Origin: Herbiconiux sp. SALV-R1
GTDB lineage: Bacteria; Actinomycetota; Actinomycetes; Actinomycetales; Microbacteriaceae
Direction: 5' to 3'
DNA: 64,000 nucleotides
NCBI RefSeq assembly: GCF_013113715.1
Contig: NZ_CP053344.1
Span: forward strand, 1,736,001-1,800,000
Below are positions 1 to 64,000 of the stretch, one piece after another (within the stretch, counting starts at the first letter, position 1; each line of letters opens with the position of its first letter). The translations under genes were made by a program, and so were the position numbers. The notes under the pieces were generated by a model. The model worked only from the letters and a program-made list of their open reading frames with translations, was not told the DNA's origin and searched no databases.

Positions 1-594
1 GCGGACAGGTTCGAGGCTTCGCGGAACATCATCCTCGGTGATGCACCGGCGTCCAAGACCCTCTACGTGGCCAGCGGCAACGTCTTCCCCGACGCTCTCA
101 GCGCCGCGCCCGCCGGCGGGAGCGTAGGAGCTCCCGTCCTTCTGGTCGATGGCCTCGCGACCGATCTGACTCCCGACGAATCAGGTCTCATGACCGCCCG
201 CGGAGTCACCCGTACCATCATCGTGGGCGGCCCGAGCACCGTGTCCGACAGCATGGAGGCTTCCGTGCGGTCACAGGTGTCGCAGGTGAAGCGCATCGAG
301 GGCCGTGACCGCTACGATGCCTCGGCCGCCGTCGCTCGCGACGCCTTCCCCACGTCGGGAAGTAAGAAGCCCGATACGGTGTACTTCGCCACCGGCGAGC
401 GGTATCCCGACGCGCTCGCGGGTGCAGTGCTCGCCACCAAGACGGGCTCGCCCATCTATCTCGTCCACTCCGATTGCATTCCTCGAGACGCCGCCCGCCA
501 CATCCTCGACATCGGGGCGACCAAGGCGGTGCTGCTGGGAGGCAGCGAGAGCCTGACCTCTGACGTCATGGCCCTCAAGGTCTGCAGCAAGTAG
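1..594 (+). CDS. Cell-wall-binding repeat 2 protein, C-terminal part (cut by window start)
   Basis: The reading frame is open from base 1 and ends with TAG at 592-594, so only the last 197 residues are in the window. Two tandem repeats of the putative cell-wall-binding repeat 2 family are visible. Each has the pattern DRFEAS/DRYDAS, then YVASGN.FPDALSA or YFATGERYPDALAGA, then a short hydrophobic strand and a VGGP or LGGSES turn. Such repeats are generally C-terminal anchoring modules of secreted proteins, so the missing N-terminus probably holds the signal peptide and any enzymatic domain, which I cannot see. A strong hairpin follows the gene. The family is clear; the function of the whole protein is unknown. 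Confidence 0.85.
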   Translation, partial: ADRFEASRNIILGDAPASKTLYVASGNVFPDALSAAPAGGSVGAPVLLVDGLATDLTPDESGLMTARGVTRTIIVGGPSTVSDSMEASVRSQVSQVKRIEGRDRYDASAAVARDAFPTSGSKKPDTVYFATGERYPDALAGAVLATKTGSPIYLVHSDCIPRDAARHILDIGATKAVLLGGSESLTSDVMALKVCSK

Positions 595-646
595 GATCTC
601 CCATTCACCGGCGGCGGCGACCTATCCCCGCTCGCCGGATCGAAAC

Positions 647-701
647 CGCAAACGTCGCGCCCTCCGCCGCCCCCTGGGGCTCGGGCGGCGCGACGTTTGC
701 G
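647..701 (+). terminator. Hairpin terminator after the cell-wall-binding gene
   Basis: A perfect 15 bp inverted repeat (core GCAAACGTCGCGCC at 648-661 with its complement at 687-700, plus the pair 647/701) encloses a 25-base loop. It is followed by TTTCT. It lies 53 bases after the upstream stop codon and before the promoter of the next gene. Confidence 0.7.
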
Positions 702-748
702 TTTCTGAACCGGGTCGGCGGGGCGGAGGGAGTGTCGGAGGTCGCGGG

Positions 749-754
749 TACGGT
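749..754 (+). promoter_or_regulatory. -10 element TACGGT of a leaderless start
   Basis: TACGGT lies exactly 6 nt before the ATG at 761, which would place the transcription start on the start codon. There is no Shine-Dalgarno sequence in between. This is the same arrangement as at many genes in this window. Confidence 0.5.
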
Positions 755-760
755 CGGGGC

Positions 761-1303
761 ATGACGAAGACGCAGTACTACGTGGCGGCGAGTGTGGATG
801 GGTTCATCGCCGATCGGGAGAACGGGCTGGGGTGGTTGCTCGAGTTCGGGATGGAGGAGTTCGAGAGCGACTACGAGGAGTTCCTCGGCGGTGTGGGTGT
901 GGTGGTGATGGGGTCGCGCACCTACGAGTGGCTGCTCGCCGAAGGGAGCCCATGGGCGTACCCCGAGCAGGAGGCGTGGGTGCTGACCTCGCGCGAGTTG
1001 CCGCCCATCGAGCATGGTGAGCGCATCAGGTTCGCTGCCGGTGACGTCACCGCGCTGCACCGGGAGTGGGTCGAGGCAGCCGGCGGGAAGAACATCTGGG
1101 TGGTGGGCGGCGGGGAGGTCGCCGCTCAGGTGGCCGATGCCGGGCTGCTCGATGAGCTCCTGCTCACGATCATGCCGGTGGCGCTGGGCGACGGCGCTCC
1201 CCTGCTGCCCATCGCGGCGAACACACCTGCCCTGAAGGCGTCGAACGTCGTCGCGCTCCCCAGCGGCGCGATCAGCGTGCGCTACGCCCTCAGGGCCGGC
1301 TGA
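761..1303 (+). CDS. Dihydrofolate reductase family protein (RibD C-terminal type)
   Basis: 180 residues. The protein begins YYVAASVDGFIADRENGLGWL, the first strand and substrate loop typical of RibD_C/YwjB-type reductases. It then has VVMGSRTYEW and WVVGGGEVAAQVADAGLLDEL, the NADPH-binding glycine loop and following helix. These proteins are NAD(P)H-dependent reductases related to dihydrofolate reductase and to riboflavin pathway reductases; single-domain members rarely have a proven substrate. There is no RibD deaminase domain and no riboflavin gene nearby, so a role in riboflavin synthesis is not indicated. It is a single gene, ending 22 bases before the convergent dxs stop. Confidence 0.85.
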   Translation: MTKTQYYVAASVDGFIADRENGLGWLLEFGMEEFESDYEEFLGGVGVVVMGSRTYEWLLAEGSPWAYPEQEAWVLTSRELPPIEHGERIRFAAGDVTALHREWVEAAGGKNIWVVGGGEVAAQVADAGLLDELLLTIMPVALGDGAPLLPIAANTPALKASNVVALPSGAISVRYALRAG

Positions 1304-1325
1304 CCGCACACGCCCCGAGCCGCAC

Positions 1326-3281
1326 TCAGCGGGTGAGGTGCTCGATCGAGATACTGCCCGTGTCCGACCGCGACCCGAGCGGCCGGGCGATCGGGATCTT
1401 GTCACCGCGCACCTGGGCGATGACGTCTTCGGCGATCTTCGCCGGCGTCAGGCCGACCCGGTCGAGGATCTCGTCGCGACTCGCGTGCTCGAGGAACTCA
1501 TCGGGCAGCCCCAGCTCGGTGACGGCCGTATCGACCCCCGACTGACGCAGGTCTTGACGGATGCGCGTACCGATGCCCCCCACCCGCACACCGTCTTCGA
1601 TCGTCACGACCAGTCGGTGCGCATCCGACAGCTCGATGATGCTCCACGGCACCGGAACCACCCAGCGCGGGTCGACCACGGTCGTGCCGATGCCCTCGGC
1701 CGCGAGCAGCTTCGCCACGTCGAGGGCGATCTCGGCCATCGTGCCGACCGCGACGATGAGCACGTCGCCGCGCTCGTCTTCGCGCAGCACGTCGACCCCG
1801 TCGTTCGTGCGGCGCACCGCGGGCAGCTCGGCCCCCACCGACCCCTTCGGGAAGCGGATGACCGTCGGCGCGTCTGTCACCTGCACGGCCTCCCCCAGCA
1901 GCTCGCGCAGCCGCTCGGCGTCTCGCGGCGCACTGAGACGGATGCGCGGCACCACCTGGAGGATGGCGAGGTCCCACATGCCGTGATGGCTCGCCCCGTC
2001 GGGCCCGGTGACCCCCGCTCGATCGAGCACGAAGGTGACGCCCGCCTCGTGCAGGCCGACGTCCATGAGCACCTGATCGAAGGCGCGGTTGACGAAGGTG
2101 GCGTAGAGGGCGACCACCGGATGCAGGCCCCCGAACGCCATGCCGGCCGCGGAGGTGACGGCGTGCTGCTCCGCGATGCCCACGTCGAACACGCGGGCCG
2201 GGAAGCGCTCGGCCAGCTTGTGCAGACCGGTGGGGCGCAGCATGGCTGCCGTGATGCCCACGATCGACGGATCGCGCTCGGCCTGCTTCACGATCTCGTC
2301 GGAGAACACCCCCGTCCACGACGGCGCTCCCGACCCCGAGGAGAGCGGCTCGCCGGTCTCGGGGTCGATCTGGCCCACCGCGTGGAACTGGTCGGCCACG
2401 TCGGCGAGGGCCGGCTCGTAGCCGCGGCCCTTCTCGGTGATGGCGTGCACGATGACGGGCGCCGCATAGTCCTTGGCCTGACGGAGCGCCTCCTCCATCG
2501 CCTGCACGTCGTGCCCGTCGACCGGGCCCACGTACTTGATGTCGAGGTTGGCGTAGAGCGAGGCGTTGTTCGTCATGCGGCTGAGGAAGCCGTGCAGACC
2601 ACCCCGCACACCGCGGTACAGCGCGCGGCCGAAGGCTCCGCCGACCCGGTCGAACACCCGCCAGCTGGTCTGGTGCAGCTGCCGGTAGCCGTTGGCCGTG
2701 CGCACCCCGTTGAGGTAGCGCGCCATGCCGCCGATGGTCGGGGCGTAGGAGCGCCCGTTGTCGTTCACGACGATGACCAGGTTGCGCGAGTTGTCGTCGC
2801 TGATGTTGTTGAGCGCCTCCCACGTCATACCGCCCGTGAGCGCCCCGTCGCCGACCACGGCCACGACGTGCCGGTCGGTCTGCCCGGTCATCTCGAACGC
2901 CCGCGAGATGCCGTCGGCCCACGACAGCGAGCTCGAGGCGTGCGACGACTCGACGACGTCGTGATCGCTCTCGGAGCGCTGCGGGTAACCGGCGAGCCCG
3001 CCCTTCTGCCGCAGCCGCGAGAAGTCCTGACGCCCGGTGAGCAGCTTGTGCACGTACGACTGATGCCCGGTGTCGAAGACGATCGAGTCGCGCGGCGAGT
3101 CGAACACCCGGTGGATGGCGATCGTCGTCTCGACGACGCCGAGGTTCGGCCCCAGGTGACCGCCGGTCTTCGAGACCTCGGTCACCAGGAAGGTGCGGAT
3201 CTCCGCCGCGAGAACCTCGAGCTCCTCCGAGGAGAGAGCGTCGAGGTCTCGCGGCGTCGTGATCTTCTCGAGCAGGCTCAT
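1326..3281 (-). CDS. dxs: 1-deoxy-D-xylulose-5-phosphate synthase
   Basis: 651 residues from the ATG at 3281. A GTG nine bases upstream (3290) is in frame, but the GGAAGG at 3295-3290 is correctly spaced (8 nt) only for the ATG. The enzyme condenses pyruvate and glyceraldehyde 3-phosphate in a thiamine-diphosphate-dependent reaction, the first step of the MEP isoprenoid pathway. Visible family marks are FDTGHQSYVHK near the N-terminus, the ThDP motif GDGALTGGMTWEALNN, and GIAEQHAV with the catalytic Glu in the transketolase-like pyrimidine domain, followed by the C-terminal transketolase domain. Length is normal. It lies downstream of acnA on the same strand with its own -10-like TAGACT at 3315-3320. 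It is the only MEP-pathway gene here. Confidence 0.97.
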   Translation of the reverse strand: MSLLEKITTPRDLDALSSEELEVLAAEIRTFLVTEVSKTGGHLGPNLGVVETTIAIHRVFDSPRDSIVFDTGHQSYVHKLLTGRQDFSRLRQKGGLAGYPQRSESDHDVVESSHASSSLSWADGISRAFEMTGQTDRHVVAVVGDGALTGGMTWEALNNISDDNSRNLVIVVNDNGRSYAPTIGGMARYLNGVRTANGYRQLHQTSWRVFDRVGGAFGRALYRGVRGGLHGFLSRMTNNASLYANLDIKYVGPVDGHDVQAMEEALRQAKDYAAPVIVHAITEKGRGYEPALADVADQFHAVGQIDPETGEPLSSGSGAPSWTGVFSDEIVKQAERDPSIVGITAAMLRPTGLHKLAERFPARVFDVGIAEQHAVTSAAGMAFGGLHPVVALYATFVNRAFDQVLMDVGLHEAGVTFVLDRAGVTGPDGASHHGMWDLAILQVVPRIRLSAPRDAERLRELLGEAVQVTDAPTVIRFPKGSVGAELPAVRRTNDGVDVLREDERGDVLIVAVGTMAEIALDVAKLLAAEGIGTTVVDPRWVVPVPWSIIELSDAHRLVVTIEDGVRVGGIGTRIRQDLRQSGVDTAVTELGLPDEFLEHASRDEILDRVGLTPAKIAEDVIAQVRGDKIPIARPLGSRSDTGSISIEHLTR

Positions 3282-3314
3282 GTCATCCACCTTCCCATGA
3301 CACCGTGATCTTTC

Positions 3315-3320
3315 AGTCTA
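3315..3320 (-). promoter_or_regulatory. Putative -10 element of dxs (TAGACT)
   Basis: On the minus strand TAGACT lies 33 nt before the dxs ATG and would give a leader of about 27 nt containing the GGAAGG ribosome-binding site. No good -35 is visible. Confidence 0.4.
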
Positions 3321-3379
3321 CGACGCGGGAAAGCTCGGCGAGCTGTGACGCGGGAGCGACGGGCGAGCAGTCAGACCCC

Positions 3380-6217
<2,838 letters not shown>

Positions 6218-6325
6218 GTCGACCTCACCTTCGCTGACTCACGACAATCTTTGTTCGCGAGGGGCCTGAGGGCTAGGAAGGCGAGCCTTACAACAGACCC
6301 GCATCCCAGCATCCACGCCGAAAAA

Positions 6326-6349
6326 ATTTATCTTGACGTCAAGATAAAT
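6326..6349. promoter_or_regulatory. 24 bp perfect palindrome upstream of acnA (probable operator)
   Basis: Every base pairs symmetrically around 6337/6338; the core is TATCTTGACGTCAAGATA with A/T-rich ends. It lies between the end of the P-type ATPase gene (6359) and the acnA start (6217). The form fits a homodimeric winged-helix regulator such as a MarR-family protein. TamR of Streptomyces, which controls aconitase, is a candidate by analogy only. No regulator gene is adjacent. Confidence 0.7.
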
Positions 6350-6358
6350 ATAGCACCG

Positions 6359-8737
6359 TCACTCCCGGTCGAAGACCAGGCCGCGGCTCTTCGCGATGCG
6401 GTACCAGAGCTCGATGCCGGCTGCTCCGAGGGCACCGACCCCGATGGCGAACAGCAGCGCGAGCGGGTCGCCGAGCTGCAGGGCGAAGAAGTCGCGGGAC
6501 AGCGGCACGAGGTACGCCGCCGTGAACACCACTCCCACCGAGATCACCATGCCGAGCCGCCACGAGGTGAGCGGGCGGGCCAGCACGCAGAGCACCCAGA
6601 GGGAGACCAGGAAGAGCGTGACGGTGACGAGGCTGCGCGCCTCGGCCAGCGGCACCCAGGCCCGCAGCACGGCGAAGGAGGCGAGGATGGCGGCCGCCGC
6701 GAGGAGCCCGGAGGGGAGGGAGAACGCGAGCACCCTCCTCAGCACGCCGGGCTGGTAGCGGCGGCGGTTCGGCGCGAGGGCGAGGAAGAACGACGGGATG
6801 CCGATGGCCAGCGACGACACCAGCGTCATCTGCCGGGGCAGGAACGGGAACTGCCAGAGCAGGAAGGCGCTGGCGAGCGCGAGCACGATGCCGTAGACGG
6901 TCTTGGAGAGGAACAGGTTCGACACGCGCTCGACGTTCGCGATGACCCGGCGGGCGTAGGCGAGCACGGTCGGCAGCCGGTCGAACCGGCTGTCGAGCAG
7001 CACGATGCGCGAGACGGCCCGGGTGGCGGGCGTGGCGTTGCCCATGGCGATGCCGAGGTCGGCGTCCTTCACGGCCATGGCGTCGTTCACGCCGTCGCCC
7101 GTCATGGCGACCACCCGCCCGTCGGCCTGCAGCGTCTTCACGACCCGGCGCTTCTGCTCGGGTGCGACGCGCCCGTAGACGCTCGTTCGGCCGAGTGCCG
7201 CGGCGAGCTCGTCGTCGCTCTCGAGCGTGCCTGCGTCGACCGCGCCGGGCGGGAGACCGAGCTCGTCGGCGATGGCGCCCACCGTCACCGGGTTGTCGCC
7301 CGAGAGCACGACCACGCGCACGCCCTGCTCGTGGAAGTAGCCGAGCGTGTCGCGCGCATCCGGTCGCACCGCTTCGTGGAAGACGGCAATCGCCGCGGGG
7401 CGGAAGTCGCTGCCGGGGTCGACCCGGTCGGCGTAGTCGCTCGCGAGACCGGTGCCGAGGCCGAAGGCGAGGGCCCGCCTTCCCGAGGCGGCGATGGCGT
7501 TCGCCTGGGCGAGGGCGTCGGGATGCGCGGCGAACAGCCGCTCGGGCGCGCCGAGCAGCCACGTCTCGTCGCCCTCGTCGCGCCGCAGGCTGATCGCACT
7601 GAAGGCGCGCCGCGAACTGAACGGCAGCCGCTCGAGCACGAGCGACCCGTCGAGCGCGAAGTGCGGCCGCAGCGCGAGTGCCGTCTGGTTGGCCGCGACG
7701 TCGTGCGCGATGATGCCGAGCACCCGGTCGAGCCGCTCCGAGGTGAAGCCCTCGTCGAGGGTGACCAGGCGCTCGAAGCCGATGTCGCCGGTCGTCAGCG
7801 TTCCGGTCTTGTCGACGCAGAGCACGTCGACCCGCGCCAGCGCCTCCACCGCCGCGAGCTCCTGCACCAGCACCTTCTGCCGCCCCAGCTGGATGACCGC
7901 GACCCCGAAGGCGAGGCTCGTGAGCAGCACCAGTCCCTCGGGGATCATGCCCACCACGCTCGCCACCGCGTCGAGGCCCGCCGCCCGCCACGACTCGATG
8001 CTCACCGTGTGCAGCCCGTCGAGGCCCCCGTAGGCGAGCACCCGCCCCACCACCACGACGGCGATGACGGGCAGCAGCAACCAGGTGAGGTAGACCAGGA
8101 TGCGCGTGGTCGCGGCCCGGAGCTCGGAGTACACGAGGGTGCGCTTCTTGATCTCGCGGGTGAGCGAGTTGGCGTAGGCGTCGGCGCCGACCGCCGTGAC
8201 CAGGGCCTCGGCGGTGCCGGAGACGATGAGCGAGCCGGAGAGCACGGTCTCGCCGGGCCGCTTCGCGACGGGTTCCGACTCCCCCGTGAGCATCGACTCG
8301 TCGACCAGCAGGTCGGCGACCTCGCCGAGCTCCGCGTCGGCGGTGACCTGGTCGCCGGGGCGCAGCAGCATGAGGTCGCCCAGCACCACCTCCTCCGGTC
8401 GCAGCACCACGACCTCGCCGCTGCGGCGCACCGCGGTCTCGGGGGCGGCCAGCAGCGCCAGCCGATCGAGGCTCGCCTTGGCCCGCAGCTCCTGCACGAT
8501 GCCGATGAGCGCGTTCACCACCACGATGCCGTAGAACAGGCCGTCGCCGAGATCGCCGAGCAGCAGCACCGCGAGGAAGCAGACGGTGAGGATGCCGTTG
8601 AAGAAGGTGAAGACGTTCTCCCGCAGGATGCTCCCCACCGACCGCGAGGTCGTGGAGTCGCTCACGTTCACGAGGCCGCGGGCCTGTCGATCGGCGACCT
8701 CCGCCGCATCGAGCCCTGGCGACCCCGGCGGGATCAC
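6359..8737 (-). CDS. P-type cation-transporting ATPase, CtpE-like
   Basis: 792 residues from a GTG at 8737 that overlaps the DUF3159 stop as GTGA, indicating translational coupling. The open frame continues upstream, but that part is the shadow of the DUF3159 gene. P-type ATPase marks are all present: the actuator loop ESMLTGES, the phosphorylated Asp in CVDKTGTLT, the hinge TGDGVNDAMAVKDADLGIAMG, and MIPEGLVLLTS in transmembrane segment 4. A block of membrane segments lies on each side of the catalytic domains. The MIPEGLVLL..LVQELAAVEALARVDVLC context and the length resemble mycobacterial CtpE, which has been linked to calcium uptake. There is no N-terminal heavy-metal domain and no CPC motif, so copper or zinc export is unlikely. 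The substrate is inferred from family only. Confidence 0.88.
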   Translation of the reverse strand: MIPPGSPGLDAAEVADRQARGLVNVSDSTTSRSVGSILRENVFTFFNGILTVCFLAVLLLGDLGDGLFYGIVVVNALIGIVQELRAKASLDRLALLAAPETAVRRSGEVVVLRPEEVVLGDLMLLRPGDQVTADAELGEVADLLVDESMLTGESEPVAKRPGETVLSGSLIVSGTAEALVTAVGADAYANSLTREIKKRTLVYSELRAATTRILVYLTWLLLPVIAVVVVGRVLAYGGLDGLHTVSIESWRAAGLDAVASVVGMIPEGLVLLTSLAFGVAVIQLGRQKVLVQELAAVEALARVDVLCVDKTGTLTTGDIGFERLVTLDEGFTSERLDRVLGIIAHDVAANQTALALRPHFALDGSLVLERLPFSSRRAFSAISLRRDEGDETWLLGAPERLFAAHPDALAQANAIAASGRRALAFGLGTGLASDYADRVDPGSDFRPAAIAVFHEAVRPDARDTLGYFHEQGVRVVVLSGDNPVTVGAIADELGLPPGAVDAGTLESDDELAAALGRTSVYGRVAPEQKRRVVKTLQADGRVVAMTGDGVNDAMAVKDADLGIAMGNATPATRAVSRIVLLDSRFDRLPTVLAYARRVIANVERVSNLFLSKTVYGIVLALASAFLLWQFPFLPRQMTLVSSLAIGIPSFFLALAPNRRRYQPGVLRRVLAFSLPSGLLAAAAILASFAVLRAWVPLAEARSLVTVTLFLVSLWVLCVLARPLTSWRLGMVISVGVVFTAAYLVPLSRDFFALQLGDPLALLFAIGVGALGAAGIELWYRIAKSRGLVFDRE

Positions 8738-9525
8738 GACGCGGGTTTCGCGTAGGCGGCGCGCACGAGCAGCCAGGTCACCCAGAGCAGACCCGCGTAG
8801 AGCGGAACGCCCATGATGAGCTTGACCGAGCCGAGCAGCTCCGTCTGACCCGCCCAGTAGAGCGGCAGCTCGACGATGAGCCGGGCGGCGAACAGGCCCA
8901 CCCAGCACCAGGTGGCGACGAGCACGACGCGGCCCTTGGCCCTGTCGGTGCGGTACCCGCCGGGGTCGTTCGCGAGCAGGCCCACGATCACCCCGATGAG
9001 CGGCCTCCGGGCGATGAGGGAGATGAGGAGAACCACGAGGCACACCACGTTGATGGCGATGCCCACGAGGAAGTTGTCCTCGGCGCGCCCCGTGAACAGC
9101 GCGAGCCCCGCCGACACCCCCACGCCGATGAGACCGGCGATGGCGGGCATCGGGGCACTGCGGGTGACGAGCCTGACGATGACGAACACGACCGACACGG
9201 CAACGGGAGCGCTCACGGCGAGCACGAGGTTCTTCGTGAAGGTGTACAGCACGAGGAAGGCCAGGCCGGGGAGGATCGACTCGATCAGCCCGCGCACCCC
9301 GCCGATGGCGCGCAGCAGCGACGACGCGGTCGGCGTCTCCCCCGGCTTCACCTGGCCGATGCCTGCATTGCGGGCGGCCTGGGCGAAGGCTTCGTGGAAG
9401 GTCTGCGGCGCATCCGCCCGGTCTGCCGCAGCGGCATTCCCGGCCGCTGCGGCATCCCGGTCGACGGATGCCGTGGTGTCGTCGGACGGGTTCGGCCTCT
9501 CGGCCCCGTTCGGCTGGTTCGTCAT
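8734..9525 (-). CDS. DUF3159 membrane protein
   Basis: 263 residues. A hydrophilic, Ala/Asp-rich N-terminus of about 60 residues precedes a membrane domain with about six hydrophobic segments, for example SILPGLAFLVLYTF, LVLAVSAPVAVSVVFVIV and IAINVVCLVVLLISLIA. DUF3159 is an actinobacterial membrane family of unknown function, habitually found behind dut and DUF3710 as here. The ATG at 9525 starts 2 bases after the DUF3710 stop, and the gene overlaps the P-type ATPase by 4 bases, so all four genes look like one transcript. Confidence 0.85.
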   Translation of the reverse strand: MTNQPNGAERPNPSDDTTASVDRDAAAAGNAAAADRADAPQTFHEAFAQAARNAGIGQVKPGETPTASSLLRAIGGVRGLIESILPGLAFLVLYTFTKNLVLAVSAPVAVSVVFVIVRLVTRSAPMPAIAGLIGVGVSAGLALFTGRAEDNFLVGIAINVVCLVVLLISLIARRPLIGVIVGLLANDPGGYRTDRAKGRVVLVATWCWVGLFAARLIVELPLYWAGQTELLGSVKLIMGVPLYAGLLWVTWLLVRAAYAKPAS

Positions 9526-9527
9526 GC

Positions 9528-10193
9528 TCAGGCGCCGGCGGCCTGCGCCCCGCCGGAGGCGGCGGTCTTCGGGATGGTGAGCGGGATGAGGTCGCGAGGC
9601 GGCATGGGGGCGGTGCCGCGCACCACGACGACGCTGCGGAAGAGCTCCTCCACCGCGGCCTTGGCGGTGGGGTTCGTCATCGCCTCTCCGGCGATGACGC
9701 CGCGCAGCAGCCAGCGCGGGCCGTCGACGCCGACGAAGCGGGCGACGCGCATGCCCTGCTGACCGTCGGGCCCGACGGCCGGCACCCCGGCGACGAGCTC
9801 GGGCCCGAACGGACCGTTCTGCACCGTGCTCTTGCCGCCCTGCTTGAGGATCTGGTCTTCGATCTGCTCGCGGATCTCGTGCCAGAGGCCCGTCGAACGC
9901 GGCGCGGCGAAGGCCTGCACCTGCAGCGTCGAGCCGGCGTAGTCGAGCCCCACGGCCACCACGCGATTGGTGCCCTCCTCGACCTCGAGGCGGAGGTGCA
10001 GTCCCTCCCGCGGGAGGATCTTGAGCCCGCCCAGGTCGACGTACGGCCGCGCGGGGCTGGCCTCGCTCGCGTCGAAGGGGCCCTCGGTGGCTCGGTTGTC
10101 GGGGGCCGACTTGCTGTCGTCGGGGGCGGAGTCGCCGCCCTCGGGCGTCTGGGGTTCCGGCTGCTCGTCGGGCACGATGTCTTTGTCGGTCAT
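9528..10193 (-). CDS. DUF3710 domain protein
   Basis: 221 residues. After an acidic, Pro/Glu/Asp-rich N-terminus of about 55 residues comes the conserved DUF3710 core, including YVDLGGLKILPREGLHLRLEVE, STLQVQAFAAPRSTGLWHEIREQI and RWLLRGVIAGEAM. It has no signal peptide and no membrane segment, so it is probably cytoplasmic. The family is found almost only in actinobacteria and its role is unknown. The start codon overlaps the dut stop (ATGA), so it is translationally coupled to dut. Confidence 0.9.
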   Translation of the reverse strand: MTDKDIVPDEQPEPQTPEGGDSAPDDSKSAPDNRATEGPFDASEASPARPYVDLGGLKILPREGLHLRLEVEEGTNRVVAVGLDYAGSTLQVQAFAAPRSTGLWHEIREQIEDQILKQGGKSTVQNGPFGPELVAGVPAVGPDGQQGMRVARFVGVDGPRWLLRGVIAGEAMTNPTAKAAVEELFRSVVVVRGTAPMPPRDLIPLTIPKTAASGGAQAAGA

Positions 10194-10648
10194 GACTGGC
10201 TTCCGTTCGTGGGCGACGAATATCCGGTCGACCCGAATCCGCCCTCCCCGCGATCGCTCCCGGGGAGCGTCTCGACGGGCACGAACACGGCCCTGGTCAC
10301 CGGCATCACGATCAGTTGCGCGATTCTGTCGCCGACGGCGATATCGTACGGCACGTTGCTGTCGGTGTTGAGGAGCACGACCTTGATCTCCCCTCGGTAG
10401 CCCGCGTCGACCGTGCCGGGCGAGTTGACCACGGTGATGCCGTGCTTGGCGGCGAGCCCGCTGCGCGGCACCACGAAGGCGGCGTAGCCGTCAGGCAGCG
10501 CGATCGAGACACCCGTGCCCACCATCGCCCGTTCGCCGGGCCCAAGGGTGAGCGCCTCGGCGGAGTGCAGATCGGCGCCGGCGTCGCCGGGGTGGGAGTA
10601 GGCCGGCGGGCGCTCCGCGGTCAGCAGGATCTCGATCGAAGAAGTCAC
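10190..10648 (-). CDS. dut: dUTP diphosphatase
   Basis: 152 residues from a GTG at 10648. The enzyme hydrolyses dUTP to dUMP and pyrophosphate, keeping uracil out of DNA and feeding dTMP synthesis. All five motifs of the trimeric family are present: DAGADLHS, PRSGLAAKHGI, GTVDAGYRGEI with the catalytic Asp, RIAQLIV, and the C-terminal Gly-rich arm RGEGGFGSTG. Length is normal. A TAGCCT hexamer lies 6 nt before the GTG, so the mRNA is probably leaderless. The divergent DUF3093 gene starts only 39 bp away. Confidence 0.97.
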   Translation of the reverse strand: MTSSIEILLTAERPPAYSHPGDAGADLHSAEALTLGPGERAMVGTGVSIALPDGYAAFVVPRSGLAAKHGITVVNSPGTVDAGYRGEIKVVLLNTDSNVPYDIAVGDRIAQLIVMPVTRAVFVPVETLPGSDRGEGGFGSTGYSSPTNGSQS

Positions 10649-10654
10649 GAGTCG

Positions 10655-10660
10655 AGGCTA
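10655..10660 (-). promoter_or_regulatory. -10 element TAGCCT of dut (leaderless)
   Basis: On the minus strand TAGCCT is followed by 6 nt and then the dut GTG. The whole divergent promoter region between dut and the DUF3093 gene is 39 bp. Confidence 0.6.
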
Positions 10661-10687
10661 GTGCAGAAAGAATGATCGAATAGAGCC

Positions 10688-11134
10688 ATGCAGCACTACC
10701 GCGAGAGGCTCCACCCGTCGCTCTGGGTCTACCTCTCCACAGCTCTCGTCCTGCCCGCCAGCACCATCGTGTTCGCGCCCCTGACCACCGTGCCCGGTGT
10801 GCTGATCGGCATCGCGGTGGGGCTCGTGCTCTACGCGGGGATCGTCGTCGTGCTGGTGACGACCTCCCCCGTGCTCGAGGTGACGGAGAAGGAGGTGCGG
10901 GTCGGCAGGGCGCGCATCCCCAAGGAGCTCGTCGGGGACTGCCGGGCCTACCGGGGTGAGGATGCCGCGCTGCAGCGGGGCCGTCTGCTCGACGCGCGGG
11001 CCTACCTCTGCATCAGGGGATGGATCGACCCGGTGGTGAACATGCGAATCGCCGATCCGCAGGATCCGACACCCTACTGGCTGGTGTCGACCCGGCGTCC
11101 CGGCGATTTCATCGATGCGGTGACGATGCGCTGA
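10688..11134 (+). CDS. DUF3093 membrane protein
   Basis: 148 residues. It begins YRERLHPSLWVYLSTALVLPAS with two hydrophobic segments at about residues 10-35 and 38-62, followed by a soluble part (VLEVTEKEVRVGRARIPKELVGD...) that resembles a small membrane-associated beta domain. DUF3093 is an actinobacterial family of unknown function, typically divergent from dut as here. The ending GWIDPVVNMRIADPQDPTPYWLVSTRRPGDFIDAV is well conserved in the family. Confidence 0.9.
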   Translation: MQHYRERLHPSLWVYLSTALVLPASTIVFAPLTTVPGVLIGIAVGLVLYAGIVVVLVTTSPVLEVTEKEVRVGRARIPKELVGDCRAYRGEDAALQRGRLLDARAYLCIRGWIDPVVNMRIADPQDPTPYWLVSTRRPGDFIDAVTMR

Positions 11135-11156
11135 TCGCGCGTGCCGCGGGAGTGGC

Positions 11157-11450
11157 CTAGGAGGCGCACTCCACGCAGATCGCGCCGAACTTCTCCTCGT
11201 GATCGATCTGCGAGCGGTGCTTCACCAGGAAGCAGCTCATGCAGGTGAACTCGTCGGCCTGCGGAGGCAGGACGACGACGTCGAGATCGAGGTCGGAGAG
11301 ATCGGCACCGGGCAGCTCGAAGCCACCCGGGTTGTCGGCGTCATCGACATCTACGACGCCGGACATCTTGTCCGGAACCCGCTCCTTCAGCGCTTCGATC
11401 GAATCCGAGTCGTCATCGGTCTTGCGCGGTGCGTCGTAATCAGTCGCCAT
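11157..11450 (-). CDS. DUF4193 zinc-ribbon-like protein
   Basis: 97 residues from the ATG at 11450, giving the family's usual MATDYDAPRKTDDDS start; an in-frame ATG two codons upstream (11456) is possible. The N-terminal two thirds is acidic. The C-terminus has two CxxC knuckles, FTCMSCFLVKHRSQ and AICVECAS, which should bind one zinc. DUF4193 is an abundant small actinobacterial protein of unknown role; some relatives have been tied to RNA polymerase or ribosome-associated functions without proof. It is convergent with the DUF3093 gene. Confidence 0.88.
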   Translation of the reverse strand: MATDYDAPRKTDDDSDSIEALKERVPDKMSGVVDVDDADNPGGFELPGADLSDLDLDVVVLPPQADEFTCMSCFLVKHRSQIDHEEKFGAICVECAS

Positions 11451-11649
11451 GCCCATCCACTTCTTGAATACCCATTAACAAAATCGGCGGCGTTAGTTTG
11501 CATCAAAGAGGCTGGAATAGCAAACCGCCGAATGAGCAGTGATTACTCACGCGGCCATCAACTTGCGGCGCGCCCGGAACATTCCCCGTCGCGGCACTCG
11601 TGACGTGTCATCCTGTCAGCGAACAGCGACCTCTGGAGGGCCTTTCACC

Positions 11650-12771
11650 ATGCAGGAATTGACGGTTGTCGGCGTCGAGGACGAGGCGCTCATCGTCTCG
11701 AGCGACAGCGGCGAACGCTTCAGGATCGTCATCGACGAGGTGCTCCGCTCGAAGCTCAGGCAGGGCATCGCAGCGGGCTCGGGCGGCAGGAAGGTGCCGC
11801 CGCGCGAGATCCAGACCCACATCCGCGCCGGGCTCTCCGCCGCCGAGGTGGCCGAGCTCACCGGCGCCTCGGTGGAGTACGTGGAGCGCTTCGAGGGCCC
11901 GGTCGTGGCCGAGCGCCAGTTCATCGTCGATTCCGCTCTCCGCGTAGCGGTGCAGCCCACCACCCCGGCCGACCCGCTCGGCGAGGAGCCGCTCTCCACC
12001 TTCGGCGAAGCGCTCGAGGAGCGACTCGAAGGTCTCGACGCCCGTGACGTGCGCTGGGCCAGCTGGAAGGATGAGACCGGCTGGACGGTCAAGCTCACCT
12101 TCACCTCCCGCGAGATCGAGCACGACGCCCGCTGGCAGTTCGACCCGAAGCGCCACGTGCTCACCCCGCTCAACAACGAGGCGACGACGCTCTCGCGCCA
12201 CGGCGAGCTCACCGAGGGTCTCATCCCGCGGCTGCGTGCCGTCGGGCTGCCGAACGACGACGACTCGAGGTTCGACAGCGGCGCCTTCTCCCCCCTCGAC
12301 CGCGAGCAGGCCGAGCCGGCCGAGACGACGGATGCTCCTGCCGAGACCGCTTCGGAGACACCCGCCCGCGACCTGCCGCCGCGCCCGGTGGGGCACCGCG
12401 AGCCGCGCCCCTTCGACGCCTACTCGGTGAAGCGGGCCCCCGACGAGGCCGACACCGCCGACCACAACCAGACCGCCGACCTGCTCGAGGCGCTCCGCCG
12501 CCGCCGCGGGGAGCGGGAAGCCGCCTCCTTCGACGGCAACCCGGTCGACGAGCATCCCGTCTTCGCCGGCCCTCGGCCCGTGTCGGCCTCTCCGGCCGAG
12601 CCGGCCGACACCCCGCTGCCCGGGCTCGAGCCCGAGGCCGTGGTCGATGCCGAGGGCAAGCCCGCGCCCGACACCCGGGCCAAGCAGACCGCGGCCCGCC
12701 GGCAGCGGGCGGCCATGCCCAGCTGGGACGAGATCGTCTTCGGCGCCCGCAGCGAGGACGACCCGGCCTAG
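11650..12771 (+). CDS. sepH: Septation protein SepH (DUF3071)
   Basis: 373 residues from the ATG at 11650, preceded by GGAGGG at 11635-11640. The frame is open further upstream, but only this start has a ribosome-binding site and the family's N-terminus (MQELTVVGVEDEALIVSS). SepH binds FtsZ and promotes its assembly in Streptomyces and mycobacteria. Visible parts are the DUF3071 domain at about residues 1-165, including the helix-turn-helix-like IRAGLSAAEVAELTGASVEYVERFEGPV, and a long disordered Pro/Glu/Ala-rich tail ending in a short conserved basic region (RRQRAAMPSWDEIVFG). The TAG stop at 12769-12771 lies inside the left arm of a palindromic element. Confidence 0.93.
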   Translation: MQELTVVGVEDEALIVSSDSGERFRIVIDEVLRSKLRQGIAAGSGGRKVPPREIQTHIRAGLSAAEVAELTGASVEYVERFEGPVVAERQFIVDSALRVAVQPTTPADPLGEEPLSTFGEALEERLEGLDARDVRWASWKDETGWTVKLTFTSREIEHDARWQFDPKRHVLTPLNNEATTLSRHGELTEGLIPRLRAVGLPNDDDSRFDSGAFSPLDREQAEPAETTDAPAETASETPARDLPPRPVGHREPRPFDAYSVKRAPDEADTADHNQTADLLEALRRRRGEREAASFDGNPVDEHPVFAGPRPVSASPAEPADTPLPGLEPEAVVDAEGKPAPDTRAKQTAARRQRAAMPSWDEIVFGARSEDDPA

Positions 12772-12933
12772 GGTGTGTCTCGTCGTTCGGCGGGCAGCGA
12801 GGACGCGCCCGGGTGGTGCGATCGCAAGGCGGAAGAGGAGCCGATAGCGGCGCTATCGGCGACGATGACAACGCCGCGAGCGTGCCGACCGGGTGCGCCG
12901 CAGCGCCTGCCGAACGACGAGACACACCCTAGG
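12767..12933. repeat. 167 bp palindromic element with 25 bp perfect terminal inverted repeats
   Basis: The left arm 12767-12791 begins CCTAGGGTGTGTCTCG, and the right arm 12909-12933 is its exact complement over 25 bases. Between them the halves pair imperfectly, and the centre (12840-12860) is a hairpin with arms CCGATAGCG/CGCTATCGG. The element fills the space between the convergent sepH and phosphodiesterase genes and contains the sepH stop codon. It has no coding capacity. It may be a MITE-like element or an extended bidirectional terminator. Confidence 0.75.
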
Positions 12934-12938
12934 GCCGG

Positions 12939-14087
12939 TCAGCTCGCCGCGTAGGCACCCGAGCGCAGGAGGGGCACCATCGTCTCCTCGGCGGTGAGGG
13001 AGCCGTGCTGGCCGATCATCGAGCGCCCGCTCGTGTCGCCTTCCCTGCCGTCGTAGTACGCGACGAGCTTGCGGGCCGCGACGAGCACGTCGCCGATGCG
13101 GGGCAGCACCTCGTCGTCTACCGCGCCGAACCAGCCCGCCTCGACAGCCTCCTCGCGGGTCGCCACCCAGGCGCGGCTGCTCTCACTCGACCGCCAGGCC
13201 TCCGCGAGACGAGCGCGGTCGGCGACCGACGCATCCGGAGACAGGTAGAGCTGCACGCAGCGCGGGTCGCCGCCCACGTGCTGTACACCGGCGACCAGCT
13301 CGGGCACCTCGCCGAACACGATCTGGGAGGTGGCGGGAACGTCGACGACGCCGTGGTCGGCGGTGAGGAGCAGTCCCTCGCCGCGTCGCAGCGTGCGCTC
13401 GAACGCGCCGAACTCGGCGTCGAGCGTCTCGAGCGCCGCGAGCCAGCGGTCGGACTCCCAGCCTTTGGCGTGGGCGAGCTGGTCGAGCTCGGGGACGTAG
13501 AGGTAGACGAGCTCGGCCGAGCCCTCGTCGAGCACTCGGCGCGCGGCGGCGAAGCGGTCGGCGAGGGTGCGGCCCGGCGTGTACACGGCGCCGCGGAGGA
13601 TGGCCCTGGTGAGACCGGAGTCGGCGTACTGGGCGGGCCCGACGGCAGCCGACGTCACGCCGGCCTCCGCCAGCGTCTCGAAGACGGTGCGGCGCCGCTG
13701 CCAGGTCTCGGGCGGCATGGCGTCGTTCCAGCCGGAGAGCTGGTTGAGCACGCGGCCGGCCGCCGGCACGAGTGCCGTGTAGCCCACGAGGCCGTGTTGC
13801 CCGGGTGCCGTGCCCGTGGCGAGGCTGGCCAGGGCCGCGGCGGTCGTGGTGGGGAACCCGCTCGAGAGCACGGCCCGTTTCGTCAACGACCGGCCGAGCG
13901 CGCGGGCGTGACCCACGCGGGCGCGGAGGGCCGCGGCACCGAGACCGTCGACCAGCACGACGACACAGCGGGTGGCGGGGGGCAGGCCCAGGCGGTTCGT
14001 CTCACCGCGCAGCGATGCGGCGCAACTCGGCAACACGTCGGCGAGCGTCGGCTCTCCCCCGGCACGCGTCGGTAGCATGGTGGACAT
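12939..14087 (-). CDS. Alkaline phosphatase superfamily nucleotide pyrophosphatase/phosphodiesterase
   Basis: 382 residues from the ATG at 14087. The frame extends 14 codons upstream, but that part is implausible ([13 protein letters not shown]). Metal-ligand and nucleophile motifs of the NPP/phosphodiesterase type are visible: VVVLVDGLG near the N-terminus, then [27 protein letters not shown] with the Thr nucleophile, [14 protein letters not shown], and [13 protein letters not shown]. No signal peptide is visible. Actinobacterial relatives next to parC are annotated as alkaline phosphatase family proteins without a known substrate. It is divergent from parC with only 62 bp between the two starts, a space holding a direct repeat. 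Confidence 0.88.
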
Positions 14088-14095
14088 TCGGCCCA

Positions 14096-14129
14096 GTCTG
14101 GCACAGCACACCTTCGTCTGGCACAGCAC
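14096..14129. repeat. Two direct 14-mers 20 bp apart between the phosphodiesterase gene and parC
   Basis: GTCTGGCACAGCAC occurs at 14096-14109 and again at 14116-14129. The 20 bp period is about two helical turns, so two protein subunits would bind the same face. It lies in the 62 bp divergent promoter region, and the first copy overlaps the expected -10 position of the minus-strand gene. It could be an operator or a small local duplication. Confidence 0.55.
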
Positions 14130-14149
14130 GACTCTTCAGAAAAACAGGA

Positions 14150-16642
14150 ATGACTCAAGCGAAGAACGATCCCTCCGAGAGCGCGGTCGAGAAGATCCTC
14201 GACGTCGACGTCGCCACCGAGATGCAGGATTCGTTCCTCGAGTACGCGTACTCGGTCATCTACTCCCGCGCCCTCCCCGACGCGCGTGACGGTCTGAAGC
14301 CGGTGCAGCGCCGCATTCTGTACATGATGAGCGAGATGGGCCTGCGCCCCGACCGCGGGCACGTCAAGAGCGCGCGCGTGGTGGGCGAGGTGATGGGCAA
14401 GCTCCACCCGCACGGCGACACCGCCATCTACGACGCCCTGGTGCGCCTGGCCCAGTCGTGGACGATGCGGGTTCCCCTCATCGACGGGCATGGCAACTTC
14501 GGCTCCCCCGACGACGGACCGGCCGCTCCCCGCTACACCGAGGCCAGGCTCGACTCCCCCGCCATGACCATGGTGGAGGGCCTCGACGAAGACGTCGTCG
14601 ACTTCGTGCCGAACTACGACAACCAGCTCACCCAGCCCGACGTGCTGCCGGCCGCCATCCCGAACCTCCTGGTGAACGGGGCGAGCGGCATCGCCGTGGG
14701 CATGGCGACCAACATGGCGCCGCACAACCTCATCGAGGTCGTGGCGGGCGCCCGCTACCTCATCGAGAACCCCGACGCGACGCTGGATGAGCTGATGACG
14801 TTCATCCCCGGTCCCGACCTCCCGGGTGGTGGCACGATCGTGGGCCTCGCGGGCGTGCGCGACGCCTACGAGACCGGTCGAGGGGCGTTCAAGACCCGGG
14901 CGAAGGTGTCGATCGAGACCCTCACGCCGCGGAAGACGGGGCTCGTCGTCACCGAGCTGCCCTACCTCGTGGGGCCCGAGAAGGTGATCGCCAAGATCAA
15001 GGACGGCGTCACCGCCAAGAAGATCCAGGGCATCAGCGACGTCACCGACCTCACCGACCGCACGAACGGCCTGCGCCTGGTGATCGGCATCAAGACCGGG
15101 TTCGACCCGGCCGCCGTGCTCGAGCAGCTCTACAAGCTGACCCCGCTCGAAGACGGCTTCAACATCAACAACGTCGCGCTGGTCGACGGCGGGCCGCTCA
15201 CGCTCGGGCTCCGCGATCTGCTCGTGGTCTACGTCAACCACCGCATCGACGTCGTGACCCGGCGCACCCGCTACCGGCTCGACCGGCGCCGCGAGCGGCT
15301 GCACCTCGTCGAGGGCCTCCTCATCGCGATCCTCGACATCGACGAGGTCATCCAGGTCATCCGCTCGAGTGACGACACCGAGCAGGCGCGCGTGCGACTC
15401 ATCGACGTGTTCGAGCTGAGCGTGCTGCAGGCCGACTACATCCTCGAGCTGCGGCTTCGCAGGCTCACCAAGTTCTCGCGCATCGAGCTCGAGGCCGAGC
15501 GCGACCAGCTGCAGGCTGAGATCGCGCAGCTCGAAGCGCTGCTCGGCGACCCGGCGCTCATTCGCAAGGCCGTCTCCGACGAGCTCGACGAGGTCGCCGA
15601 GAAGTACGGCACGCCGCGCCGCACGCTGCTCACCGAGGCACGGCCCGCGCTTCCCGCGGCGTCCCGCCGGGCTGCGCCGGTGCTCGAGGTCACCGACGTG
15701 CCCTGCGTCGTGTACCTCAGCACCACGGGGCGCGTCGTGCGGGTCGACCGCGAGGAGACGGAGGGCGGGGCCGCTGTCGGCGCCGGCTCGGCGCTCGGTG
15801 GGCCGACCGCTCCGGTGCGGCGCAGCAAGCACGACGCCATCCGCAGCGAGGTGGTGACCACCCGTCGCTCCGAGATCGGGGCCGTCACCGACACCGGGCG
15901 GCTCGTGCGCATGCCGGTGCTCGACCTCCCCGCCGTGCCGGCCTCGTCGGTGCAGCTCGGCGCGGGCGTGAAGGTGGGCGAATACCTCGCGCTCGACACC
16001 AAGCGCGAGAAGGTCGTGGCCCTGGTGTCGCTCGACTCCCCCGTGCCCATCTCGCTCGGCACCGCGCAGGGCGTGGTGAAGCGCGTGGCCCCCGGCGGTT
16101 ACCCCGCGCGGCCCGACTTCGAGATCATCGCGCTGAAGCCAGGCGACTCCGTCGTGGGGGCGGCGCAGCACTCCGAAGACGACGAGCTCGTGTTCATCAC
16201 CTCAGACGCCCAGCTGCTGCGGTTCTTCCAGGCGAGTGTGCGCCCGCAGGGAGCTGCCGCGGGAGGAATGGCCGGCATCAATCTCGCGGCAGGAGCATCC
16301 GTCATCTGGTTCGGCTCGGTGCCCGACGGGCAGGATGCGGTGGTCGTCACGATCGCGGGCAGCACCTCCACCCTGGCCGGCACGGATGCGGGGAGCGGCA
16401 AGGTCTCCGACTTCGCCGAGTTCCCGCCCAAGGGCCGGGCCACCGGCGGCGTGCGCGCTCACCGCTTCTTGAAGGGCGAAGACGTGCTCACGGTGGCCTG
16501 GGCCGGCCCTGCGCCCGCACTGGCCGTCGCGAACGACGGCGCCGCCCGGAGCCTCCCCGAGGTGGGGGCCCGGCGCGATGCGTCGGGAGCGGCTCTGAGC
16601 GGCGTCGTGGGTTCGATCGGCTCCGCCCGCTCCGCGAGCTGA
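14150..16642 (+). CDS. parC: DNA topoisomerase IV subunit A (ParC-type)
   Basis: 830 residues from the ATG at 14150; the frame is open further upstream but lacks homology there. This subunit breaks and rejoins DNA in the type IIA topoisomerase that separates sister chromosomes. The winged-helix core holds [13 protein letters not shown] and [10 protein letters not shown], the latter with the catalytic Tyr. The quinolone-resistance region [20 protein letters not shown] is present, and the C-terminus forms a beta-pinwheel. It pairs with parE at 17083, separated by a small opposing gene. I call it ParC rather than GyrA because a second A/B pair beside sigA is the usual actinobacterial arrangement and the pinwheel lacks a clear GyrA box (QRRGGRG-like). 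Confidence 0.88.
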
Positions 16643-16670
16643 GCTCGCGGGCCGGCAGGTGCTGTCGGCG

Positions 16671-16901
16671 CTAGTCGTTCAGGAGTTTGGACGACTCGTC
16701 GTGCCAACCGGTCGCGACCTGGGAGAGCTTCTCCTGGTACTTGCGACCGTGGTGCGCGCAGAAGAGCAGCTCGGCTCCCGACGGCATGTCGACACGGATG
16801 TAGGCCTGGGCGCCACAGCTGTCGCAGCGGTCGGCCGCCGTGAGCTGGTACGCGTTCTCGAGATCGGAAACAGCGCCGGGTTCTGTTGCAACTGAGTGCA
16901 T
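16671..16901 (-). CDS. Small DUF7455-type zinc-ribbon protein
   Basis: 76 residues from the ATG at 16901, preceded by AAGGAG; the longer open frame upstream has no ribosome-binding site. It contains DRCDSCGAQAYIRV and LLFCAHHGRKYQ, a CxxC and CxHH pair that should form one small zinc site. Proteins of this size and pattern are widespread in actinobacteria next to rpoD or topoisomerase genes and have no known function. It lies between parC and parE on the opposite strand. Confidence 0.82.
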   Translation of the reverse strand: MHSVATEPGAVSDLENAYQLTAADRCDSCGAQAYIRVDMPSGAELLFCAHHGRKYQEKLSQVATGWHDESSKLLND

Positions 16902-17070
16902 CTTCTGCTCCTTAACGGCTCGAACGGTGACTGACTGGTACAGCCATCCAAGCACTGTTCTGGGGCGGTCAGGACTCAATCCGGTTGCGTTTCGCTGTGC
17001 GCGTAGTGTGAGCGGGCCCGGGTGTGGCCCGGGCCGGGTGTCGCGGGCGCCCGGTGTCGGAGGCGGCAAG

Positions 17071-17076
17071 TAGCCT
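17071..17076 (+). promoter_or_regulatory. -10 element TAGCCT of parE (leaderless)
   Basis: TAGCCT is followed by 6 nt and then the parE GTG at 17083. The only SD-like sequence (GGAGG at 17060-17064) is 18 nt away, too far to be used. This supports a leaderless mRNA. Confidence 0.6.
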
Positions 17077-17082
17077 TGACGG

Positions 17083-19170
<2,088 letters not shown>

Positions 19171-19178
19171 CTCGGAAC

Positions 19179-19922
19179 CTACTCGCTCAGGGGCCTGGCC
19201 GCGATCGTGGCGCGGGCGTGGCGGGCGCGTTCGTCGAGGGTGTGGAGGGTGTCGGGGTCGGGGGTGGTGTAGTCGAGGCCGCGGCGGAGGCGGGCGGTGT
19301 CGAGGAGGGAGTCGGCGATGACGGGGTTGTTCGCCAGGAGGGGCCCGTGCATGTGGGTGCCGAGCAGGTTGCCCTCCCAGAAGCCCTCGTTGCCGGGGGT
19401 CTCGGTGTTGCCGCGGCCGTAGACGACGCGGCCGAGGGTCTCGTGCGGCCCGACCTCCACGAACGAGCCGCGGTTCTCGAAGCCCACCACGGGGCCGAGC
19501 CGAGGCGACTCGAGCACGAAGTCACCCACCACGCGGGTGCCGCCGTGCCGGGTGGTGACCGGGAACACACCGGCTCCCTCGAGCACTTCTCCGTTCTCGA
19601 GCGTCACGCTCTCACCGAGCAGTTGGAACCCGGCACCGATCGCCAGGAAGGGCACGCCATCGGCGGCGAGCTCCCGAAGCGACTCGGCGATGGCCAGCAC
19701 GAGCGGCTGCGCGATCACCTCGGCCGACACCGGCCCGCTGCCGATGAACACGAGGTCGGCGTCGGCGAAGCCGACGGGCTTTCCCTCGTCGTAGCGGGTC
19801 ACCTCGACGGGCAGGCCACGCCACTCCGAGCGGAGCTTCAGGATCTCGACGTTCCCCGCCTCGCCGTTCAACCCGAGCAGCCGGGGGAACAGGTGCAGGA
19901 TGCGCAGGGCACTGCCGGTCAT
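19179..19922 (-). CDS. gatD: GatD-like glutamine amidotransferase subunit lacking the catalytic Cys
   Basis: 247 residues from the ATG at 19922, which overlaps the murT stop (ATGA). In staphylococci and streptococci GatD hydrolyses glutamine and passes ammonia to MurT, which amidates the D-Glu of lipid II. The class I amidotransferase fold is recognisable: IGSGPVSAEVIAQ, VVGDFVLES, VGFENRG, and LLGTHMHGPLLANNP with the expected catalytic His (His192). The nucleophile elbow, ICGGYQFLG in S. aureus GatD (Cys94), reads AIGAGFQLLG here, so Gly96 replaces the Cys; the DNA codon is GGT. Glutaminase activity should therefore be absent. The assignment as a GatD homologue is firm, but the amidation function is doubtful. 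Confidence 0.85.
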   Translation of the reverse strand: MTGSALRILHLFPRLLGLNGEAGNVEILKLRSEWRGLPVEVTRYDEGKPVGFADADLVFIGSGPVSAEVIAQPLVLAIAESLRELAADGVPFLAIGAGFQLLGESVTLENGEVLEGAGVFPVTTRHGGTRVVGDFVLESPRLGPVVGFENRGSFVEVGPHETLGRVVYGRGNTETPGNEGFWEGNLLGTHMHGPLLANNPVIADSLLDTARLRRGLDYTTPDPDTLHTLDERARHARATIAARPLSE

Positions 19923-21241
19923 GCGGCACCCCCACCCTCGAGCTCCTTGAAGCCCAGGATCTTGCGGATGTCCATCATCTGCTCGTAGTTGAGGATCATG
20001 ACCTTGTGTCCGGTCGAGGGCTTCGGCAGCGCCAGGAACGCCTTGAGCGCCGCGCGCACGTCGAGATCGACCGACCCGACCGGAATGCCGAGGTAGCCGA
20101 AGCGCACCGCGAACTGCCAGGCCTTCGACCCGGTGATGCCGTCGACGTGGTCGAGGGCCGAGAAGTCGATGTCGTAGATCCACGACGGGTCGGGCGTTCC
20201 CTCGTCGACGGCGAGGAACACCTGCTCCGGCGCGACCTCCAGCGAGTCGAGGTTCAGCTGCAGGCTCGCCGGATTCTTCATCATGATGATCTCGATCTGC
20301 TCACCGTTCACCACGAGCATCTCCCCGCGACCGTAGACCGTGGCGAGCGAGTCGAGGGCTGCGGCCACGAGTGCCGGCTTGAAGCGGGCCCCGAGCACAC
20401 TCCGTGCCGCCGCGGCGGCACCGGCGGCGTCGAGCGCGTAGTGCAATCCTCGCGCCGGCAGCCGGACCTCGATCTCCGTGCGCTCGGCGACACCCGACGG
20501 CGGCAGCACGGCATTCTCGATCGAGAGCGTCGCGCGGGCGCCGTTCAGCGCCACCACTTCCACCGCAGCGGGCCGCGAACCCGGTGCCGCCGCCGACTCG
20601 CCGAAGCGGTCGGCCGAGGCGACGCCGTGGCTGGCGGGCTCCACGAGCGCGGGAACCCCGCCGAAGAACGACACCGCACGCCCGGCCTTGGCCGGGATCT
20701 GCTGGTCGAGGTCGACCAGGAAGTTGTCTTCGCGGTTGAGGATGAGCCCCTCGGTCGAGCTCGCGGCCACCCGGCCCAGCATGGCCGCCACGCGATCGGG
20801 CTCGTGATACCGGTTGAGCTGGTCGATCTGGATGTTGAGCAGCAGCACCGTCTTCGGCTTCAGCAGCTCGGCGAGGCGCGTGCCGTAGCCCTCGTCGACC
20901 TCCAGCACGGCGATGTCGGAGTCGAGCGTGCCCGACACCGACACCTCCGAAAGCAGCGCCGAGGCGATGCCCTGCGGCAGGTTGCCGCCCGAGGGGTTCG
21001 TGAACACCGACAGACCGTGCGCACGCACGATCGCGGAGAGCATGTTCGTCGTGGTCGACTTGCCGTTCGAGCCCGACACCGCGACGACTCCGTCGGGGAT
21101 CGCCGCGATGGTGCGCCCGAGGAACCCGGGATCGATACGCAGCGCGATGTTGCCCGGAATGGCCGACCCGCCGCCGCGCAACCGCGCAGCGACGCGCACG
21201 GCACGCCCGACGAGAACCGCCGCCGTGGTTCGCAGACCCAT
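19919..21241 (-). CDS. murT: MurT-like Mur ligase family protein without the zinc ribbon
   Basis: 440 residues from the ATG at 21241, 4 bases after the rpoD stop; an upstream extension of the frame is the shadow of rpoD. MurT activates the alpha-carboxyl of D-Glu in lipid II with ATP. The Mur ligase P-loop (VSGSNGKSTTTNML, residues 56-68) is intact, as are VLEVDEGYGTRL, LLNIQIDQLNRYHE and the C-terminal DUF1727 region MMKNPASLQLNL and DPSWIYDIDF. Asp351 in the last fits the Asp that completes the GatD catalytic triad in S. aureus. The four-Cys zinc ribbon normally inserted in the central domain is missing: the protein contains no Cys at all, and residues 195-225 are an Ala/Gly/Ser-rich loop. 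Confidence 0.87.
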   Translation of the reverse strand: MGLRTTAAVLVGRAVRVAARLRGGGSAIPGNIALRIDPGFLGRTIAAIPDGVVAVSGSNGKSTTTNMLSAIVRAHGLSVFTNPSGGNLPQGIASALLSEVSVSGTLDSDIAVLEVDEGYGTRLAELLKPKTVLLLNIQIDQLNRYHEPDRVAAMLGRVAASSTEGLILNREDNFLVDLDQQIPAKAGRAVSFFGGVPALVEPASHGVASADRFGESAAAPGSRPAAVEVVALNGARATLSIENAVLPPSGVAERTEIEVRLPARGLHYALDAAGAAAAARSVLGARFKPALVAAALDSLATVYGRGEMLVVNGEQIEIIMMKNPASLQLNLDSLEVAPEQVFLAVDEGTPDPSWIYDIDFSALDHVDGITGSKAWQFAVRFGYLGIPVGSVDLDVRAALKAFLALPKPSTGHKVMILNYEQMMDIRKILGFKELEGGGAA

Positions 21242-21245
21242 CGGC

Positions 21246-22562
21246 CTACTCGAGGTAGTCGCGCAGCGACTGCGATCGCGACGGGTGGCGCAGCTTCGCC
21301 ATCGTCTTCGACTCGATCTGACGGATGCGCTCACGCGTCACGCCGAAGGTGTCGCCGATCTGGTCGAGCGTCTTGGGCATTCCGTCGCCGAGTCCGAAGC
21401 GCATCCGGATGACGCCGGCCTCGCGCTCGGAGAGCGAGTCGAGCAGCGACTCCAGCTGCTTCTGCAGCATGGTGAAGCCCACGGCGTCGGCCGGCACGAC
21501 GGCCTCGGTGTCTTCGATGAGGTCGCCGAACTCGCTGTCGCCGTCTTCACCGAGCGGGGTGTGCAGCGAGATCGGCTCACGGCCGTACTTCTGCACCTCG
21601 ATGACCTTCTCGGGGGTCATGTCGAGCTCGCGGCTCAGCTCCTCGGGCGTGGGCTCGCGACCCAGGTCTTGCAGCATCTGGCGCTGCACGCGGGCGAGCT
21701 TGTTGATGACCTCGACCATGTGCACCGGGATGCGGATGGTGCGCGCCTGGTCGGCCATGGCGCGCGTGATGGCCTGACGGATCCACCACGTCGCATAGGT
21801 CGAGAACTTGAAGCCCTTGGTGTAGTCGAACTTCTCGACCGCGCGGATCAGGCCCAGGTTGCCCTCCTGGATGAGGTCGAGGAACTGCATGCCACGGCCC
21901 GTGTAGCGCTTCGCGAGCGACACGACGAGACGGAGGTTGGCACCGAGCAGGTGGCTCTTCGCGCGCTGGCCGTCCTTCGCCACCCACTGCAGCTCGCGCT
22001 TGGCGGAGGGGCTGAGGTTCTCGGTGGTCGCCAGCTTGTCTTCGGCGAACAGACCCGCCTCGATGCGCATGGCGAGCTCGACCTCTTCGGCGGCGTTGAG
22101 CAGCGCCACCTTTCCGATCTGCTTGAGGTAGTCCTTCACCGGGTCGGCGGTCGCGCCCGTGATGGTGGTCGAGTAGACCGGCACGTCGTCTTCGTCGTCG
22201 ACCAGCGAGAGCACCAGGGCGCCGCTCGGCAGCGTCTCCTCGGCCGCGGCAGGCGCCTTCTTGGCGTCGTCGTCGGTGTCGCCCTCCGCGTCCGTGTCGG
22301 CGGCGTCGCCCTCGGCGGTGTCGGTGTCGGAGTCGTCGGCGGCCGAGTCGCCCTCGGCGTCGTCGTCGAGCTCTTCCTCGTCGATCTCGTCTTCGCCCTC
22401 GTCGTCGACCTTCGAGGCCTTCTTCGGGCTCGCCTTGGCCGCCTTCTTGGCGGGTGCACGCTTCGCGGCGGCGCGCTTGGGCGCAGCGGCGCCCTTCACC
22501 GACTCCGTCTCGTCGGGCGCCACTGCCGTCTCGAGAGTGTCGGCGGACTTGGGGGTGGCCAT
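21246..22562 (-). CDS. sigA: Primary RNA polymerase sigma factor (SigA/HrdB type)
   Basis: 438 residues from the ATG at 22562, preceded by AAAGGTGA; an in-frame ATG five codons upstream has no ribosome-binding site. The N-terminal 140 residues are low complexity, first Lys/Ala-rich and then strongly acidic, as in other actinobacterial primary sigma factors. Then follow region 1.2 ([25 protein letters not shown]), region 2 ([56 protein letters not shown]), region 3, and region 4 with the helix-turn-helix [30 protein letters not shown]. It directs housekeeping transcription. murT and gatD follow within 4 bases and by overlap, so they probably share its transcript. Confidence 0.97.
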
Positions 22563-22659
22563 GAGATCACCTTTCATGCCACGTGCGGGAAGGGGATGAG
22601 TGCGTTCCCCGGCAAGCGATCCGTCACGTGAAGATGTTTTTGGACAGTACTAAGACCCA

Positions 22660-22665
22660 TGTCAA
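22660..22665 (-). promoter_or_regulatory. Possible -35 element (TTGACA) upstream of sigA
   Basis: A perfect TTGACA on the minus strand lies about 98 bp upstream of the sigA start. At 16-18 bp spacing I see only A-rich sequence (CAAAAA) and no good TANNNT -10, so the assignment is tentative. Confidence 0.3.
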
Positions 22666-22730
22666 GTGCGGGTAGAACGCAGCCTCATCAGAGCTACTGC
22701 ACCACGCACAGGAACGGGTCTTCATAGCAA

Positions 22731-24077
22731 TTATTGCACGGAACCGGTAGCCCTCTTGCCGCCTGAGCCCCGGCGTTTCCATGCCCTGTACAGTGCAACC
22801 CAGATGGGGCCCACGGATATTCCCTCATCCTCCTCCAGCTTCCGCCGTGTGCGCCGTCTCGCAAGAAGCAGCATCACCACCCCGAAGCCGATCACCGGGT
22901 ACTGCACGGTGAAGGCCAGCCGGAACGCGTCGAGGTCGTAGAGGGTCGCGCTCATGCCGCTGTCGAACTGCAGGTCGAGCACGAGACCGATGAGGAACAT
23001 GATCACGAAGCTCGCCGTGAAGCCGCCCACGTTCACGATGCCGTTCGCCGAGCCGAGCGAGCGGATGGGGTTGAACGAGCGCGCGAAGTCGAAGCCGATG
23101 AGTGAACCCGGGCCCCCGACCCCCATCGACACCACGAGCACGACGATGAGCCAGACCGGCGGCACCCCCGGCCAGAGCAGCACCGCCGCCCACACGCCGA
23201 GCAGGAGCGCAGCGATGCCGAGCACGAGGTTCGAGCGCCGCAAAGGGAACCGTGCGGTGAGGATGCCGAGCACCGGCCCCGCCACGAGCCCGGTGAGCAC
23301 GATGACGACGAGGAAGAAGGATGCGGTGCCCTCGTCGAACCCCAGCGCCGACACCATGAACGGGAACCCCCAGAACAGCGCGAAGGCCGTGCCCGACGAC
23401 TGGCTGACGTAGTGCGACCAGAAGCCGAGCTGGGTGCCCGGCCTCCGTATCGTCTGCCCGAGACCGTGCAGGGCCTCTCTGATGGAGGCGGCGCGCGGGG
23501 GTTCGGCGGCGTCGCGCGGGCGGTCGGCGAGGAACACCAGGCACAGCACGAACCCGGCGAACGAGAGCGACGCCGCGGCCGAGAAGGCGACCGTCCATCC
23601 CGCCTCGTGCAGAAGCCAGGCGAACGGCACCGCCGAGAGGATCTGGCCGATGGCGCCGACATTGCCCGTCCACTGCGAGAGCATCGGCACGATCCGGCCC
23701 GAGAACCACGAGTTCACCAGCCTGATGAGCGAGATGAAGATGGCGGCGTCTCCGGCCCCGACGAGCATCCGGCCGACGATCGCCACGCTGATCTCTGGGG
23801 CGAAGGCGAGGGTCGTCTGGCCCGCGACCATCACCGCGGAGCCGACCGAGATGAGCAGCTTCGGGCCGACCCGGTCGATGAGGATGCCGATGGGCACCTG
23901 GAGGCCGGCGTAGACGATGAGCTGCACGACGGCGAGAGCCGACAGCAGCGCCGCGGTGGTGTCGAAGCGCTCGGCGGCCGAGACGCCGGCCACGCCGAGG
24001 GTGGACCGCTGCATGACCCCCGCCATGTAGGCGAACACGCCGACCCCGAAGACGAGCCAGGAGCGACGGGAGTTCAC
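22731..24077 (-). CDS. MFS transporter
   Basis: 448 residues from a GTG at 24077. The frame extends 20 codons upstream, but TAGGTT sits 7 nt before this GTG and the first transmembrane segment (SWLVFGVGVFAYMAG) follows directly. Twelve hydrophobic segments can be counted, with the family signature after segment 2 reading GILIDRVGPKLLISVG. The cytoplasmic C-terminus is basic (LARRRTRRKLEED). The GMSATLYDLDAFRLAFTVQYPVIGFGVV ending resembles the nitrate/hexose-phosphate-like actinobacterial MFS groups, but I cannot name a substrate. It follows the PAC2 gene on the same strand with its own promoter. Confidence 0.87.
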   Translation of the reverse strand: MNSRRSWLVFGVGVFAYMAGVMQRSTLGVAGVSAAERFDTTAALLSALAVVQLIVYAGLQVPIGILIDRVGPKLLISVGSAVMVAGQTTLAFAPEISVAIVGRMLVGAGDAAIFISLIRLVNSWFSGRIVPMLSQWTGNVGAIGQILSAVPFAWLLHEAGWTVAFSAAASLSFAGFVLCLVFLADRPRDAAEPPRAASIREALHGLGQTIRRPGTQLGFWSHYVSQSSGTAFALFWGFPFMVSALGFDEGTASFFLVVIVLTGLVAGPVLGILTARFPLRRSNLVLGIAALLLGVWAAVLLWPGVPPVWLIVVLVVSMGVGGPGSLIGFDFARSFNPIRSLGSANGIVNVGGFTASFVIMFLIGLVLDLQFDSGMSATLYDLDAFRLAFTVQYPVIGFGVVMLLLARRRTRRKLEEDEGISVGPIWVALYRAWKRRGSGGKRATGSVQ

Positions 24078-24084
24078 CGCCCCC

Positions 24085-24090
24085 AACCTA
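24085..24090 (-). promoter_or_regulatory. -10 element TAGGTT of the MFS gene (leaderless)
   Basis: On the minus strand TAGGTT is followed by 7 nt and the GTG at 24077. No ribosome-binding site is present. Confidence 0.5.
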
Positions 24091-24139
24091 CTCCGTGCCA
24101 AGGGCTGCGGGATGCGCGGGGCAGCGCGCCCCGCCACGG

Positions 24140-25072
24140 TCAGCGGCCGGTGGCCTCAGGCGAGTCGTCGCCCGGACGGTTGCCCGCCAGGAACCGCTCG
24201 AGCTCGTCGGCGATCTCGTCGGCCGAGGGCAGCTCGCCGTCGACGTCGGTGAGCGGCGACCGCAGGCTCGTGCCCTCCATGTACGCGTCGTGACGCTCCT
24301 CGAGCGTCTGCACGAGCCGCGCGAGTTCGGCGTTCGACTGCACCTGCTCGTCGATCTTCGACGCGAACACGCGCCCCTCCTCGCGCAATCTGTCGGTGGG
24401 GAAGATGAGGCCCGTCGCCGAGCTGATACTCTCCACACCGACGAGCGCGGTGGCCGGGTACTCGGTGTCGGCGAGGTAGTGCGGCACGAGCAGCACGAAC
24501 CCGGCGATCGGATGCCCGAGCTCCTGAAGGCGGTACTCCACGAGGTGCAGCACGTTGGCGGGGGCCTGAGTGCTCGGCCGCCACACCGAGAGGGCGTCGA
24601 TGAGCTCGATGCGGTTGCCGCTCACCGTCACGTTGATGGGGCGCGTGTGCGGCACGGGCATCGGGATGGCGTGCACCCACGTCGTGGTCGAGACCTTGAA
24701 CCGGTCGACCAGCTGGATGACGGCCGCCGCGAAGCGCTCCCACTGGAAGTCGGGCTCGAAGCCGTTCAGGAAGAGGAAGCGCTGACCGAGTTCGTCGGTG
24801 ACGAGGTGCAGGCGCAGCGTCTGCGGCTCGTACTCGCTGACGTGGTCTTGATCGAAGGTGATGACGGGGCGACGCGCGCGGTAGTCGAGCAGGATGTCGG
24901 CGTCGAACTCCACGACGACGGAGCTTTGCAAGGAGTCGAGGAGGTAGTCGCCGAGCTGCGAGACCGCGCCTCCGGCATCGGTGAACCCGGTAAGCGCGGC
25001 GACCAGCGGCAGCCCCTCGGGCACGAAGCCGTCGTCGGCAACGATGTCGTACAGTCCGCGGGGGTCGTCCAT
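24140..25072 (-). CDS. PAC2 family protein
   Basis: 310 residues. The PAC2 core is evident in LVAALTGFTDAGGAVSQLGDYLL, ILLDYRARRPVITFD, FLFLNGFEPDFQWERFAAAV, and PHTRPINVTVSGN. PAC2 proteins are related to proteasome assembly chaperones; the actinobacterial members are abundant soluble proteins whose partner is not established. The C-terminal 70 residues are charged and probably helical (RLVQTLEERHDAYMEG...DEIADELERFLAG). A TAGAGT hexamer lies 6 nt before the ATG. Confidence 0.9.
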   Translation of the reverse strand: MDDPRGLYDIVADDGFVPEGLPLVAALTGFTDAGGAVSQLGDYLLDSLQSSVVVEFDADILLDYRARRPVITFDQDHVSEYEPQTLRLHLVTDELGQRFLFLNGFEPDFQWERFAAAVIQLVDRFKVSTTTWVHAIPMPVPHTRPINVTVSGNRIELIDALSVWRPSTQAPANVLHLVEYRLQELGHPIAGFVLLVPHYLADTEYPATALVGVESISSATGLIFPTDRLREEGRVFASKIDEQVQSNAELARLVQTLEERHDAYMEGTSLRSPLTDVDGELPSADEIADELERFLAGNRPGDDSPEATGR

Positions 25073-25078
25073 GCATCA

Positions 25079-25084
25079 ACTCTA
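25079..25084 (-). promoter_or_regulatory. -10 element TAGAGT of the PAC2 gene (leaderless)
   Basis: TAGAGT on the minus strand is followed by 6 nt and the ATG at 25072. Confidence 0.45.
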
Positions 25085-25164
25085 AACCGCGGTGCCCACG
25101 GCGCCCCGGAGCCGCAGCATGCCGAGAGCGAACACGCGACGGGAATATCCCGGGCGCCGCTGGA

Positions 25165-25170
25165 TAGCAT
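25165..25170 (+). promoter_or_regulatory. -10 element TAGCAT of pepA (leaderless)
   Basis: TAGCAT is followed by CGAGGG (6 nt) and the ATG at 25177. CGAGGG abuts the ATG directly, so it is not correctly spaced to serve as a ribosome-binding site. Confidence 0.5.
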
Positions 25171-25176
25171 CGAGGG

Positions 25177-26685
25177 ATGACCTCGTCACCGCTCTCCGTC
25201 TCCCCCGCTCGCCGCGACGCCACCGCCGAGGAGGTGCTCGTGCTCGGTGCCTCCCTGGTCGACGGCAGGCCCGTCGTGAGAGGCGACGCGGCAGCCGCGT
25301 TCCCCGGGCTCGCAGACGATCTGGCCGCGGTCGGCTTCACCGGCAAGAAGGACGAGCTCGTGCGCCTTCCCGCCCCATCCGGCAGTTCGGCGGCGGGTCT
25401 CGCCGTGGTCGGTCTCGGTACGGCGGAAGCCGACACGGATGCGCTGCGGTACGCCGCCGGAGCCGCGGCCCGCCGCCTCTCCGGCTCGTCGGCGCTGCTG
25501 CTCGACCTCGCCCCCACCTCGGCCGACGAGCTCGACGCGCTGCTCGAGGGAGCGGGGCTCGGCTCCTACGACTACGCGGAGCAGCGCGGCACGGGGTCGA
25601 ACTCCAGCGAAGACGAGAAGGGCCCCCGCGCCATCGAGATCGTGGGCGGAGGCCGCGGAGACGACGACGTCGAGCGGGCCCTGCGTCACGCCGGCGCCAC
25701 GGTCGACGCCGTGAACCTGGTGCGCGACCTGGTCAACGAGCCGGCCCTCGACCTCTATCCGGAGTCGTACGCCGATCGCGTCGCCGAACTCGCCGCGGAG
25801 CTGCCGCTCGACGTGCGCATCTGGGGGCTCGACGAGCTCCGCGCCGAGGGCTTCGGCGGCATCGTGGGCGTGGGCCAGGGTTCCAGCCGACCACCTCGCC
25901 TGGTGCGGGTCGACTACTCGCCGGCCGGAGCATCCGCTCACCTCGCGCTGGTGGGCAAGGGCATCACCTTCGACACCGGCGGGCTCTCGCTGAAGCCCCC
26001 GGTGTCGATGATCGGCATGAAGTACGACATGGCGGGCTCCGCCACCGTGCTCGCCGCCACCGTCGCCGCGGCGCGGCTCGGGCTGCCGGTGCGCATCACG
26101 GCCTGGCTCTGCCTCGCCGAGAACATGCCCTCGGGCACGGCCATCCGGCCGGGTGACGTGCTCACCATCCGCGGCGGGCGCACGGTCGAGGTGCTCAACA
26201 CCGACGCCGAAGGCCGACTCGTGCTGGCCGACGGCATCGTCGCCGCGGGCGAGGAGAACCCCGACGTCATCGTCGACGTCGCGACGCTCACCGGCGCCGC
26301 CATCGTCGCGCTCGGCAACCGCTACGTCGCCACGATGGGCGACGACGAGGTGGTCGGGCGGCTCGTCGAGGCGGCCAGGCAGACCGGCGAGACGCTGTGG
26401 CCCATGCCGCTCCCCGGGGAGCTGCGCCCGATGCTCGCCTCCGACATCGCCGACATCGCCAACGTGAAGCCGGGCAACACCGCGGGCGGGATGCTCGTGG
26501 CCGGCGTCTTCCTGAAGGAGTTCGTCGGCGACCGCGAAGACGGCACCCCCATTCCCTGGGCGCACCTCGACATCGCGGGCGCCGCGCACAACAAGGAGGG
26601 TGGCTACGGGTACACCGTAAAGGGACCCACGGGAGCCACCGTGCGTGCCCTGCTCCGATTTGCCGAGTTGTATACCAGCGCGTAG
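25177..26685 (+). CDS. pepA: Leucyl aminopeptidase (M17)
   Basis: 502 residues. A cytosolic metallopeptidase that removes N-terminal residues from peptides. The M17 catalytic domain is clear: LVGKGITFDTGGLSLKP with the metal-binding Lys and Asp, KYDMAGSATVL, and the signature NTDAEGRLVLADGI. The C-terminus reads HLDIAGAAHNKEGGYGYTVKGPTGATVR. The first 170 residues form the variable N-terminal domain. It is a hexamer in known members and uses two Zn or Mn ions. It is divergent from the PAC2 gene; lpd follows on the same strand with a separate promoter. Confidence 0.96.
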   Translation: MTSSPLSVSPARRDATAEEVLVLGASLVDGRPVVRGDAAAAFPGLADDLAAVGFTGKKDELVRLPAPSGSSAAGLAVVGLGTAEADTDALRYAAGAAARRLSGSSALLLDLAPTSADELDALLEGAGLGSYDYAEQRGTGSNSSEDEKGPRAIEIVGGGRGDDDVERALRHAGATVDAVNLVRDLVNEPALDLYPESYADRVAELAAELPLDVRIWGLDELRAEGFGGIVGVGQGSSRPPRLVRVDYSPAGASAHLALVGKGITFDTGGLSLKPPVSMIGMKYDMAGSATVLAATVAAARLGLPVRITAWLCLAENMPSGTAIRPGDVLTIRGGRTVEVLNTDAEGRLVLADGIVAAGEENPDVIVDVATLTGAAIVALGNRYVATMGDDEVVGRLVEAARQTGETLWPMPLPGELRPMLASDIADIANVKPGNTAGGMLVAGVFLKEFVGDREDGTPIPWAHLDIAGAAHNKEGGYGYTVKGPTGATVRALLRFAELYTSA

Positions 26686-26743
26686 TAGGCTCGGAGGGGC
26701 GAAAAAATCTCGCCCTTTCCCTGCGCCGAATCTGAGGGCGCAG
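26686..26743 (+). promoter_or_regulatory. lpd promoter and structured leader with two hairpins
   Basis: A TAGGCT -10 hexamer (26686-26691) directly follows the pepA stop, giving a leader of about 70 nt. The leader folds into GGGCGA (26697-26702) with TCGCCC (26710-26715) around an A-rich loop, followed by TTTCC, and CTGCGCC (26721-26727) with GGCGCAG (26737-26743). The first hairpin could end pepA transcription or act as an attenuator for lpd. Confidence 0.45.
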
Positions 26744-26770
26744 AGCATTGATGCACGAGGGAGTTACGTG

Positions 26771-28144
26771 GTGTCGGAGCAGAATTTTGACATTGTGGTC
26801 CTCGGCGGTGGCAGTGGCGGCTACGCAGCCGCACTGCGCGCCAGCCAGCTGGGCTTCACGGTCGCGATGATCGAGAAGGACAAGGTCGGTGGAACGTGTC
26901 TGCACCGCGGCTGCATCCCGACCAAGGCGCTCCTGCACTCGGCCGAGGTGGCCGACGTCTCGCGCGAGTCGGCGAAGTACGGCGTGACCACGAGCTTCGA
27001 GGGCATCGACATCGCCGCGGTCACCGCCTACCGCGAGGGCATCGTCTCGTCGAAGTACAAGGGCCTCGAGGGCCTGGTGAAGGCGCGCGGCGTCACCACC
27101 ATCGCCGGTGAGGGCCGACTGACCTCCCCCACCACGGTGCAGGTCGGCGACGACGTCATCCGCGGCAAGAAGATCGTGCTCGCCACCGGTTCGTACTCGC
27201 GCACGCTCCCCGGTCTCGAGATCGGCGGGCGCGTCATCACCTCCGAGCAGGCCCTGTCGCTCGACTTCGTGCCGAAGAAGGTCGTCATCCTCGGTGGCGG
27301 CGTCATCGGCGTCGAGTTCGCGAGCGTCTGGAAGTCGTTCGGCGCCGACGTCACCATCGTCGAGGCGCTCCCGCACCTCGTGCCCAACGAGGACGAGGCC
27401 ATCTCGAAGCAGTTCGAGCGCGCCTTCCGCAAGCGCGGCATCGCCTTCAACCTCGGCGTGCGCTTCTCGGGGGTCACCCAGAACGAGAACGGCGTCGTCG
27501 TCACCCTCGAAGACGGCAAGACCTTCGACGGCGAGCTGCTGCTCGTGGCCGTCGGTCGCGGCCCCGCCACCCAGGGACTCGGCTTCGAAGAGGTCGGCGT
27601 CACCGTCGACCGCGGCTTCGTCATCACCAACGACCGCCTCGAGACCAGCGTGCCCGGCGTCTACGCCGTCGGCGACATCGTCCCCGGCCTGCAGCTGGCC
27701 CACCGCGGCTTCCAGCAGGGCATCTTCGTGGCCGAGGAGATCGCGGGGCTGAACCCGCAGATCGTCGAGGACGTGAACATCCCGAAGGTCACCTACTCCG
27801 ACCCCGAGGTCGCATCGGTCGGCCTCACCGAGGCGAAGGCCGCCGAGAAGTACGGCGCCGACAAGATCTCGTCGTACGACTACAACCTCGCCGGCAACGG
27901 CAAGAGCCACATCATCGGCACCACCGGTTCGGTGAAGGTCGTGCGCGTGAACGACGGCCCGGTCATCGGCATCCACATGATCGGCGCGCGCGTCGGCGAG
28001 CTCATCGGCGAGGGCCAGCTCATCGTGAACTGGGAGGCGTATCCCGAAGACGTCGCTCCGCTCATCCACGCCCACCCGACCCAGAACGAGGCCCTCGGCG
28101 AGGCCCACCTCGCGCTGGCGGGGAAGCCCCTCCACGCCATCTGA
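26771..28144 (+). CDS. lpdA: Dihydrolipoyl dehydrogenase (E3)
   Basis: 457 residues. Two GTG codons in a row (26768, 26771) can start it; the GAGGGAG at 26757-26763 is best spaced (7 nt) for the second. It is the flavoprotein that reoxidises lipoyl groups of the pyruvate and 2-oxoglutarate dehydrogenase complexes. Motifs: FAD-binding VVLGGGSGGYAAALRASQLG, redox disulfide GGTCLHRGCIPTKALLHSAE, NAD-binding VVILGGGVIGVEFA, FAD-binding VYAVGDIVPG, and the catalytic HAHPTQNEALGEAH. It is followed by sucB at 75 bp, so E3 and E2 are made together. aceE lies elsewhere in the window (52451). Confidence 0.97.
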   Translation: MSEQNFDIVVLGGGSGGYAAALRASQLGFTVAMIEKDKVGGTCLHRGCIPTKALLHSAEVADVSRESAKYGVTTSFEGIDIAAVTAYREGIVSSKYKGLEGLVKARGVTTIAGEGRLTSPTTVQVGDDVIRGKKIVLATGSYSRTLPGLEIGGRVITSEQALSLDFVPKKVVILGGGVIGVEFASVWKSFGADVTIVEALPHLVPNEDEAISKQFERAFRKRGIAFNLGVRFSGVTQNENGVVVTLEDGKTFDGELLLVAVGRGPATQGLGFEEVGVTVDRGFVITNDRLETSVPGVYAVGDIVPGLQLAHRGFQQGIFVAEEIAGLNPQIVEDVNIPKVTYSDPEVASVGLTEAKAAEKYGADKISSYDYNLAGNGKSHIIGTTGSVKVVRVNDGPVIGIHMIGARVGELIGEGQLIVNWEAYPEDVAPLIHAHPTQNEALGEAHLALAGKPLHAI

Positions 28145-28218
28145 GCCGGTTCCCCCGAGCGCAGCACCACCCACGCCAGTAGGCTTGCAACGAACCGTTC
28201 CATAAGGAGACAAAGGTC

Positions 28219-29679
28219 ATGAGCGAATCCGTCAACCTTCCCGCACTCGGTGAGAGTGTCACCGAAGGAACGGTCACCCGATGGCTCAAGAACGTCGGCG
28301 ATCGCGTCGAGGTCGATGAGCCCCTTCTCGAGGTGTCGACCGACAAGGTCGACACCGAGATCCCCTCGCCGGTGGCGGGTGTGATCGAGGAGATCCTCGT
28401 GCAGGAAGACGAGACCGTCGAGGTCGGCACCGCTCTGGTGACGATCGGCGACGGCTCGGGCGCCGGTGCTCCGGCCGCCGAGCCGCAGGCCCCGGCTGAG
28501 GAGGCGCCCGCCGAGGTCGTCGAGCCGTCGACCGAGGCGCCCGCGCCCGCCGAGGAGACCCCGGCCGAGCAGCCCGCTCCGGTGCAGGAGGCTCCGGCCG
28601 CGGCTCCGGAGGCCGCCCCGGCGCCCGCCGCTGAGCCCGCTCCGGCTCCGGCCGCTGCTCCCGCTCCCGCCGCTGCTCCGGCACCGGCTGCCGCTCCGGC
28701 TCCGGCTGCCGCACCCGCTGTGGCTCCGGCGCCTGCTGCTGCTCCCGCCGCTCCGGCGCCCGCTTCGTCGGGATCGAACGCCGGCTACGTCACGCCGCTC
28801 GTGCGCAAGCTCGCCCACGACCGCGGTGTCGACCTTGCGTCGGTCACCGGCACGGGTGTCGGCGGTCGCATCCGCAAGGAAGACGTCATCGCCGCCGCCG
28901 AGGCTCCGGCAGCTGCGGCAGCCCCGGCGGCTGCGGCGAAGCGCGCGCCGCTCGAGGTCTCGCCGCTGCGCGGCACGACCCAGCCGATGTCGCGTCTGCG
29001 CAAGGTCGTCGCCGAGCGCGCCGTCGCTTCGATGCAGGCCTCCGCTCAGCTCACCACGGTCGTGGAGGTCGACGTCACCAAGGTCGCTCAGTTGCGCGAG
29101 AAGGTGAAGGCGTCGTTCCTCGAGAAGACCGGCACCAAGCTGTCGTTCATGCCGTTCTTCGCGGTCGCTGCGGCCGAGGCGCTGAAGGCGTTCCCCGTCA
29201 TCAACGCGACCGTCGACGGCGAGAACATCGTCTACCCCGACCACGAGAGCATCAGCATCGCCGTCGACACCGAGCGCGGACTCCTCACCCCCGTGGTGAA
29301 GAACGCCGGTGACCTCGACATAGCGGGCTTCGCCGGCCAGATCGCCGATCTCGCCGCCCGCACCCGCGACAACAAGCTGAAGCCCGACGAGCTGGCCGGT
29401 GGCACCTTCACGCTCACCAACACCGGCTCGCGCGGCGCGCTGTTCGACACGCCGCTGGTGTTCCTGCCGCAGGTCGCCATCCTCGGCACCGGTGCTGTCG
29501 TGAAGAAGCCCGCCGTGGTGACCGTCGACGGCACCGACGCGATCGCCATCCGCTCGACCGTGTTCCTGGCCCTCAGCTACGACCACCGCATCGTCGACGG
29601 CGCCGACGCCGCCCGCTTCCTCAGCGCGGTGAAGAACCGCCTCGAAGACGGCGACTTCGAGGGCGACCTCGGCATCTAG
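28219..29679 (+). CDS. sucB: 2-oxoacid dehydrogenase E2, dihydrolipoamide succinyltransferase type
   Basis: 486 residues. Order of parts: one lipoyl domain (residues 1-80) with the lipoylated Lys in [10 protein letters not shown]; a linker of about 100 residues of Ala, Pro and Glu; the E1/E3-binding domain ([35 protein letters not shown]); and the catalytic acyltransferase domain ending [19 protein letters not shown]. In actinobacteria such an E2 can serve both the pyruvate and 2-oxoglutarate complexes, so SucB/AceF specificity cannot be told from sequence. AAGGAG lies upstream of the ATG. Its TAG stop overlaps the stop of the convergent gene in a shared CTAG. Confidence 0.93.
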
Positions 29680-30629
29680 CCCGGGTCGTCGCGCCACGCG
29701 TCGACAGCTCTGACCACCCAGCCGGTCTCGCTCCTCACCACGAGGAGCGAGACCGGCTTCGTCGTCTCCTCCCCCGGTGCGCCCGCCACGACCGTCCCGC
29801 CGACCACCACCGCGCCGCCCAGCTCCTCCACCACCCGCGCCCCCTCGAGCCTCGCGCCCCGCCTCTCCACGTCGCGCGTTGCCGCCTCGACAGGTTCACC
29901 CGCACTCGCCGACACCGCAGACGCCGTGCCTGTCGGAGGTGACGATACGTGCGCCGCCGCCAACGCAGACGCGGACGCCGCCGCCGGCGCTGACTCAGAC
30001 GCAGCCGCTGGCGCAAACGCAGACGCGGACGCATCCGCCCGCGGCGGCCCGGACCCTGCGGCATCACCGCCGGGCATCGCACCACAGACCGCCGCCACGA
30101 CCACGACGGCCGCCACGACCCCGCCCGCGAGTATCTTCCTTCGTGGCGTCGCCAGCAAGGCCCGCCGACTCCCCCGCAGGCGTCTCCGCACCACGCGCAC
30201 AAGCTCGACGACCGCCTCCAGCGCCGGGTCTATCGCCTCCGCCACGCTGAGTTCGCGCCTGTCATCGTCGGGCCCCGTCGCCTCCTGCTCCCAGGTCCAC
30301 CACTCAGGTGGATGCGACCCCGTCACGCGCTCATCCTCCTCAGATTCCCGCCCGGTCACCCGCGCCGCGCGATCAGCCGAACCGCCCGGCCCCGGCCCCG
30401 GCTCCAGCTCCAACTCCGGCTCCCGCCAGCCTTCCAGCACCTCGACCTCCCCGGCACCCTCCGCGTGCCGGCCCCGCACCAGCCTCACCTTCAGCACCAC
30501 CTCCTCCCCCTCCTCCCTCGCTCCAGCGCCGCCCACGCGCCGCGCGAGGAACACGTTGGCCCGCTCGCCCACCGCCAGCAGCTCGATCAGCCGATACCCG
30601 GCAACGACCGGCCCGGATTCACTTCGCAT
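29676..30629 (-). CDS. Membrane protein with a truncated protein-kinase N-lobe
   Basis: 317 residues from the ATG at 30629; the longer frame upstream is the shadow of the DUF4191 gene. The N-terminus ([24 protein letters not shown], then [10 protein letters not shown] with Lys47) matches strands 1-3 of a Ser/Thr kinase, but the rest of the kinase is absent: there is no HRD and no DFG. A Glu/Pro/Gly-rich stretch, a basic segment ([12 protein letters not shown]) and one transmembrane helix ([20 protein letters not shown]) follow. The outer part has an Ala/Ser repeat region and a small domain ending [17 protein letters not shown]. The function is unknown. The protein may be a degraded Pkn-type receptor that keeps a cytoplasmic stub. 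Confidence 0.6.
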
Positions 30630-30750
30630 GCCCACGATGTTCCGCCGACGCTGCCCCGACATGGTCCCGCACGACGCAACCTGTGCAGAAAGTCGCGCGA
30701 GCATCCGTCTGTGCACAATTCCCGTGCGCGGGAGCGCGAGCGGGACGAAG

Positions 30751-30756
30751 TATCCT
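30751..30756 (+). promoter_or_regulatory. -10 element TATCCT of the DUF4191 gene (leaderless)
   Basis: TATCCT is followed by GGTGGT (6 nt) and the ATG at 30763. Confidence 0.55.
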
Positions 30757-30762
30757 GGTGGT

Positions 30763-31476
30763 ATGGCACGCAAGACCGACACCGCACCCAAGAAGCCGAA
30801 GGAGCCGGGCCGCATCAAGCAGATGTGGCAGGTCTTCCAGATGACCCGCCGCTACGACTCGAACGCCGTCTGGTTCATGGTGCTCGGCTTCGCGCTCCCC
30901 GTGCTGGCGGGCGTGGCTGCCGCGCTCATCTTCGCGGGCGGCAACGTCTTCGGCATGGTCATGTGGATTCTCGCGGGCGTGCTCGCGGGTCTCCTCGCCG
31001 CCCTCATCATCCTCGGCCGCCGCGCCGAGCGCGCCGCGTACAAGCAGATCGAAGGGCAGCCGGGTGCCGTCGGCGCCGTGCTGCGCAGCTCGCTGAAGCG
31101 CAGCTGGACGGGCAGCGAGATGCCCGTCGCCGTGAACGGCAAGACGCAGGATGCGGTCTACCGCGCCGTCGGCCGCGGTGGAGTCGTGCTCATCAGCGAG
31201 GGCCCGCGCAGCCGCACCACGAAGATGCTCGAGGAGGAGCGCCGCAAGGTGCTGCGCATCCTCCCGAACGTGCCGGTCACCTTCCTCTCCGTCGGCCCCG
31301 ACGCCGACGCCGTGCCGCTGCACCGCGTCGCGGCGCAGATGGCCAAGCTCAAACCGAACCTCACGAAGCCCGAGGTGCTCGCGGTGAGCAACCGCCTGAG
31401 CTCGCTGTCGAACTCGCCGCTGCCCATCCCGAAGGGCATCGACCCCATGCGGATGCGCCCCCAGCGCGGTCGCTGA
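30763..31476 (+). CDS. DUF4191 membrane protein
   Basis: 237 residues. A Lys-rich N-terminus (MARKTDTAPKKPKEPGRIKQMWQVF) precedes two transmembrane helices (about residues 44-66 and 68-88), then a soluble domain containing GAVGAVLRSSLKRSW and PVAVNGKTQDAVYRAVGRGGVVLISEGP. DUF4191 is confined to actinobacteria and generally sits between lipA/lipB or RDD genes and glnA, as here. The function is unknown. The frame is open far upstream, but the TATCCT promoter and the conserved MARKTD start fix the beginning. Confidence 0.9.
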   Translation: MARKTDTAPKKPKEPGRIKQMWQVFQMTRRYDSNAVWFMVLGFALPVLAGVAAALIFAGGNVFGMVMWILAGVLAGLLAALIILGRRAERAAYKQIEGQPGAVGAVLRSSLKRSWTGSEMPVAVNGKTQDAVYRAVGRGGVVLISEGPRSRTTKMLEEERRKVLRILPNVPVTFLSVGPDADAVPLHRVAAQMAKLKPNLTKPEVLAVSNRLSSLSNSPLPIPKGIDPMRMRPQRGR

Positions 31477-31483
31477 GGCTCGG

Positions 31484-31894
31484 GTGACCACCTCCTCGGG
31501 AAGCGCTGCACCGAGTCAGTGGCCGGGCGAGCGGCTCGGCTTCAACCGCGAAGGCCACGGATCGGTCGCCCGTCCCGGTCGCCGCATCGCGGCTCTGCTC
31601 ATCGACTTCGCCTTCTGCTACGTCATCTACTTCGCGTTCTTCTTCGAGAGCCCGTGGGCGTCGAGCGTCATCTTCCTCGTCGAGCAGGTCGTGCTCATGG
31701 TCACGCTCGGCGGCGGCCTCGGTCACCTGCTTCTCGGCCTGCGTGTCGTGAGACTCGACGGCGGCTACGCCGGCTGGTGGCGGCCCATCCTCCGCACCGT
31801 GCTGCTGATGCTCCTCATTCCGGCCCTCATCTGGGATTCCGACCAGCGGGGCCTTCACGACGTCTTCTCCGGAACGGTGCTCGTCAAGAGGTAG
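31484..31894 (+). CDS. RDD family membrane protein
   Basis: 136 residues from a GTG 7 bases after the DUF4191 stop. It carries the RDD signature region VARPGRRIAALLIDFAFCYVIYF, hydrophobic segments at about residues 36-55, 58-85 and 100-115, and the C-terminal RGLHDVFSGTVLV, typical of the family. RDD proteins are small integral membrane proteins; some transport ions or compatible solutes, but most are uncharacterised. The DUF4191-RDD-glnA order is common in actinobacteria. Confidence 0.88.
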   Translation: MTTSSGSAAPSQWPGERLGFNREGHGSVARPGRRIAALLIDFAFCYVIYFAFFFESPWASSVIFLVEQVVLMVTLGGGLGHLLLGLRVVRLDGGYAGWWRPILRTVLLMLLIPALIWDSDQRGLHDVFSGTVLVKR

Positions 31895-31898
31895 CGCC

Positions 31899-31936
31899 GT
31901 AACATCCCCGAAACAATGGCGTCACGGACGGGTAAT
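31899..31936 (+). promoter_or_regulatory. GlnR-type operator upstream of glnA1
   Basis: Four 5-mers with exact 6-base spacing read GTAAC-N6-GAAAC-N6-GTCAC-N6-GTAAT. This matches the a-site/b-site pattern known for actinobacterial GlnR boxes (GTnAC-N6-GAAAC repeated). A -10-like TACCCT (31947-31952) lies just downstream, so GlnR would bind over and upstream of the -35 region of glnA1. Confidence 0.8.
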
Positions 31937-31946
31937 CGGGTCACGC

Positions 31947-31952
31947 TACCCT
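31947..31952 (+). promoter_or_regulatory. Putative -10 element of glnA1 (TACCCT)
   Basis: It lies 11 bp after the GlnR box and would give a leader of about 52 nt ahead of the ATG at 32011, which is preceded by a TTGGAG ribosome-binding site. Confidence 0.45.
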
Positions 31953-32010
31953 GGGCGTGGCTACTCTTTCGTAGTTTTTCCAGTTCCAAGCCAGTTGGAG
32001 ACCCCTTCAC

Positions 32011-33435
32011 ATGTTCAGTGATTCTTCCGAGGTGCTCAAGTTCATCAAGGACACCGACGTCAAGTTCCTTGACATCCGCTTCACCGACCTTCCCGGCGTG
32101 CAGCAGCACTTCAACATCCCCGCGTCCACCGTCGACGAGGAGTTCTTCGCTGTCGGTCAGCTCTTCGACGGCTCGTCGATCCGCGGCTTCGCGTCGATCC
32201 ACGAGTCCGACATGCAGCTCATCCCCGATGTCTCCACGGCTTACATCGACCCCTTCCGCGCCGAGCGCACCCTCATCCTCGTCTTCGACATCTACAACCC
32301 GCGCAACGGCGAGATCTACTCGCGCGACCCGCGCCAGGTGGCCAAGAAGGCCGAGAAGTACCTCGCGTCGACCGGCATCGCCGACACCGCGTTCTTCGCC
32401 CCCGAGGCCGAGTTCTACATCTTCGACGACGTGCGCTACGAAGTGAAGCAGAACTCGAGCTTCTACTCCGTCGACTCCTCCGAGGCCGCCTGGAACACGG
32501 GCCGCGTCGAAGAAGGTGGCAACCTCGCCAACAAGACCCCCTTCAAGGGCGGTTACTTCCCCGTCTCGCCGGTCGACCAGCACGCCGACCTGCGCGACGA
32601 CATCTCGCTGAAGCTCATCGACGCCGGGCTCATCCTCGAGCGCGCCCACCACGAGGTCGGCACCGCCGGCCAGGGCGAGATCAACTACCGCTTCGACACC
32701 ATGGTGCACGCGGCCGACGACATCCTGAAGTTCAAGTACATCGTCAAGAACACCGCGAACCTGTGGGGCAAGACCGCCACCTTCATGCCGAAGCCGCTGT
32801 TCGGCGACAACGGCTCGGGCATGCACACCCACCAGTCGCTGTGGAACGACGGCTCGCCGCTGTTCTACGACGAGGCGGGCTACGGCGGCCTCTCCGACCT
32901 GGCGCGCTGGTACATCGGCGGTCTGCTGAAGCACGCTCCCGCGGTGCTGGCGTTCACCAACCCGACCGTGAACTCCTACCACCGTCTGGTTCCCGGCTTC
33001 GAGGCTCCCGTCAACCTGGTGTACTCGGCCGGTAACCGCTCGGCGTCGATCCGCATCCCGATCACCGGCACGAACCCGAAGGCCAAGCGCATCGAGTTCC
33101 GCGCTCCGGATGCGTCGGGCAACCCCTATCTCGCCTTCGCCGCCCAGCTCATGGCCGGCCTCGACGGCATCCAGAACCGCATCGAGCCGCACGAGCCCGT
33201 CGACAAGGACCTCTACGAGCTGCCGCCCGAGGAGGCCAAGAACATCCCCCAGGTGCCGGGTTCGCTCGGCGAGGCCCTCGACGCGCTCGAGGCCGACCAC
33301 GAGTTCCTCACCAAGGGCAACGTGTTCACCCCCGACCTCATCGAGACCTGGATCTCGTACAAGCGGGAGAACGAGATCAAGCCCATCGCCCAGCGCCCGC
33401 ACCCCTTCGAGTACGAGCTCTACTACGGCGTCTAG
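32011..33435 (+). CDS. glnA: Glutamine synthetase type I (adenylylated form)
   Basis: 474 residues, full length for GSI-beta. It makes glutamine from glutamate, ammonia and ATP as a dodecamer. The beta-grasp domain includes [16 protein letters not shown], and the catalytic domain has [44 protein letters not shown] and NRSASIRIP. The adenylylation site is present as [11 protein letters not shown] with Tyr402, and the GlnE enzyme that would modify it is encoded at 36048-39041. Control is probably double: GlnR at the promoter and GlnE on the protein. A terminator hairpin follows. Confidence 0.97.
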
Positions 33436-33448
33436 TCGCTGACCCCGT

Positions 33449-33490
33449 CGAATCCGCACGCACCGCCCCCGGGTGGTTCGTGCGGATTCG
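33449..33490 (+). terminator. Terminator of glnA1
   Basis: 12 bp perfect arms, CGAATCCGCACG (33449-33460) and CGTGCGGATTCG (33479-33490), with an inner CACC/GGTG pairing. The T-run after it is weak (CCGTTTCC), as is common in high-GC genomes. Confidence 0.7.
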
Positions 33491-33575
33491 CCGTTTCCGG
33501 GAGCGCCTGCACTCAGACGGCGAGTCGGTCGTCTGCCTCGTACTGGATACGAGGGGACGCGACGTCGGCGTCCGT

Positions 33576-33581
33576 TAGCCT
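33576..33581 (+). promoter_or_regulatory. -10 element TAGCCT of the small Tat protein gene (leaderless)
   Basis: TAGCCT is followed by 6 nt and the ATG at 33588. Confidence 0.5.
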
Positions 33582-33587
33582 CGCGTC

Positions 33588-34034
33588 ATGAGCGATGTTT
33601 CGAGACGGTCGGTCCTCCGGGTCGGTGCGTGGGGTGTACCTGTCCTCGCGGTGGCGGTGGCTGCGCCGGCCGCAGCGGCCAGCATCCAGACTGTTCCCCT
33701 GGTCACGACACAACAGCTCTACCCGGCCATCCGCACCATCGAGGCGGCCGTGATCGTCACCAACCCCACGTCGGAGACGCTGACCATCACCGTGACGGTG
33801 GCCTACTCGCCGACGACGGTCGGGGCCGCCTACCGCAACGGGTGGTCGAGCCCTGCGCGTGACGTCTACATGATCACCCTCGCGGCCGGGGCATCGTCGA
33901 CACCGGATGGCCTGTACGTGAACGCCTCCGCCTGGCAGACCGGCGCCCCGTCTCCGACCGAGGTCGTGCTCACCGTCTTCGCGAACGCCCCCGGGCTGTC
34001 GCAGGGTTCGCAGACGCTGACCGCCCAGCTGTAG
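33588..34034 (+). CDS. Small secreted protein with Tat-like signal peptide
   Basis: 148 residues. The N-terminus VSRRSVLRVGAWGVPVLAVAVAAPAAAAS has a twin-arginine motif, a hydrophobic core and an Ala-rich cleavage region near residue 32. The mature part of about 115 residues is Thr/Val/Ala-rich and predicted all-beta (TIEAAVIVTNPTSETLTITVTVAYSP), like a single Ig/fibronectin-like fold. No enzyme motif and no Cys are seen. It is convergent with a second gene of the same design (34073-34468), and the signal peptides are nearly the same. I do not recognise a function. Confidence 0.72.
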   Translation: MSDVSRRSVLRVGAWGVPVLAVAVAAPAAAASIQTVPLVTTQQLYPAIRTIEAAVIVTNPTSETLTITVTVAYSPTTVGAAYRNGWSSPARDVYMITLAAGASSTPDGLYVNASAWQTGAPSPTEVVLTVFANAPGLSQGSQTLTAQL

Positions 34035-34072
34035 CCCGGGCGGATCGTGCGGACGCGTCGCCGGCCGACGGG

Positions 34073-34468
34073 TCAGGCGGGCGGCAGGTTCAACGGCCCC
34101 CCGATGATGACCTCTCCGGAGGGCTGCAGCGCGACGACACGCACCGCGAGGTACGACGAGACGACCTGAGGCGAGAGGAAGAAGAAGGAGATGCCGTTCA
34201 CGTCGAGAGTGCCGCGGGAGTGCACGTCCCAGGTCGCGCTGTCGAGCTCGAGCACCTCGACCTCGTAGGGCCAGTCCGCTCGTGCGGCACCCGCACCCTC
34301 GACGAGAACGCGATAGACGTACTCGCCGTTGTTCGGCCCGATGTACAGCAGGTTCAGCGTGATCGGCGTCGTCGACGCGGCCGCGGCCGGCGCTGCGACG
34401 GCCACCGCCACCACGGGCACCGCCCAGGCCCCGCCGCGCATCAGGTCTCGGCGTGTGATGTCCCCCAT
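34073..34468 (-). CDS. Small secreted protein with Tat-like signal peptide (second of a convergent pair)
   Basis: 131 residues from the ATG at 34468, with TACGGT 7 nt upstream; a longer frame exists but lacks sense. The signal ITRRDLMRGGAWAVPVVAVAVAAPAAAAS closely resembles that of the convergent gene at 33588. The mature part of about 100 residues (PITLNLLYIGPNNGEYVYRVLVEG...VVALQPSGEVIIGGPLNLPPA) is different in sequence but again beta-rich and Cys-free. The pair looks like diverged paralogues. The function is unknown. Confidence 0.68.
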   Translation of the reverse strand: MGDITRRDLMRGGAWAVPVVAVAVAAPAAAASTTPITLNLLYIGPNNGEYVYRVLVEGAGAARADWPYEVEVLELDSATWDVHSRGTLDVNGISFFFLSPQVVSSYLAVRVVALQPSGEVIIGGPLNLPPA

Positions 34469-34475
34469 ACCGTCG

Positions 34476-34481
34476 ACCGTA
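34476..34481 (-). promoter_or_regulatory. -10 element TACGGT of the second small Tat protein gene
   Basis: TACGGT on the minus strand is followed by 7 nt and the ATG at 34468, a leaderless arrangement. Confidence 0.4.
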
Positions 34482-34585
34482 GCCCATCCGCGCCCGCAGC
34501 AGAGGCCCCCATCCACGTGCACCCCGTTCTGGGGGTAGCCGGGGTAACCATCCCGAAACACGGAGTCCCTACACTGAGGGTGTTC

Positions 34586-34640
34586 GGTTCGTCGGGTAAC
34601 GAACCATTCCGGGCCGCATCCTTTGGGGAGGATGCGGCCC
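34586..34640 (-). terminator. Tandem hairpins after the Ig-like surface protein gene
   Basis: Reading the minus strand, an 11 bp stem (GGGCCGCATCC at 34611-34621 with its complement at 34630-34640, loop 8) lies 17 bases after the stop at 34658. A second 7 bp hairpin follows (GGTTCGT at 34586-34592 with ACGAACC at 34599-34605). The pair probably ends transcription of the minus-strand gene. Confidence 0.6.
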
Positions 34641-34657
34641 CTTGGTTGTCGAGACGT

Positions 34658-35869
34658 TCAGCGGGAGGCGCGGCGTCGGGCCCGCGACTGCACGACCGCG
34701 AGGGCCGACGTGGAGGCGACCAGCATCAGACCGGCGAAGATCGCGATGAAGACGAGCCAGAACGACGGGCCGACGGATGCCTCCTCGCTCACGCTCGTCG
34801 ACGAGATCGTCACCGGGTCGTCGCCGCTCCCGGCCGCCGCTCCCCCGTCGGGCGCAACGGCGGCAGGATCTCCGGCAGGCGCCGGGGCGACGGGCTGCTG
34901 CGGCTGGGCCGGGGCTGCGGGTGCCGGAGCAGCGGCGGCAGCGGGCGCCACCGGCACCACCACGGTCGGGCTCGACGAGGCGTCGTACACGGCGTCACCG
35001 GTGTAGGTCACGACGAGCGACCGGTCTCCCGCTCCGCCGAGCGTGATGTCGGCGAGGGCGTAGCCGCGCGGGTCTCCCGGCAGCGCGAACACGGGCGAGG
35101 TCGAGACCAGCGCACCGTCGTAGTAGAACTCGACGGCGCCCGAGACGGCAGCCGGTCTCAGCGAGGCGGTGCCGGCCACCGGATGCTCGACGGTGGCGGT
35201 CACCGAGATGGCACGACCGCTCACCAGGTCGGAGCCCCTCGTGTACTCGACGGTCGCCGAGGTCGCCACCGTCTCGACGGCGATCTCGGTGGTGCTCACC
35301 GACGGCGCGAGCGGGCTGCCCCCGGCCGGGAGGAACTTCGCCCCCACGACGAGCGCGCCAGGACTCGGCAGGGCGAGCTCCCCGCCGGCCGTCTCGGCGA
35401 GGCCGGTGAAGGTGAACTGCGCGGTGCCGTCGGTGAGCGGCACGGGCGCCCCCTGCTCGACACCGTCGTGGGCGATGAACTGCACGCTCCCCGCAGCCAG
35501 CGCGCCGGCGCCGTCGGTCACCCGGGCGACGACCCGCGCCGAGTCGCCGTAAGCGAGCTCGTCGGGCGCTTCGAGCGACACCACGGCCGGCACCCGGTCG
35601 TCGGGGGCGGAGGTGGGGGTGGGCGAGCCTGTGGGGCTGGTGGAGGCGCCGGGAAACGACGGCGCGGGCGTGGGTTCGGAGGCGAGCTGCGAGAGGGAAC
35701 TCGAAGCCGCGCGAGCACTCACGATGGAAGCGGGCGCAGGGGCAGAGGCTGCAGCGGCGGGTGCGGAGGCCGCCGCAGCGGGCGCCACAGCACCACCGAC
35801 CGCCAGCGCCCCGACGGAGGCCGCGGCGAGAACGTGCAGAAGCGCGCGACCACGCCTCAGCCTCGTCAT
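34658..35869 (-). CDS. Secreted Ig-like repeat protein with C-terminal membrane anchor
   Basis: 403 residues from the ATG at 35869. A signal peptide (RLRRGRALLHVLAAASVGALAVGGAVAPAAAA) is followed by a low-complexity Ala/Ser/Pro/Thr stretch. Two bacterial Ig-like domains come next (PAVVSLEAPDELAYGDSARVVARVTDGAGALAAGSVQFIAHDGV... and a second ending DRSLVVTYTGDAVYDASSS). A Pro/Ala/Gln spacer and a C-terminal hydrophobic helix (PSFWLVFIAIFAGLMLVASTSALAVV) with a basic tail complete it. The VQF-x-DG and YTGD patterns are those of Big_3-like repeats. It is probably a surface protein on a stalk; no ligand can be inferred. Confidence 0.78.
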   Translation of the reverse strand: MTRLRRGRALLHVLAAASVGALAVGGAVAPAAAASAPAAAASAPAPASIVSARAASSSLSQLASEPTPAPSFPGASTSPTGSPTPTSAPDDRVPAVVSLEAPDELAYGDSARVVARVTDGAGALAAGSVQFIAHDGVEQGAPVPLTDGTAQFTFTGLAETAGGELALPSPGALVVGAKFLPAGGSPLAPSVSTTEIAVETVATSATVEYTRGSDLVSGRAISVTATVEHPVAGTASLRPAAVSGAVEFYYDGALVSTSPVFALPGDPRGYALADITLGGAGDRSLVVTYTGDAVYDASSSPTVVVPVAPAAAAAPAPAAPAQPQQPVAPAPAGDPAAVAPDGGAAAGSGDDPVTISSTSVSEEASVGPSFWLVFIAIFAGLMLVASTSALAVVQSRARRRASR

Positions 35870-36047
35870 GCAACCCTCGATCCGCGCCGACGGATGCGCC
35901 CCATCCGTCACTGAAAATGGTACCCCGGCGGCCTCCCGCGGCACCGGCGGCGCGCATCACAGCTGCGTAACGAGCGGCATCCTCCCAGCGAGCACCGCCC
36001 GCCCAAGGAGCGCGGCCCGGCCCCCGAGCACGGCCGCCCCGGCGACC

Positions 36048-39041
36048 TCAGCCGCCGTAGAACAGCCGCTCGAACACCGCCCGCGATCGGCGCGTGACCC
36101 CCAGGTAGTCCTCCTCGAGCTGCGTCGCCGAACCCGGCGGGTACTCGAGCAGCCGGGCGACCCCTTCGAGCTGCCGGCGGTCGGTGGGCAGCACGTCGGA
36201 GGTCTTGTTGGTCCACAGCGTCATGGCCGACCGGGCCCGGCTGGCGAAGATCCAGGCGTCGTGAAGCCGGCGGGCGTCGTCGTGCCCGATGAGACCGGCG
36301 TCCTCCTCCGCCTTCAGGGCCTCGAGCGTCGAGGTGGTGCGGATGGCCGGCACCCGCGCCGCGTGCTCGAGCTGCAGCAGCTGCACCAGCCACTCGACGT
36401 CGCTCAGCGACCCCCGCCCGAGCTTGAGGTGCCGGGCCGGGTCGGCGCCCTGCGGCAGCCGTTCCTTCTCCACCCGCGCCTTGATGCGCTTGACCTCGCG
36501 CACCTCGGTCTCGGAGATGTTCGCGGGGTACCTGACCGTGTCGGCGAGGGCGTGGAAGTCGTCGATGAGCGCTTGGTCGCCCGCGACCCCGTTGGCCCGC
36601 AGCAGCGCCTGGGCCTCCCAGGTCAGCGACCAGCGCTCGTAGTAGGCGGCGTACGACTCCAGCGACCGCACCGCGGGCCCGTTCTTGCCCTCGGGCCGCA
36701 GGTCGATGTCGAGCACGAGCGGCAGCCGGCTGTCGTCGGTGAGCCGGTTCAGCTCGTTCACGATGAACTGGGCGACCGACTGCGCCGTCGGCTTGTCGAC
36801 CCGCACCGGCCGGTAGACGTAGAGCACGTCGGCGTCGGAGCCGAAGCCGAGCTCACCCCCGCCGTTGCGGCCCATGCCGATGATGGCGAACTCGATGCCG
36901 TCGCCCGAGGCCGGCGCCGCCGACTGCCTGATCACGCTCAGCGTGCCCCTGAGGTGCGCGGTCGTGATGGCCGTGAGCGCCGCACCGAGCTCTTCGACGG
37001 TGACCATGCCGAGGATCGACGAGATCGCCATGCGCAGCACCTCGCGCCGGCGCGCGAAGCGCAACGCCATCGCCGCGGTGTCGGGCGACTCGTGCCGAGC
37101 CGCGATCGCGGCGACCTCCTCGAGCAGCAGCTCGAGCGGGCGCGGCCGCAGCTCCTCGTCGTTCTCGAGCCAGGCGGCGGCCTCGGGGATGCGCTCCAGC
37201 AGCTCGCCCACGAACCGCGAGCCCGAGAGCAGCTGCGTCAAGCGCGCCGCGGCGCCCGAGGAGTCGCGCAGCATGCGCAGGAACCAGTACGTCTCGCCGA
37301 GGGTGTCGGAGAGCCGCCGGAAGGCGAGCAGGCCGTAGTCGGGGTCGGCGCCGTTGGCGAACCACTGCAGCATGACGGGCAGCAGGGTGCGCTGGATCGA
37401 CGCTCGCCGAGACACCCCCGCCGTCATCGCGGCGATGTGGGCGAGCGCCCCGCCCGGGTTCTCGAAGCCGATGGCGGCGAGCCGGGCCTCGGCCTGCTCG
37501 CTGGTGAGCGCCTGCTCGTCGGGCGACAGCGCCGCGACTGCCGCGAGCAGCGGCCGGTAGAACAGCCGCTCGTGAAGGCTCCGCACGCGCACCTTCACGT
37601 CGCTCCAGCGGGCGACGAGCTCGCTCGCGCTCGAGGCGAGGCCGCTCCCCCTGGCCAGCACGCGCTGCTCGGCCTCATCGCGGGGCATGAGGTGGGTGCG
37701 TCGCAGGTGCCGCAGCTGCAGGCGGTGCTCGAGCAGCCTCAGGATGCGGTAGTCCTGCGCGAACTCCACCGACTCCACCCGCCCGATGTAGCCGAACTCG
37801 GCGAGGGCCGCGAGGGCTTCGAGCGTCGAGCGCTGGCGCACCCGCTCGTCGGTCTGCCCGTGCACGAGCTGCAAGAGCTGCACGGTGAACTCGATGTCAC
37901 GCAGCCCGCCCGGCCCGAGCTTCAGCTGGTACTCCACGTCTGACGACTTGATGTGCTCGGTGACCCGCTCGCGCATCCGCTGCACCGACTCGACGAAGTT
38001 CTCACGCGACGCGCTCGACCACACCTTCGGGGCGACGACACTTGTGTACGCGTCGCCGAGCTCGAGGTCGCCGGCCAGCGGGCGCGCCTTGAGCAGCGCC
38101 TGGAACTCCCAGTTCTTCGCCCAGCGGTCGTAGTAGGCGGCGTGCGACTCGAGCGAGCGCACGAGCGCTCCCGCCTTGCCCTCGGGGCGCAGGTTCGGGT
38201 CGACCTCCCACAGCGAGGGCTCGAGCCCGGTCTCGCCGATGCCCCGCATCGTGACCATCGCCAGGCGCGTACCGATCTCGACGGCGGTGCTCGTGGTGAG
38301 ACCGGCCGCCTCGTCGCCCTCCGCCACGAAGATGACGTCGACGTCGCTGACGTAGTTGAGCTCCCCCGCGCCGGCCTTGCCCATGCCGATGATGGCGAAG
38401 CGCGTCGCGCGCACCTGCTCGGCCGGGAAGAACCAGAGGCCGTGCCCCTTGGTCGACACCTCCGTGCGTGCCACCGCCAGCGACGCCTCGAGGGCGCCCG
38501 CCGCGAGATCGGCGAGGCTGCGTGCCACGCTGTCGAGCCCCGCCACGGGGTTGGGCTGCTCGAGGTCGAAGGCGGTGACGCGCGCGAGCAGCACGCGATA
38601 CCGGATGCGCAGGGCGGTCCAGGCGTTCTCACCCACCACACCGGAGAAACCGTCGTGCGCCTCCACGGAGGCGAGCAGCTCGCGCTTGGCCTCCTCGGCA
38701 TCGGGCAGCTCGAGCCGTGCGTCGCCGAGCGAGGCGAGCTGGGCCGGGTGCCGACAGAAGAAGTCGATGAGCCCCTCGGAGGCGCCGAAGACACGCACCG
38801 TGCGCCTGCGCAGCACCTCCTCACCGAGCGCGGCGTGCGTGAGGTCGGCAGCGCGCTGCTCGAGCCGGAGCACACCCTCGAGCGCCAGATCGGGGTCGGG
38901 CGCGTCGCGGAACGCGGCGATCAGCTCACCCGACGCCACGCCGGAACGCTCACCGAGCGCGGCCAGCTCCTCGCCCGCCCAGCTCAGCCGGGAGAAGCCG
39001 GCCCGGGCCAGGTCGGTGAGGGTGGTGTTGGAACGCGGCAT
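36048..39041 (-). CDS. glnE: Glutamine synthetase adenylyltransferase/adenylyl-removing enzyme
   Basis: 997 residues, normal size. It has two nucleotidyltransferase domains, each with the G-x-G-K/R-x-G-x-x-x-L-x-x-x-S-D-x-D signature. The first, IIGMGKAGAGELNYVSDVDVIFV (N-terminal half), removes AMP. The second, IIGMGRNGGGELGFGSDADVLYVY (C-terminal half), adds AMP to the Tyr of glutamine synthetase. Regulatory helical regions lie between them, and both halves carry an RPEGK motif. It lies 28 bp downstream of glnA2 on the same strand, so the two are probably cotranscribed; its target GlnA1 (Tyr402) is encoded nearby. Confidence 0.96.
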   Translation of the reverse strand: MPRSNTTLTDLARAGFSRLSWAGEELAALGERSGVASGELIAAFRDAPDPDLALEGVLRLEQRAADLTHAALGEEVLRRRTVRVFGASEGLIDFFCRHPAQLASLGDARLELPDAEEAKRELLASVEAHDGFSGVVGENAWTALRIRYRVLLARVTAFDLEQPNPVAGLDSVARSLADLAAGALEASLAVARTEVSTKGHGLWFFPAEQVRATRFAIIGMGKAGAGELNYVSDVDVIFVAEGDEAAGLTTSTAVEIGTRLAMVTMRGIGETGLEPSLWEVDPNLRPEGKAGALVRSLESHAAYYDRWAKNWEFQALLKARPLAGDLELGDAYTSVVAPKVWSSASRENFVESVQRMRERVTEHIKSSDVEYQLKLGPGGLRDIEFTVQLLQLVHGQTDERVRQRSTLEALAALAEFGYIGRVESVEFAQDYRILRLLEHRLQLRHLRRTHLMPRDEAEQRVLARGSGLASSASELVARWSDVKVRVRSLHERLFYRPLLAAVAALSPDEQALTSEQAEARLAAIGFENPGGALAHIAAMTAGVSRRASIQRTLLPVMLQWFANGADPDYGLLAFRRLSDTLGETYWFLRMLRDSSGAAARLTQLLSGSRFVGELLERIPEAAAWLENDEELRPRPLELLLEEVAAIAARHESPDTAAMALRFARRREVLRMAISSILGMVTVEELGAALTAITTAHLRGTLSVIRQSAAPASGDGIEFAIIGMGRNGGGELGFGSDADVLYVYRPVRVDKPTAQSVAQFIVNELNRLTDDSRLPLVLDIDLRPEGKNGPAVRSLESYAAYYERWSLTWEAQALLRANGVAGDQALIDDFHALADTVRYPANISETEVREVKRIKARVEKERLPQGADPARHLKLGRGSLSDVEWLVQLLQLEHAARVPAIRTTSTLEALKAEEDAGLIGHDDARRLHDAWIFASRARSAMTLWTNKTSDVLPTDRRQLEGVARLLEYPPGSATQLEEDYLGVTRRSRAVFERLFYGG

Positions 39042-39069
39042 GACGGTGGGCGCCCCCGGGCGCCGTGAC

Positions 39070-40407
39070 TCAGAGGATCTCGAGGTTGGACTTCAGCTCG
39101 TACGGCGTCACCTGAGCGCGGTAGGCCTTCCATTCCTGACGCTTGTTGAGCAGCACGTAGTTGAAGACCTGCTCGCCGAGGGTCTCGGCGACGAGCTCCG
39201 ACTCCTCCATCAGGCTGATCGCCCGGTCGAGCGAGGCCGGGAGGGCGTCGTACCCGAGGGCACGGCGCTCGGCGTCGGTGAGGCTCCACACGTTGTCTTC
39301 GGCCTCGGGCGGCAGCTCGTAGTTGCCCTCGATGCCGCGGAGGCCCGCGGCCAGCAGCAGCGAGTAGGCGAGGTAGGGGTTCGCCGCAGAATCGATGGCG
39401 CGGTACTCGATGCGCGACGACTGGCCCTTGTTCGGCTTGTAGAGCGGAACACGCACCAGGGCCGAGCGGTTGTTGTGGCCCCAGCAGACGAAGCTCGGGG
39501 CCTCGTCGCCGCCCCAGAGCCGCTTGTAGGAGTTGACGAACTGGTTCGTCACCGCGGTGATCTCGGGCGCGTGACGCAAGAGGCCGGCGATGAAGTTGCG
39601 GCCGATCTTCGACAGCTGGTACTCGGCGCCCTGCTCGTAGAAGGCGTTCGCGTCGCCCTCGAACAGCGAGAGGTGGGTGTGCATGCCCGAACCCGGGTGA
39701 CCCGACAGCGGCTTCGGCATGAAGGTGGCGTAGACGCCCTGCTCGATCGCCACCTCCTTGATGACCGTGCGGAACGTCATGATGTTGTCGGCGGTGGTGA
39801 GCGCGTCGGCGTACCGCAGGTCGATCTCGTTCTGGCCGGGGCCCGCCTCGTGGTGGCTGAACTCCACCGAGATGCCGAGGTCTTCGAGCATCCGCACCGA
39901 ACGGCGACGGAAGTCGTGGGCGGTGCCGCCCGGCACGTTGTCGAAGTAGCCCGCCGAGTCGACCGGCTCGGGCCCCTCGGGGCCGTACTGCGACGACTTG
40001 AGCAGGTAGAACTCGATCTCGGGGTGGGTGTAGAAGGTGAAGCCGCGGTCGGCGGCCTTCGCCAGCGTGCGCTTCAGCACGTTGCGCGGGTCAGCCACGG
40101 CGGGCTGCCCGTCGGGCGTGGTGATGTCGCAGAACATGCGGGCGGTGGGGTCGATCTCGCCCCGCCAGGGAAGGATCTGGAACGTGGTGGGGTCGGGATG
40201 CGCCAGCACGTCGGCCTCGAACGAGCGGGTGAGGCCCTCGATGGCGGAGCCGTCGAAGCCGAGGCCCTCGGAGAACGCCCCCTCCACCTCGGCCGGCGCG
40301 ATCGCAACGGATTTCAGGGTTCCCACGACGTCGGTGAACCACAGTCGCACGAACTTGATGCCGCGCTCTTCGATCGTACGAAGAACGAAGTCCCGTTGCT
40401 TATCCAT
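39070..40407 (-). CDS. glnA2: Glutamine synthetase-like protein GlnA2
   Basis: 445 residues from the ATG at 40407; the frame continues 9 codons upstream without a ribosome-binding site. It is a glutamine synthetase of the shorter type without the GSI-beta insertion. Catalytic parts are FTFYTHPEIEFYLL, EFSHHEAGPGQNEIDLRYADAL, FMPKPLSGHPGSGMHTHLSLF and NNRSALVRVP. Position next to glnE matches mycobacterial GlnA2. Streptomyces GlnA2 and GlnA3 act as gamma-glutamylpolyamine synthetases, so glutamine synthesis is not assured. A TAGCCT promoter element lies about 46 nt upstream and no GlnR box is visible there. Confidence 0.93.
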   Translation of the reverse strand: MDKQRDFVLRTIEERGIKFVRLWFTDVVGTLKSVAIAPAEVEGAFSEGLGFDGSAIEGLTRSFEADVLAHPDPTTFQILPWRGEIDPTARMFCDITTPDGQPAVADPRNVLKRTLAKAADRGFTFYTHPEIEFYLLKSSQYGPEGPEPVDSAGYFDNVPGGTAHDFRRRSVRMLEDLGISVEFSHHEAGPGQNEIDLRYADALTTADNIMTFRTVIKEVAIEQGVYATFMPKPLSGHPGSGMHTHLSLFEGDANAFYEQGAEYQLSKIGRNFIAGLLRHAPEITAVTNQFVNSYKRLWGGDEAPSFVCWGHNNRSALVRVPLYKPNKGQSSRIEYRAIDSAANPYLAYSLLLAAGLRGIEGNYELPPEAEDNVWSLTDAERRALGYDALPASLDRAISLMEESELVAETLGEQVFNYVLLNKRQEWKAYRAQVTPYELKSNLEIL

Positions 40408-40452
40408 CGTCGGAACTGACCCTCTCTCCGGCACCGGTTCATGCCCATCTCT

Positions 40453-40458
40453 AGGCTA
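40453..40458 (-). promoter_or_regulatory. Putative -10 element of glnA2-glnE (TAGCCT)
   Basis: On the minus strand TAGCCT lies 45 nt before the ATG at 40407, giving a leader of about 38 nt. Confidence 0.4.
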
Positions 40459-40470
40459 GTGGCTCCGTCG

Positions 40471-42438
40471 CTAGCTCGGCAGCACCACGATCCAGACGAA
40501 CCAGACGATGGTGGCGAGCCACACGAGGGTGGCGCTCGCCGCCAGTGCCGCCGAGCCGCGGCCGCCGAGCCGCCAGACCGGGATGAGCCCGAAGAAGCCC
40601 ACGCCGAGCAGTGCCAGCCCGAGCCACGGCGTGAGCGTGGGCACGCCCACGAGCGTGAAGCCCGGGAAGGCGGCTTGGCCGGCGGTGACGGTGAGCCAGA
40701 GTGTGCCGAGGAAGGCCAGTCCCGTCACGGGGGCGATGCCGCTCGCGAGCATGAGCCCGAACGGCTCGCGCCGAATGGCCTGCACCAGCACCCCGATCAC
40801 CCAGCCCACGAACCACAGCGCCGCGAAGGCCGCGAAGATGAGCGGGATGGTGAGCTCGAACCAGTTGCGCTGCTCGACCGCGGTGACCACCGAGGAGAAC
40901 CTCGAGGTCGGATGCACGGCGTCGGCCGGCAGCACCGGGAACGCCTCCGCGGCGTCGGCGCAGCTGTCGGTGCTGACGGGCGACCCCGGCGAGGCGAGCC
41001 AGCCGGCGAGCACGTCGAGCGCGCACGCGTCGGAGGCGGCGCCGGCGCGGCCGTTGGCCTGCACAACGACCATCTGATTGTTCGCGAACACCGCGCGGCC
41101 CGCCTCGGCACCCGGGCCGGCGTACAGCGGGTCGGAGTCGCTGCGGAAGATGAGCGTCGGCTGCGACACCGGCGTGGGGGCGCGGAGCTCACCCGACGAC
41201 GGCGGCAGGCCGATCGCGCCGCAGAGCTGGTCGGCCGCCGTGAAGTAGCTCAGCACGGGCAGCGGCACCGGGTCGGTGCTCTCGGAGCCCTCCTCGGGTG
41301 CGACGGTGGGGTCGGCGCTCCAATAGGGCTGCTCGTCACGGCAGGCGTTCAACCAGAACAGGCTGAGGTCACCCGAGGTGAGCTGGTCGAGGGCTGCGGG
41401 GATGAACGGGTTGATCGCATCCTTCTCCCCGTCGGCGAGCCGGCTGAGGAGGTAGGGCACCGCGGAGGCGGTCGCCGGATCGTAGAGCGCCTGCTGCACG
41501 ATGGTGACCACGTCGGAGCCGGTGAGGGAGTAGTAGCGCTGCTTGCCGGTGATCGGGTTCACCAGTAGCCCGTGGGCGGGGTCGTCGCTGAACACCTCGG
41601 CGGCGGCCGTGAGGTCGCCGTTCAGGTCGGGGTACTCCCCGTTCGAGCGGGCCGAGATGGCGTTCAGCGTGTCGGCGAGGGCGAAGTAGGCGTCGCCCTT
41701 CACGTCGCGGTCGAGCGGCGAGAAGCCGTCGAGCACGATGGCGTCGACGCCGGCGTTGTCGCGCTGCGCGGTGAGCTGCATGATCTTGGTCGACCAGGAG
41801 TCGCCGTACAAGGTCCAGGTGGGGTAGCCGAGCGAGGCGCGGAGGTCGACGAGGTCGGCCGAGTAGTCACCGCGGGTGTAGGCCGAGGTGTCCCCTCCGG
41901 CCTCCGCGAAAGCGGTCAGGCACGCCTGCATCGCCAGCCCGACCTCCGCCATCTCGCTCGAGGGCGGGTCGTCGGTGGTGAAGGTGTCGATGTAGGCCGA
42001 GGTCGCCGCCGGGCACGAGAACGGCGCGCTCGACTCCGAGCTGCCGCGCTGCGCAAGCACCACGATGTCGCGGCTGCCGCCGATGCGCGGGTCGGCGGCG
42101 AGGGCCTCGGCGGTGGACGTGGTGGTCTCGCCCGGGCCGCCCGCGAGGGTGACGATCGGGGTGCCCGTGGCCGGCTGCGTCTCGGCCGGAATCACGACGT
42201 ACGGCAGGTCGAGGAAGCGCGACTCGGGGTTCGAGCGCCCCTCCGAGACGGTCAGGGTGCCGCACACCGCGCGGTCGGGCAGGCCCGGCTCGCACTCGCG
42301 CTCGGCGACGCCCGCGGCGTTCGCCGCGGCGCTCTGGCCGGCCATGAGAAGGGCCGCGATCACGACACCCCACGTGATCTGGGCGATGGTTCGACGGCCC
42401 ACGTCTCCCTCTCGGCTTCGGGTCAGGATTTCACGCAT
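40471..42438 (-). CDS. Exported alpha/beta-hydrolase of the S33/Tap type fused to a C-terminal membrane domain
   Basis: 655 residues. A signal peptide or anchor (TIAQITWGVVIAALLMAGQSAAANAAG) comes first. The hydrolase domain has the oxyanion turn TLAGGPGET, the nucleophile elbow LYGDSWSTK with Ser214, and the acid loop FRSDSDPLYAG. The region that should carry the catalytic His (AGHG in relatives) reads VQANGRAGAASDAC, so Arg seems to replace it. Four hydrophobic helices at about residues 535-655 make an unusual membrane tail. It occupies the place of the Hip1-type exported proteases (Rv2223c/Rv2224c) between glnA2 and panB in mycobacteria. Activity is uncertain. Confidence 0.75.
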   Translation of the reverse strand: MREILTRSREGDVGRRTIAQITWGVVIAALLMAGQSAAANAAGVAERECEPGLPDRAVCGTLTVSEGRSNPESRFLDLPYVVIPAETQPATGTPIVTLAGGPGETTTSTAEALAADPRIGGSRDIVVLAQRGSSESSAPFSCPAATSAYIDTFTTDDPPSSEMAEVGLAMQACLTAFAEAGGDTSAYTRGDYSADLVDLRASLGYPTWTLYGDSWSTKIMQLTAQRDNAGVDAIVLDGFSPLDRDVKGDAYFALADTLNAISARSNGEYPDLNGDLTAAAEVFSDDPAHGLLVNPITGKQRYYSLTGSDVVTIVQQALYDPATASAVPYLLSRLADGEKDAINPFIPAALDQLTSGDLSLFWLNACRDEQPYWSADPTVAPEEGSESTDPVPLPVLSYFTAADQLCGAIGLPPSSGELRAPTPVSQPTLIFRSDSDPLYAGPGAEAGRAVFANNQMVVVQANGRAGAASDACALDVLAGWLASPGSPVSTDSCADAAEAFPVLPADAVHPTSRFSSVVTAVEQRNWFELTIPLIFAAFAALWFVGWVIGVLVQAIRREPFGLMLASGIAPVTGLAFLGTLWLTVTAGQAAFPGFTLVGVPTLTPWLGLALLGVGFFGLIPVWRLGGRGSAALAASATLVWLATIVWFVWIVVLPS

Positions 42439-42490
42439 TCGGGTTACGTGCCCCCCAACCTAACGCATCCCCCGCCTCGGACGGCGGAAC

Positions 42491-42496
42491 TAGGAT
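42491..42496 (+). promoter_or_regulatory. -10 element TAGGAT of panB (leaderless)
   Basis: TAGGAT is followed by GGGGAC (6 nt) and the ATG at 42503. Confidence 0.55.
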
Positions 42497-42502
42497 GGGG
42501 AC

Positions 42503-43336
42503 ATGCCAGAGCAGACACCGCCGTCGACCGACTCCGCGCCGAAGCGGGTGCGCACCCGGCATTTCCAGAACGCGAAAGACAACGGCATCCGCATCACCGG
42601 CCTCACCAGCTACGACATGCTCTCGGCCCAGATCTTCGACGAGGCGGGCATCGACTTCCTGCTGGTCGGCGACTCCGCGGGCAACAACGTGCTGGGCTAC
42701 GACACCACCGTCCCGGTCACCGTCGACGAGCTCATCCCGCTCGCCCGCGGCGTGGCCGGAGCGGTCAAGCGCGCCTTCGTGGTCGCCGACATGCCGTTCG
42801 GCTCCTACGAGAACAGCGCCGAGGAGGCCCTGCACACCGCGGTGCGCTTCATGAAGGAGTCGCGGGCGCACGCGGTCAAGCTCGAGGGCGGCGTGCGCAG
42901 CGCCGACAAGATCAAGCGCATCGTCGACGCCGGCATCCCCGTGATGGCCCACGTGGGCTTCACGCCGCAGAGCGAGCACGGGCTCGGTGGCCACATCATC
43001 CAGGGCAAGGGCGACGCGGGCGAAGAGGCACTGCTCGCCGACGCGCTCGCCGTCGAAGAGGCGGGAGCGTTCTCGGTGGTGCTCGAGATGGTGCCCGCCC
43101 AGGCGGCGGCGCGGGTCACGAAGGCGCTGCGCATCCCCACCATCGGTGTGGGCGCCGGCCCGCACGTCGACGGCCAGCTCCTCGTCTGGACCGACTTCGC
43201 CGGGTTCTCCACCGGGCGCATCCCGAAGTTCGTCAAGCAGTACGCCGATCTGCGCGGCGTGCTCACCGACGCCGTCACCCGGTTCCGCGCCGACGTCGAG
43301 TCGGAGAGCTACCCGGGTCAGGAACACAGCTACTGA
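42503..43336 (+). CDS. panB: 3-methyl-2-oxobutanoate hydroxymethyltransferase
   Basis: 277 residues. It transfers a hydroxymethyl group from methylene-tetrahydrofolate to 2-oxoisovalerate, the first committed step to pantothenate and CoA. Family blocks are present: GIRITGLTSYDMLSAQIFDEAGIDFLLVGDSAGNNVLGYDTT, AFVVADMPFGSY, AHAVKLEGG, IPVMAHVGFTPQ and IPTIGVGAGPHVDGQ. Length is normal. It stands divergent from the membrane hydrolase; no panC or panD is in the window. Confidence 0.97.
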   Translation: MPEQTPPSTDSAPKRVRTRHFQNAKDNGIRITGLTSYDMLSAQIFDEAGIDFLLVGDSAGNNVLGYDTTVPVTVDELIPLARGVAGAVKRAFVVADMPFGSYENSAEEALHTAVRFMKESRAHAVKLEGGVRSADKIKRIVDAGIPVMAHVGFTPQSEHGLGGHIIQGKGDAGEEALLADALAVEEAGAFSVVLEMVPAQAAARVTKALRIPTIGVGAGPHVDGQLLVWTDFAGFSTGRIPKFVKQYADLRGVLTDAVTRFRADVESESYPGQEHSY

Positions 43337-43416
43337 GACGGATGCGCGGCCTCGCCCGCGCATCCGTCACCATCCGCCATGATGGATGACGACCACCCAG
43401 CGACAACGGAGGAACC

Positions 43417-43605
43417 ATGAGCGAAGACCCCTCGACCCAGTACTGGTACAACATGAAGACCGGAGAGGTCGAGAAGGGCTACCAGTCGTCGGTCGTCGAC
43501 CGCGTCGGCCCCTTCGCCACCCACGAGGAGGCCGAGCACGCCCTCGAGAAGCTGCGCGCGAACAGCGCGAAGTGGGCCGAGGACGACGCGGCCGACAACC
43601 GCTGA
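43417..43605 (+). CDS. Small SPOR-domain-like protein
   Basis: 62 residues, preceded by CGGAGGA. The sequence YWYNMKTGEVEKGYQSSVVDRVGPFATHEEAEHALEKLRANS resembles one SPOR-type repeat and is annotated this way in many actinobacteria. It has no signal peptide, so peptidoglycan binding, the usual SPOR role, is unlikely. Its stop overlaps the ppgK start by one base (TGATG), so it is translationally coupled to ppgK. Confidence 0.82.
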   Translation: MSEDPSTQYWYNMKTGEVEKGYQSSVVDRVGPFATHEEAEHALEKLRANSAKWAEDDAADNR

Positions 43606-44405
43606 TGTCTGAGGGCACCCCCGCCCCGACGCCGGCGTCGGGCACGACCGTCGCGGTCGGCATCGACATCGGCGGCACGGGCATCAAGGGCGCGATCGTC
43701 GACGTCTCCACCGGCGAGCTGCTCACCGATCGCAAGAAGCTCAACACCCCCGACGGCGGCAAGCCCGACGACATCGCCCAGACCGTGAAGGAGCTCGTCG
43801 GGTCGCTCGGCGAGATCCCCGCCGAGGCGAGCGTGGGCATCTGCTTCCCGGCCGTGGTGCGGCACGGGGTGACCATGTCGGCGGCGAACGTGTCGAAGAA
43901 GTGGATCGGCTTCGAGGCCGAGAAGCTGTTCGAGAAGACGCTCGGCCGCGACATCGCCTTCGTCAACGACGCGGATGCTGCGGGCTTCGGCGAGGCCACA
44001 TACGGGGAGGCCAAGGGCAAGGGCGGGCTCATCATCGTCACCACCCTCGGCACCGGCATCGGCTCGGCGCTCATCTACGACGGCGTGCTCATCCCGAACG
44101 CGGAGCTCGGCCACCTCGAGATCGGCGGGGTCGACTACGAGACCAAGGCCGCCTACTCCGCCAAGGAGCGGGAAGACCTGAGCTGGAAGAAGTGGGCCGA
44201 GCGGCTGCAGGTGTATTACGAGACGCTCGAGAAGCTGTTCTCCCCCGACCTGTTCATCGTGGGCGGGGGCGTGTCAAAGAACCACGAGCACTTCCTGCCG
44301 CTGCTCGACCTGGAGACCCCCATCGTGCCGGCGACGCTGCGCAACAATGCGGGCATCCTCGGGGCGGCGCTGCTGTCGACGAAGCGAACGTCTCTGGTGG
44401 GGTAG
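43605..44405 (+). CDS. ppgK: Polyphosphate glucokinase (ROK family)
   Basis: 266 residues from the ATG at 43605. It phosphorylates glucose with polyphosphate or ATP in glycolysis. Motifs: phosphate loop VGIDIGGTGIKGAIVD, FVNDADAAGFGEATYGEA with the catalytic Asp, LGTGIGSALIYDG and ELGHLEIGG. The zinc-binding Cys cluster of many ROK proteins is absent, as in other PPGKs. The frame is open upstream through the small SPOR-like gene, but that is a shadow. The last seven codons and the stop lie in the first unit of a 21 bp triple repeat. Confidence 0.93.
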   Translation: MSEGTPAPTPASGTTVAVGIDIGGTGIKGAIVDVSTGELLTDRKKLNTPDGGKPDDIAQTVKELVGSLGEIPAEASVGICFPAVVRHGVTMSAANVSKKWIGFEAEKLFEKTLGRDIAFVNDADAAGFGEATYGEAKGKGGLIIVTTLGTGIGSALIYDGVLIPNAELGHLEIGGVDYETKAAYSAKEREDLSWKKWAERLQVYYETLEKLFSPDLFIVGGGVSKNHEHFLPLLDLETPIVPATLRNNAGILGAALLSTKRTSLVG

Positions 44406-44446
44406 CGCACGTCCCTCGTGGAGTAGCGCACGTCTCTCGTGAAGTA
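44384..44446 (+). repeat. Three tandem 21 bp units between ppgK and rnpB
   Basis: Units at 44384-44404, 44405-44425 and 44426-44446 match GCGMACGTCYCTSGTGRRGTA with few differences. The first is the coding end of ppgK; the last runs into the TAGGCT -10 of rnpB. Each unit boundary creates a TAG hexamer (TAGCGC, TAGCGC, TAGGCT), so the promoter region seems to have been duplicated out of, or into, the ppgK 3' end. Confidence 0.75.
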
Positions 44447-44450
44447 GGCT
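44445..44450 (+). promoter_or_regulatory. -10 element TAGGCT of rnpB
   Basis: TAGGCT lies 7 nt before base 44458, the first base of the P1 helix of RNase P RNA, which fits the expected transcription start. Confidence 0.6.
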
Positions 44451-44457
44451 GTCGGTC

Positions 44458-44840
44458 GTGAATGGGCCGGCAGACGGTCGCGTCACCCGCTACCGGCTTC
44501 GTGCCGGGTGGCGGGTGCCGAGGAACGTCCGGGCTCCACAGAGCAGGGCGGTGGGTAACACCCACCCGGGGTGACCCGCGAGACAGTGCCACAGAGAACA
44601 GACCGCCACGGGCTCCGGCCCGCGGTAAGGGTGAAACGGTGGTGTAAGAGACCACCAGAGGCCGCGGTGACGCGGTCGGCTCGGTAAACCTCGCCCGGAG
44701 CAAGGTCAGACAGGATGCGCCAAGGCTGCTCGCTCAGCATCCGGGTAGACCGCTCGAGGGCTGCGGTGACGCAGCTCCTAGATAGATGGCCGTCAGGGAT
44801 CCGTCCCTACAGAACCCGGCGTATCGCCGGCCCATTCACC
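44458..44840 (+). ncRNA. rnpB: RNase P RNA (class A)
   Basis: 383 nt. The ends form a perfect 14 bp P1 helix (GTGAATGGGCCGGC at 44458-44471 with its complement at 44827-44840). Conserved core blocks are readable in order: GAGGAACGTCCGGGCTCC, CAGAGCAGGGCGGTGGGTAA, CCACAGAGAACAGACCGCC, GGTAAGGGTGAAACGGTG, GATAGATGGCCGTC and ACAGAACCCGGCGTA. It is the catalytic RNA that trims tRNA 5' ends together with the RnpA protein. Confidence 0.97.
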
Positions 44841-44857
44841 TTGTCGGCGGCTCGGCG

Positions 44858-45595
44858 CTACAGCCCCGACTCATCCGTTCGCACGAGGATGCAGCTCGAC
44901 TCGGGGTCGATGATGACGTCGTCGGGGGCTGCGGCCCTGATCTGCGCGAGATCGGTGGCCGTGAACGCCACGTTGCTTCCCAGCGACACGCCGCGGTGCA
45001 GCATCGCCGCGCCGATGCCGTAGCGCTCGCGCTGCTTCTCGTAGAGGGCGAGCAGCTCAGGGCTCTGGATGCCCGAGGCCACCGTCTCCCGATCGCGGCG
45101 CGCCGCGGTGAGCTGCGCCTCGAGCCGCGCCTTCTGCTCGTCACGGGTGCCGGCGAGCAGGCGCTCCTCGACACCGATGTCGTCGCGACGGGCGGCGATC
45201 GCGCTGAGGCGCTGCTCGATCTCCTCCACCCGCTCCATCAGCTCCAGCTCGGTGTCCTCCAGCGCCGAGCGGCGCGCGGCGAGCGAGGTGAGCTCGTGCT
45301 CGAGGCCCTGGATGTCCTTCGACGACGAGCTCGCCTGCAGGCGCTCGCGGTCGCGCTTCTCGCGGGCCTCGACCGTGGCGATGTCGGCTTCGACGCGTGC
45401 GATCTCGCTCCGCGCATCCTCCAGCTCGCCGTTCACCCCGCCGTACTCCTGGCGGGCGGCGGCGGAGTCGCGCTGGAGCTCTGCCAGGCGCGCCTCCTGC
45501 GGGAGGGTGCGGAGCGAGTGCTGCAGCTGCGCGATGAGGTTGTCGGCCGCCTGCAGGTCGAGGAGCTTCAGCTGTTCGGATGCGGGAGCCTTCAT
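44858..45595 (-). CDS. Coiled-coil protein of the C4-type zinc-ribbon family with a degenerate ribbon
   Basis: 245 residues. Residues 15-165 are one long heptad-rich helical hairpin (LIAQLQHSLRTLPQEARLAELQRDSA..., VEADIATVEAREKRDRERL, RRSALEDTELELMERVEEIEQRLSAIAARR). The C-terminal ATDLAQIRAAAPDDVI...CILVRTDESGL matches the zf-RING_7/C4 zinc-ribbon family, but three of the four cysteines are gone; only Cys235 remains. Family members lie next to NIF3-like genes, as this one does (45654). The function of actinobacterial members is unknown. Loss of zinc binding is inferred. Confidence 0.82.
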   Translation of the reverse strand: MKAPASEQLKLLDLQAADNLIAQLQHSLRTLPQEARLAELQRDSAAARQEYGGVNGELEDARSEIARVEADIATVEAREKRDRERLQASSSSKDIQGLEHELTSLAARRSALEDTELELMERVEEIEQRLSAIAARRDDIGVEERLLAGTRDEQKARLEAQLTAARRDRETVASGIQSPELLALYEKQRERYGIGAAMLHRGVSLGSNVAFTATDLAQIRAAAPDDVIIDPESSCILVRTDESGL

Positions 45596-45653
45596 GCGAC
45601 GTCCTTCAGGTCGGGGGCGGTGGGGGTGACGGCTGCGGTGCTCGAGCTGCTGC

Positions 45654-46472
45654 TCATTGCGTGACCACGAAGTCCCACGGGTCGGTGTTGAGGTCGCTCA
45701 CCGTCACCTCGAGCTCGGGCAGGGCATCCCGCAGCCGGCGGGCGGCGACGTCGAGCCAGAGCCATTCGCTGGCCCAGTGCGAGATGTCGATGAGGGCGGG
45801 GCCGCCGCCGGCGAAGCTCTGCTCGCGCGACTCCGAGGCGGGGTGGTGGCGGAGGTCGGAGGTGATGTAGAGGTCGGATGCGCGCACGGCCGGGTCGCCG
45901 AGCAGCGAGTCGCCCGCTCCCCCGCAGAGCGACACGGTCTCGACCCGCTGGTCGTAGTCGCCGGCGACCCGCACGCCGCCCGCGGTGGCGGGGAGCAGTT
46001 CGCCGAGGGCGAGGGCGATCCTGCCGAGCGGCGTGGGCTCGGGGAGCCGGCCGACGCGGCCGAGGCCGGTTCCGGGGCGCTCACCCGCGACGATGGGCCG
46101 CTGCTCGACGAGGCCGAGCGCGCGGGCGATCACGGCGGAGGTTCCGTCGTCGACGATGTCGGCGTTCGTGTGCGCGGCGATGAGAGCGCAACGCGAGCGG
46201 ATGAGCTTCGCCAGCAGAGCGCCCTTGTACCCGGTCTCGGCGACGGTCGTGACCCCGCGGAGCAGCAGCGGGTGATGCACGAGCAGCACGTCGATGCCGT
46301 TCCCCACGGCCTGATCGACCGTCGCCGCCACCGCATCGACCGCGAGCAGCACGCGGCTCACCTCGTCGTCGGGTGCTCCGCTCACGAGCCCCGGCGCATC
46401 CCACCCCTCAGCGAACGCCGTCGGCCACAGCGACTCCACGACCGCGTTGAACTCCGAGACCGTTGTCGACAC
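45654..46472 (-). CDS. NIF3-like dinuclear metal-centre protein
   Basis: 272 residues from a GTG with TAGGGT 6 nt upstream. It belongs to the NIF3/YbgI/YqfO family, which forms hexameric rings with two metal ions per subunit. Metal-ligand motifs are present: VLLVHHPLLLRG, ALIAAHTNADIVDDG, ITSDLRHHPA, and the C-terminal LIDISHWASEWLW with its His and Glu. The YqfO-type insertion is absent, and the length is that of short members. The biochemical role is unsettled; some relatives have been linked to GTP cyclohydrolase 1 type 2 by old annotation only. It is followed by the coiled-coil gene. Confidence 0.92.
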   Translation of the reverse strand: MSTTVSEFNAVVESLWPTAFAEGWDAPGLVSGAPDDEVSRVLLAVDAVAATVDQAVGNGIDVLLVHHPLLLRGVTTVAETGYKGALLAKLIRSRCALIAAHTNADIVDDGTSAVIARALGLVEQRPIVAGERPGTGLGRVGRLPEPTPLGRIALALGELLPATAGGVRVAGDYDQRVETVSLCGGAGDSLLGDPAVRASDLYITSDLRHHPASESREQSFAGGGPALIDISHWASEWLWLDVAARRLRDALPELEVTVSDLNTDPWDFVVTQ

Positions 46473-46478
46473 CCCTCA

Positions 46479-46484
46479 ACCCTA
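46479..46484 (-). promoter_or_regulatory. -10 element TAGGGT of the NIF3-like gene (leaderless)
   Basis: On the minus strand TAGGGT is followed by 6 nt and the GTG at 46472. Confidence 0.55.
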
Positions 46485-46591
46485 CCGACCCCACCCCACC
46501 CCGCGCGCCCTCATGGCCGGCAAGGGAACCATGCCCGCTCAGGGGTGTTGCCGCACAGCGGACGACGCCTGCGTAGTCGTCAGCGAAATCG

Positions 46592-48976
46592 TCAGCGAAG
46601 GAGCCGACGCAGGGGGGCCGAAGCACGACGCCACAGGCGCTTCTCCGGCGACCCGAACGGGTCTTCGGTGACCATGTAGGTCCACGTGCTGCCGGGGCGA
46701 AGGAAGCCGGACACATCGTCGTTCAGACGATCGGCTCCGGCCGCCGCGACGAGATCGGTCTCGAGCGCCGCTGCGACCGACGGCACGAATGCCTCGAACT
46801 CCCGCTGGGCAATGATGGTGTACTGCGCCAGCGGGTCATCGCGGGCCAGCGACCTGAGATGGATACCCTCCCGCGCCTCGGCGAGCACGGCAGCGTGCCC
46901 GCACCACGTCTCGTCGAGGTGGAACAGGGCCGCGCAGGTGGCGAAGCGCTCAGTTGACCCGCGACCGAAACGCGCGTCGAGGTCACCAAGCGCCTCGAGC
47001 GCCACCTCGGTGAGCAACGTTCGCGCTCCGCTGTCTTCCGCGCGACGACCTCGCAAGCCGGCATCGACGACGGCATCGCGCATCCGGAGCACAGCGGAAC
47101 GTTGACGTGAAGGAATCTCGGCGTAGCGCACGGTGGAAGCCCGCAGCTGTTCGAGCGAGGCCTCGCCGACCCGTTGGGCATGATCGATGAGGCGACCCGC
47201 GCGACTATGCTCGCCCGGGGCGAGGGAGCCCGTCGGGGCGGCGTCCCGACGCGGGCGCTCGGCATGCTCCTCCGAAAGCAGGTCTAGATTCCTCGTCACG
47301 ACGTCGTCGTCGAGGCTAACGAAGAAGATCGATGACCCGGGGTCGCCCTGACGCCCCGCTCTTCCACGGAGCTGCTGGTCGAGACGGCGCGTGTGGTAGC
47401 GCTCGGTTCCGATCACACTGAGCCCGCCGAGAGCGACGATGCGTTCCCGGTCGCGCTCGTCGGCGCCACCCAGGCGGATGTCTGTTCCGCGCCCTGCCAT
47501 CTGCGTGGAGATCGTGACCCGCCCGAACTCGCCGGCCCTGGCGATGACCGACGCCTCGTCGGCGTCGTTCTTCGCATTGAGCACCACCGCATCCACACCC
47601 TGCTCGTACAGGGACTCCTGGAGGCGCTCCGATGCGGCGACACTCGTCGTGCCGATGAGCACGGGGCGACCGGTGGCGTGCTCGTCCCGCACATGGGCGA
47701 GCAGAGCCTCGTCGCGGTCGGCGGCATTACGGAAGACCCGGTCAGGATGGTCGACCCGCCTGGAGGGCAGGCGCGACGCGACCGTCCCGGTGGTGAAGCC
47801 GTATCCCTCCGACAGGAGTGGCGCCACCTCCGCGGCCGTGCCGCTCATACCGCAGACCGTACGGTGGAGAGTCATCAGATCGCGGATGGTGAGGGAGTCG
47901 AGCACCTCACTCGTCGCGCTCACGGCGATACCCTCCTTCACCTCGATCGCCTCCTGGAGTCCGTCGGGCCAGCGCTGCGCCGATGCGACTCGGCCGCGGT
48001 CGGGACTGACCAGCTCGACCCGGTCGTCACGCACCAGGTAATCGACATCCCGGTGCATGAGAGCGCGCGCGTGGAGGGCGAGGTTCACCGTCGTGAGGTG
48101 GTCGTGTGTGCGTGCATCGAAGAGGTTCGCGATGCCCATCCGGTGCTCGATCGCCGCGATACCGGCCTCGGTGAGCGAGACATTGCGGCGATCCGTGTCG
48201 ATCTCGAAGTGCACGTCTTCGTGAAGGCCGGCGACGGCGATCGCCGCGAGCTCTCTGGAGGCGGCATCGTAGCCGCGGCCCGGCGCTCGCGACGCCGTCG
48301 CAAGGACGAGGGGTGTGGTCGCCTCGTCGATCAGCACCGCGTCGACCTCGTCGACGATGGCCACATCGGGTCGCACCAGAGGCCCGCGTGTCGGATCGGC
48401 CCTGAAGCGGTCGCGCAGTGCGTCGAAGCCGAGTTCAGAGGCCGACACGTGGAGGACGTCGCTGTCGTGAGCACGCCGCCGGGCATGCGTGCCACTCTCC
48501 GCCGACACCCACCCCGTCGAGACGCCGAAGGCCGCGTACAACGGAGCCATCCACTCGGAGTCGCGCCTGGCGAGGTAGTCATTGACAGACACCATATGGA
48601 CCCGCCTCCCGTGCAAGGCGTACGCGTTGGCGGCGATGGCCCCCGCCAACGTCTTGCCTTCGCCCGTGGCGAGGTGCACCCCGTGCCCGGCTGCGAGCGC
48701 CATCGCAGTGACGAGCTGACCGGCGAACGGTCGTAGTCCGAGGGTCTCCTCCGCTGAGGCGCTCACCACGTGGCAGAACGCGATCCACTCGGCGTCGCTC
48801 CACGCTCGTCGACCGGATGCTCGAAGATCTGCCATCACCGACGCCTGAGCTGCAGCCGAACGGTCGGTAGCGCTGCCGGCGCCCGCGGCCGCGGCGATCC
48901 GCTCGAAGCGGTGAAAGCTCGCCACCCCACCCATGCCGAGGAATGCGCGCACTCGCGGGCTCGCAGACGTTCTCAT
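46592..48976 (-). CDS. secA2: Accessory Sec translocase ATPase SecA2
   Basis: 794 residues from the ATG at 48976, preceded by GGGAGG; eleven further in-frame codons upstream have no support. SecA motors drive export through SecYEG. Motifs: Walker A HLATGEGKTLAG (Lys108), VNDYLARRD, Walker B VAIVDEVDAVLIDEA (Asp209-Asp212), ISTQMAGRGTDIRLGG, and RLDQQLRGRAGRQGDPGSS. The preprotein cross-linking and helical wing regions are shorter than in SecA1, and the C-terminal zinc-binding CxCxH tail is missing, as in other SecA2 proteins. It stands alone, with no secY2 or glycoprotein substrate beside it; cell-wall-binding proteins such as the one at the window start are conceivable cargo. Confidence 0.92.
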   Translation of the reverse strand: MRTSASPRVRAFLGMGGVASFHRFERIAAAAGAGSATDRSAAAQASVMADLRASGRRAWSDAEWIAFCHVVSASAEETLGLRPFAGQLVTAMALAAGHGVHLATGEGKTLAGAIAANAYALHGRRVHMVSVNDYLARRDSEWMAPLYAAFGVSTGWVSAESGTHARRRAHDSDVLHVSASELGFDALRDRFRADPTRGPLVRPDVAIVDEVDAVLIDEATTPLVLATASRAPGRGYDAASRELAAIAVAGLHEDVHFEIDTDRRNVSLTEAGIAAIEHRMGIANLFDARTHDHLTTVNLALHARALMHRDVDYLVRDDRVELVSPDRGRVASAQRWPDGLQEAIEVKEGIAVSATSEVLDSLTIRDLMTLHRTVCGMSGTAAEVAPLLSEGYGFTTGTVASRLPSRRVDHPDRVFRNAADRDEALLAHVRDEHATGRPVLIGTTSVAASERLQESLYEQGVDAVVLNAKNDADEASVIARAGEFGRVTISTQMAGRGTDIRLGGADERDRERIVALGGLSVIGTERYHTRRLDQQLRGRAGRQGDPGSSIFFVSLDDDVVTRNLDLLSEEHAERPRRDAAPTGSLAPGEHSRAGRLIDHAQRVGEASLEQLRASTVRYAEIPSRQRSAVLRMRDAVVDAGLRGRRAEDSGARTLLTEVALEALGDLDARFGRGSTERFATCAALFHLDETWCGHAAVLAEAREGIHLRSLARDDPLAQYTIIAQREFEAFVPSVAAALETDLVAAAGADRLNDDVSGFLRPGSTWTYMVTEDPFGSPEKRLWRRASAPLRRLLR

Positions 48977-49117
48977 TCGGCCTCCCTGATCGGGTCGTGG
49001 TGTCACCACGGCACATGACGAATCATCATCTTAGGTCGTCGCCACCCCACACGGCCTCCGCGATGGCCTGCGACGCAACCGACAACCGCTAGGATCGTTG
49101 TGCGCTGTCAGGCGTGG

Positions 49118-49190
49118 GGGCCTTTAGCTCAGCTGGTAGAGCGCCACGTTTACACCGTGGATGTCATCGGTTCGATCCCGGTAGGGCCCA
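49118..49190 (+). tRNA. tRNA-Val (anticodon TAC)
   Basis: 73 nt cloverleaf. Acceptor GGGCCTT pairs with AGGGCCC (one U-G), the D-stem is GCTC/GAGC, the anticodon stem is CCACG/CGTGG with loop TTTACAC (anticodon TAC at 49151-49153), and the T-arm is ATCGG-TTCGATC-CCGGT. The discriminator is A49190, followed by CCC, so the 3' CCA is not fully encoded. Confidence 0.97.
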
Positions 49191-49251
49191 CCCGGTCGTG
49201 CGGCTCCGCCCTCGAGGTGGCCGAAGTAACTTGGGGCAGGGTTCAGAAGCG

Positions 49252-49294
49252 CGACTTCCGCTTCCGCAAGACGAAGACCACGGCGCCTCCCCCG
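49252..49294 (+). pseudogene. Remnant copy of part of the downstream membrane protein gene
   Basis: These 43 bases match 49948-49991 inside the downstream membrane protein gene with about three substitutions and one 1-base gap (shared start CGACTTCCGCTTCC, shared end GCCTCCCCCG). The gap breaks the reading frame. It lies just after tRNA-Val and looks like the leftover of a lost paralogue or a partial duplication. Confidence 0.6.
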
Positions 49295-49313
49295 GGCAGA
49301 GCATCCCGCATGC

Positions 49314-49347
49314 TTGGTAGCGGAACTATACTGAGTTATACTCAGTA
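49314..49347 (+). promoter_or_regulatory. Strong promoter with embedded dyad ahead of a small ORF
   Basis: A -35-like TTGGTA (49314-49319) and a consensus-type -10 TATACT (49337-49342) are exactly 17 bp apart; the -10 is 6 nt from the ATG at 49349. A perfect inverted repeat TACTGAG-N5-CTCAGTA (49329-49347) covers the -10 and the start point, the position of a repressor operator. A second TATACT lies at 49327-49332. Confidence 0.65.
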
Positions 49348-49348
49348 C

Positions 49349-49459
49349 ATGCCACATCAAATCGAAATCACTGCAGCTCTTCTCGCTTCGACCCTCGGTC
49401 TTGCGAATCCGTTCGACACCGCTACCCCTCTCACGCCTCCGCCGCCCGTCAAGCGGTGA
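49349..49459 (+). CDS. Putative 36-residue leaderless small protein
   Basis: The ORF starts at the first base expected to be transcribed and has no ribosome-binding site. The peptide begins MPHQIEITAALLASTLGLAN and ends in a Pro-rich tail (TPPPPVKR). The first 20 residues are moderately hydrophobic, possibly a short amphipathic or membrane-associating helix. The whole frame is open from 49100, but only this part follows the promoter. I recognise no family. It could be a true small protein, a leader peptide for the membrane gene at 49496, or a chance ORF behind a promoter. Confidence 0.45.
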   Translation: MPHQIEITAALLASTLGLANPFDTATPLTPPPPVKR

Positions 49460-49483
49460 CCCCCTCGCCACGACCATGCGGCA

Positions 49484-49489
49484 TAGACT
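49484..49489 (+). promoter_or_regulatory. -10 element TAGACT of the membrane protein gene at 49496
   Basis: TAGACT is followed by 6 nt and the GTG start, a leaderless arrangement. Confidence 0.5.
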
Positions 49490-49495
49490 GCGGGC

Positions 49496-50200
49496 GTGGC
49501 TGAGGAGGATGCGCCGACGGCGCGGGAGGAGCGGGCGGAGGCGGAGCATCGGTGGCCGGCGGCCGTGGGGGCGCTCGTCATCCTGATCAGTTATGTGACT
49601 CTGTCGCCCGAGCTGTTCGGGGTCGTGCGGTACGGGGTGGCCGTGGTGTGCCTGGTGCTGCTCGTTCCCATCATCGTCATCAACCCGCACCGGTTGCGCC
49701 GCCAGACCACGTGGTCGCGACGCATCAGCGTGGCGCTGGTGCTCATCATCGGGGTCACCAACCAGGTGCTGCTCGTCGCCCTCGTGCAGCTGCTCGTGGC
49801 GAACACCGAGGACGGGCCGACCGTGCTGCTCGCGGCCCTGCAGGTGTGGCTGACGAACGTGATCGGCTTCGCCCTGCTCTACTGGGAGATCGACCGCGGC
49901 GGGCCCGTCGTGCGCACCCAGCGCCGCCGCTCGAAGCTCCCGCCCGCCGACTTCCGCTTCCCGCAGGACGAAGACCACGACGCCTCCCCCGAGGTCGCCG
50001 CACACTCGTCGAAGTCGAGCAACTGGCTGCCCGGCTTCGTCGACTACCTCTACTTCTCGCTCAGCAACTCGATGGCGTTTAGCCCCACCGATGTGATGCC
50101 GCTCACGCATCGCGCCAAACTGCTCATGGGCCTCGAGGCCTTTGCCGGCTTCGTCCTTCTCGCCCTGGTCATCGCCCGGGGCGTGAGCCTGCTCGGCTGA
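49496..50200 (+). CDS. Four-to-six-pass membrane protein, DUF1345-like
   Basis: 234 residues from a GTG. A charged N-terminus (MAEEDAPTAREERAEAEHRW) leads into hydrophobic segments at about residues 22-40, 45-62, 75-100 and 104-125. A hydrophilic loop follows with DFRFPQDEDHDASPEV, then the conserved FVDYLYFSLSNSMAFSPTDVMPLTHRAKLLMGLEAFAGFVLLALVIARGVSLL ending. That ending is like DUF1345 and related small channel-like membrane proteins, but I am not certain of the family name. Part of the loop sequence is repeated as a decayed fragment upstream (49252-49294). It ends just before the first SatD-type operator module. Confidence 0.7.
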   Translation: MAEEDAPTAREERAEAEHRWPAAVGALVILISYVTLSPELFGVVRYGVAVVCLVLLVPIIVINPHRLRRQTTWSRRISVALVLIIGVTNQVLLVALVQLLVANTEDGPTVLLAALQVWLTNVIGFALLYWEIDRGGPVVRTQRRRSKLPPADFRFPQDEDHDASPEVAAHSSKSSNWLPGFVDYLYFSLSNSMAFSPTDVMPLTHRAKLLMGLEAFAGFVLLALVIARGVSLLG

Positions 50201-50204
50201 AAGC

Positions 50205-50249
50205 ATAAGCCAGGGGCTTATATTGGGTCGATATCAGCTGTGGGCTGAT
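50205..50249. promoter_or_regulatory. Double-dyad module A (downstream edge of the satD operon)
   Basis: Two 17 bp dyads, ATAAGC-N5-GCTTAT (50205-50221) and ATCAGC-N5-GCTGAT (50233-50249), have centres 28 bp apart. The module overlaps the stop codon of the minus-strand membrane gene. It is an inverted copy of the module at 51722-51766, with the same spacing and a partly conserved 11 bp linker. Confidence 0.7.
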
Positions 50250-51079
50250 ATCCAGACGCCCCCGGCAAGGGCGAGAGCCAGCGACCAGCTGACGAGGCTG
50301 CCCACCAGGAAGTATTCGGCCTTCGACCCGCGAGCCCCGTCGGCCGAGATCTCGGGGAAGCGCACGATGCCTTTCGCGGCGAAGATGCCGGCCACGATCG
50401 GCAACGCCCCGGCGAGCGTCAGCGCCACGATCAGCAGCCGCTCGAGCGGCCCGATCAGCCTGCCGCCCTTCAAGTCGGGAACGGGCGCCGACACCGTCGC
50501 CACGACCGGAGGACGTGACCACCACCGCCTCCGCCCAGGAGTCGGCACGGCGTGCTCAGGCGCTCCAGACCCAGACCCGGCTACCCCCGGCCCCATCGCC
50601 GCAGCGTCAGCAGCATCCGACTCCTCCACCGCGGGCCGCAGCGCCGCCCTCACGATGATGTTCGAGCTCTCGATCAGGAACAGGAGCGCCCCGAGCGCGA
50701 AGACCAGGGTCGCCAGAGGCACGGCCGCCACCGCAGGCGGTGCCGACCCGTGCCAGTCGACGAGGAAGCCCTGCGCCGAGACCAGCGACGGCCGGCTCAC
50801 CAGCGAGACCGCGACGACGACGAGCACACCGATGCCCGGGAGGATTCCCGAGGCCCGCCTCACGTCGGCCTTCGCCGAGGTCGTCGCCAGCCAGACCGCA
50901 GCGAACCCCGCCACGACCACCACCCACCACCAGGGCACGCCGACGCCGGCCACCACGACGACGACGAGCACCGCCCACACGACGACGACGGAGACCACGG
51001 TGGCGACCCGGCCGAGCCGCGCGACGCGCAGCAGGTCGGCCGAGCCCACCAGGAGCAGCAGGAGAGCACCGAGGATCAC
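50234..51079 (-). CDS. SatD-linked membrane protein (DUF3307-like C-terminus)
   Basis: 281 residues from a GTG at 51079 overlapping the satD stop (GTGA). The upstream open frame is the satD shadow. Hydrophobic segments: residues 1-12, 20-38, 45-62, 80-98 and 115-140, then a Pro/Arg/Gly-rich loop, then GRLIGPLERLLIVALTLAGALPIVAGIFAAKGIVRFPEI and SKAEYFLVGSLVSWSLALALAGG. The last block is the part shared with DUF3307 proteins, the usual partner of SatD genes. The function is unknown. It is translationally coupled to satD, and the operon is framed by inverted operator modules. Confidence 0.72.
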   Translation of the reverse strand: MILGALLLLLVGSADLLRVARLGRVATVVSVVVVWAVLVVVVVAGVGVPWWWVVVVAGFAAVWLATTSAKADVRRASGILPGIGVLVVVAVSLVSRPSLVSAQGFLVDWHGSAPPAVAAVPLATLVFALGALLFLIESSNIIVRAALRPAVEESDAADAAAMGPGVAGSGSGAPEHAVPTPGRRRWWSRPPVVATVSAPVPDLKGGRLIGPLERLLIVALTLAGALPIVAGIFAAKGIVRFPEISADGARGSKAEYFLVGSLVSWSLALALAGGVWISAHS

Positions 51080-51723
51080 AGCGACTTCCCCAGCCTGTCG
51101 ATCGTCGCGAGCAGACTCGCCCCGCCCGATCTCCGCAGCGCCTGCGACACCGCAGACTGCGTGATGCCCTCGTCGGCGGCGATGTCGCCCTGCAACCTGC
51201 CGGTCATGGTGGCGAAGGTCACCCGTCTGGCCCGGTCGTTCATCCCCCCGATGACGTGATCGCGCGCGAGCAGGTAGGCGTTCACTAGGGCCTCGAGCCC
51301 CGACTGCTCGTCGTCGGCTCTGAACCAGCTGCGGGCCGACGGCGTGCGCCCGTCTTCCCTCTCGTGCGCCTCGACGATCGCCTCGCGGGCGCGCCACCAT
51401 CCGGGCCCGTCTTGGATGCTCGCGGCAGCCGCTCCCTCGCCGACCGCACTGACGGTGCCCTGCCCCAGGCCGAAGCGGCAGTCGACCTCGGCCGGAAGGA
51501 CGAGCCGAGCCAGCAGCGTCGCCCGGAGCGCGCTGCCCAGTGAGGGATAGAGCGCCTGGAACTCGTCGCCGACCGTCGGCCGGATGGGCTGCGAGTGGAG
51601 CGACAGCCGGTCGATGCCGGAGAACGCCTCCTCGATCGCGAGCTGCGCGGCCCGGCGGTCGGCCAGCAGCCGCGACCCCACGATGTCGATGATGACGGCG
51701 ACGGTCGTGTCGTTCATGGACAT
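51076..51723 (-). CDS. SatD family protein with C-terminal helix-turn-helix
   Basis: 215 residues; ATG at 51723 or two codons later at 51717. The N-terminal domain (VAVIIDIVGSRLLADRRAAQ..., IRPTVGDEFQALYPSLGSALRATLLARL, CRFGLGQGTVS) is the SatD fold, reminiscent of nucleotide cyclase-like domains. The C-terminus RVTFATMTGRLQGDIAADEGITQSAVSQALRRSGG is a clear helix-turn-helix. The protein may be a transcription factor that senses a small ligand. A double dyad overlaps its own start codon, so autoregulation is likely. It is coupled by GTGA overlap to the membrane protein gene. Confidence 0.8.
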   Translation of the reverse strand: MSMNDTTVAVIIDIVGSRLLADRRAAQLAIEEAFSGIDRLSLHSQPIRPTVGDEFQALYPSLGSALRATLLARLVLPAEVDCRFGLGQGTVSAVGEGAAAASIQDGPGWWRAREAIVEAHEREDGRTPSARSWFRADDEQSGLEALVNAYLLARDHVIGGMNDRARRVTFATMTGRLQGDIAADEGITQSAVSQALRRSGGASLLATIDRLGKSL

Positions 51724-51766
51724 TAGCTTAGCGCTAATATCTGTCGAATATAAGCTCTGGGCTTAT
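51722..51766. promoter_or_regulatory. Double-dyad module B (promoter edge of the satD operon)
   Basis: ATTAGC-N5-GCTAAT (51722-51738) overlaps the satD start codon, and ATAAGC-N5-GCTTAT (51750-51766) abuts the stop of the peroxiredoxin gene. Centres are 28 bp apart. Read on the minus strand it aligns with module A (50205-50249) along its whole length, including a TTATATT after the first dyad. Confidence 0.75.
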
Positions 51767-51767
51767 G

Positions 51768-52241
51768 TCAGACGCGGGCGCCGACCAGGTCTTCGAGCGC
51801 GGCGCGGTATGCGGCGATGGAGCGCGGCTCGCCGGGGGCGGTGATGAAGGATGCGCGGATGATGCGGTTCTCGTCGATGAGGAAGGTGGCGCGGTTCGCG
51901 AACCCCTTCTCCTCGAGGAACACGCCGTAGTCTTTCGCCACGTCGCCGTGCGGCCAGAAGTCGGCGACCAGGGTGAAGTCGTACTTCTCCTTCTCGGCCC
52001 AGGCGCGGAGCGTCGCCTTCGAGTCGACCGAGATGCCGATGAGCTCGACGTTCGCGTCTTTGAACAGGGCCAGGTTGTCTTCGAGGGCGCACAGCTCGCT
52101 GGTGCACACGCCCGAGAACGCGAGCGGGAAGAACACTAGGGCGACGAGCTTCTTCCCCTGGAACTGACTCAGCCGCACCCGCTCGCCGTACTGGTTCGGC
52201 AGATCGAAGTCGGGGGCGAGTGTGTCGTTCTCCAAAGCCAT
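51768..52241 (-). CDS. AhpE/Bcp-type peroxiredoxin
   Basis: 157 residues from the ATG at 52241 (GGAAAGGAAG upstream); 25 more codons upstream have no ribosome-binding site. It reduces hydroperoxides with a reactive Cys. The active site reads FFPLAFSGVCTSELCALED, with the peroxidatic Cys in SGVC (Ser at the usual Thr position) and another Cys four residues later. VELIGISVDSKATLRAWAEK, FTLVADFWPHGDVAKDYGVF and RATFLIDENRIIRASF complete the thioredoxin fold. It most resembles mycobacterial AhpE (PLAFTGIC). It lies upstream of satD on the same strand, with the satD operator directly behind its stop. Confidence 0.92.
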   Translation of the reverse strand: MALENDTLAPDFDLPNQYGERVRLSQFQGKKLVALVFFPLAFSGVCTSELCALEDNLALFKDANVELIGISVDSKATLRAWAEKEKYDFTLVADFWPHGDVAKDYGVFLEEKGFANRATFLIDENRIIRASFITAPGEPRSIAAYRAALEDLVGARV

Positions 52242-52362
52242 GATCGGCTTCCTTTCCGGCCGGTCCGTCCAACCGGCAAACGCGGCAATGGTAGTCCTCC
52301 TCCGCGAAAACGCCAAACACCGGGGCAGCGCACGCCCGGACGGCGCTCCTCCTAAAACTCAC

Positions 52363-52368
52363 TAGGCT
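52363..52368 (+). promoter_or_regulatory. Putative -10 element of aceE (TAGGCT)
   Basis: TAGGCT lies 82 nt before the GTG at 52451 and would give a leader of about 75 nt with the GAGGAAGAGG ribosome-binding site at its end. Confidence 0.4.
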
Positions 52369-52450
52369 GGACGATGGCGTTCCGCCCATCATCCCGGGCC
52401 ACGACGCACGACACGAAGAAGTCTGTCTACAACAGAGGAAGAGGTCGACG

Positions 52451-55177
<2,727 letters not shown>

Positions 55178-55223
55178 GTCGCGCCCGACTGATGACAGTG
55201 CTGATCGATCGCGGTCGGGGGCG

Positions 55224-56483
55224 ATGATGCCCAAGACGAAAGCGCAGACCCTCGCATGGCTGCGCACCATCTCGGGTGAGCTCTCGACCGCGACGATCAA
55301 GAGGCTCGACGCCACGCTGCCCTGGTACGGCGACATGCCGCCGGGGCGGCGTTCGGCGGTCGGCCTCGTCGCCCAGGCCGGCATCAAATCGTTCATCCAG
55401 TGGTACGACGACCCGTCGACCACCACCTGGATCGCCGCCGACGTCTTCGGTTCCGCTCCGCGCGAACTCCTCCGCTCGGTGAGCCTGCAGCAGACGCTGC
55501 AGCTCATCCGCGTGGTGGTCGAGGTGGTCGAAGACCGCGTGGCGGGCGCCGACGCGTCGCTGCGCGAAGCCATCCTGCTCTACTCGCGCGAGATCGCGTT
55601 CGCCGCCGCCGACGTCTACGCCCGCGCCGCCGAGGCCAGGGGTCTGTGGGACGCGAGGCTCGAAGCGCTCGTCGTCGACAGCATCCTGAGCGGTGAGTAC
55701 GACGACGAGCTGCCGAGCCGCATCGCGGCCCTCGGCTGGCACGGGCACGGCGAGGTGAGCGTGCTCGTGGGCACGACGCCCCGTCAGCTCGACGTCGATC
55801 AGCTGCGCCGCACCGCGAGGCACCTCAACGCCGACCTCCTCATCGGCGTGCAGGGCGGCCGGCTGGTGCTAGTGATCGGGCGCGCCATGCCCGTGAACGG
55901 CGGGGCACACGGCGACGGGACGGAGAGCAACGGACTCGCGCTCGCGTCGACGCCCGAGGAGGAGAACGGCGGCGGAGGTTCGGATGCCGAGCCGCTGTCG
56001 TTCCTCGACATCGCCACGCAGCTCGAGCCGGGCTTCGGCCCGGGCTACCTCGTGCTCGGCCACGAGGTGCCGAGCCTCGTCGACGCCTCGCGCAGCGCGA
56101 AGGCGGCGCTGGCGGGTTTCGCCGTGGCACGCGCCTGGCGCAACGCGCCGCGGCCGATGCTCGCCGACGACCTGCTGCCCGAACGCGCCCTGGCCGGCGA
56201 CCCGCTCGCTCGCTCCACCCTAGTGAACCGCGTATACCGGCCGCTGCAAGACCAGTCGCCCGAGCTCATGGCCACGCTCTGGTGCTACCTCGACAACGGC
56301 CGCTCGCTCGAGGCGACGGCCCGCGAGCTCTTCGTGCACCCGAACACGGTGCGGTACCGGCTGAAGCGCGTCACCCAGGTGATCGGGTGGGATGCGACGG
56401 GGGCGCGGGAGGCGCTCATCCTGCAGTCGGCGCTCATCCTGGGGTCGATGAACGATCATGACGGCTCGGCGCCGCGGCGATGA
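55224..56483 (+). CDS. fasR: PucR-type regulator of fatty-acid synthesis (FasR-like)
   Basis: 419 residues; two ATGs in a row (55224, 55227) can start it. The C-terminus holds the PucR-type helix-turn-helix LMATLWCYLDNGRSLEATARELFVHPNTVRYRLKRVTQVIGWDATGAREALILQSALIL. The middle has a GGDEF-like/CdaR-type region (LNADLLIGVQGGRLVLVIGRAM...EPGFGPGYLVLGHEVPSLVDASRSAKAAL). The same type of gene directly precedes fabD in Streptomyces, where FasR activates the fab operon. It is placed 108 bp upstream of fabD here, so it probably controls fabD-fabH-acpP-fabF. The ligand is not known. Confidence 0.88.
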   Translation: MMPKTKAQTLAWLRTISGELSTATIKRLDATLPWYGDMPPGRRSAVGLVAQAGIKSFIQWYDDPSTTTWIAADVFGSAPRELLRSVSLQQTLQLIRVVVEVVEDRVAGADASLREAILLYSREIAFAAADVYARAAEARGLWDARLEALVVDSILSGEYDDELPSRIAALGWHGHGEVSVLVGTTPRQLDVDQLRRTARHLNADLLIGVQGGRLVLVIGRAMPVNGGAHGDGTESNGLALASTPEEENGGGGSDAEPLSFLDIATQLEPGFGPGYLVLGHEVPSLVDASRSAKAALAGFAVARAWRNAPRPMLADDLLPERALAGDPLARSTLVNRVYRPLQDQSPELMATLWCYLDNGRSLEATARELFVHPNTVRYRLKRVTQVIGWDATGAREALILQSALILGSMNDHDGSAPRR

Positions 56484-56590
56484 GCCGACGGCGAGACCCG
56501 GGGGCTACTGTGAGGCTTGGACAACGAAATCACGAATCTCTTGGATGTGCCCGACACATCCTCTGACCGAACTCTTGGGAGACTGAAGCA

Positions 56591-57511
56591 ATGATCGTCG
56601 TCGTATGCCCCGGCCAGGGGTCGCAGACCCCCGGATTCCTCGAACCCTGGATCGCCGACGCCGCCGTGCGGGCCCGTCTCGTCGAGCTGGGCGAGGCGGC
56701 AGGGGTCGACCTGGTGCAGCACGGCACCGTGAGCGACGCCGACACCATCCGCGACACCGCGGTCGCCCAGCCGCTCATCGTGGCGGCGGGCCTGCTCACC
56801 CTCGACGCCCTGCTCGCCGACGGCCGCGCTGAGCGCGTGGGCGGCATCGCCGGCCACTCCGTGGGCGAGATCACCGCGGCGGCCGGGGCGGGCATCCTGT
56901 CGGCCACCGATGCGATGCGCATCGTGGGCGAGCGCGGGCGGGCGATGGCGGATGCTGCGGCACTCACCCAGACCGGCATGAGCGCCGTCGTGGGCGGCGA
57001 CCAGAGCGAGCTGCTCGCGCTGTTCGACGAGGTCGGCGTCATTCCCGCCAACTACAACGGCGGCGGGCAGATCGTCGTGGCCGGAGCACCCGACGCGCTC
57101 GCGGCACTCGCGGAGCGGGCGCCGCGCGGCGTGCGCGTCATCCCGCTGCAGGTGGCCGGGGCCTTCCACACCCACTACATGCAGCCCGCCGTGGAGCGGC
57201 TCGCCGCGGTGGCCGCCACGGTCACCCCCGCCGACCCGACGCTGCCCATCTGGACCAACAACGACGGCAGCCTCGTCTCGAGCGGTGCGCGCTTCGTCCA
57301 CCTGCTCGTCGGCCAGGTGTCGTCGCCCGTGCGCTGGGACCTCGACATGGAGGCCTTCGCCGCCGCCGGGGTCACCGGCATCATCGAGGTCGCCCCCGCC
57401 GGCGCCCTCACGGGTCTCGCCAAGCGCGGTCTGAAGGGGGTTCCGGCGGTCGCCGTGAAGACCCCCGACGACCTCGCGGCAGCCTACGAGCTCCTCGACC
57501 AGGCCGCCTGA
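56591..57511 (+). CDS. fabD: Malonyl CoA-acyl carrier protein transacylase
   Basis: 306 residues. It moves the malonyl group from CoA to acyl carrier protein. Motifs: VVCPGQGSQTPGF at the N-terminus, the nucleophile elbow IAGHSVGEITAAAGAG, the substrate Arg in GERGRAMADAA, VIPANYNGGGQIVVAG, and the catalytic His in VAGAFHTHYMQPA. It is the first gene of the fab cluster; a GGGAGA ribosome-binding site precedes the ATG, and a possible -10 TACTGT lies near 56508. Confidence 0.96.
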   Translation: MIVVVCPGQGSQTPGFLEPWIADAAVRARLVELGEAAGVDLVQHGTVSDADTIRDTAVAQPLIVAAGLLTLDALLADGRAERVGGIAGHSVGEITAAAGAGILSATDAMRIVGERGRAMADAAALTQTGMSAVVGGDQSELLALFDEVGVIPANYNGGGQIVVAGAPDALAALAERAPRGVRVIPLQVAGAFHTHYMQPAVERLAAVAATVTPADPTLPIWTNNDGSLVSSGARFVHLLVGQVSSPVRWDLDMEAFAAAGVTGIIEVAPAGALTGLAKRGLKGVPAVAVKTPDDLAAAYELLDQAA

Positions 57512-57561
57512 GCGACCGTCACCGACCACCCTCTACGCACGGAAGGCATCGCGGCAGCGCC

Positions 57562-58566
57562 ATGACCCACCCCACCCTCAAGCAGGCCACCGGCCCCCAG
57601 TTCACCCGCATCTACGCGATCGGGGCCGCCCGCGGCGACCTCTCGGTGCCGAACGACGACCTGGTCGGCCCGATCGACTCCTCCGACGAGTGGATCCGCC
57701 AGCGCACCGGCATCGTCGAGCGCAAGCGCGCCTCGCACGACGTGTTCGCCGTCGATCTCGCCGAAGCCGCCGCGAAGGAGGCGATCGAAGGGGCGGGCAT
57801 CGTGCCGTCGCAGATCGGCGCCATCCTGGTCTCGACCATCAGCAATCCGGTCATCACGCCCTCGCTCGCCACGCACGTGGCCGAGCGCATCGGCGCACCG
57901 CTCGCCGCCGCCTACGACATCAGTGCGGCCTGCGCGGGCTACGCCTACGGCATCGGGCAGGCCGACTCGCTCATCCGCTCCGGCATGGCCGAGTACGTGC
58001 TCGTCATCGGCGCCGAGAAGCTCTCGGAGTACGTGCACCCGGCCGACCGCTCCATTTCCTTCCTGCTCGGCGACGGCGCGGGTGCCGCGGTGGTGGGTCC
58101 GAGCGAGTTCCCCGGCATCGCCCCCACCATCTGGGGTTCGGATGCGACCAAGCGCGACGAGATCCATATGACCGGCACGTCCATCCAGTTCCGCGATCAG
58201 GAGGCCGAGTGGCCCACGCTGTGGCAGAACGGCCAGGCCGTGTTCCGCTGGGCGGTCTGGGAGATGGTGAAGGTGGCCAAGCAGGCCCTTGACGCCGCCG
58301 GAGTCACCGTCGACGACCTCGCAGCGTTCATCCCGCACCAGGCGAACATGCGCATCATCGACGAGTTCGCGAAGCAGCTGAAACTGCCCGAGGGGGTCGT
58401 GATCGGTCGCGACATCGAGACCACCGGCAACACCTCGGCCGCCTCGATCCCGTTGGCGACGCACCGGCTGCTCGCCGAGCATCCGGAACTCTCGGGCGGG
58501 CTCGCCCTGCAGATCGGCTTCGGCGCCGGCCTCGTCTACGGCGCCCAGGTCGTGGTGCTGCCCTGA
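57562..58566 (+). CDS. fabH: Beta-ketoacyl-ACP synthase III
   Basis: 334 residues. It starts chain elongation by condensing acyl-CoA with malonyl-ACP. The catalytic triad is intact: Cys in YDISAACAGYAYGI, His in FIPHQANMRIIDE, and Asn in TTGNTSAASIPLATH. SSDEWIRQRTGI near the N-terminus is typical. In branched-chain-lipid actinobacteria the enzyme prefers branched acyl-CoA primers, which cannot be read from sequence. It follows fabD after 50 bp. Confidence 0.96.
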   Translation: MTHPTLKQATGPQFTRIYAIGAARGDLSVPNDDLVGPIDSSDEWIRQRTGIVERKRASHDVFAVDLAEAAAKEAIEGAGIVPSQIGAILVSTISNPVITPSLATHVAERIGAPLAAAYDISAACAGYAYGIGQADSLIRSGMAEYVLVIGAEKLSEYVHPADRSISFLLGDGAGAAVVGPSEFPGIAPTIWGSDATKRDEIHMTGTSIQFRDQEAEWPTLWQNGQAVFRWAVWEMVKVAKQALDAAGVTVDDLAAFIPHQANMRIIDEFAKQLKLPEGVVIGRDIETTGNTSAASIPLATHRLLAEHPELSGGLALQIGFGAGLVYGAQVVVLP

Positions 58567-58659
58567 ACCGTGCTCTGCGGCGGCCCTGCCGTGCACGAAC
58601 ACCGCCCTGCGCCGCGACTACACTGAGTCTCGGTCACAAACACCCCCAAGGAGAGAACA

Positions 58660-58908
58660 ATGGCATTGTCCACCGAAGAAGTACTGGCCGGACTGGCTGA
58701 GCTCATCAACGACGAGACCGGCATCGCGACCGACACTGTCGAGCTGGACAAGTCCTTCACCGACGACCTCGACATCGACTCCATCTCGATGATGACCATC
58801 GTCGTGAACGCCGAGGAGAAGTTCGACGTGAAGATCCCCGACGAAGAGGTCAAGAACCTCAAGACCGTCGGCGACGCCGTGACCTTCATCGTCGCGGCCC
58901 AGGGCTAG
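58660..58908 (+). CDS. acpP: Acyl carrier protein
   Basis: 82 residues with a strong AAGGAGAGAAC ribosome-binding site, matching the high expression expected of ACP. It is acidic and helical. The phosphopantetheine Ser lies in DDLDIDSISMMTIVV, with DSI in place of the common DSL, as in other actinobacterial ACPs. The protein carries growing acyl chains between the Fab enzymes. It lies between fabH and fabF. Confidence 0.96.
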   Translation: MALSTEEVLAGLAELINDETGIATDTVELDKSFTDDLDIDSISMMTIVVNAEEKFDVKIPDEEVKNLKTVGDAVTFIVAAQG

Positions 58909-59025
58909 GCTCCGGCCCCTGCCCTCCCCCACGCGGATGGTCGGCGGGCTCGCTTCTGCGAGACCGCCGACCGAACTGCGCCATCCCGGCGCGCACTGGA
59001 CTGACCACCCACAGAAAGTTTCACC

Positions 59026-60264
59026 ATGAGCACGAAGAAGATCGTCGTCACCGGCATCGGTGCCACCTCTCCCATCGGCGGAACCGCCGAGGAGAGCTGG
59101 AAGAACCTGCTGGCCGGCCAGTCGGGAGCCACCCCCCTCGAGCAGGAGTGGGTCGCCGAGCGCGAGCTCCCCATCACCTTCGCCGCTCAGGCCCGGGTTC
59201 CCGCCTCGGAGGCGCTCGAGCGCATCGAGACCAAGCGCCTCGATCCGGGCAGCCAGTTCGCGCTCATCGCCGCCCGTGAGGCGTGGGCCGACGCGGGGGC
59301 ACCGGATGTCGTTCCCGAGCGTTTCGGCGTCGACTGGGCGACCGGCATCGGCGGCGTGTGGACGCTCATCGACGCCTGGGACACCCTGCGCGAGAAGGGC
59401 CCGCGCCGCGTTCTGCCGATGACCGTGCCGATGCTCATGCCGAACGGCCCTGCTGCGGCCATCGAGATGTCGCTCGGCGCTCGTGCCGGAGCGCGCACCG
59501 TCGTCTCCGCGTGCGCCTCGAGCACCGAGTCGATCGTGAACGCCTACGAGCACCTGCAGGCCGGTTACGCCGACATCATCATCGCCGGTGGTTCCGAAGC
59601 CGCCATCCACCCGTTGCCGATCGCCGCCTTCGCCGCCATGCAGGCGCTGTCGAAGCGCAACGACGACCCGGCCACGGCATCCCGCCCCTACGACCTCACC
59701 CGCGACGGATTCGTGCTCGGCGAGGGCGCCGCCGCCCTCGTGCTGGAGACCGAGGAGCACGCGCTCGCCCGCGGCGCCCGCATCTACGCCGAGCTGCTCG
59801 GCGGTGCGGTCACGAGCGACGCGTACCACATCACCGCACCCGATCCCGAGGGTTCGGCTGCAGCCCGCGCCATGCTCGCCGCGGTGGAGAGCTCGGGGCT
59901 CACCCTCGACGACGTCGCGCACATCAACGCGCACGCCACGAGCACCCCGGTCGGCGACATCGCCGAGTACAAGGCGCTGCTGCACGTGTTCGGCGACCGC
60001 CTGCACTCGATCCCCGTCTCGGCCACCAAGGCCTCCACAGGTCACCTGCTGGGTGGCGCCGGCGCCATCGAGGCGATCTTCACGGTGAAAGCGCTGCAGG
60101 AGCGCACCGCTCCCCCCACCATCAACCTCAGCGAGCAAGACCCCGAGATCCCCCTCGATGTCGTGCGCGAACCCCGCCCCCTCGGCGACGGCGACCTCGT
60201 CGCCATCTCGAACTCCTTCGGGTTCGGGGGGCACAACGCGGTGGTGGCGTTTAGGACTGTGTGA
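59026..60264 (+). CDS. fabF: Beta-ketoacyl-ACP synthase II
   Basis: 412 residues. It elongates acyl-ACP with malonyl-ACP. The Cys-His-His triad is present in VVSACASSTESIVNAYE, HINAHATSTPVGD, and KASTGHLLGGAGAIEAIF. ISNSFGFGGHNAVVAF closes the fold. It is the last gene of the fab cluster, and a strong hairpin lies about 80 bp after its stop. Confidence 0.96.
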   Translation: MSTKKIVVTGIGATSPIGGTAEESWKNLLAGQSGATPLEQEWVAERELPITFAAQARVPASEALERIETKRLDPGSQFALIAAREAWADAGAPDVVPERFGVDWATGIGGVWTLIDAWDTLREKGPRRVLPMTVPMLMPNGPAAAIEMSLGARAGARTVVSACASSTESIVNAYEHLQAGYADIIIAGGSEAAIHPLPIAAFAAMQALSKRNDDPATASRPYDLTRDGFVLGEGAAALVLETEEHALARGARIYAELLGGAVTSDAYHITAPDPEGSAAARAMLAAVESSGLTLDDVAHINAHATSTPVGDIAEYKALLHVFGDRLHSIPVSATKASTGHLLGGAGAIEAIFTVKALQERTAPPTINLSEQDPEIPLDVVREPRPLGDGDLVAISNSFGFGGHNAVVAFRTV

Positions 60265-60341
60265 TCGCGGGGGCTCCCGGTAGCTCTTCGGCGGCGCTGT
60301 GCTGGCTGCCGGCAGGGCCGTGCTGCGCGCGGCTCTGCCGG

Positions 60342-60368
60342 GGCGCGCCGCCGCTTCTGCGGCGCGCC
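60342..60368 (+). terminator. Hairpin after the fab cluster
   Basis: 10 bp perfect arms GGCGCGCCGC (60342-60351) and GCGGCGCGCC (60359-60368) around a 7-base loop. There is no T-run, as in many high-GC terminators. Confidence 0.55.
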
Positions 60369-60453
60369 GCGACATGTGAGCACGCGGTCGCTTCGCGGCC
60401 ACGCACTCACCCTGGCTCGTCAGGGAAGGGCCTGTTGCGTGGGGTTTCGTGGT

Positions 60454-60498
60454 GGCACCTCGCGGGTGGAATTGGTGCCAGTCGCGGGCGGAGTTGGT
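60454..60498. repeat. Direct 17-mer pair with an overlapping inverted repeat
   Basis: TCGCGGGYGGARTTGGT occurs at 60460-60476 and 60482-60498 (22 bp period). The first copy is framed by GGCACC (60454-60459) and GGTGCC (60474-60479). It may be a decayed copy of an interspersed repeat. Confidence 0.45.
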
Positions 60499-60565
60499 CG
60501 CGCAAAGTGTTCTTATTTTGGGGAATGAGAGCAGGTTGAGCGACTAAGTGTGGTGTGGGTGCCTC

Positions 60566-61069
60566 TCACCCCACGCGGTGGAGGTAGACCACGGGGTTGA
60601 AGTCGCTAGCGTAGCGGAAGGGTTCGAGTTCGTCGTCCCAGGCCTGGCCGAGGGCGAGGCGGAGTTCGCGGTGGAGTTCGAGGGCGTTGGTGCCGGCGGT
60701 CTCCATGGCGTCGCGGATGCGGTTCTCGGGGATGACGGTGTTGCCCGCCGAGTCGAGCTGGGCGTAGAACACGCCGAGGTCGGGGGTGTGCATCCAGCGC
60801 CCGCCGTCGCTGCCCTCGCTCGGGTCTTCGGTGACCTCGTAGCGGAGGTGCTCCCACCCGCGGAGCGCAGACGCGATGGCGGCCCCGGTGCCGGGTGCGC
60901 CCTCCCAGAAGAAGTCGGCGCGCTGGGAACCGCGCAGCACGGGCTGCTCGATCCAGTCGAAGTTCACTGCACGACCGATAGCGCGACCTGCGGCCCACTC
61001 GACGTGGGGGCAGAGCGCGCGGGGAGCGGAGTGGATGTAGACCACTCCGCGTGCGACGGTTGCCACCAT
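60566..61069 (-). CDS. DUF3145 protein
   Basis: 167 residues from the ATG at 61069, preceded by GGAGAGAGCT; an in-frame ATG at 61081 is less likely. Conserved family blocks are VARGVVYIHSAPRALCPHVEWAAG, FDWIEQPVLRGSQRADFFWEG, GWEHLRYEVTEDPSEGSDGGRWMHTPDLGVFYAQLD and FRYASDFNPVVYLHRVG. DUF3145 is found only in actinobacteria and often sits just after fabF, as here, which hints at a link with lipid metabolism or the envelope. No enzymatic motif is known. No membrane segment. Confidence 0.92.
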   Translation of the reverse strand: MVATVARGVVYIHSAPRALCPHVEWAAGRAIGRAVNFDWIEQPVLRGSQRADFFWEGAPGTGAAIASALRGWEHLRYEVTEDPSEGSDGGRWMHTPDLGVFYAQLDSAGNTVIPENRIRDAMETAGTNALELHRELRLALGQAWDDELEPFRYASDFNPVVYLHRVG

Positions 61070-61207
61070 AGCTCTCTCCATTCCTGAGGTGCGTCTTCCC
61101 CAACGACCTCGAACAGAAAACCTGATGGCGTGTGCAGTTGTGCTCACATTATGCCGGAGCCGCGGAGCGAATCACAACCGTGTCATCCCCGACACGCGCG
61201 ACTCCCA

Positions 61208-61220
61208 GAACTATACTGAG
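61208..61220 (+). promoter_or_regulatory. Promoter -10 (TATACT) of the PadR gene within a shared 13-mer
   Basis: GAACTATACTGAG contains a consensus-like -10 (61212-61217) and gives a leader of about 28 nt. The same 13-mer occurs at 49323-49335, in the promoter of the small ORF, where ACTGAG forms half of a dyad. Confidence 0.5.
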
Positions 61221-61251
61221 CGGACAATTACGGGAGCGGATCGGAGGGCCC

Positions 61252-61836
61252 ATGTCGGTGCGAGCGGGAATCCTCGCGCTGCTCTCCGAGGCCGATGCCT
61301 ACGGGCTGCAGCTGCACGGGGAACTGGAGCAGCGCACCGATCGCGTCGGCCGGGTGAACGTGGGTCAGATCTACTCCACGCTCGAGCGCCTGAGCGTGGC
61401 CGAGCTCGTGCACGCCGCGGGAAGCACCTCAGACGGCCTCCCGCTCTACGGCATCACGCCGCGCGGCCGCGCCGAGGCCGACGCCTGGTTCACCGAGCTG
61501 GGCGTCGACTCCCCCACCGCCTGGCCCGACATGGTGTTCAAGGTGCTGCTCGCCACCAGCCTCGGCCGCCCGGAGTCGACCGCGCTCCTCGACGGCTACG
61601 CACGCGCGTGGCGCGCGGAGCTCGACGCCGCAGACCCGGCACCGCTCGCCGACGCCGGTACCGCGGCCGATACCGCGGCCGACGCCGCGGCCCTCGCCCG
61701 CGCCGAGCTCGCCGGAGCCGCCCTGCGCTGGCTCGACACCCTGTCGACCCTCCCGGGCGGGTTGCCCGCCCTCACCCGCGAACTACGGAGCGAACGCCCC
61801 CGCCGGGGCCGCCGACCGACGTCGGCGCAGGAGTGA
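61252..61836 (+). CDS. PadR family transcriptional regulator
   Basis: 194 residues from the ATG at 61252, preceded by GGAGGG. The winged helix is clear: MSVRAGILALLSEADAYGLQLHGELEQRT, VNVGQIYSTLERLSVAELVHAAGS and LYGITPRGRAEADAWFTEL. A helical C-terminal dimerisation part follows, with an Ala/Asp-rich stretch. PadR proteins usually repress detoxification or transporter genes and themselves. Its 3' end overlaps the end of the convergent transglutaminase gene by 54 bp, so the C-terminal RRGRRPTSAQE is encoded within the overlap. The regulated gene is not evident. Confidence 0.9.
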   Translation: MSVRAGILALLSEADAYGLQLHGELEQRTDRVGRVNVGQIYSTLERLSVAELVHAAGSTSDGLPLYGITPRGRAEADAWFTELGVDSPTAWPDMVFKVLLATSLGRPESTALLDGYARAWRAELDAADPAPLADAGTAADTAADAAALARAELAGAALRWLDTLSTLPGGLPALTRELRSERPRRGRRPTSAQE

Positions 61837-64000
61837 CACCGGGAGGAACCGGGCTCGATACCGTGCCCCCCGCTCCTCCCCCGCGTCGATGGCCGTGAGC
61901 AGCCGTCGCAGGTCGCTCTCGATCTCACCCCGCGCATCCGCCCCCACGCCACCCGGAACACCGTACTGCTCCCGCTCGACGGCACGACGCAAGCGCCCGA
62001 GAGCGGCCTCGGCCTCGTCGTCGAGCGGAAGTTCGTCGAGCAGGCGCCGCTCGAGGTCGTGCACCGTGTCGCCCTGTGAGCGCTGCACCCGGTGGTCGTC
62101 GAGCGTGTCCTCCCACTCCGCCCAGGCCAGCGTTCCCGGCAGCGGGTGGTGCAGCAGGCGGGCGAAGCGGTTGCGGCGGCGGAGGCGACGAATGGCCCAC
62201 GGGGTGAGCACCACGACCGCGACGGCCGCCACGATGCCGATGAAGCCCGCCCAGCCGCGCAGCTGGCCGAGGGCGAGCTGCTCCGGACTCTGCCCGGCGC
62301 CCACGTCGAGGGCGTCGTCGGGGCGCTCGGCGGCCGAGGTGGAGGTGCTGCTGGGGGCCGGCGCCGCGGTGTCGCTGGTCGACGACTGCTGCGCGTAGTC
62401 GGGGAGGCTGTAGTCGGGTGGCGTGAAGTCGAGCCCGGGGGTGGGCTCGAAAGGCAGCCACCCGACCCCCTCGAAGTAGAGCTCGGGCCAGGCGTGCAGC
62501 TGGTCGGTGTAGACCTCGTAGACGGCACCGCCGGCCGCCGTGGAGTCGGGCGACTGGCCGGGCGCGTACCCCACGGCGATCCGCGACGGGATGCCCAGTG
62601 TGCGCGCCATGACGGCCATGGCCGCCGAGTAGTGCACGCAGTACCCCGACTTCACGTCGAGGAACACCGCGATGGCGTCGGCGGTGTCGCCGTCGAAACC
62701 ACCCTCGACCGGGGTCTGCAGGGAGTAGCTGAACTGGTCGGAGCGGAAGTACTCCTGCAGCGCCACCGCACGCTCGTAGCCGGTCGTGGCTCCCGCGGTG
62801 ACGGCGGCCGCGGTGTCGGCGATCACGGGGGGCAACCCGCCAGGCAGCTGCAGGTAGTCGAGCAGCGGATCGGGGACGACCGACCCCGCTGCCGCGAGCT
62901 GCTCGGCGGAGGGCTGCGGCGTCAGCGAGGTGACCTCGTAGGCCAGACCCCTGGTGTCGCCGCGCAGGTCGGTCATGGTGAAGGTCGACGGGGTGAGCAG
63001 CCAGCCGTCGTCGAGCCCGTCGACACGCTGCGTGGGGTACGGGAGGGGCAACCAGTCGCTGCGCAAGGCGGCGATCGACACGGAGGTGGAGGTCTCGACG
63101 ACCGGCACGTCGGCGGCGAGTCCGGGCGGGCTGCCGAAGGGCTGGCCCGGGGAGTAGCCGTTGGCCGAATAGGGCTGCTCGGGCTCCCAGGCGCCGGTGG
63201 AGAAGTCACCGAGGGTGAGCATGCGCAGGTAGAGCCCCTCCTCCGAGTCGGTGGAGTAGCTCAGCGAGAGCACGGGTTCGCTGCGCCGCAGGTCGCGCCC
63301 CAGCTGGATGGAAGGGTCGACACCGGTGCTGTACACGGAGGGCAGCAGGTTGCCTCCCGGCTCGGTGAACGAGTCGGCGGTGAGGCCCGGGGTGACGGCG
63401 GGCACCACGAGCATCGTCGCGATCGCCGCCGCGCCGAGGCCCGTCGCGGCGAGCCCGTTGCGGCCCGCGCGGGTCGGGAGCGGTCGCCCGCGGGCGGGTG
63501 CCGAGACGGATGCTTCGGCCTCCGGTACACGGCCGATGCGCGAGCTGAACCACAACACGCCGAGCCATGCGACCGCGGTGCACACGTACACCACGAGGTT
63601 CGGGTCGTCACGGCGCACGAGCGGCGCGATGGAGAGCACGGCGATCGGGCCCACGCCGCTCAGCACGGGTGTGCGGAGGCCCGTGGCGAGCTCGTCGGAG
63701 ACCACGGCGATGAGCCCCACCGACATGACGAGCAATTGCGTGATCGCGCCGTCGGCGACGGCGGGCGCCTCCTGCACGGCGATCGAGATGCGCGCCGCGT
63801 CGAGATCGGCGCCGAGATCGCTCAGGGTGCCCACGGTCGGGAAGACGATCCACAGCGACCCCGGTGCATAGAGCAGCACGACCAGTACCGCCCAGCCGAG
63901 CGCCGCCGACAGCACGACGACGAGCTCGGGCGCCCCGCGCCCGCGGATGACGGCCATGCCGCCGAGCAGCACCGTGACCATCGCCATGACGGCGAACCAC
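61783..64000 (-). CDS. TgpA-like transglutaminase-domain membrane protein (5' end outside the window)
   Basis: About 739 residues are visible; the N-terminus is cut off by the window end. Hydrophobic segments fill the first 200 residues. Then comes a periplasmic DUF3488-like region and the transglutaminase core, with the catalytic Cys in VKSGYCVHYSAAMAVMARTLGIPSRIAVGYAPGQ, His in QLHAWPELYFEG, and Asp/Glu region WLPFEPTPGLD. A Ser/Thr/Asp-rich linker, one more transmembrane helix (WAGFIGIVAAVAVVVLTPWAI) and a charged cytoplasmic tail finish it. Homologues often follow a MoxR ATPase and a DUF58 gene; those would be outside the window. The substrate is unknown; cell-envelope proteins are likely. 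Confidence 0.88.
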   Translation of the reverse strand, partial: WFAVMAMVTVLLGGMAVIRGRGAPELVVVLSAALGWAVLVVLLYAPGSLWIVFPTVGTLSDLGADLDAARISIAVQEAPAVADGAITQLLVMSVGLIAVVSDELATGLRTPVLSGVGPIAVLSIAPLVRRDDPNLVVYVCTAVAWLGVLWFSSRIGRVPEAEASVSAPARGRPLPTRAGRNGLAATGLGAAAIATMLVVPAVTPGLTADSFTEPGGNLLPSVYSTGVDPSIQLGRDLRRSEPVLSLSYSTDSEEGLYLRMLTLGDFSTGAWEPEQPYSANGYSPGQPFGSPPGLAADVPVVETSTSVSIAALRSDWLPLPYPTQRVDGLDDGWLLTPSTFTMTDLRGDTRGLAYEVTSLTPQPSAEQLAAAGSVVPDPLLDYLQLPGGLPPVIADTAAAVTAGATTGYERAVALQEYFRSDQFSYSLQTPVEGGFDGDTADAIAVFLDVKSGYCVHYSAAMAVMARTLGIPSRIAVGYAPGQSPDSTAAGGAVYEVYTDQLHAWPELYFEGVGWLPFEPTPGLDFTPPDYSLPDYAQQSSTSDTAAPAPSSTSTSAAERPDDALDVGAGQSPEQLALGQLRGWAGFIGIVAAVAVVVLTPWAIRRLRRRNRFARLLHHPLPGTLAWAEWEDTLDDHRVQRSQGDTVHDLERRLLDELPLDDEAEAALGRLRRAVEREQYGVPGGVGADARGEIESDLRRLLTAIDAGEERGARYRARFLPVSLLRRRRSAAPAGAFAP

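Follow-up and report, generated by a model that had tools for sequence, protein, structure and literature searches.

A cysteine-less MurT-GatD pair behind sigA in Microbacteriaceae: a candidate amino-acid ligase for B-type peptidoglycan bridges

Introduction

The closest described relatives of the genes discussed here are the MurT-GatD pairs of Staphylococcus aureus and Streptococcus pneumoniae, lipid II isoglutaminyl synthases that transfer ammonia onto precursors of the cell wall. For S. aureus GatD, passages of PMC5871853 assign residues to the nucleophile, the block of the active site, the oxyanion hole and the capture of glutamine, and report the variants C94A, H189A and R128A as inactive. 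A tyrosine, Tyr17 in S. aureus and Tyr30 in S. pneumoniae, is described as blocking the active site or channel in those enzymes. On the side of S. pneumoniae MurT, Arg135 adjoins the opening toward GatD and the loop 135-143 is the site where an ammonia channel could form; a zinc tetrad is given there as present in 'some Actinobacteria' (passages of PMC6085368).

The window analysed here is a stretch of 64,000 nucleotides from Herbiconiux sp. SALV-R1 (NZ_CP053344.1, positions 1,736,001 to 1,800,000). A preliminary description of its sequence had singled out a MurT-GatD pair devoid of the GatD nucleophile and of the MurT zinc ribbon, and had proposed that it joins an amino acid or another amine to D-Glu, as the missing ligase of B-type cross-linking. 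This type of cross-linking was reportedly classified by Schleifer and Kandler in 1972, and the classification has been in use since then for describing genera of Microbacteriaceae. A literature search, with CofE-like genes in wall synthesis outside its scope, found no assigned B-type cross-linking ligase; one text combining MurT and Microbacteriaceae, PMC8698727, is a sludge microbiome study whose title is off the subject. The question of the B-type ligase becomes directly testable with a named pair of genes, a position that may set specificity, and another candidate ligase found in the same slot. If the reading is correct, a glutamine amidotransferase would have turned into an amino-acid ligase, and a classical taxonomic marker would be tied to one locus.

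A gene pair between sigA and parE

The pair stands directly behind a sigA-like gene, as had been described, four bases separating murT from it, and the start of gatD overlaps the stop of murT by four bases (Table 1). The other flank is a parE/gyrB-like gene, of which the copy in a relative matches DNA_gyraseB. The GatD homologue scores 73.7 bits against GATase_3 (Pfam cut-off 27), and MurT scores 41.6 bits against Mur_ligase_M (cut-off 24) and 30.8 bits against MurT_C (cut-off 25). Both proteins miss by far the NCBIfam cut-offs for isoglutaminyl synthase, GatD with 146.5 against 450 and MurT with 110.4 against 800. At E <= 0.001 the murT gene of the window is the sole MurT_C match in its genome. 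In a tree of parE and sigA the window falls, with starred support, among Herbiconiux, a genus described as having B2gamma peptidoglycan that contains both the D and the L form of diaminobutyrate (DAB; PMC10011130).

Table 1. Features of the slot and residues discussed in the text (positions in the window)
Feature	Position	Strand	Remark
parE/gyrB-like gene (type IIA topoisomerase B subunit)	17083..19170	+	other flank of the slot, beyond gatD
gatD-like gene	19179..19922	-	247 aa, GATase_3 fold without catalytic Cys
GatD His192 (of MHGP)	19347..19349	-	equivalent of catalytic His189, kept here; alignment
GatD Arg130	19533..19535	-	equivalent of glutamine-capturing Arg128 of S. aureus; alignment
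GatD Gly96 (GGT)	19635..19637	-	at S. aureus Cys94; motif LAIGAGFQLLG
GatD GSGP	19731..19742	-	replaces the GGG oxyanion strand; Ser62 at S. aureus Gly60; alignment
GatD Asn19	19866..19868	-	at S. aureus Tyr17 / S. pneumoniae Tyr30; alignment
murT-like gene	19919..21241	-	440 aa, Mur ligase, ATP/Mg site intact, no Cys
MurT Asn143	20813..20815	-	at S. pneumoniae Asp139; Asn/Asp in diaminobutyrate genera, Tyr in ornithine/lysine genera
MurT Ile139	20825..20827	-	at S. pneumoniae Arg135 (gate facing GatD); alignment
sigA-like gene	21246..22577	-	upstream flank of the slot; named from its own sequence

Both genes are under purifying selection, as seen in their substitution rates. Compared with six rows of the genus, GatD has a dN of 0.12-0.16 for a dS of 0.47-0.64, and MurT a dN of 0.08-0.10 for a dS of 0.54-0.76. 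The values are identical for two of the six rows, which probably represent a single genome. A decaying, functionless remnant would find some comfort in small-genome relatives (L094, L095, L150, L164), where GatD is strongly degraded. This explanation is hardly credible: dN is well below dS in ten pairs (two probably from one genome), and synteny is conserved, sigA and parE being both in reach at 73 of the 80 loci drawn from the best 80 of 255 relatives.

Glutaminase machinery and ligase site

The loss of the catalytic cysteine, replaced by Gly96 in the window, extends far beyond this copy. Counted in S. aureus numbering over 33 Cys-containing and 126 Cys-less rows, a count in which some genomes appear twice under two records and which leaves out eight rows (one of type II and seven that are truncated or highly divergent), Cys94 is present in 33/33 rows of the former and 0/126 of the latter. 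Tyr17 follows the same split (33/33 versus 0/126, one Cys-less row being gapped there), and Gly60 nearly so (33/33 versus 4/126). Asp63 is present in 33/33 versus 31/126 rows. The histidine at position 189 is found in 32/33 Cys-containing rows and in 70 of the 122 Cys-less rows without a gap at this position, and the arginine at position 128 in 33/33 and 119/126. This mostly kept arginine fits a GatD that may still bind an amino acid. As an aside, L097, among the eight rows left out, is the sole one with Tyr17. A cysteine elsewhere that might act as nucleophile had been envisaged, and no other is available, since both proteins of the window contain none at all. For a conclusion drawn from sequence, the loss of the glutaminase could hardly be firmer.

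MurT presents a different picture. Its ATP site GSNGKSTTT is kept, as had been pointed out, together with DPSWIYD, and the P-loop, the Asp-Glu pair and the MurT_C domain are all present in the window copy. The MurTs paired with a Cys-less GatD generally keep the P-loop, the Asp-Glu pair and the equivalent of S. pneumoniae Asn85 (MurT positions being S. pneumoniae numbers taken from the alignment), and mostly keep the GRGE and KNP regions. Within the RDQ(L/M)DR loop, Arg135 has become Ile, Val, Thr or other residues in these partners.

Two points of the preliminary description stand for the window and fail as general signs. The catalytic histidine and the MurT aspartate, said to be retained, are so in the window copy; across the Cys-less group the histidine is kept only in the proportion given above and the aspartate is lost in whole clades. 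The loss of the zinc ribbon is real, and we rejected it as a signal: ribbonless MurTs also occur beside Cys-containing GatDs in several related families, and Cys-less pairs of types II and III retain ribbon-like cysteines. As the ribbon is missing in MurTs of the Cys-containing kind too, its loss is uninformative on function.

Spread of the Cys-less pair

The loss of the cysteine is family-wide in the pair that Microbacteriaceae carry beside sigA. Within the same order outside this family, 20/20 GatDs read have the cysteine, the GGG oxyanion strand and the YGD motif. A survey of the phylum with the Cys-less profile gave matches in 214/396 genomes, of which the 30 best loci and 21 further ones (19 genomes, mostly weak scores) were read. 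Five of the 30 best lie in Microbacteriaceae and are Cys-less; the other 25 comprise 24 with Cys and one with Ser (L217). The 21 further loci divide into 11 Cys-less pairs of other types (II/III), seven with Cys and three lacking MurT, which are not GatD pairs. Cys-less pairs of other types are found in phylum relatives (L239-L249) in which we know of no B-type wall, a point that counts against a role in B-type bridges. The scan of named genomes, restricted to the best 80 of 255 relatives and giving 80 loci, yielded 77 Cys-less GatDs, two without profile match and one with Cys (L177). As a separate observation, L177 is the sole Saccharibacteria contig among these 80.

Two kinds of GatD exist within Microbacteriaceae, the canonical one with its cysteine and the Cys-less one, and five sampled genomes (G050, G060, G113, G149, G189) carry both pairs. 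A GatD-like match of any kind is present in 185/239 genomes of the family. Of 28 genomes without a GatD match, 24 have no MurT either and four have one. One might have expected bridges of glycine plus a diamino acid to go with two Cys-less copies; this idea is unsupported, a single MurT at E <= 1e-20 being present in 35/37 named genomes, three Microbacterium included.

MurT class and bridge diamino acid

Trees of species (parE plus sigA) and of MurT were built for 49 of the best 80 loci plus the window. Over these 50 rows, loop residue 143 defines three classes, Asn (14 rows), Asp (16) and Tyr (20); it was chosen after the table had been viewed in the light of general background on genus chemistry, most papers coming later. 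Bridge labels were given by genus to 40 rows, to 13 of them from this general background. Papers provided labels for Clavibacter, Subtercola, Agreia, Frondihabitans, Cryobacterium, Glaciihabitans, Frigoribacterium, Herbiconiux, Agromyces, Rathayibacter, Rhodoluna and Microbacterium, the latter at genus level although its species differ in bridge. The labels from general background are those of Leifsonia, Pseudoclavibacter, Galbitalea, Plantibacter, Amnibacterium, Curtobacterium, Okibacterium, Mycetocola and Microcella. With all labels, 23/23 DAB rows are Asn or Asp and 17/17 ornithine or lysine rows are Tyr (40/40); the paper-based labels, 19 and 10 rows, show no mismatch (29/29). At five columns of the MurT alignment, the Tyr class is distinct from the two classes of DAB rows.

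Descent might account for such an agreement, and the two trees speak to this. All labels taken together, the bridge changes seven times on the species tree versus once on the MurT tree; with paper-based labels, three times versus once. Independent pairs agree in 6/6 cases (p 0.031) with all labels and in 3/3 (p 0.25) with those from papers. The species tree places Agreia, Herbiconiux and Subtercola side by side with starred support, and constraining Agreia with the two others is strongly rejected on the MurT tree; a single clade of all Tyr rows is rejected on the species tree (p 0.015), both constrained clades having been named after the trees were seen. Judged from these trees, MurT relationships mirror the bridge diamino acid and not the species, with labels that partly come from general background and a residue picked post hoc. 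Salinibacterium, printed with Lys and Orn, was left unlabelled: its two rows differ in the residue (Tyr in L111, Asn in L173) and stand apart in the species tree, so that an exception to the rule of residue 143 is possible there.

The residue at position 3 of the stem peptide likewise varies among these genera, and MurT specificity could track it, with a product unrelated to the bridge. Two genera make this quite improbable. Agreia has 'l-DAB connected to d-Orn', and the neighbouring Subtercola DAB (PMC5945732); with L-DAB present as well as D-Orn, the MurT of Agreia is yet of the Tyr, or ornithine, type. Rhodoluna lacicola is described with homoserine and a D-Ala-D-Dab bridge, and the loci named Rhodoluna have MurTs of the Asn or Asp type. 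In both cases MurT follows the bridge, not stem position 3. A different possibility is that D-Glu or some other carboxyl receives another amine, with glycine or an acceptor outside the wall as examples. A range of amines is accepted by Mur ligases and by those of PF01996, and glycine is possible in Microbacterium bridges. The association being with DAB versus ornithine or lysine, we regard this possibility as improbable.

Occupants of the sigA-parE slot

Cys-containing pairs sit elsewhere. None of the 12 Microbacteriaceae loci of this kind has sigA or parE in its stretch (L038 being too short to tell), while in the same table 22/24 Cys-less type I loci lie beside sigA. From this distribution, the slot appears to be reserved for a bridge ligase, the true amidase, where present, being located elsewhere.

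What genomes without MurT have in that slot was approached through stretches around alanine racemase (Alr) genes in 11 of them; this route did not reach the slot of genomes with the Cys-containing pair alone (G012, G021, G043, G064) or of the MurT-less G017, G045, G047 and G075. A CofE-like ligase occupies the slot in 7/11 genomes, and in the other four the stretch is without sigA. The order is sigA, CofE-like ligase (PF01996), ATP-grasp gene (6/7), Alr pieces and parE, the ATP-grasp gene being PF14397 in both copies scanned. The five CofE-like copies scanned, of seven, all match PF01996, with 29.6 to 56.9 bits versus a cut-off of 25; slot copies stay under the NCBIfam CofE cut-off, with 37.1 and 30.3 versus 180.65. 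Otherwise, among the loci then gathered, a CofE-like gene was found only beside Cys-less MurT-GatD pairs of types III and II (L201, L249). A replacement of the Mur type is ruled out for 14 of 16 MurT-less genomes, which have five Mur_ligase_M genes, the other two having 6 and 7; genomes with the pair have six in 8/8 cases.

Alr-family genes also lie between gatD and parE at loci with parE in reach, in 15/20 of the Asn class, 11/27 of the Tyr class and 0/27 of the Asp class. At the scale of genomes (60 tallied, the 8 fitting no class being left out), at least two genes with the Alr C-terminal domain are present in 9/10 of the Asn class, 13/14 of the Tyr class and 1/10 of the Asp class, in 7/7 genomes with CofE in the slot and in 1/11 of the outgroup. 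The difference between Asn plus Tyr and Asp has a Fisher p of 1e-5, uncorrected for descent. Rathayibacter and Agromyces, both of the Asp class, are not known to contain any DAB but the L isomer, which would make the number of racemases follow the isomer; the DAB isomers were reportedly treated by Sasaki in 1998. There are counter-cases: a single Alr is present in the Rhodoluna-like G009, and likewise in G013 of the Asn class.

Proposed function

We consider it rather probable that MurT, alongside a GatD that no longer catalyses, couples a free diamino acid to the alpha-carboxyl of D-Glu and so makes the B-type bridge. MurT would use ATP to activate this carboxyl in the lipid-linked precursor and join to it diaminobutyrate in Herbiconiux, or ornithine or lysine in other genera, and the attached residue would become the interpeptide bridge. 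GatD, its production of ammonia gone, would have been kept as a structural and perhaps amino-acid-binding subunit. This role is proposed from the association with bridge chemistry, the swapping of loci and a chemistry argued by homology.

The main contrary item comes from Clavibacter michiganensis, among whose muropeptides 'amidation or hydroxylation of D-Glu' is listed (PMC9603630); a genome of another strain has a single MurT match and a Cys-less GatD in the slot. This listing would suit a MurT that still amidates D-Glu, using free ammonia, with GatD as a mere scaffold, and it is described that S. aureus MurT-GatD uses ammonia directly at pH 8.5, GatD being still needed. The arginine of the ammonia-route gate and the tyrosine plug are lost in the Cys-less pairs, contrary to what an amidase would lead one to expect. 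An amidase would also not lead one to expect the agreement between MurT and the bridge diamino acid, the Alr genes in the slot or, in MurT-less genomes, the presence there of a member of an amino-acid-ligase family. We therefore see an amidase as unlikely.

The amino-acid ligase reading thus retains from the preliminary description the loss of the glutaminase, the kept ligase site, purifying selection and the tie to the bridge, and parts with its universality, the ribbon and a change of job in place. To be sure, the Cys-less MurT-GatD is not a universal B-type ligase: many Microbacteriaceae genomes are without the pair, and the idea that it is the B-type ligase is not supported, given the absence of MurT from 24 of 28 genomes without a GatD match and the CofE-like ligase in the slot of 7/11 MurT-less genomes examined. 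A change of job by one complex in its original place is likewise not supported, given the different loci of the Cys-containing and Cys-less pairs and the genomes with both. A wider reading, to which we give an even chance, makes of the sigA-parE slot a cassette site setting the wall chemotype via interchangeable, partly non-homologous ligase modules. The modules would be either one of several types of Cys-less MurT-GatD or a CofE-like ligase that frequently has an ATP-grasp protein with it, alanine-racemase-like genes being common companions, and each would put its own residue into the B-type bridge. Swapping of modules between the conserved flanks would account for abrupt differences in bridge chemistry from one sister genus to the next.

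Comparison with known systems

The CofE family of F420-0:gamma-glutamyl ligases (PF01996) shares with the pair its slot, in MurT-less relatives. Members of PF01996 are amide ligases with a free amino acid as substrate, and we know of no relation between this family and MurT. The Mur ligases MurC to MurF resemble the pair in their ATP-dependent activation of a carboxyl and in an incoming amine which is an amino acid, as it would be for the window pair. They differ in that the MurT type has a truncated N-terminus where they have their N-terminal domain (PMC6113224) and comes with a GatD partner. Closest is the MurT-GatD isoglutaminyl synthase of S. aureus and S. pneumoniae (PDB 6gs2, 6fqb, 5n9m): both subunits are homologous and form an adjacent pair, and the ATP and Mg residues, the KNP motif and the equivalent of GatD Arg128 are common to all. 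In contrast with that enzyme, the window pair is devoid of the Cys nucleophile, the oxyanion glycine, the Tyr plug, the gate Arg and the zinc ribbon, and it is located between sigA and parE.

Further Cys-less families and a serine variant

Besides the window's pair, which belongs to type I of the MurT-GatD pairs lacking the GatD nucleophile cysteine (Cys94 in S. aureus), there is a second Cys-less family, type II, that retains ribbon-like cysteines in its MurT and occurs in the Microbacteriaceae and in two other families of the same phylum (f34 and f55). Loci L186, L189 and L239 seem to represent a third type. Another Cys-less class carries the MurT motif DQLHRW or DQVHRW (L040, L045, L256 and L279); in L040 and L045 the pair is a second copy, and the 5 kb read there contains no sigA. 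Outside the window's family, a single GatD was found with serine at the nucleophile position (L217, in genome G902 of family f47), its oxyanion strand being otherwise canonical.

Slot between sigA and parE

The racemase of this slot is often in two pieces, a full alanine-racemase-like (Alr) ORF adjoining another Alr ORF that consists mostly of the C-terminal domain, an arrangement that suggests a two-subunit enzyme. In the two cases read, L108 and L325, this second ORF is 182 and 237 aa long.

Loci of split racemases and Cys-less pairs
Feature	Location	Role or type
Split Alr ORFs	L108:7007-8790	slot racemase
Split Alr ORFs	L325:7745-9353	slot racemase
Cys-less MurT-GatD pairs	L180-L185, L187, L188, L191; L240-L249	type II
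Cys-less MurT-GatD pairs	L186, L189, L239	apparent third type

Distribution among hosts

The MurT-GatD pair is patchy in genus g78, which its MurT and GatD motifs would place as Microbacterium: of the 10 g78 genomes among the matches listed, 3 have a strong GatD match, and further genomes with no match may be missing from that listing. The CofE-like cassette is present in two genomes that lack the pair, G195 and G388. L134, titled Planococcus sp. APC 4015, has Microbacterium neighbours in both the species (parE+sigA) and MurT trees, and the title looks wrong. The type II-like pair at L097 (G005:C25) is Firmicute-like in its make-up and lies among genes of actinobacterial appearance on the rest of the contig; the pair appears to have been acquired. 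Finally, a canonical pair with its nucleophile cysteine lies on a Ca. Saccharibacteria contig (L177).
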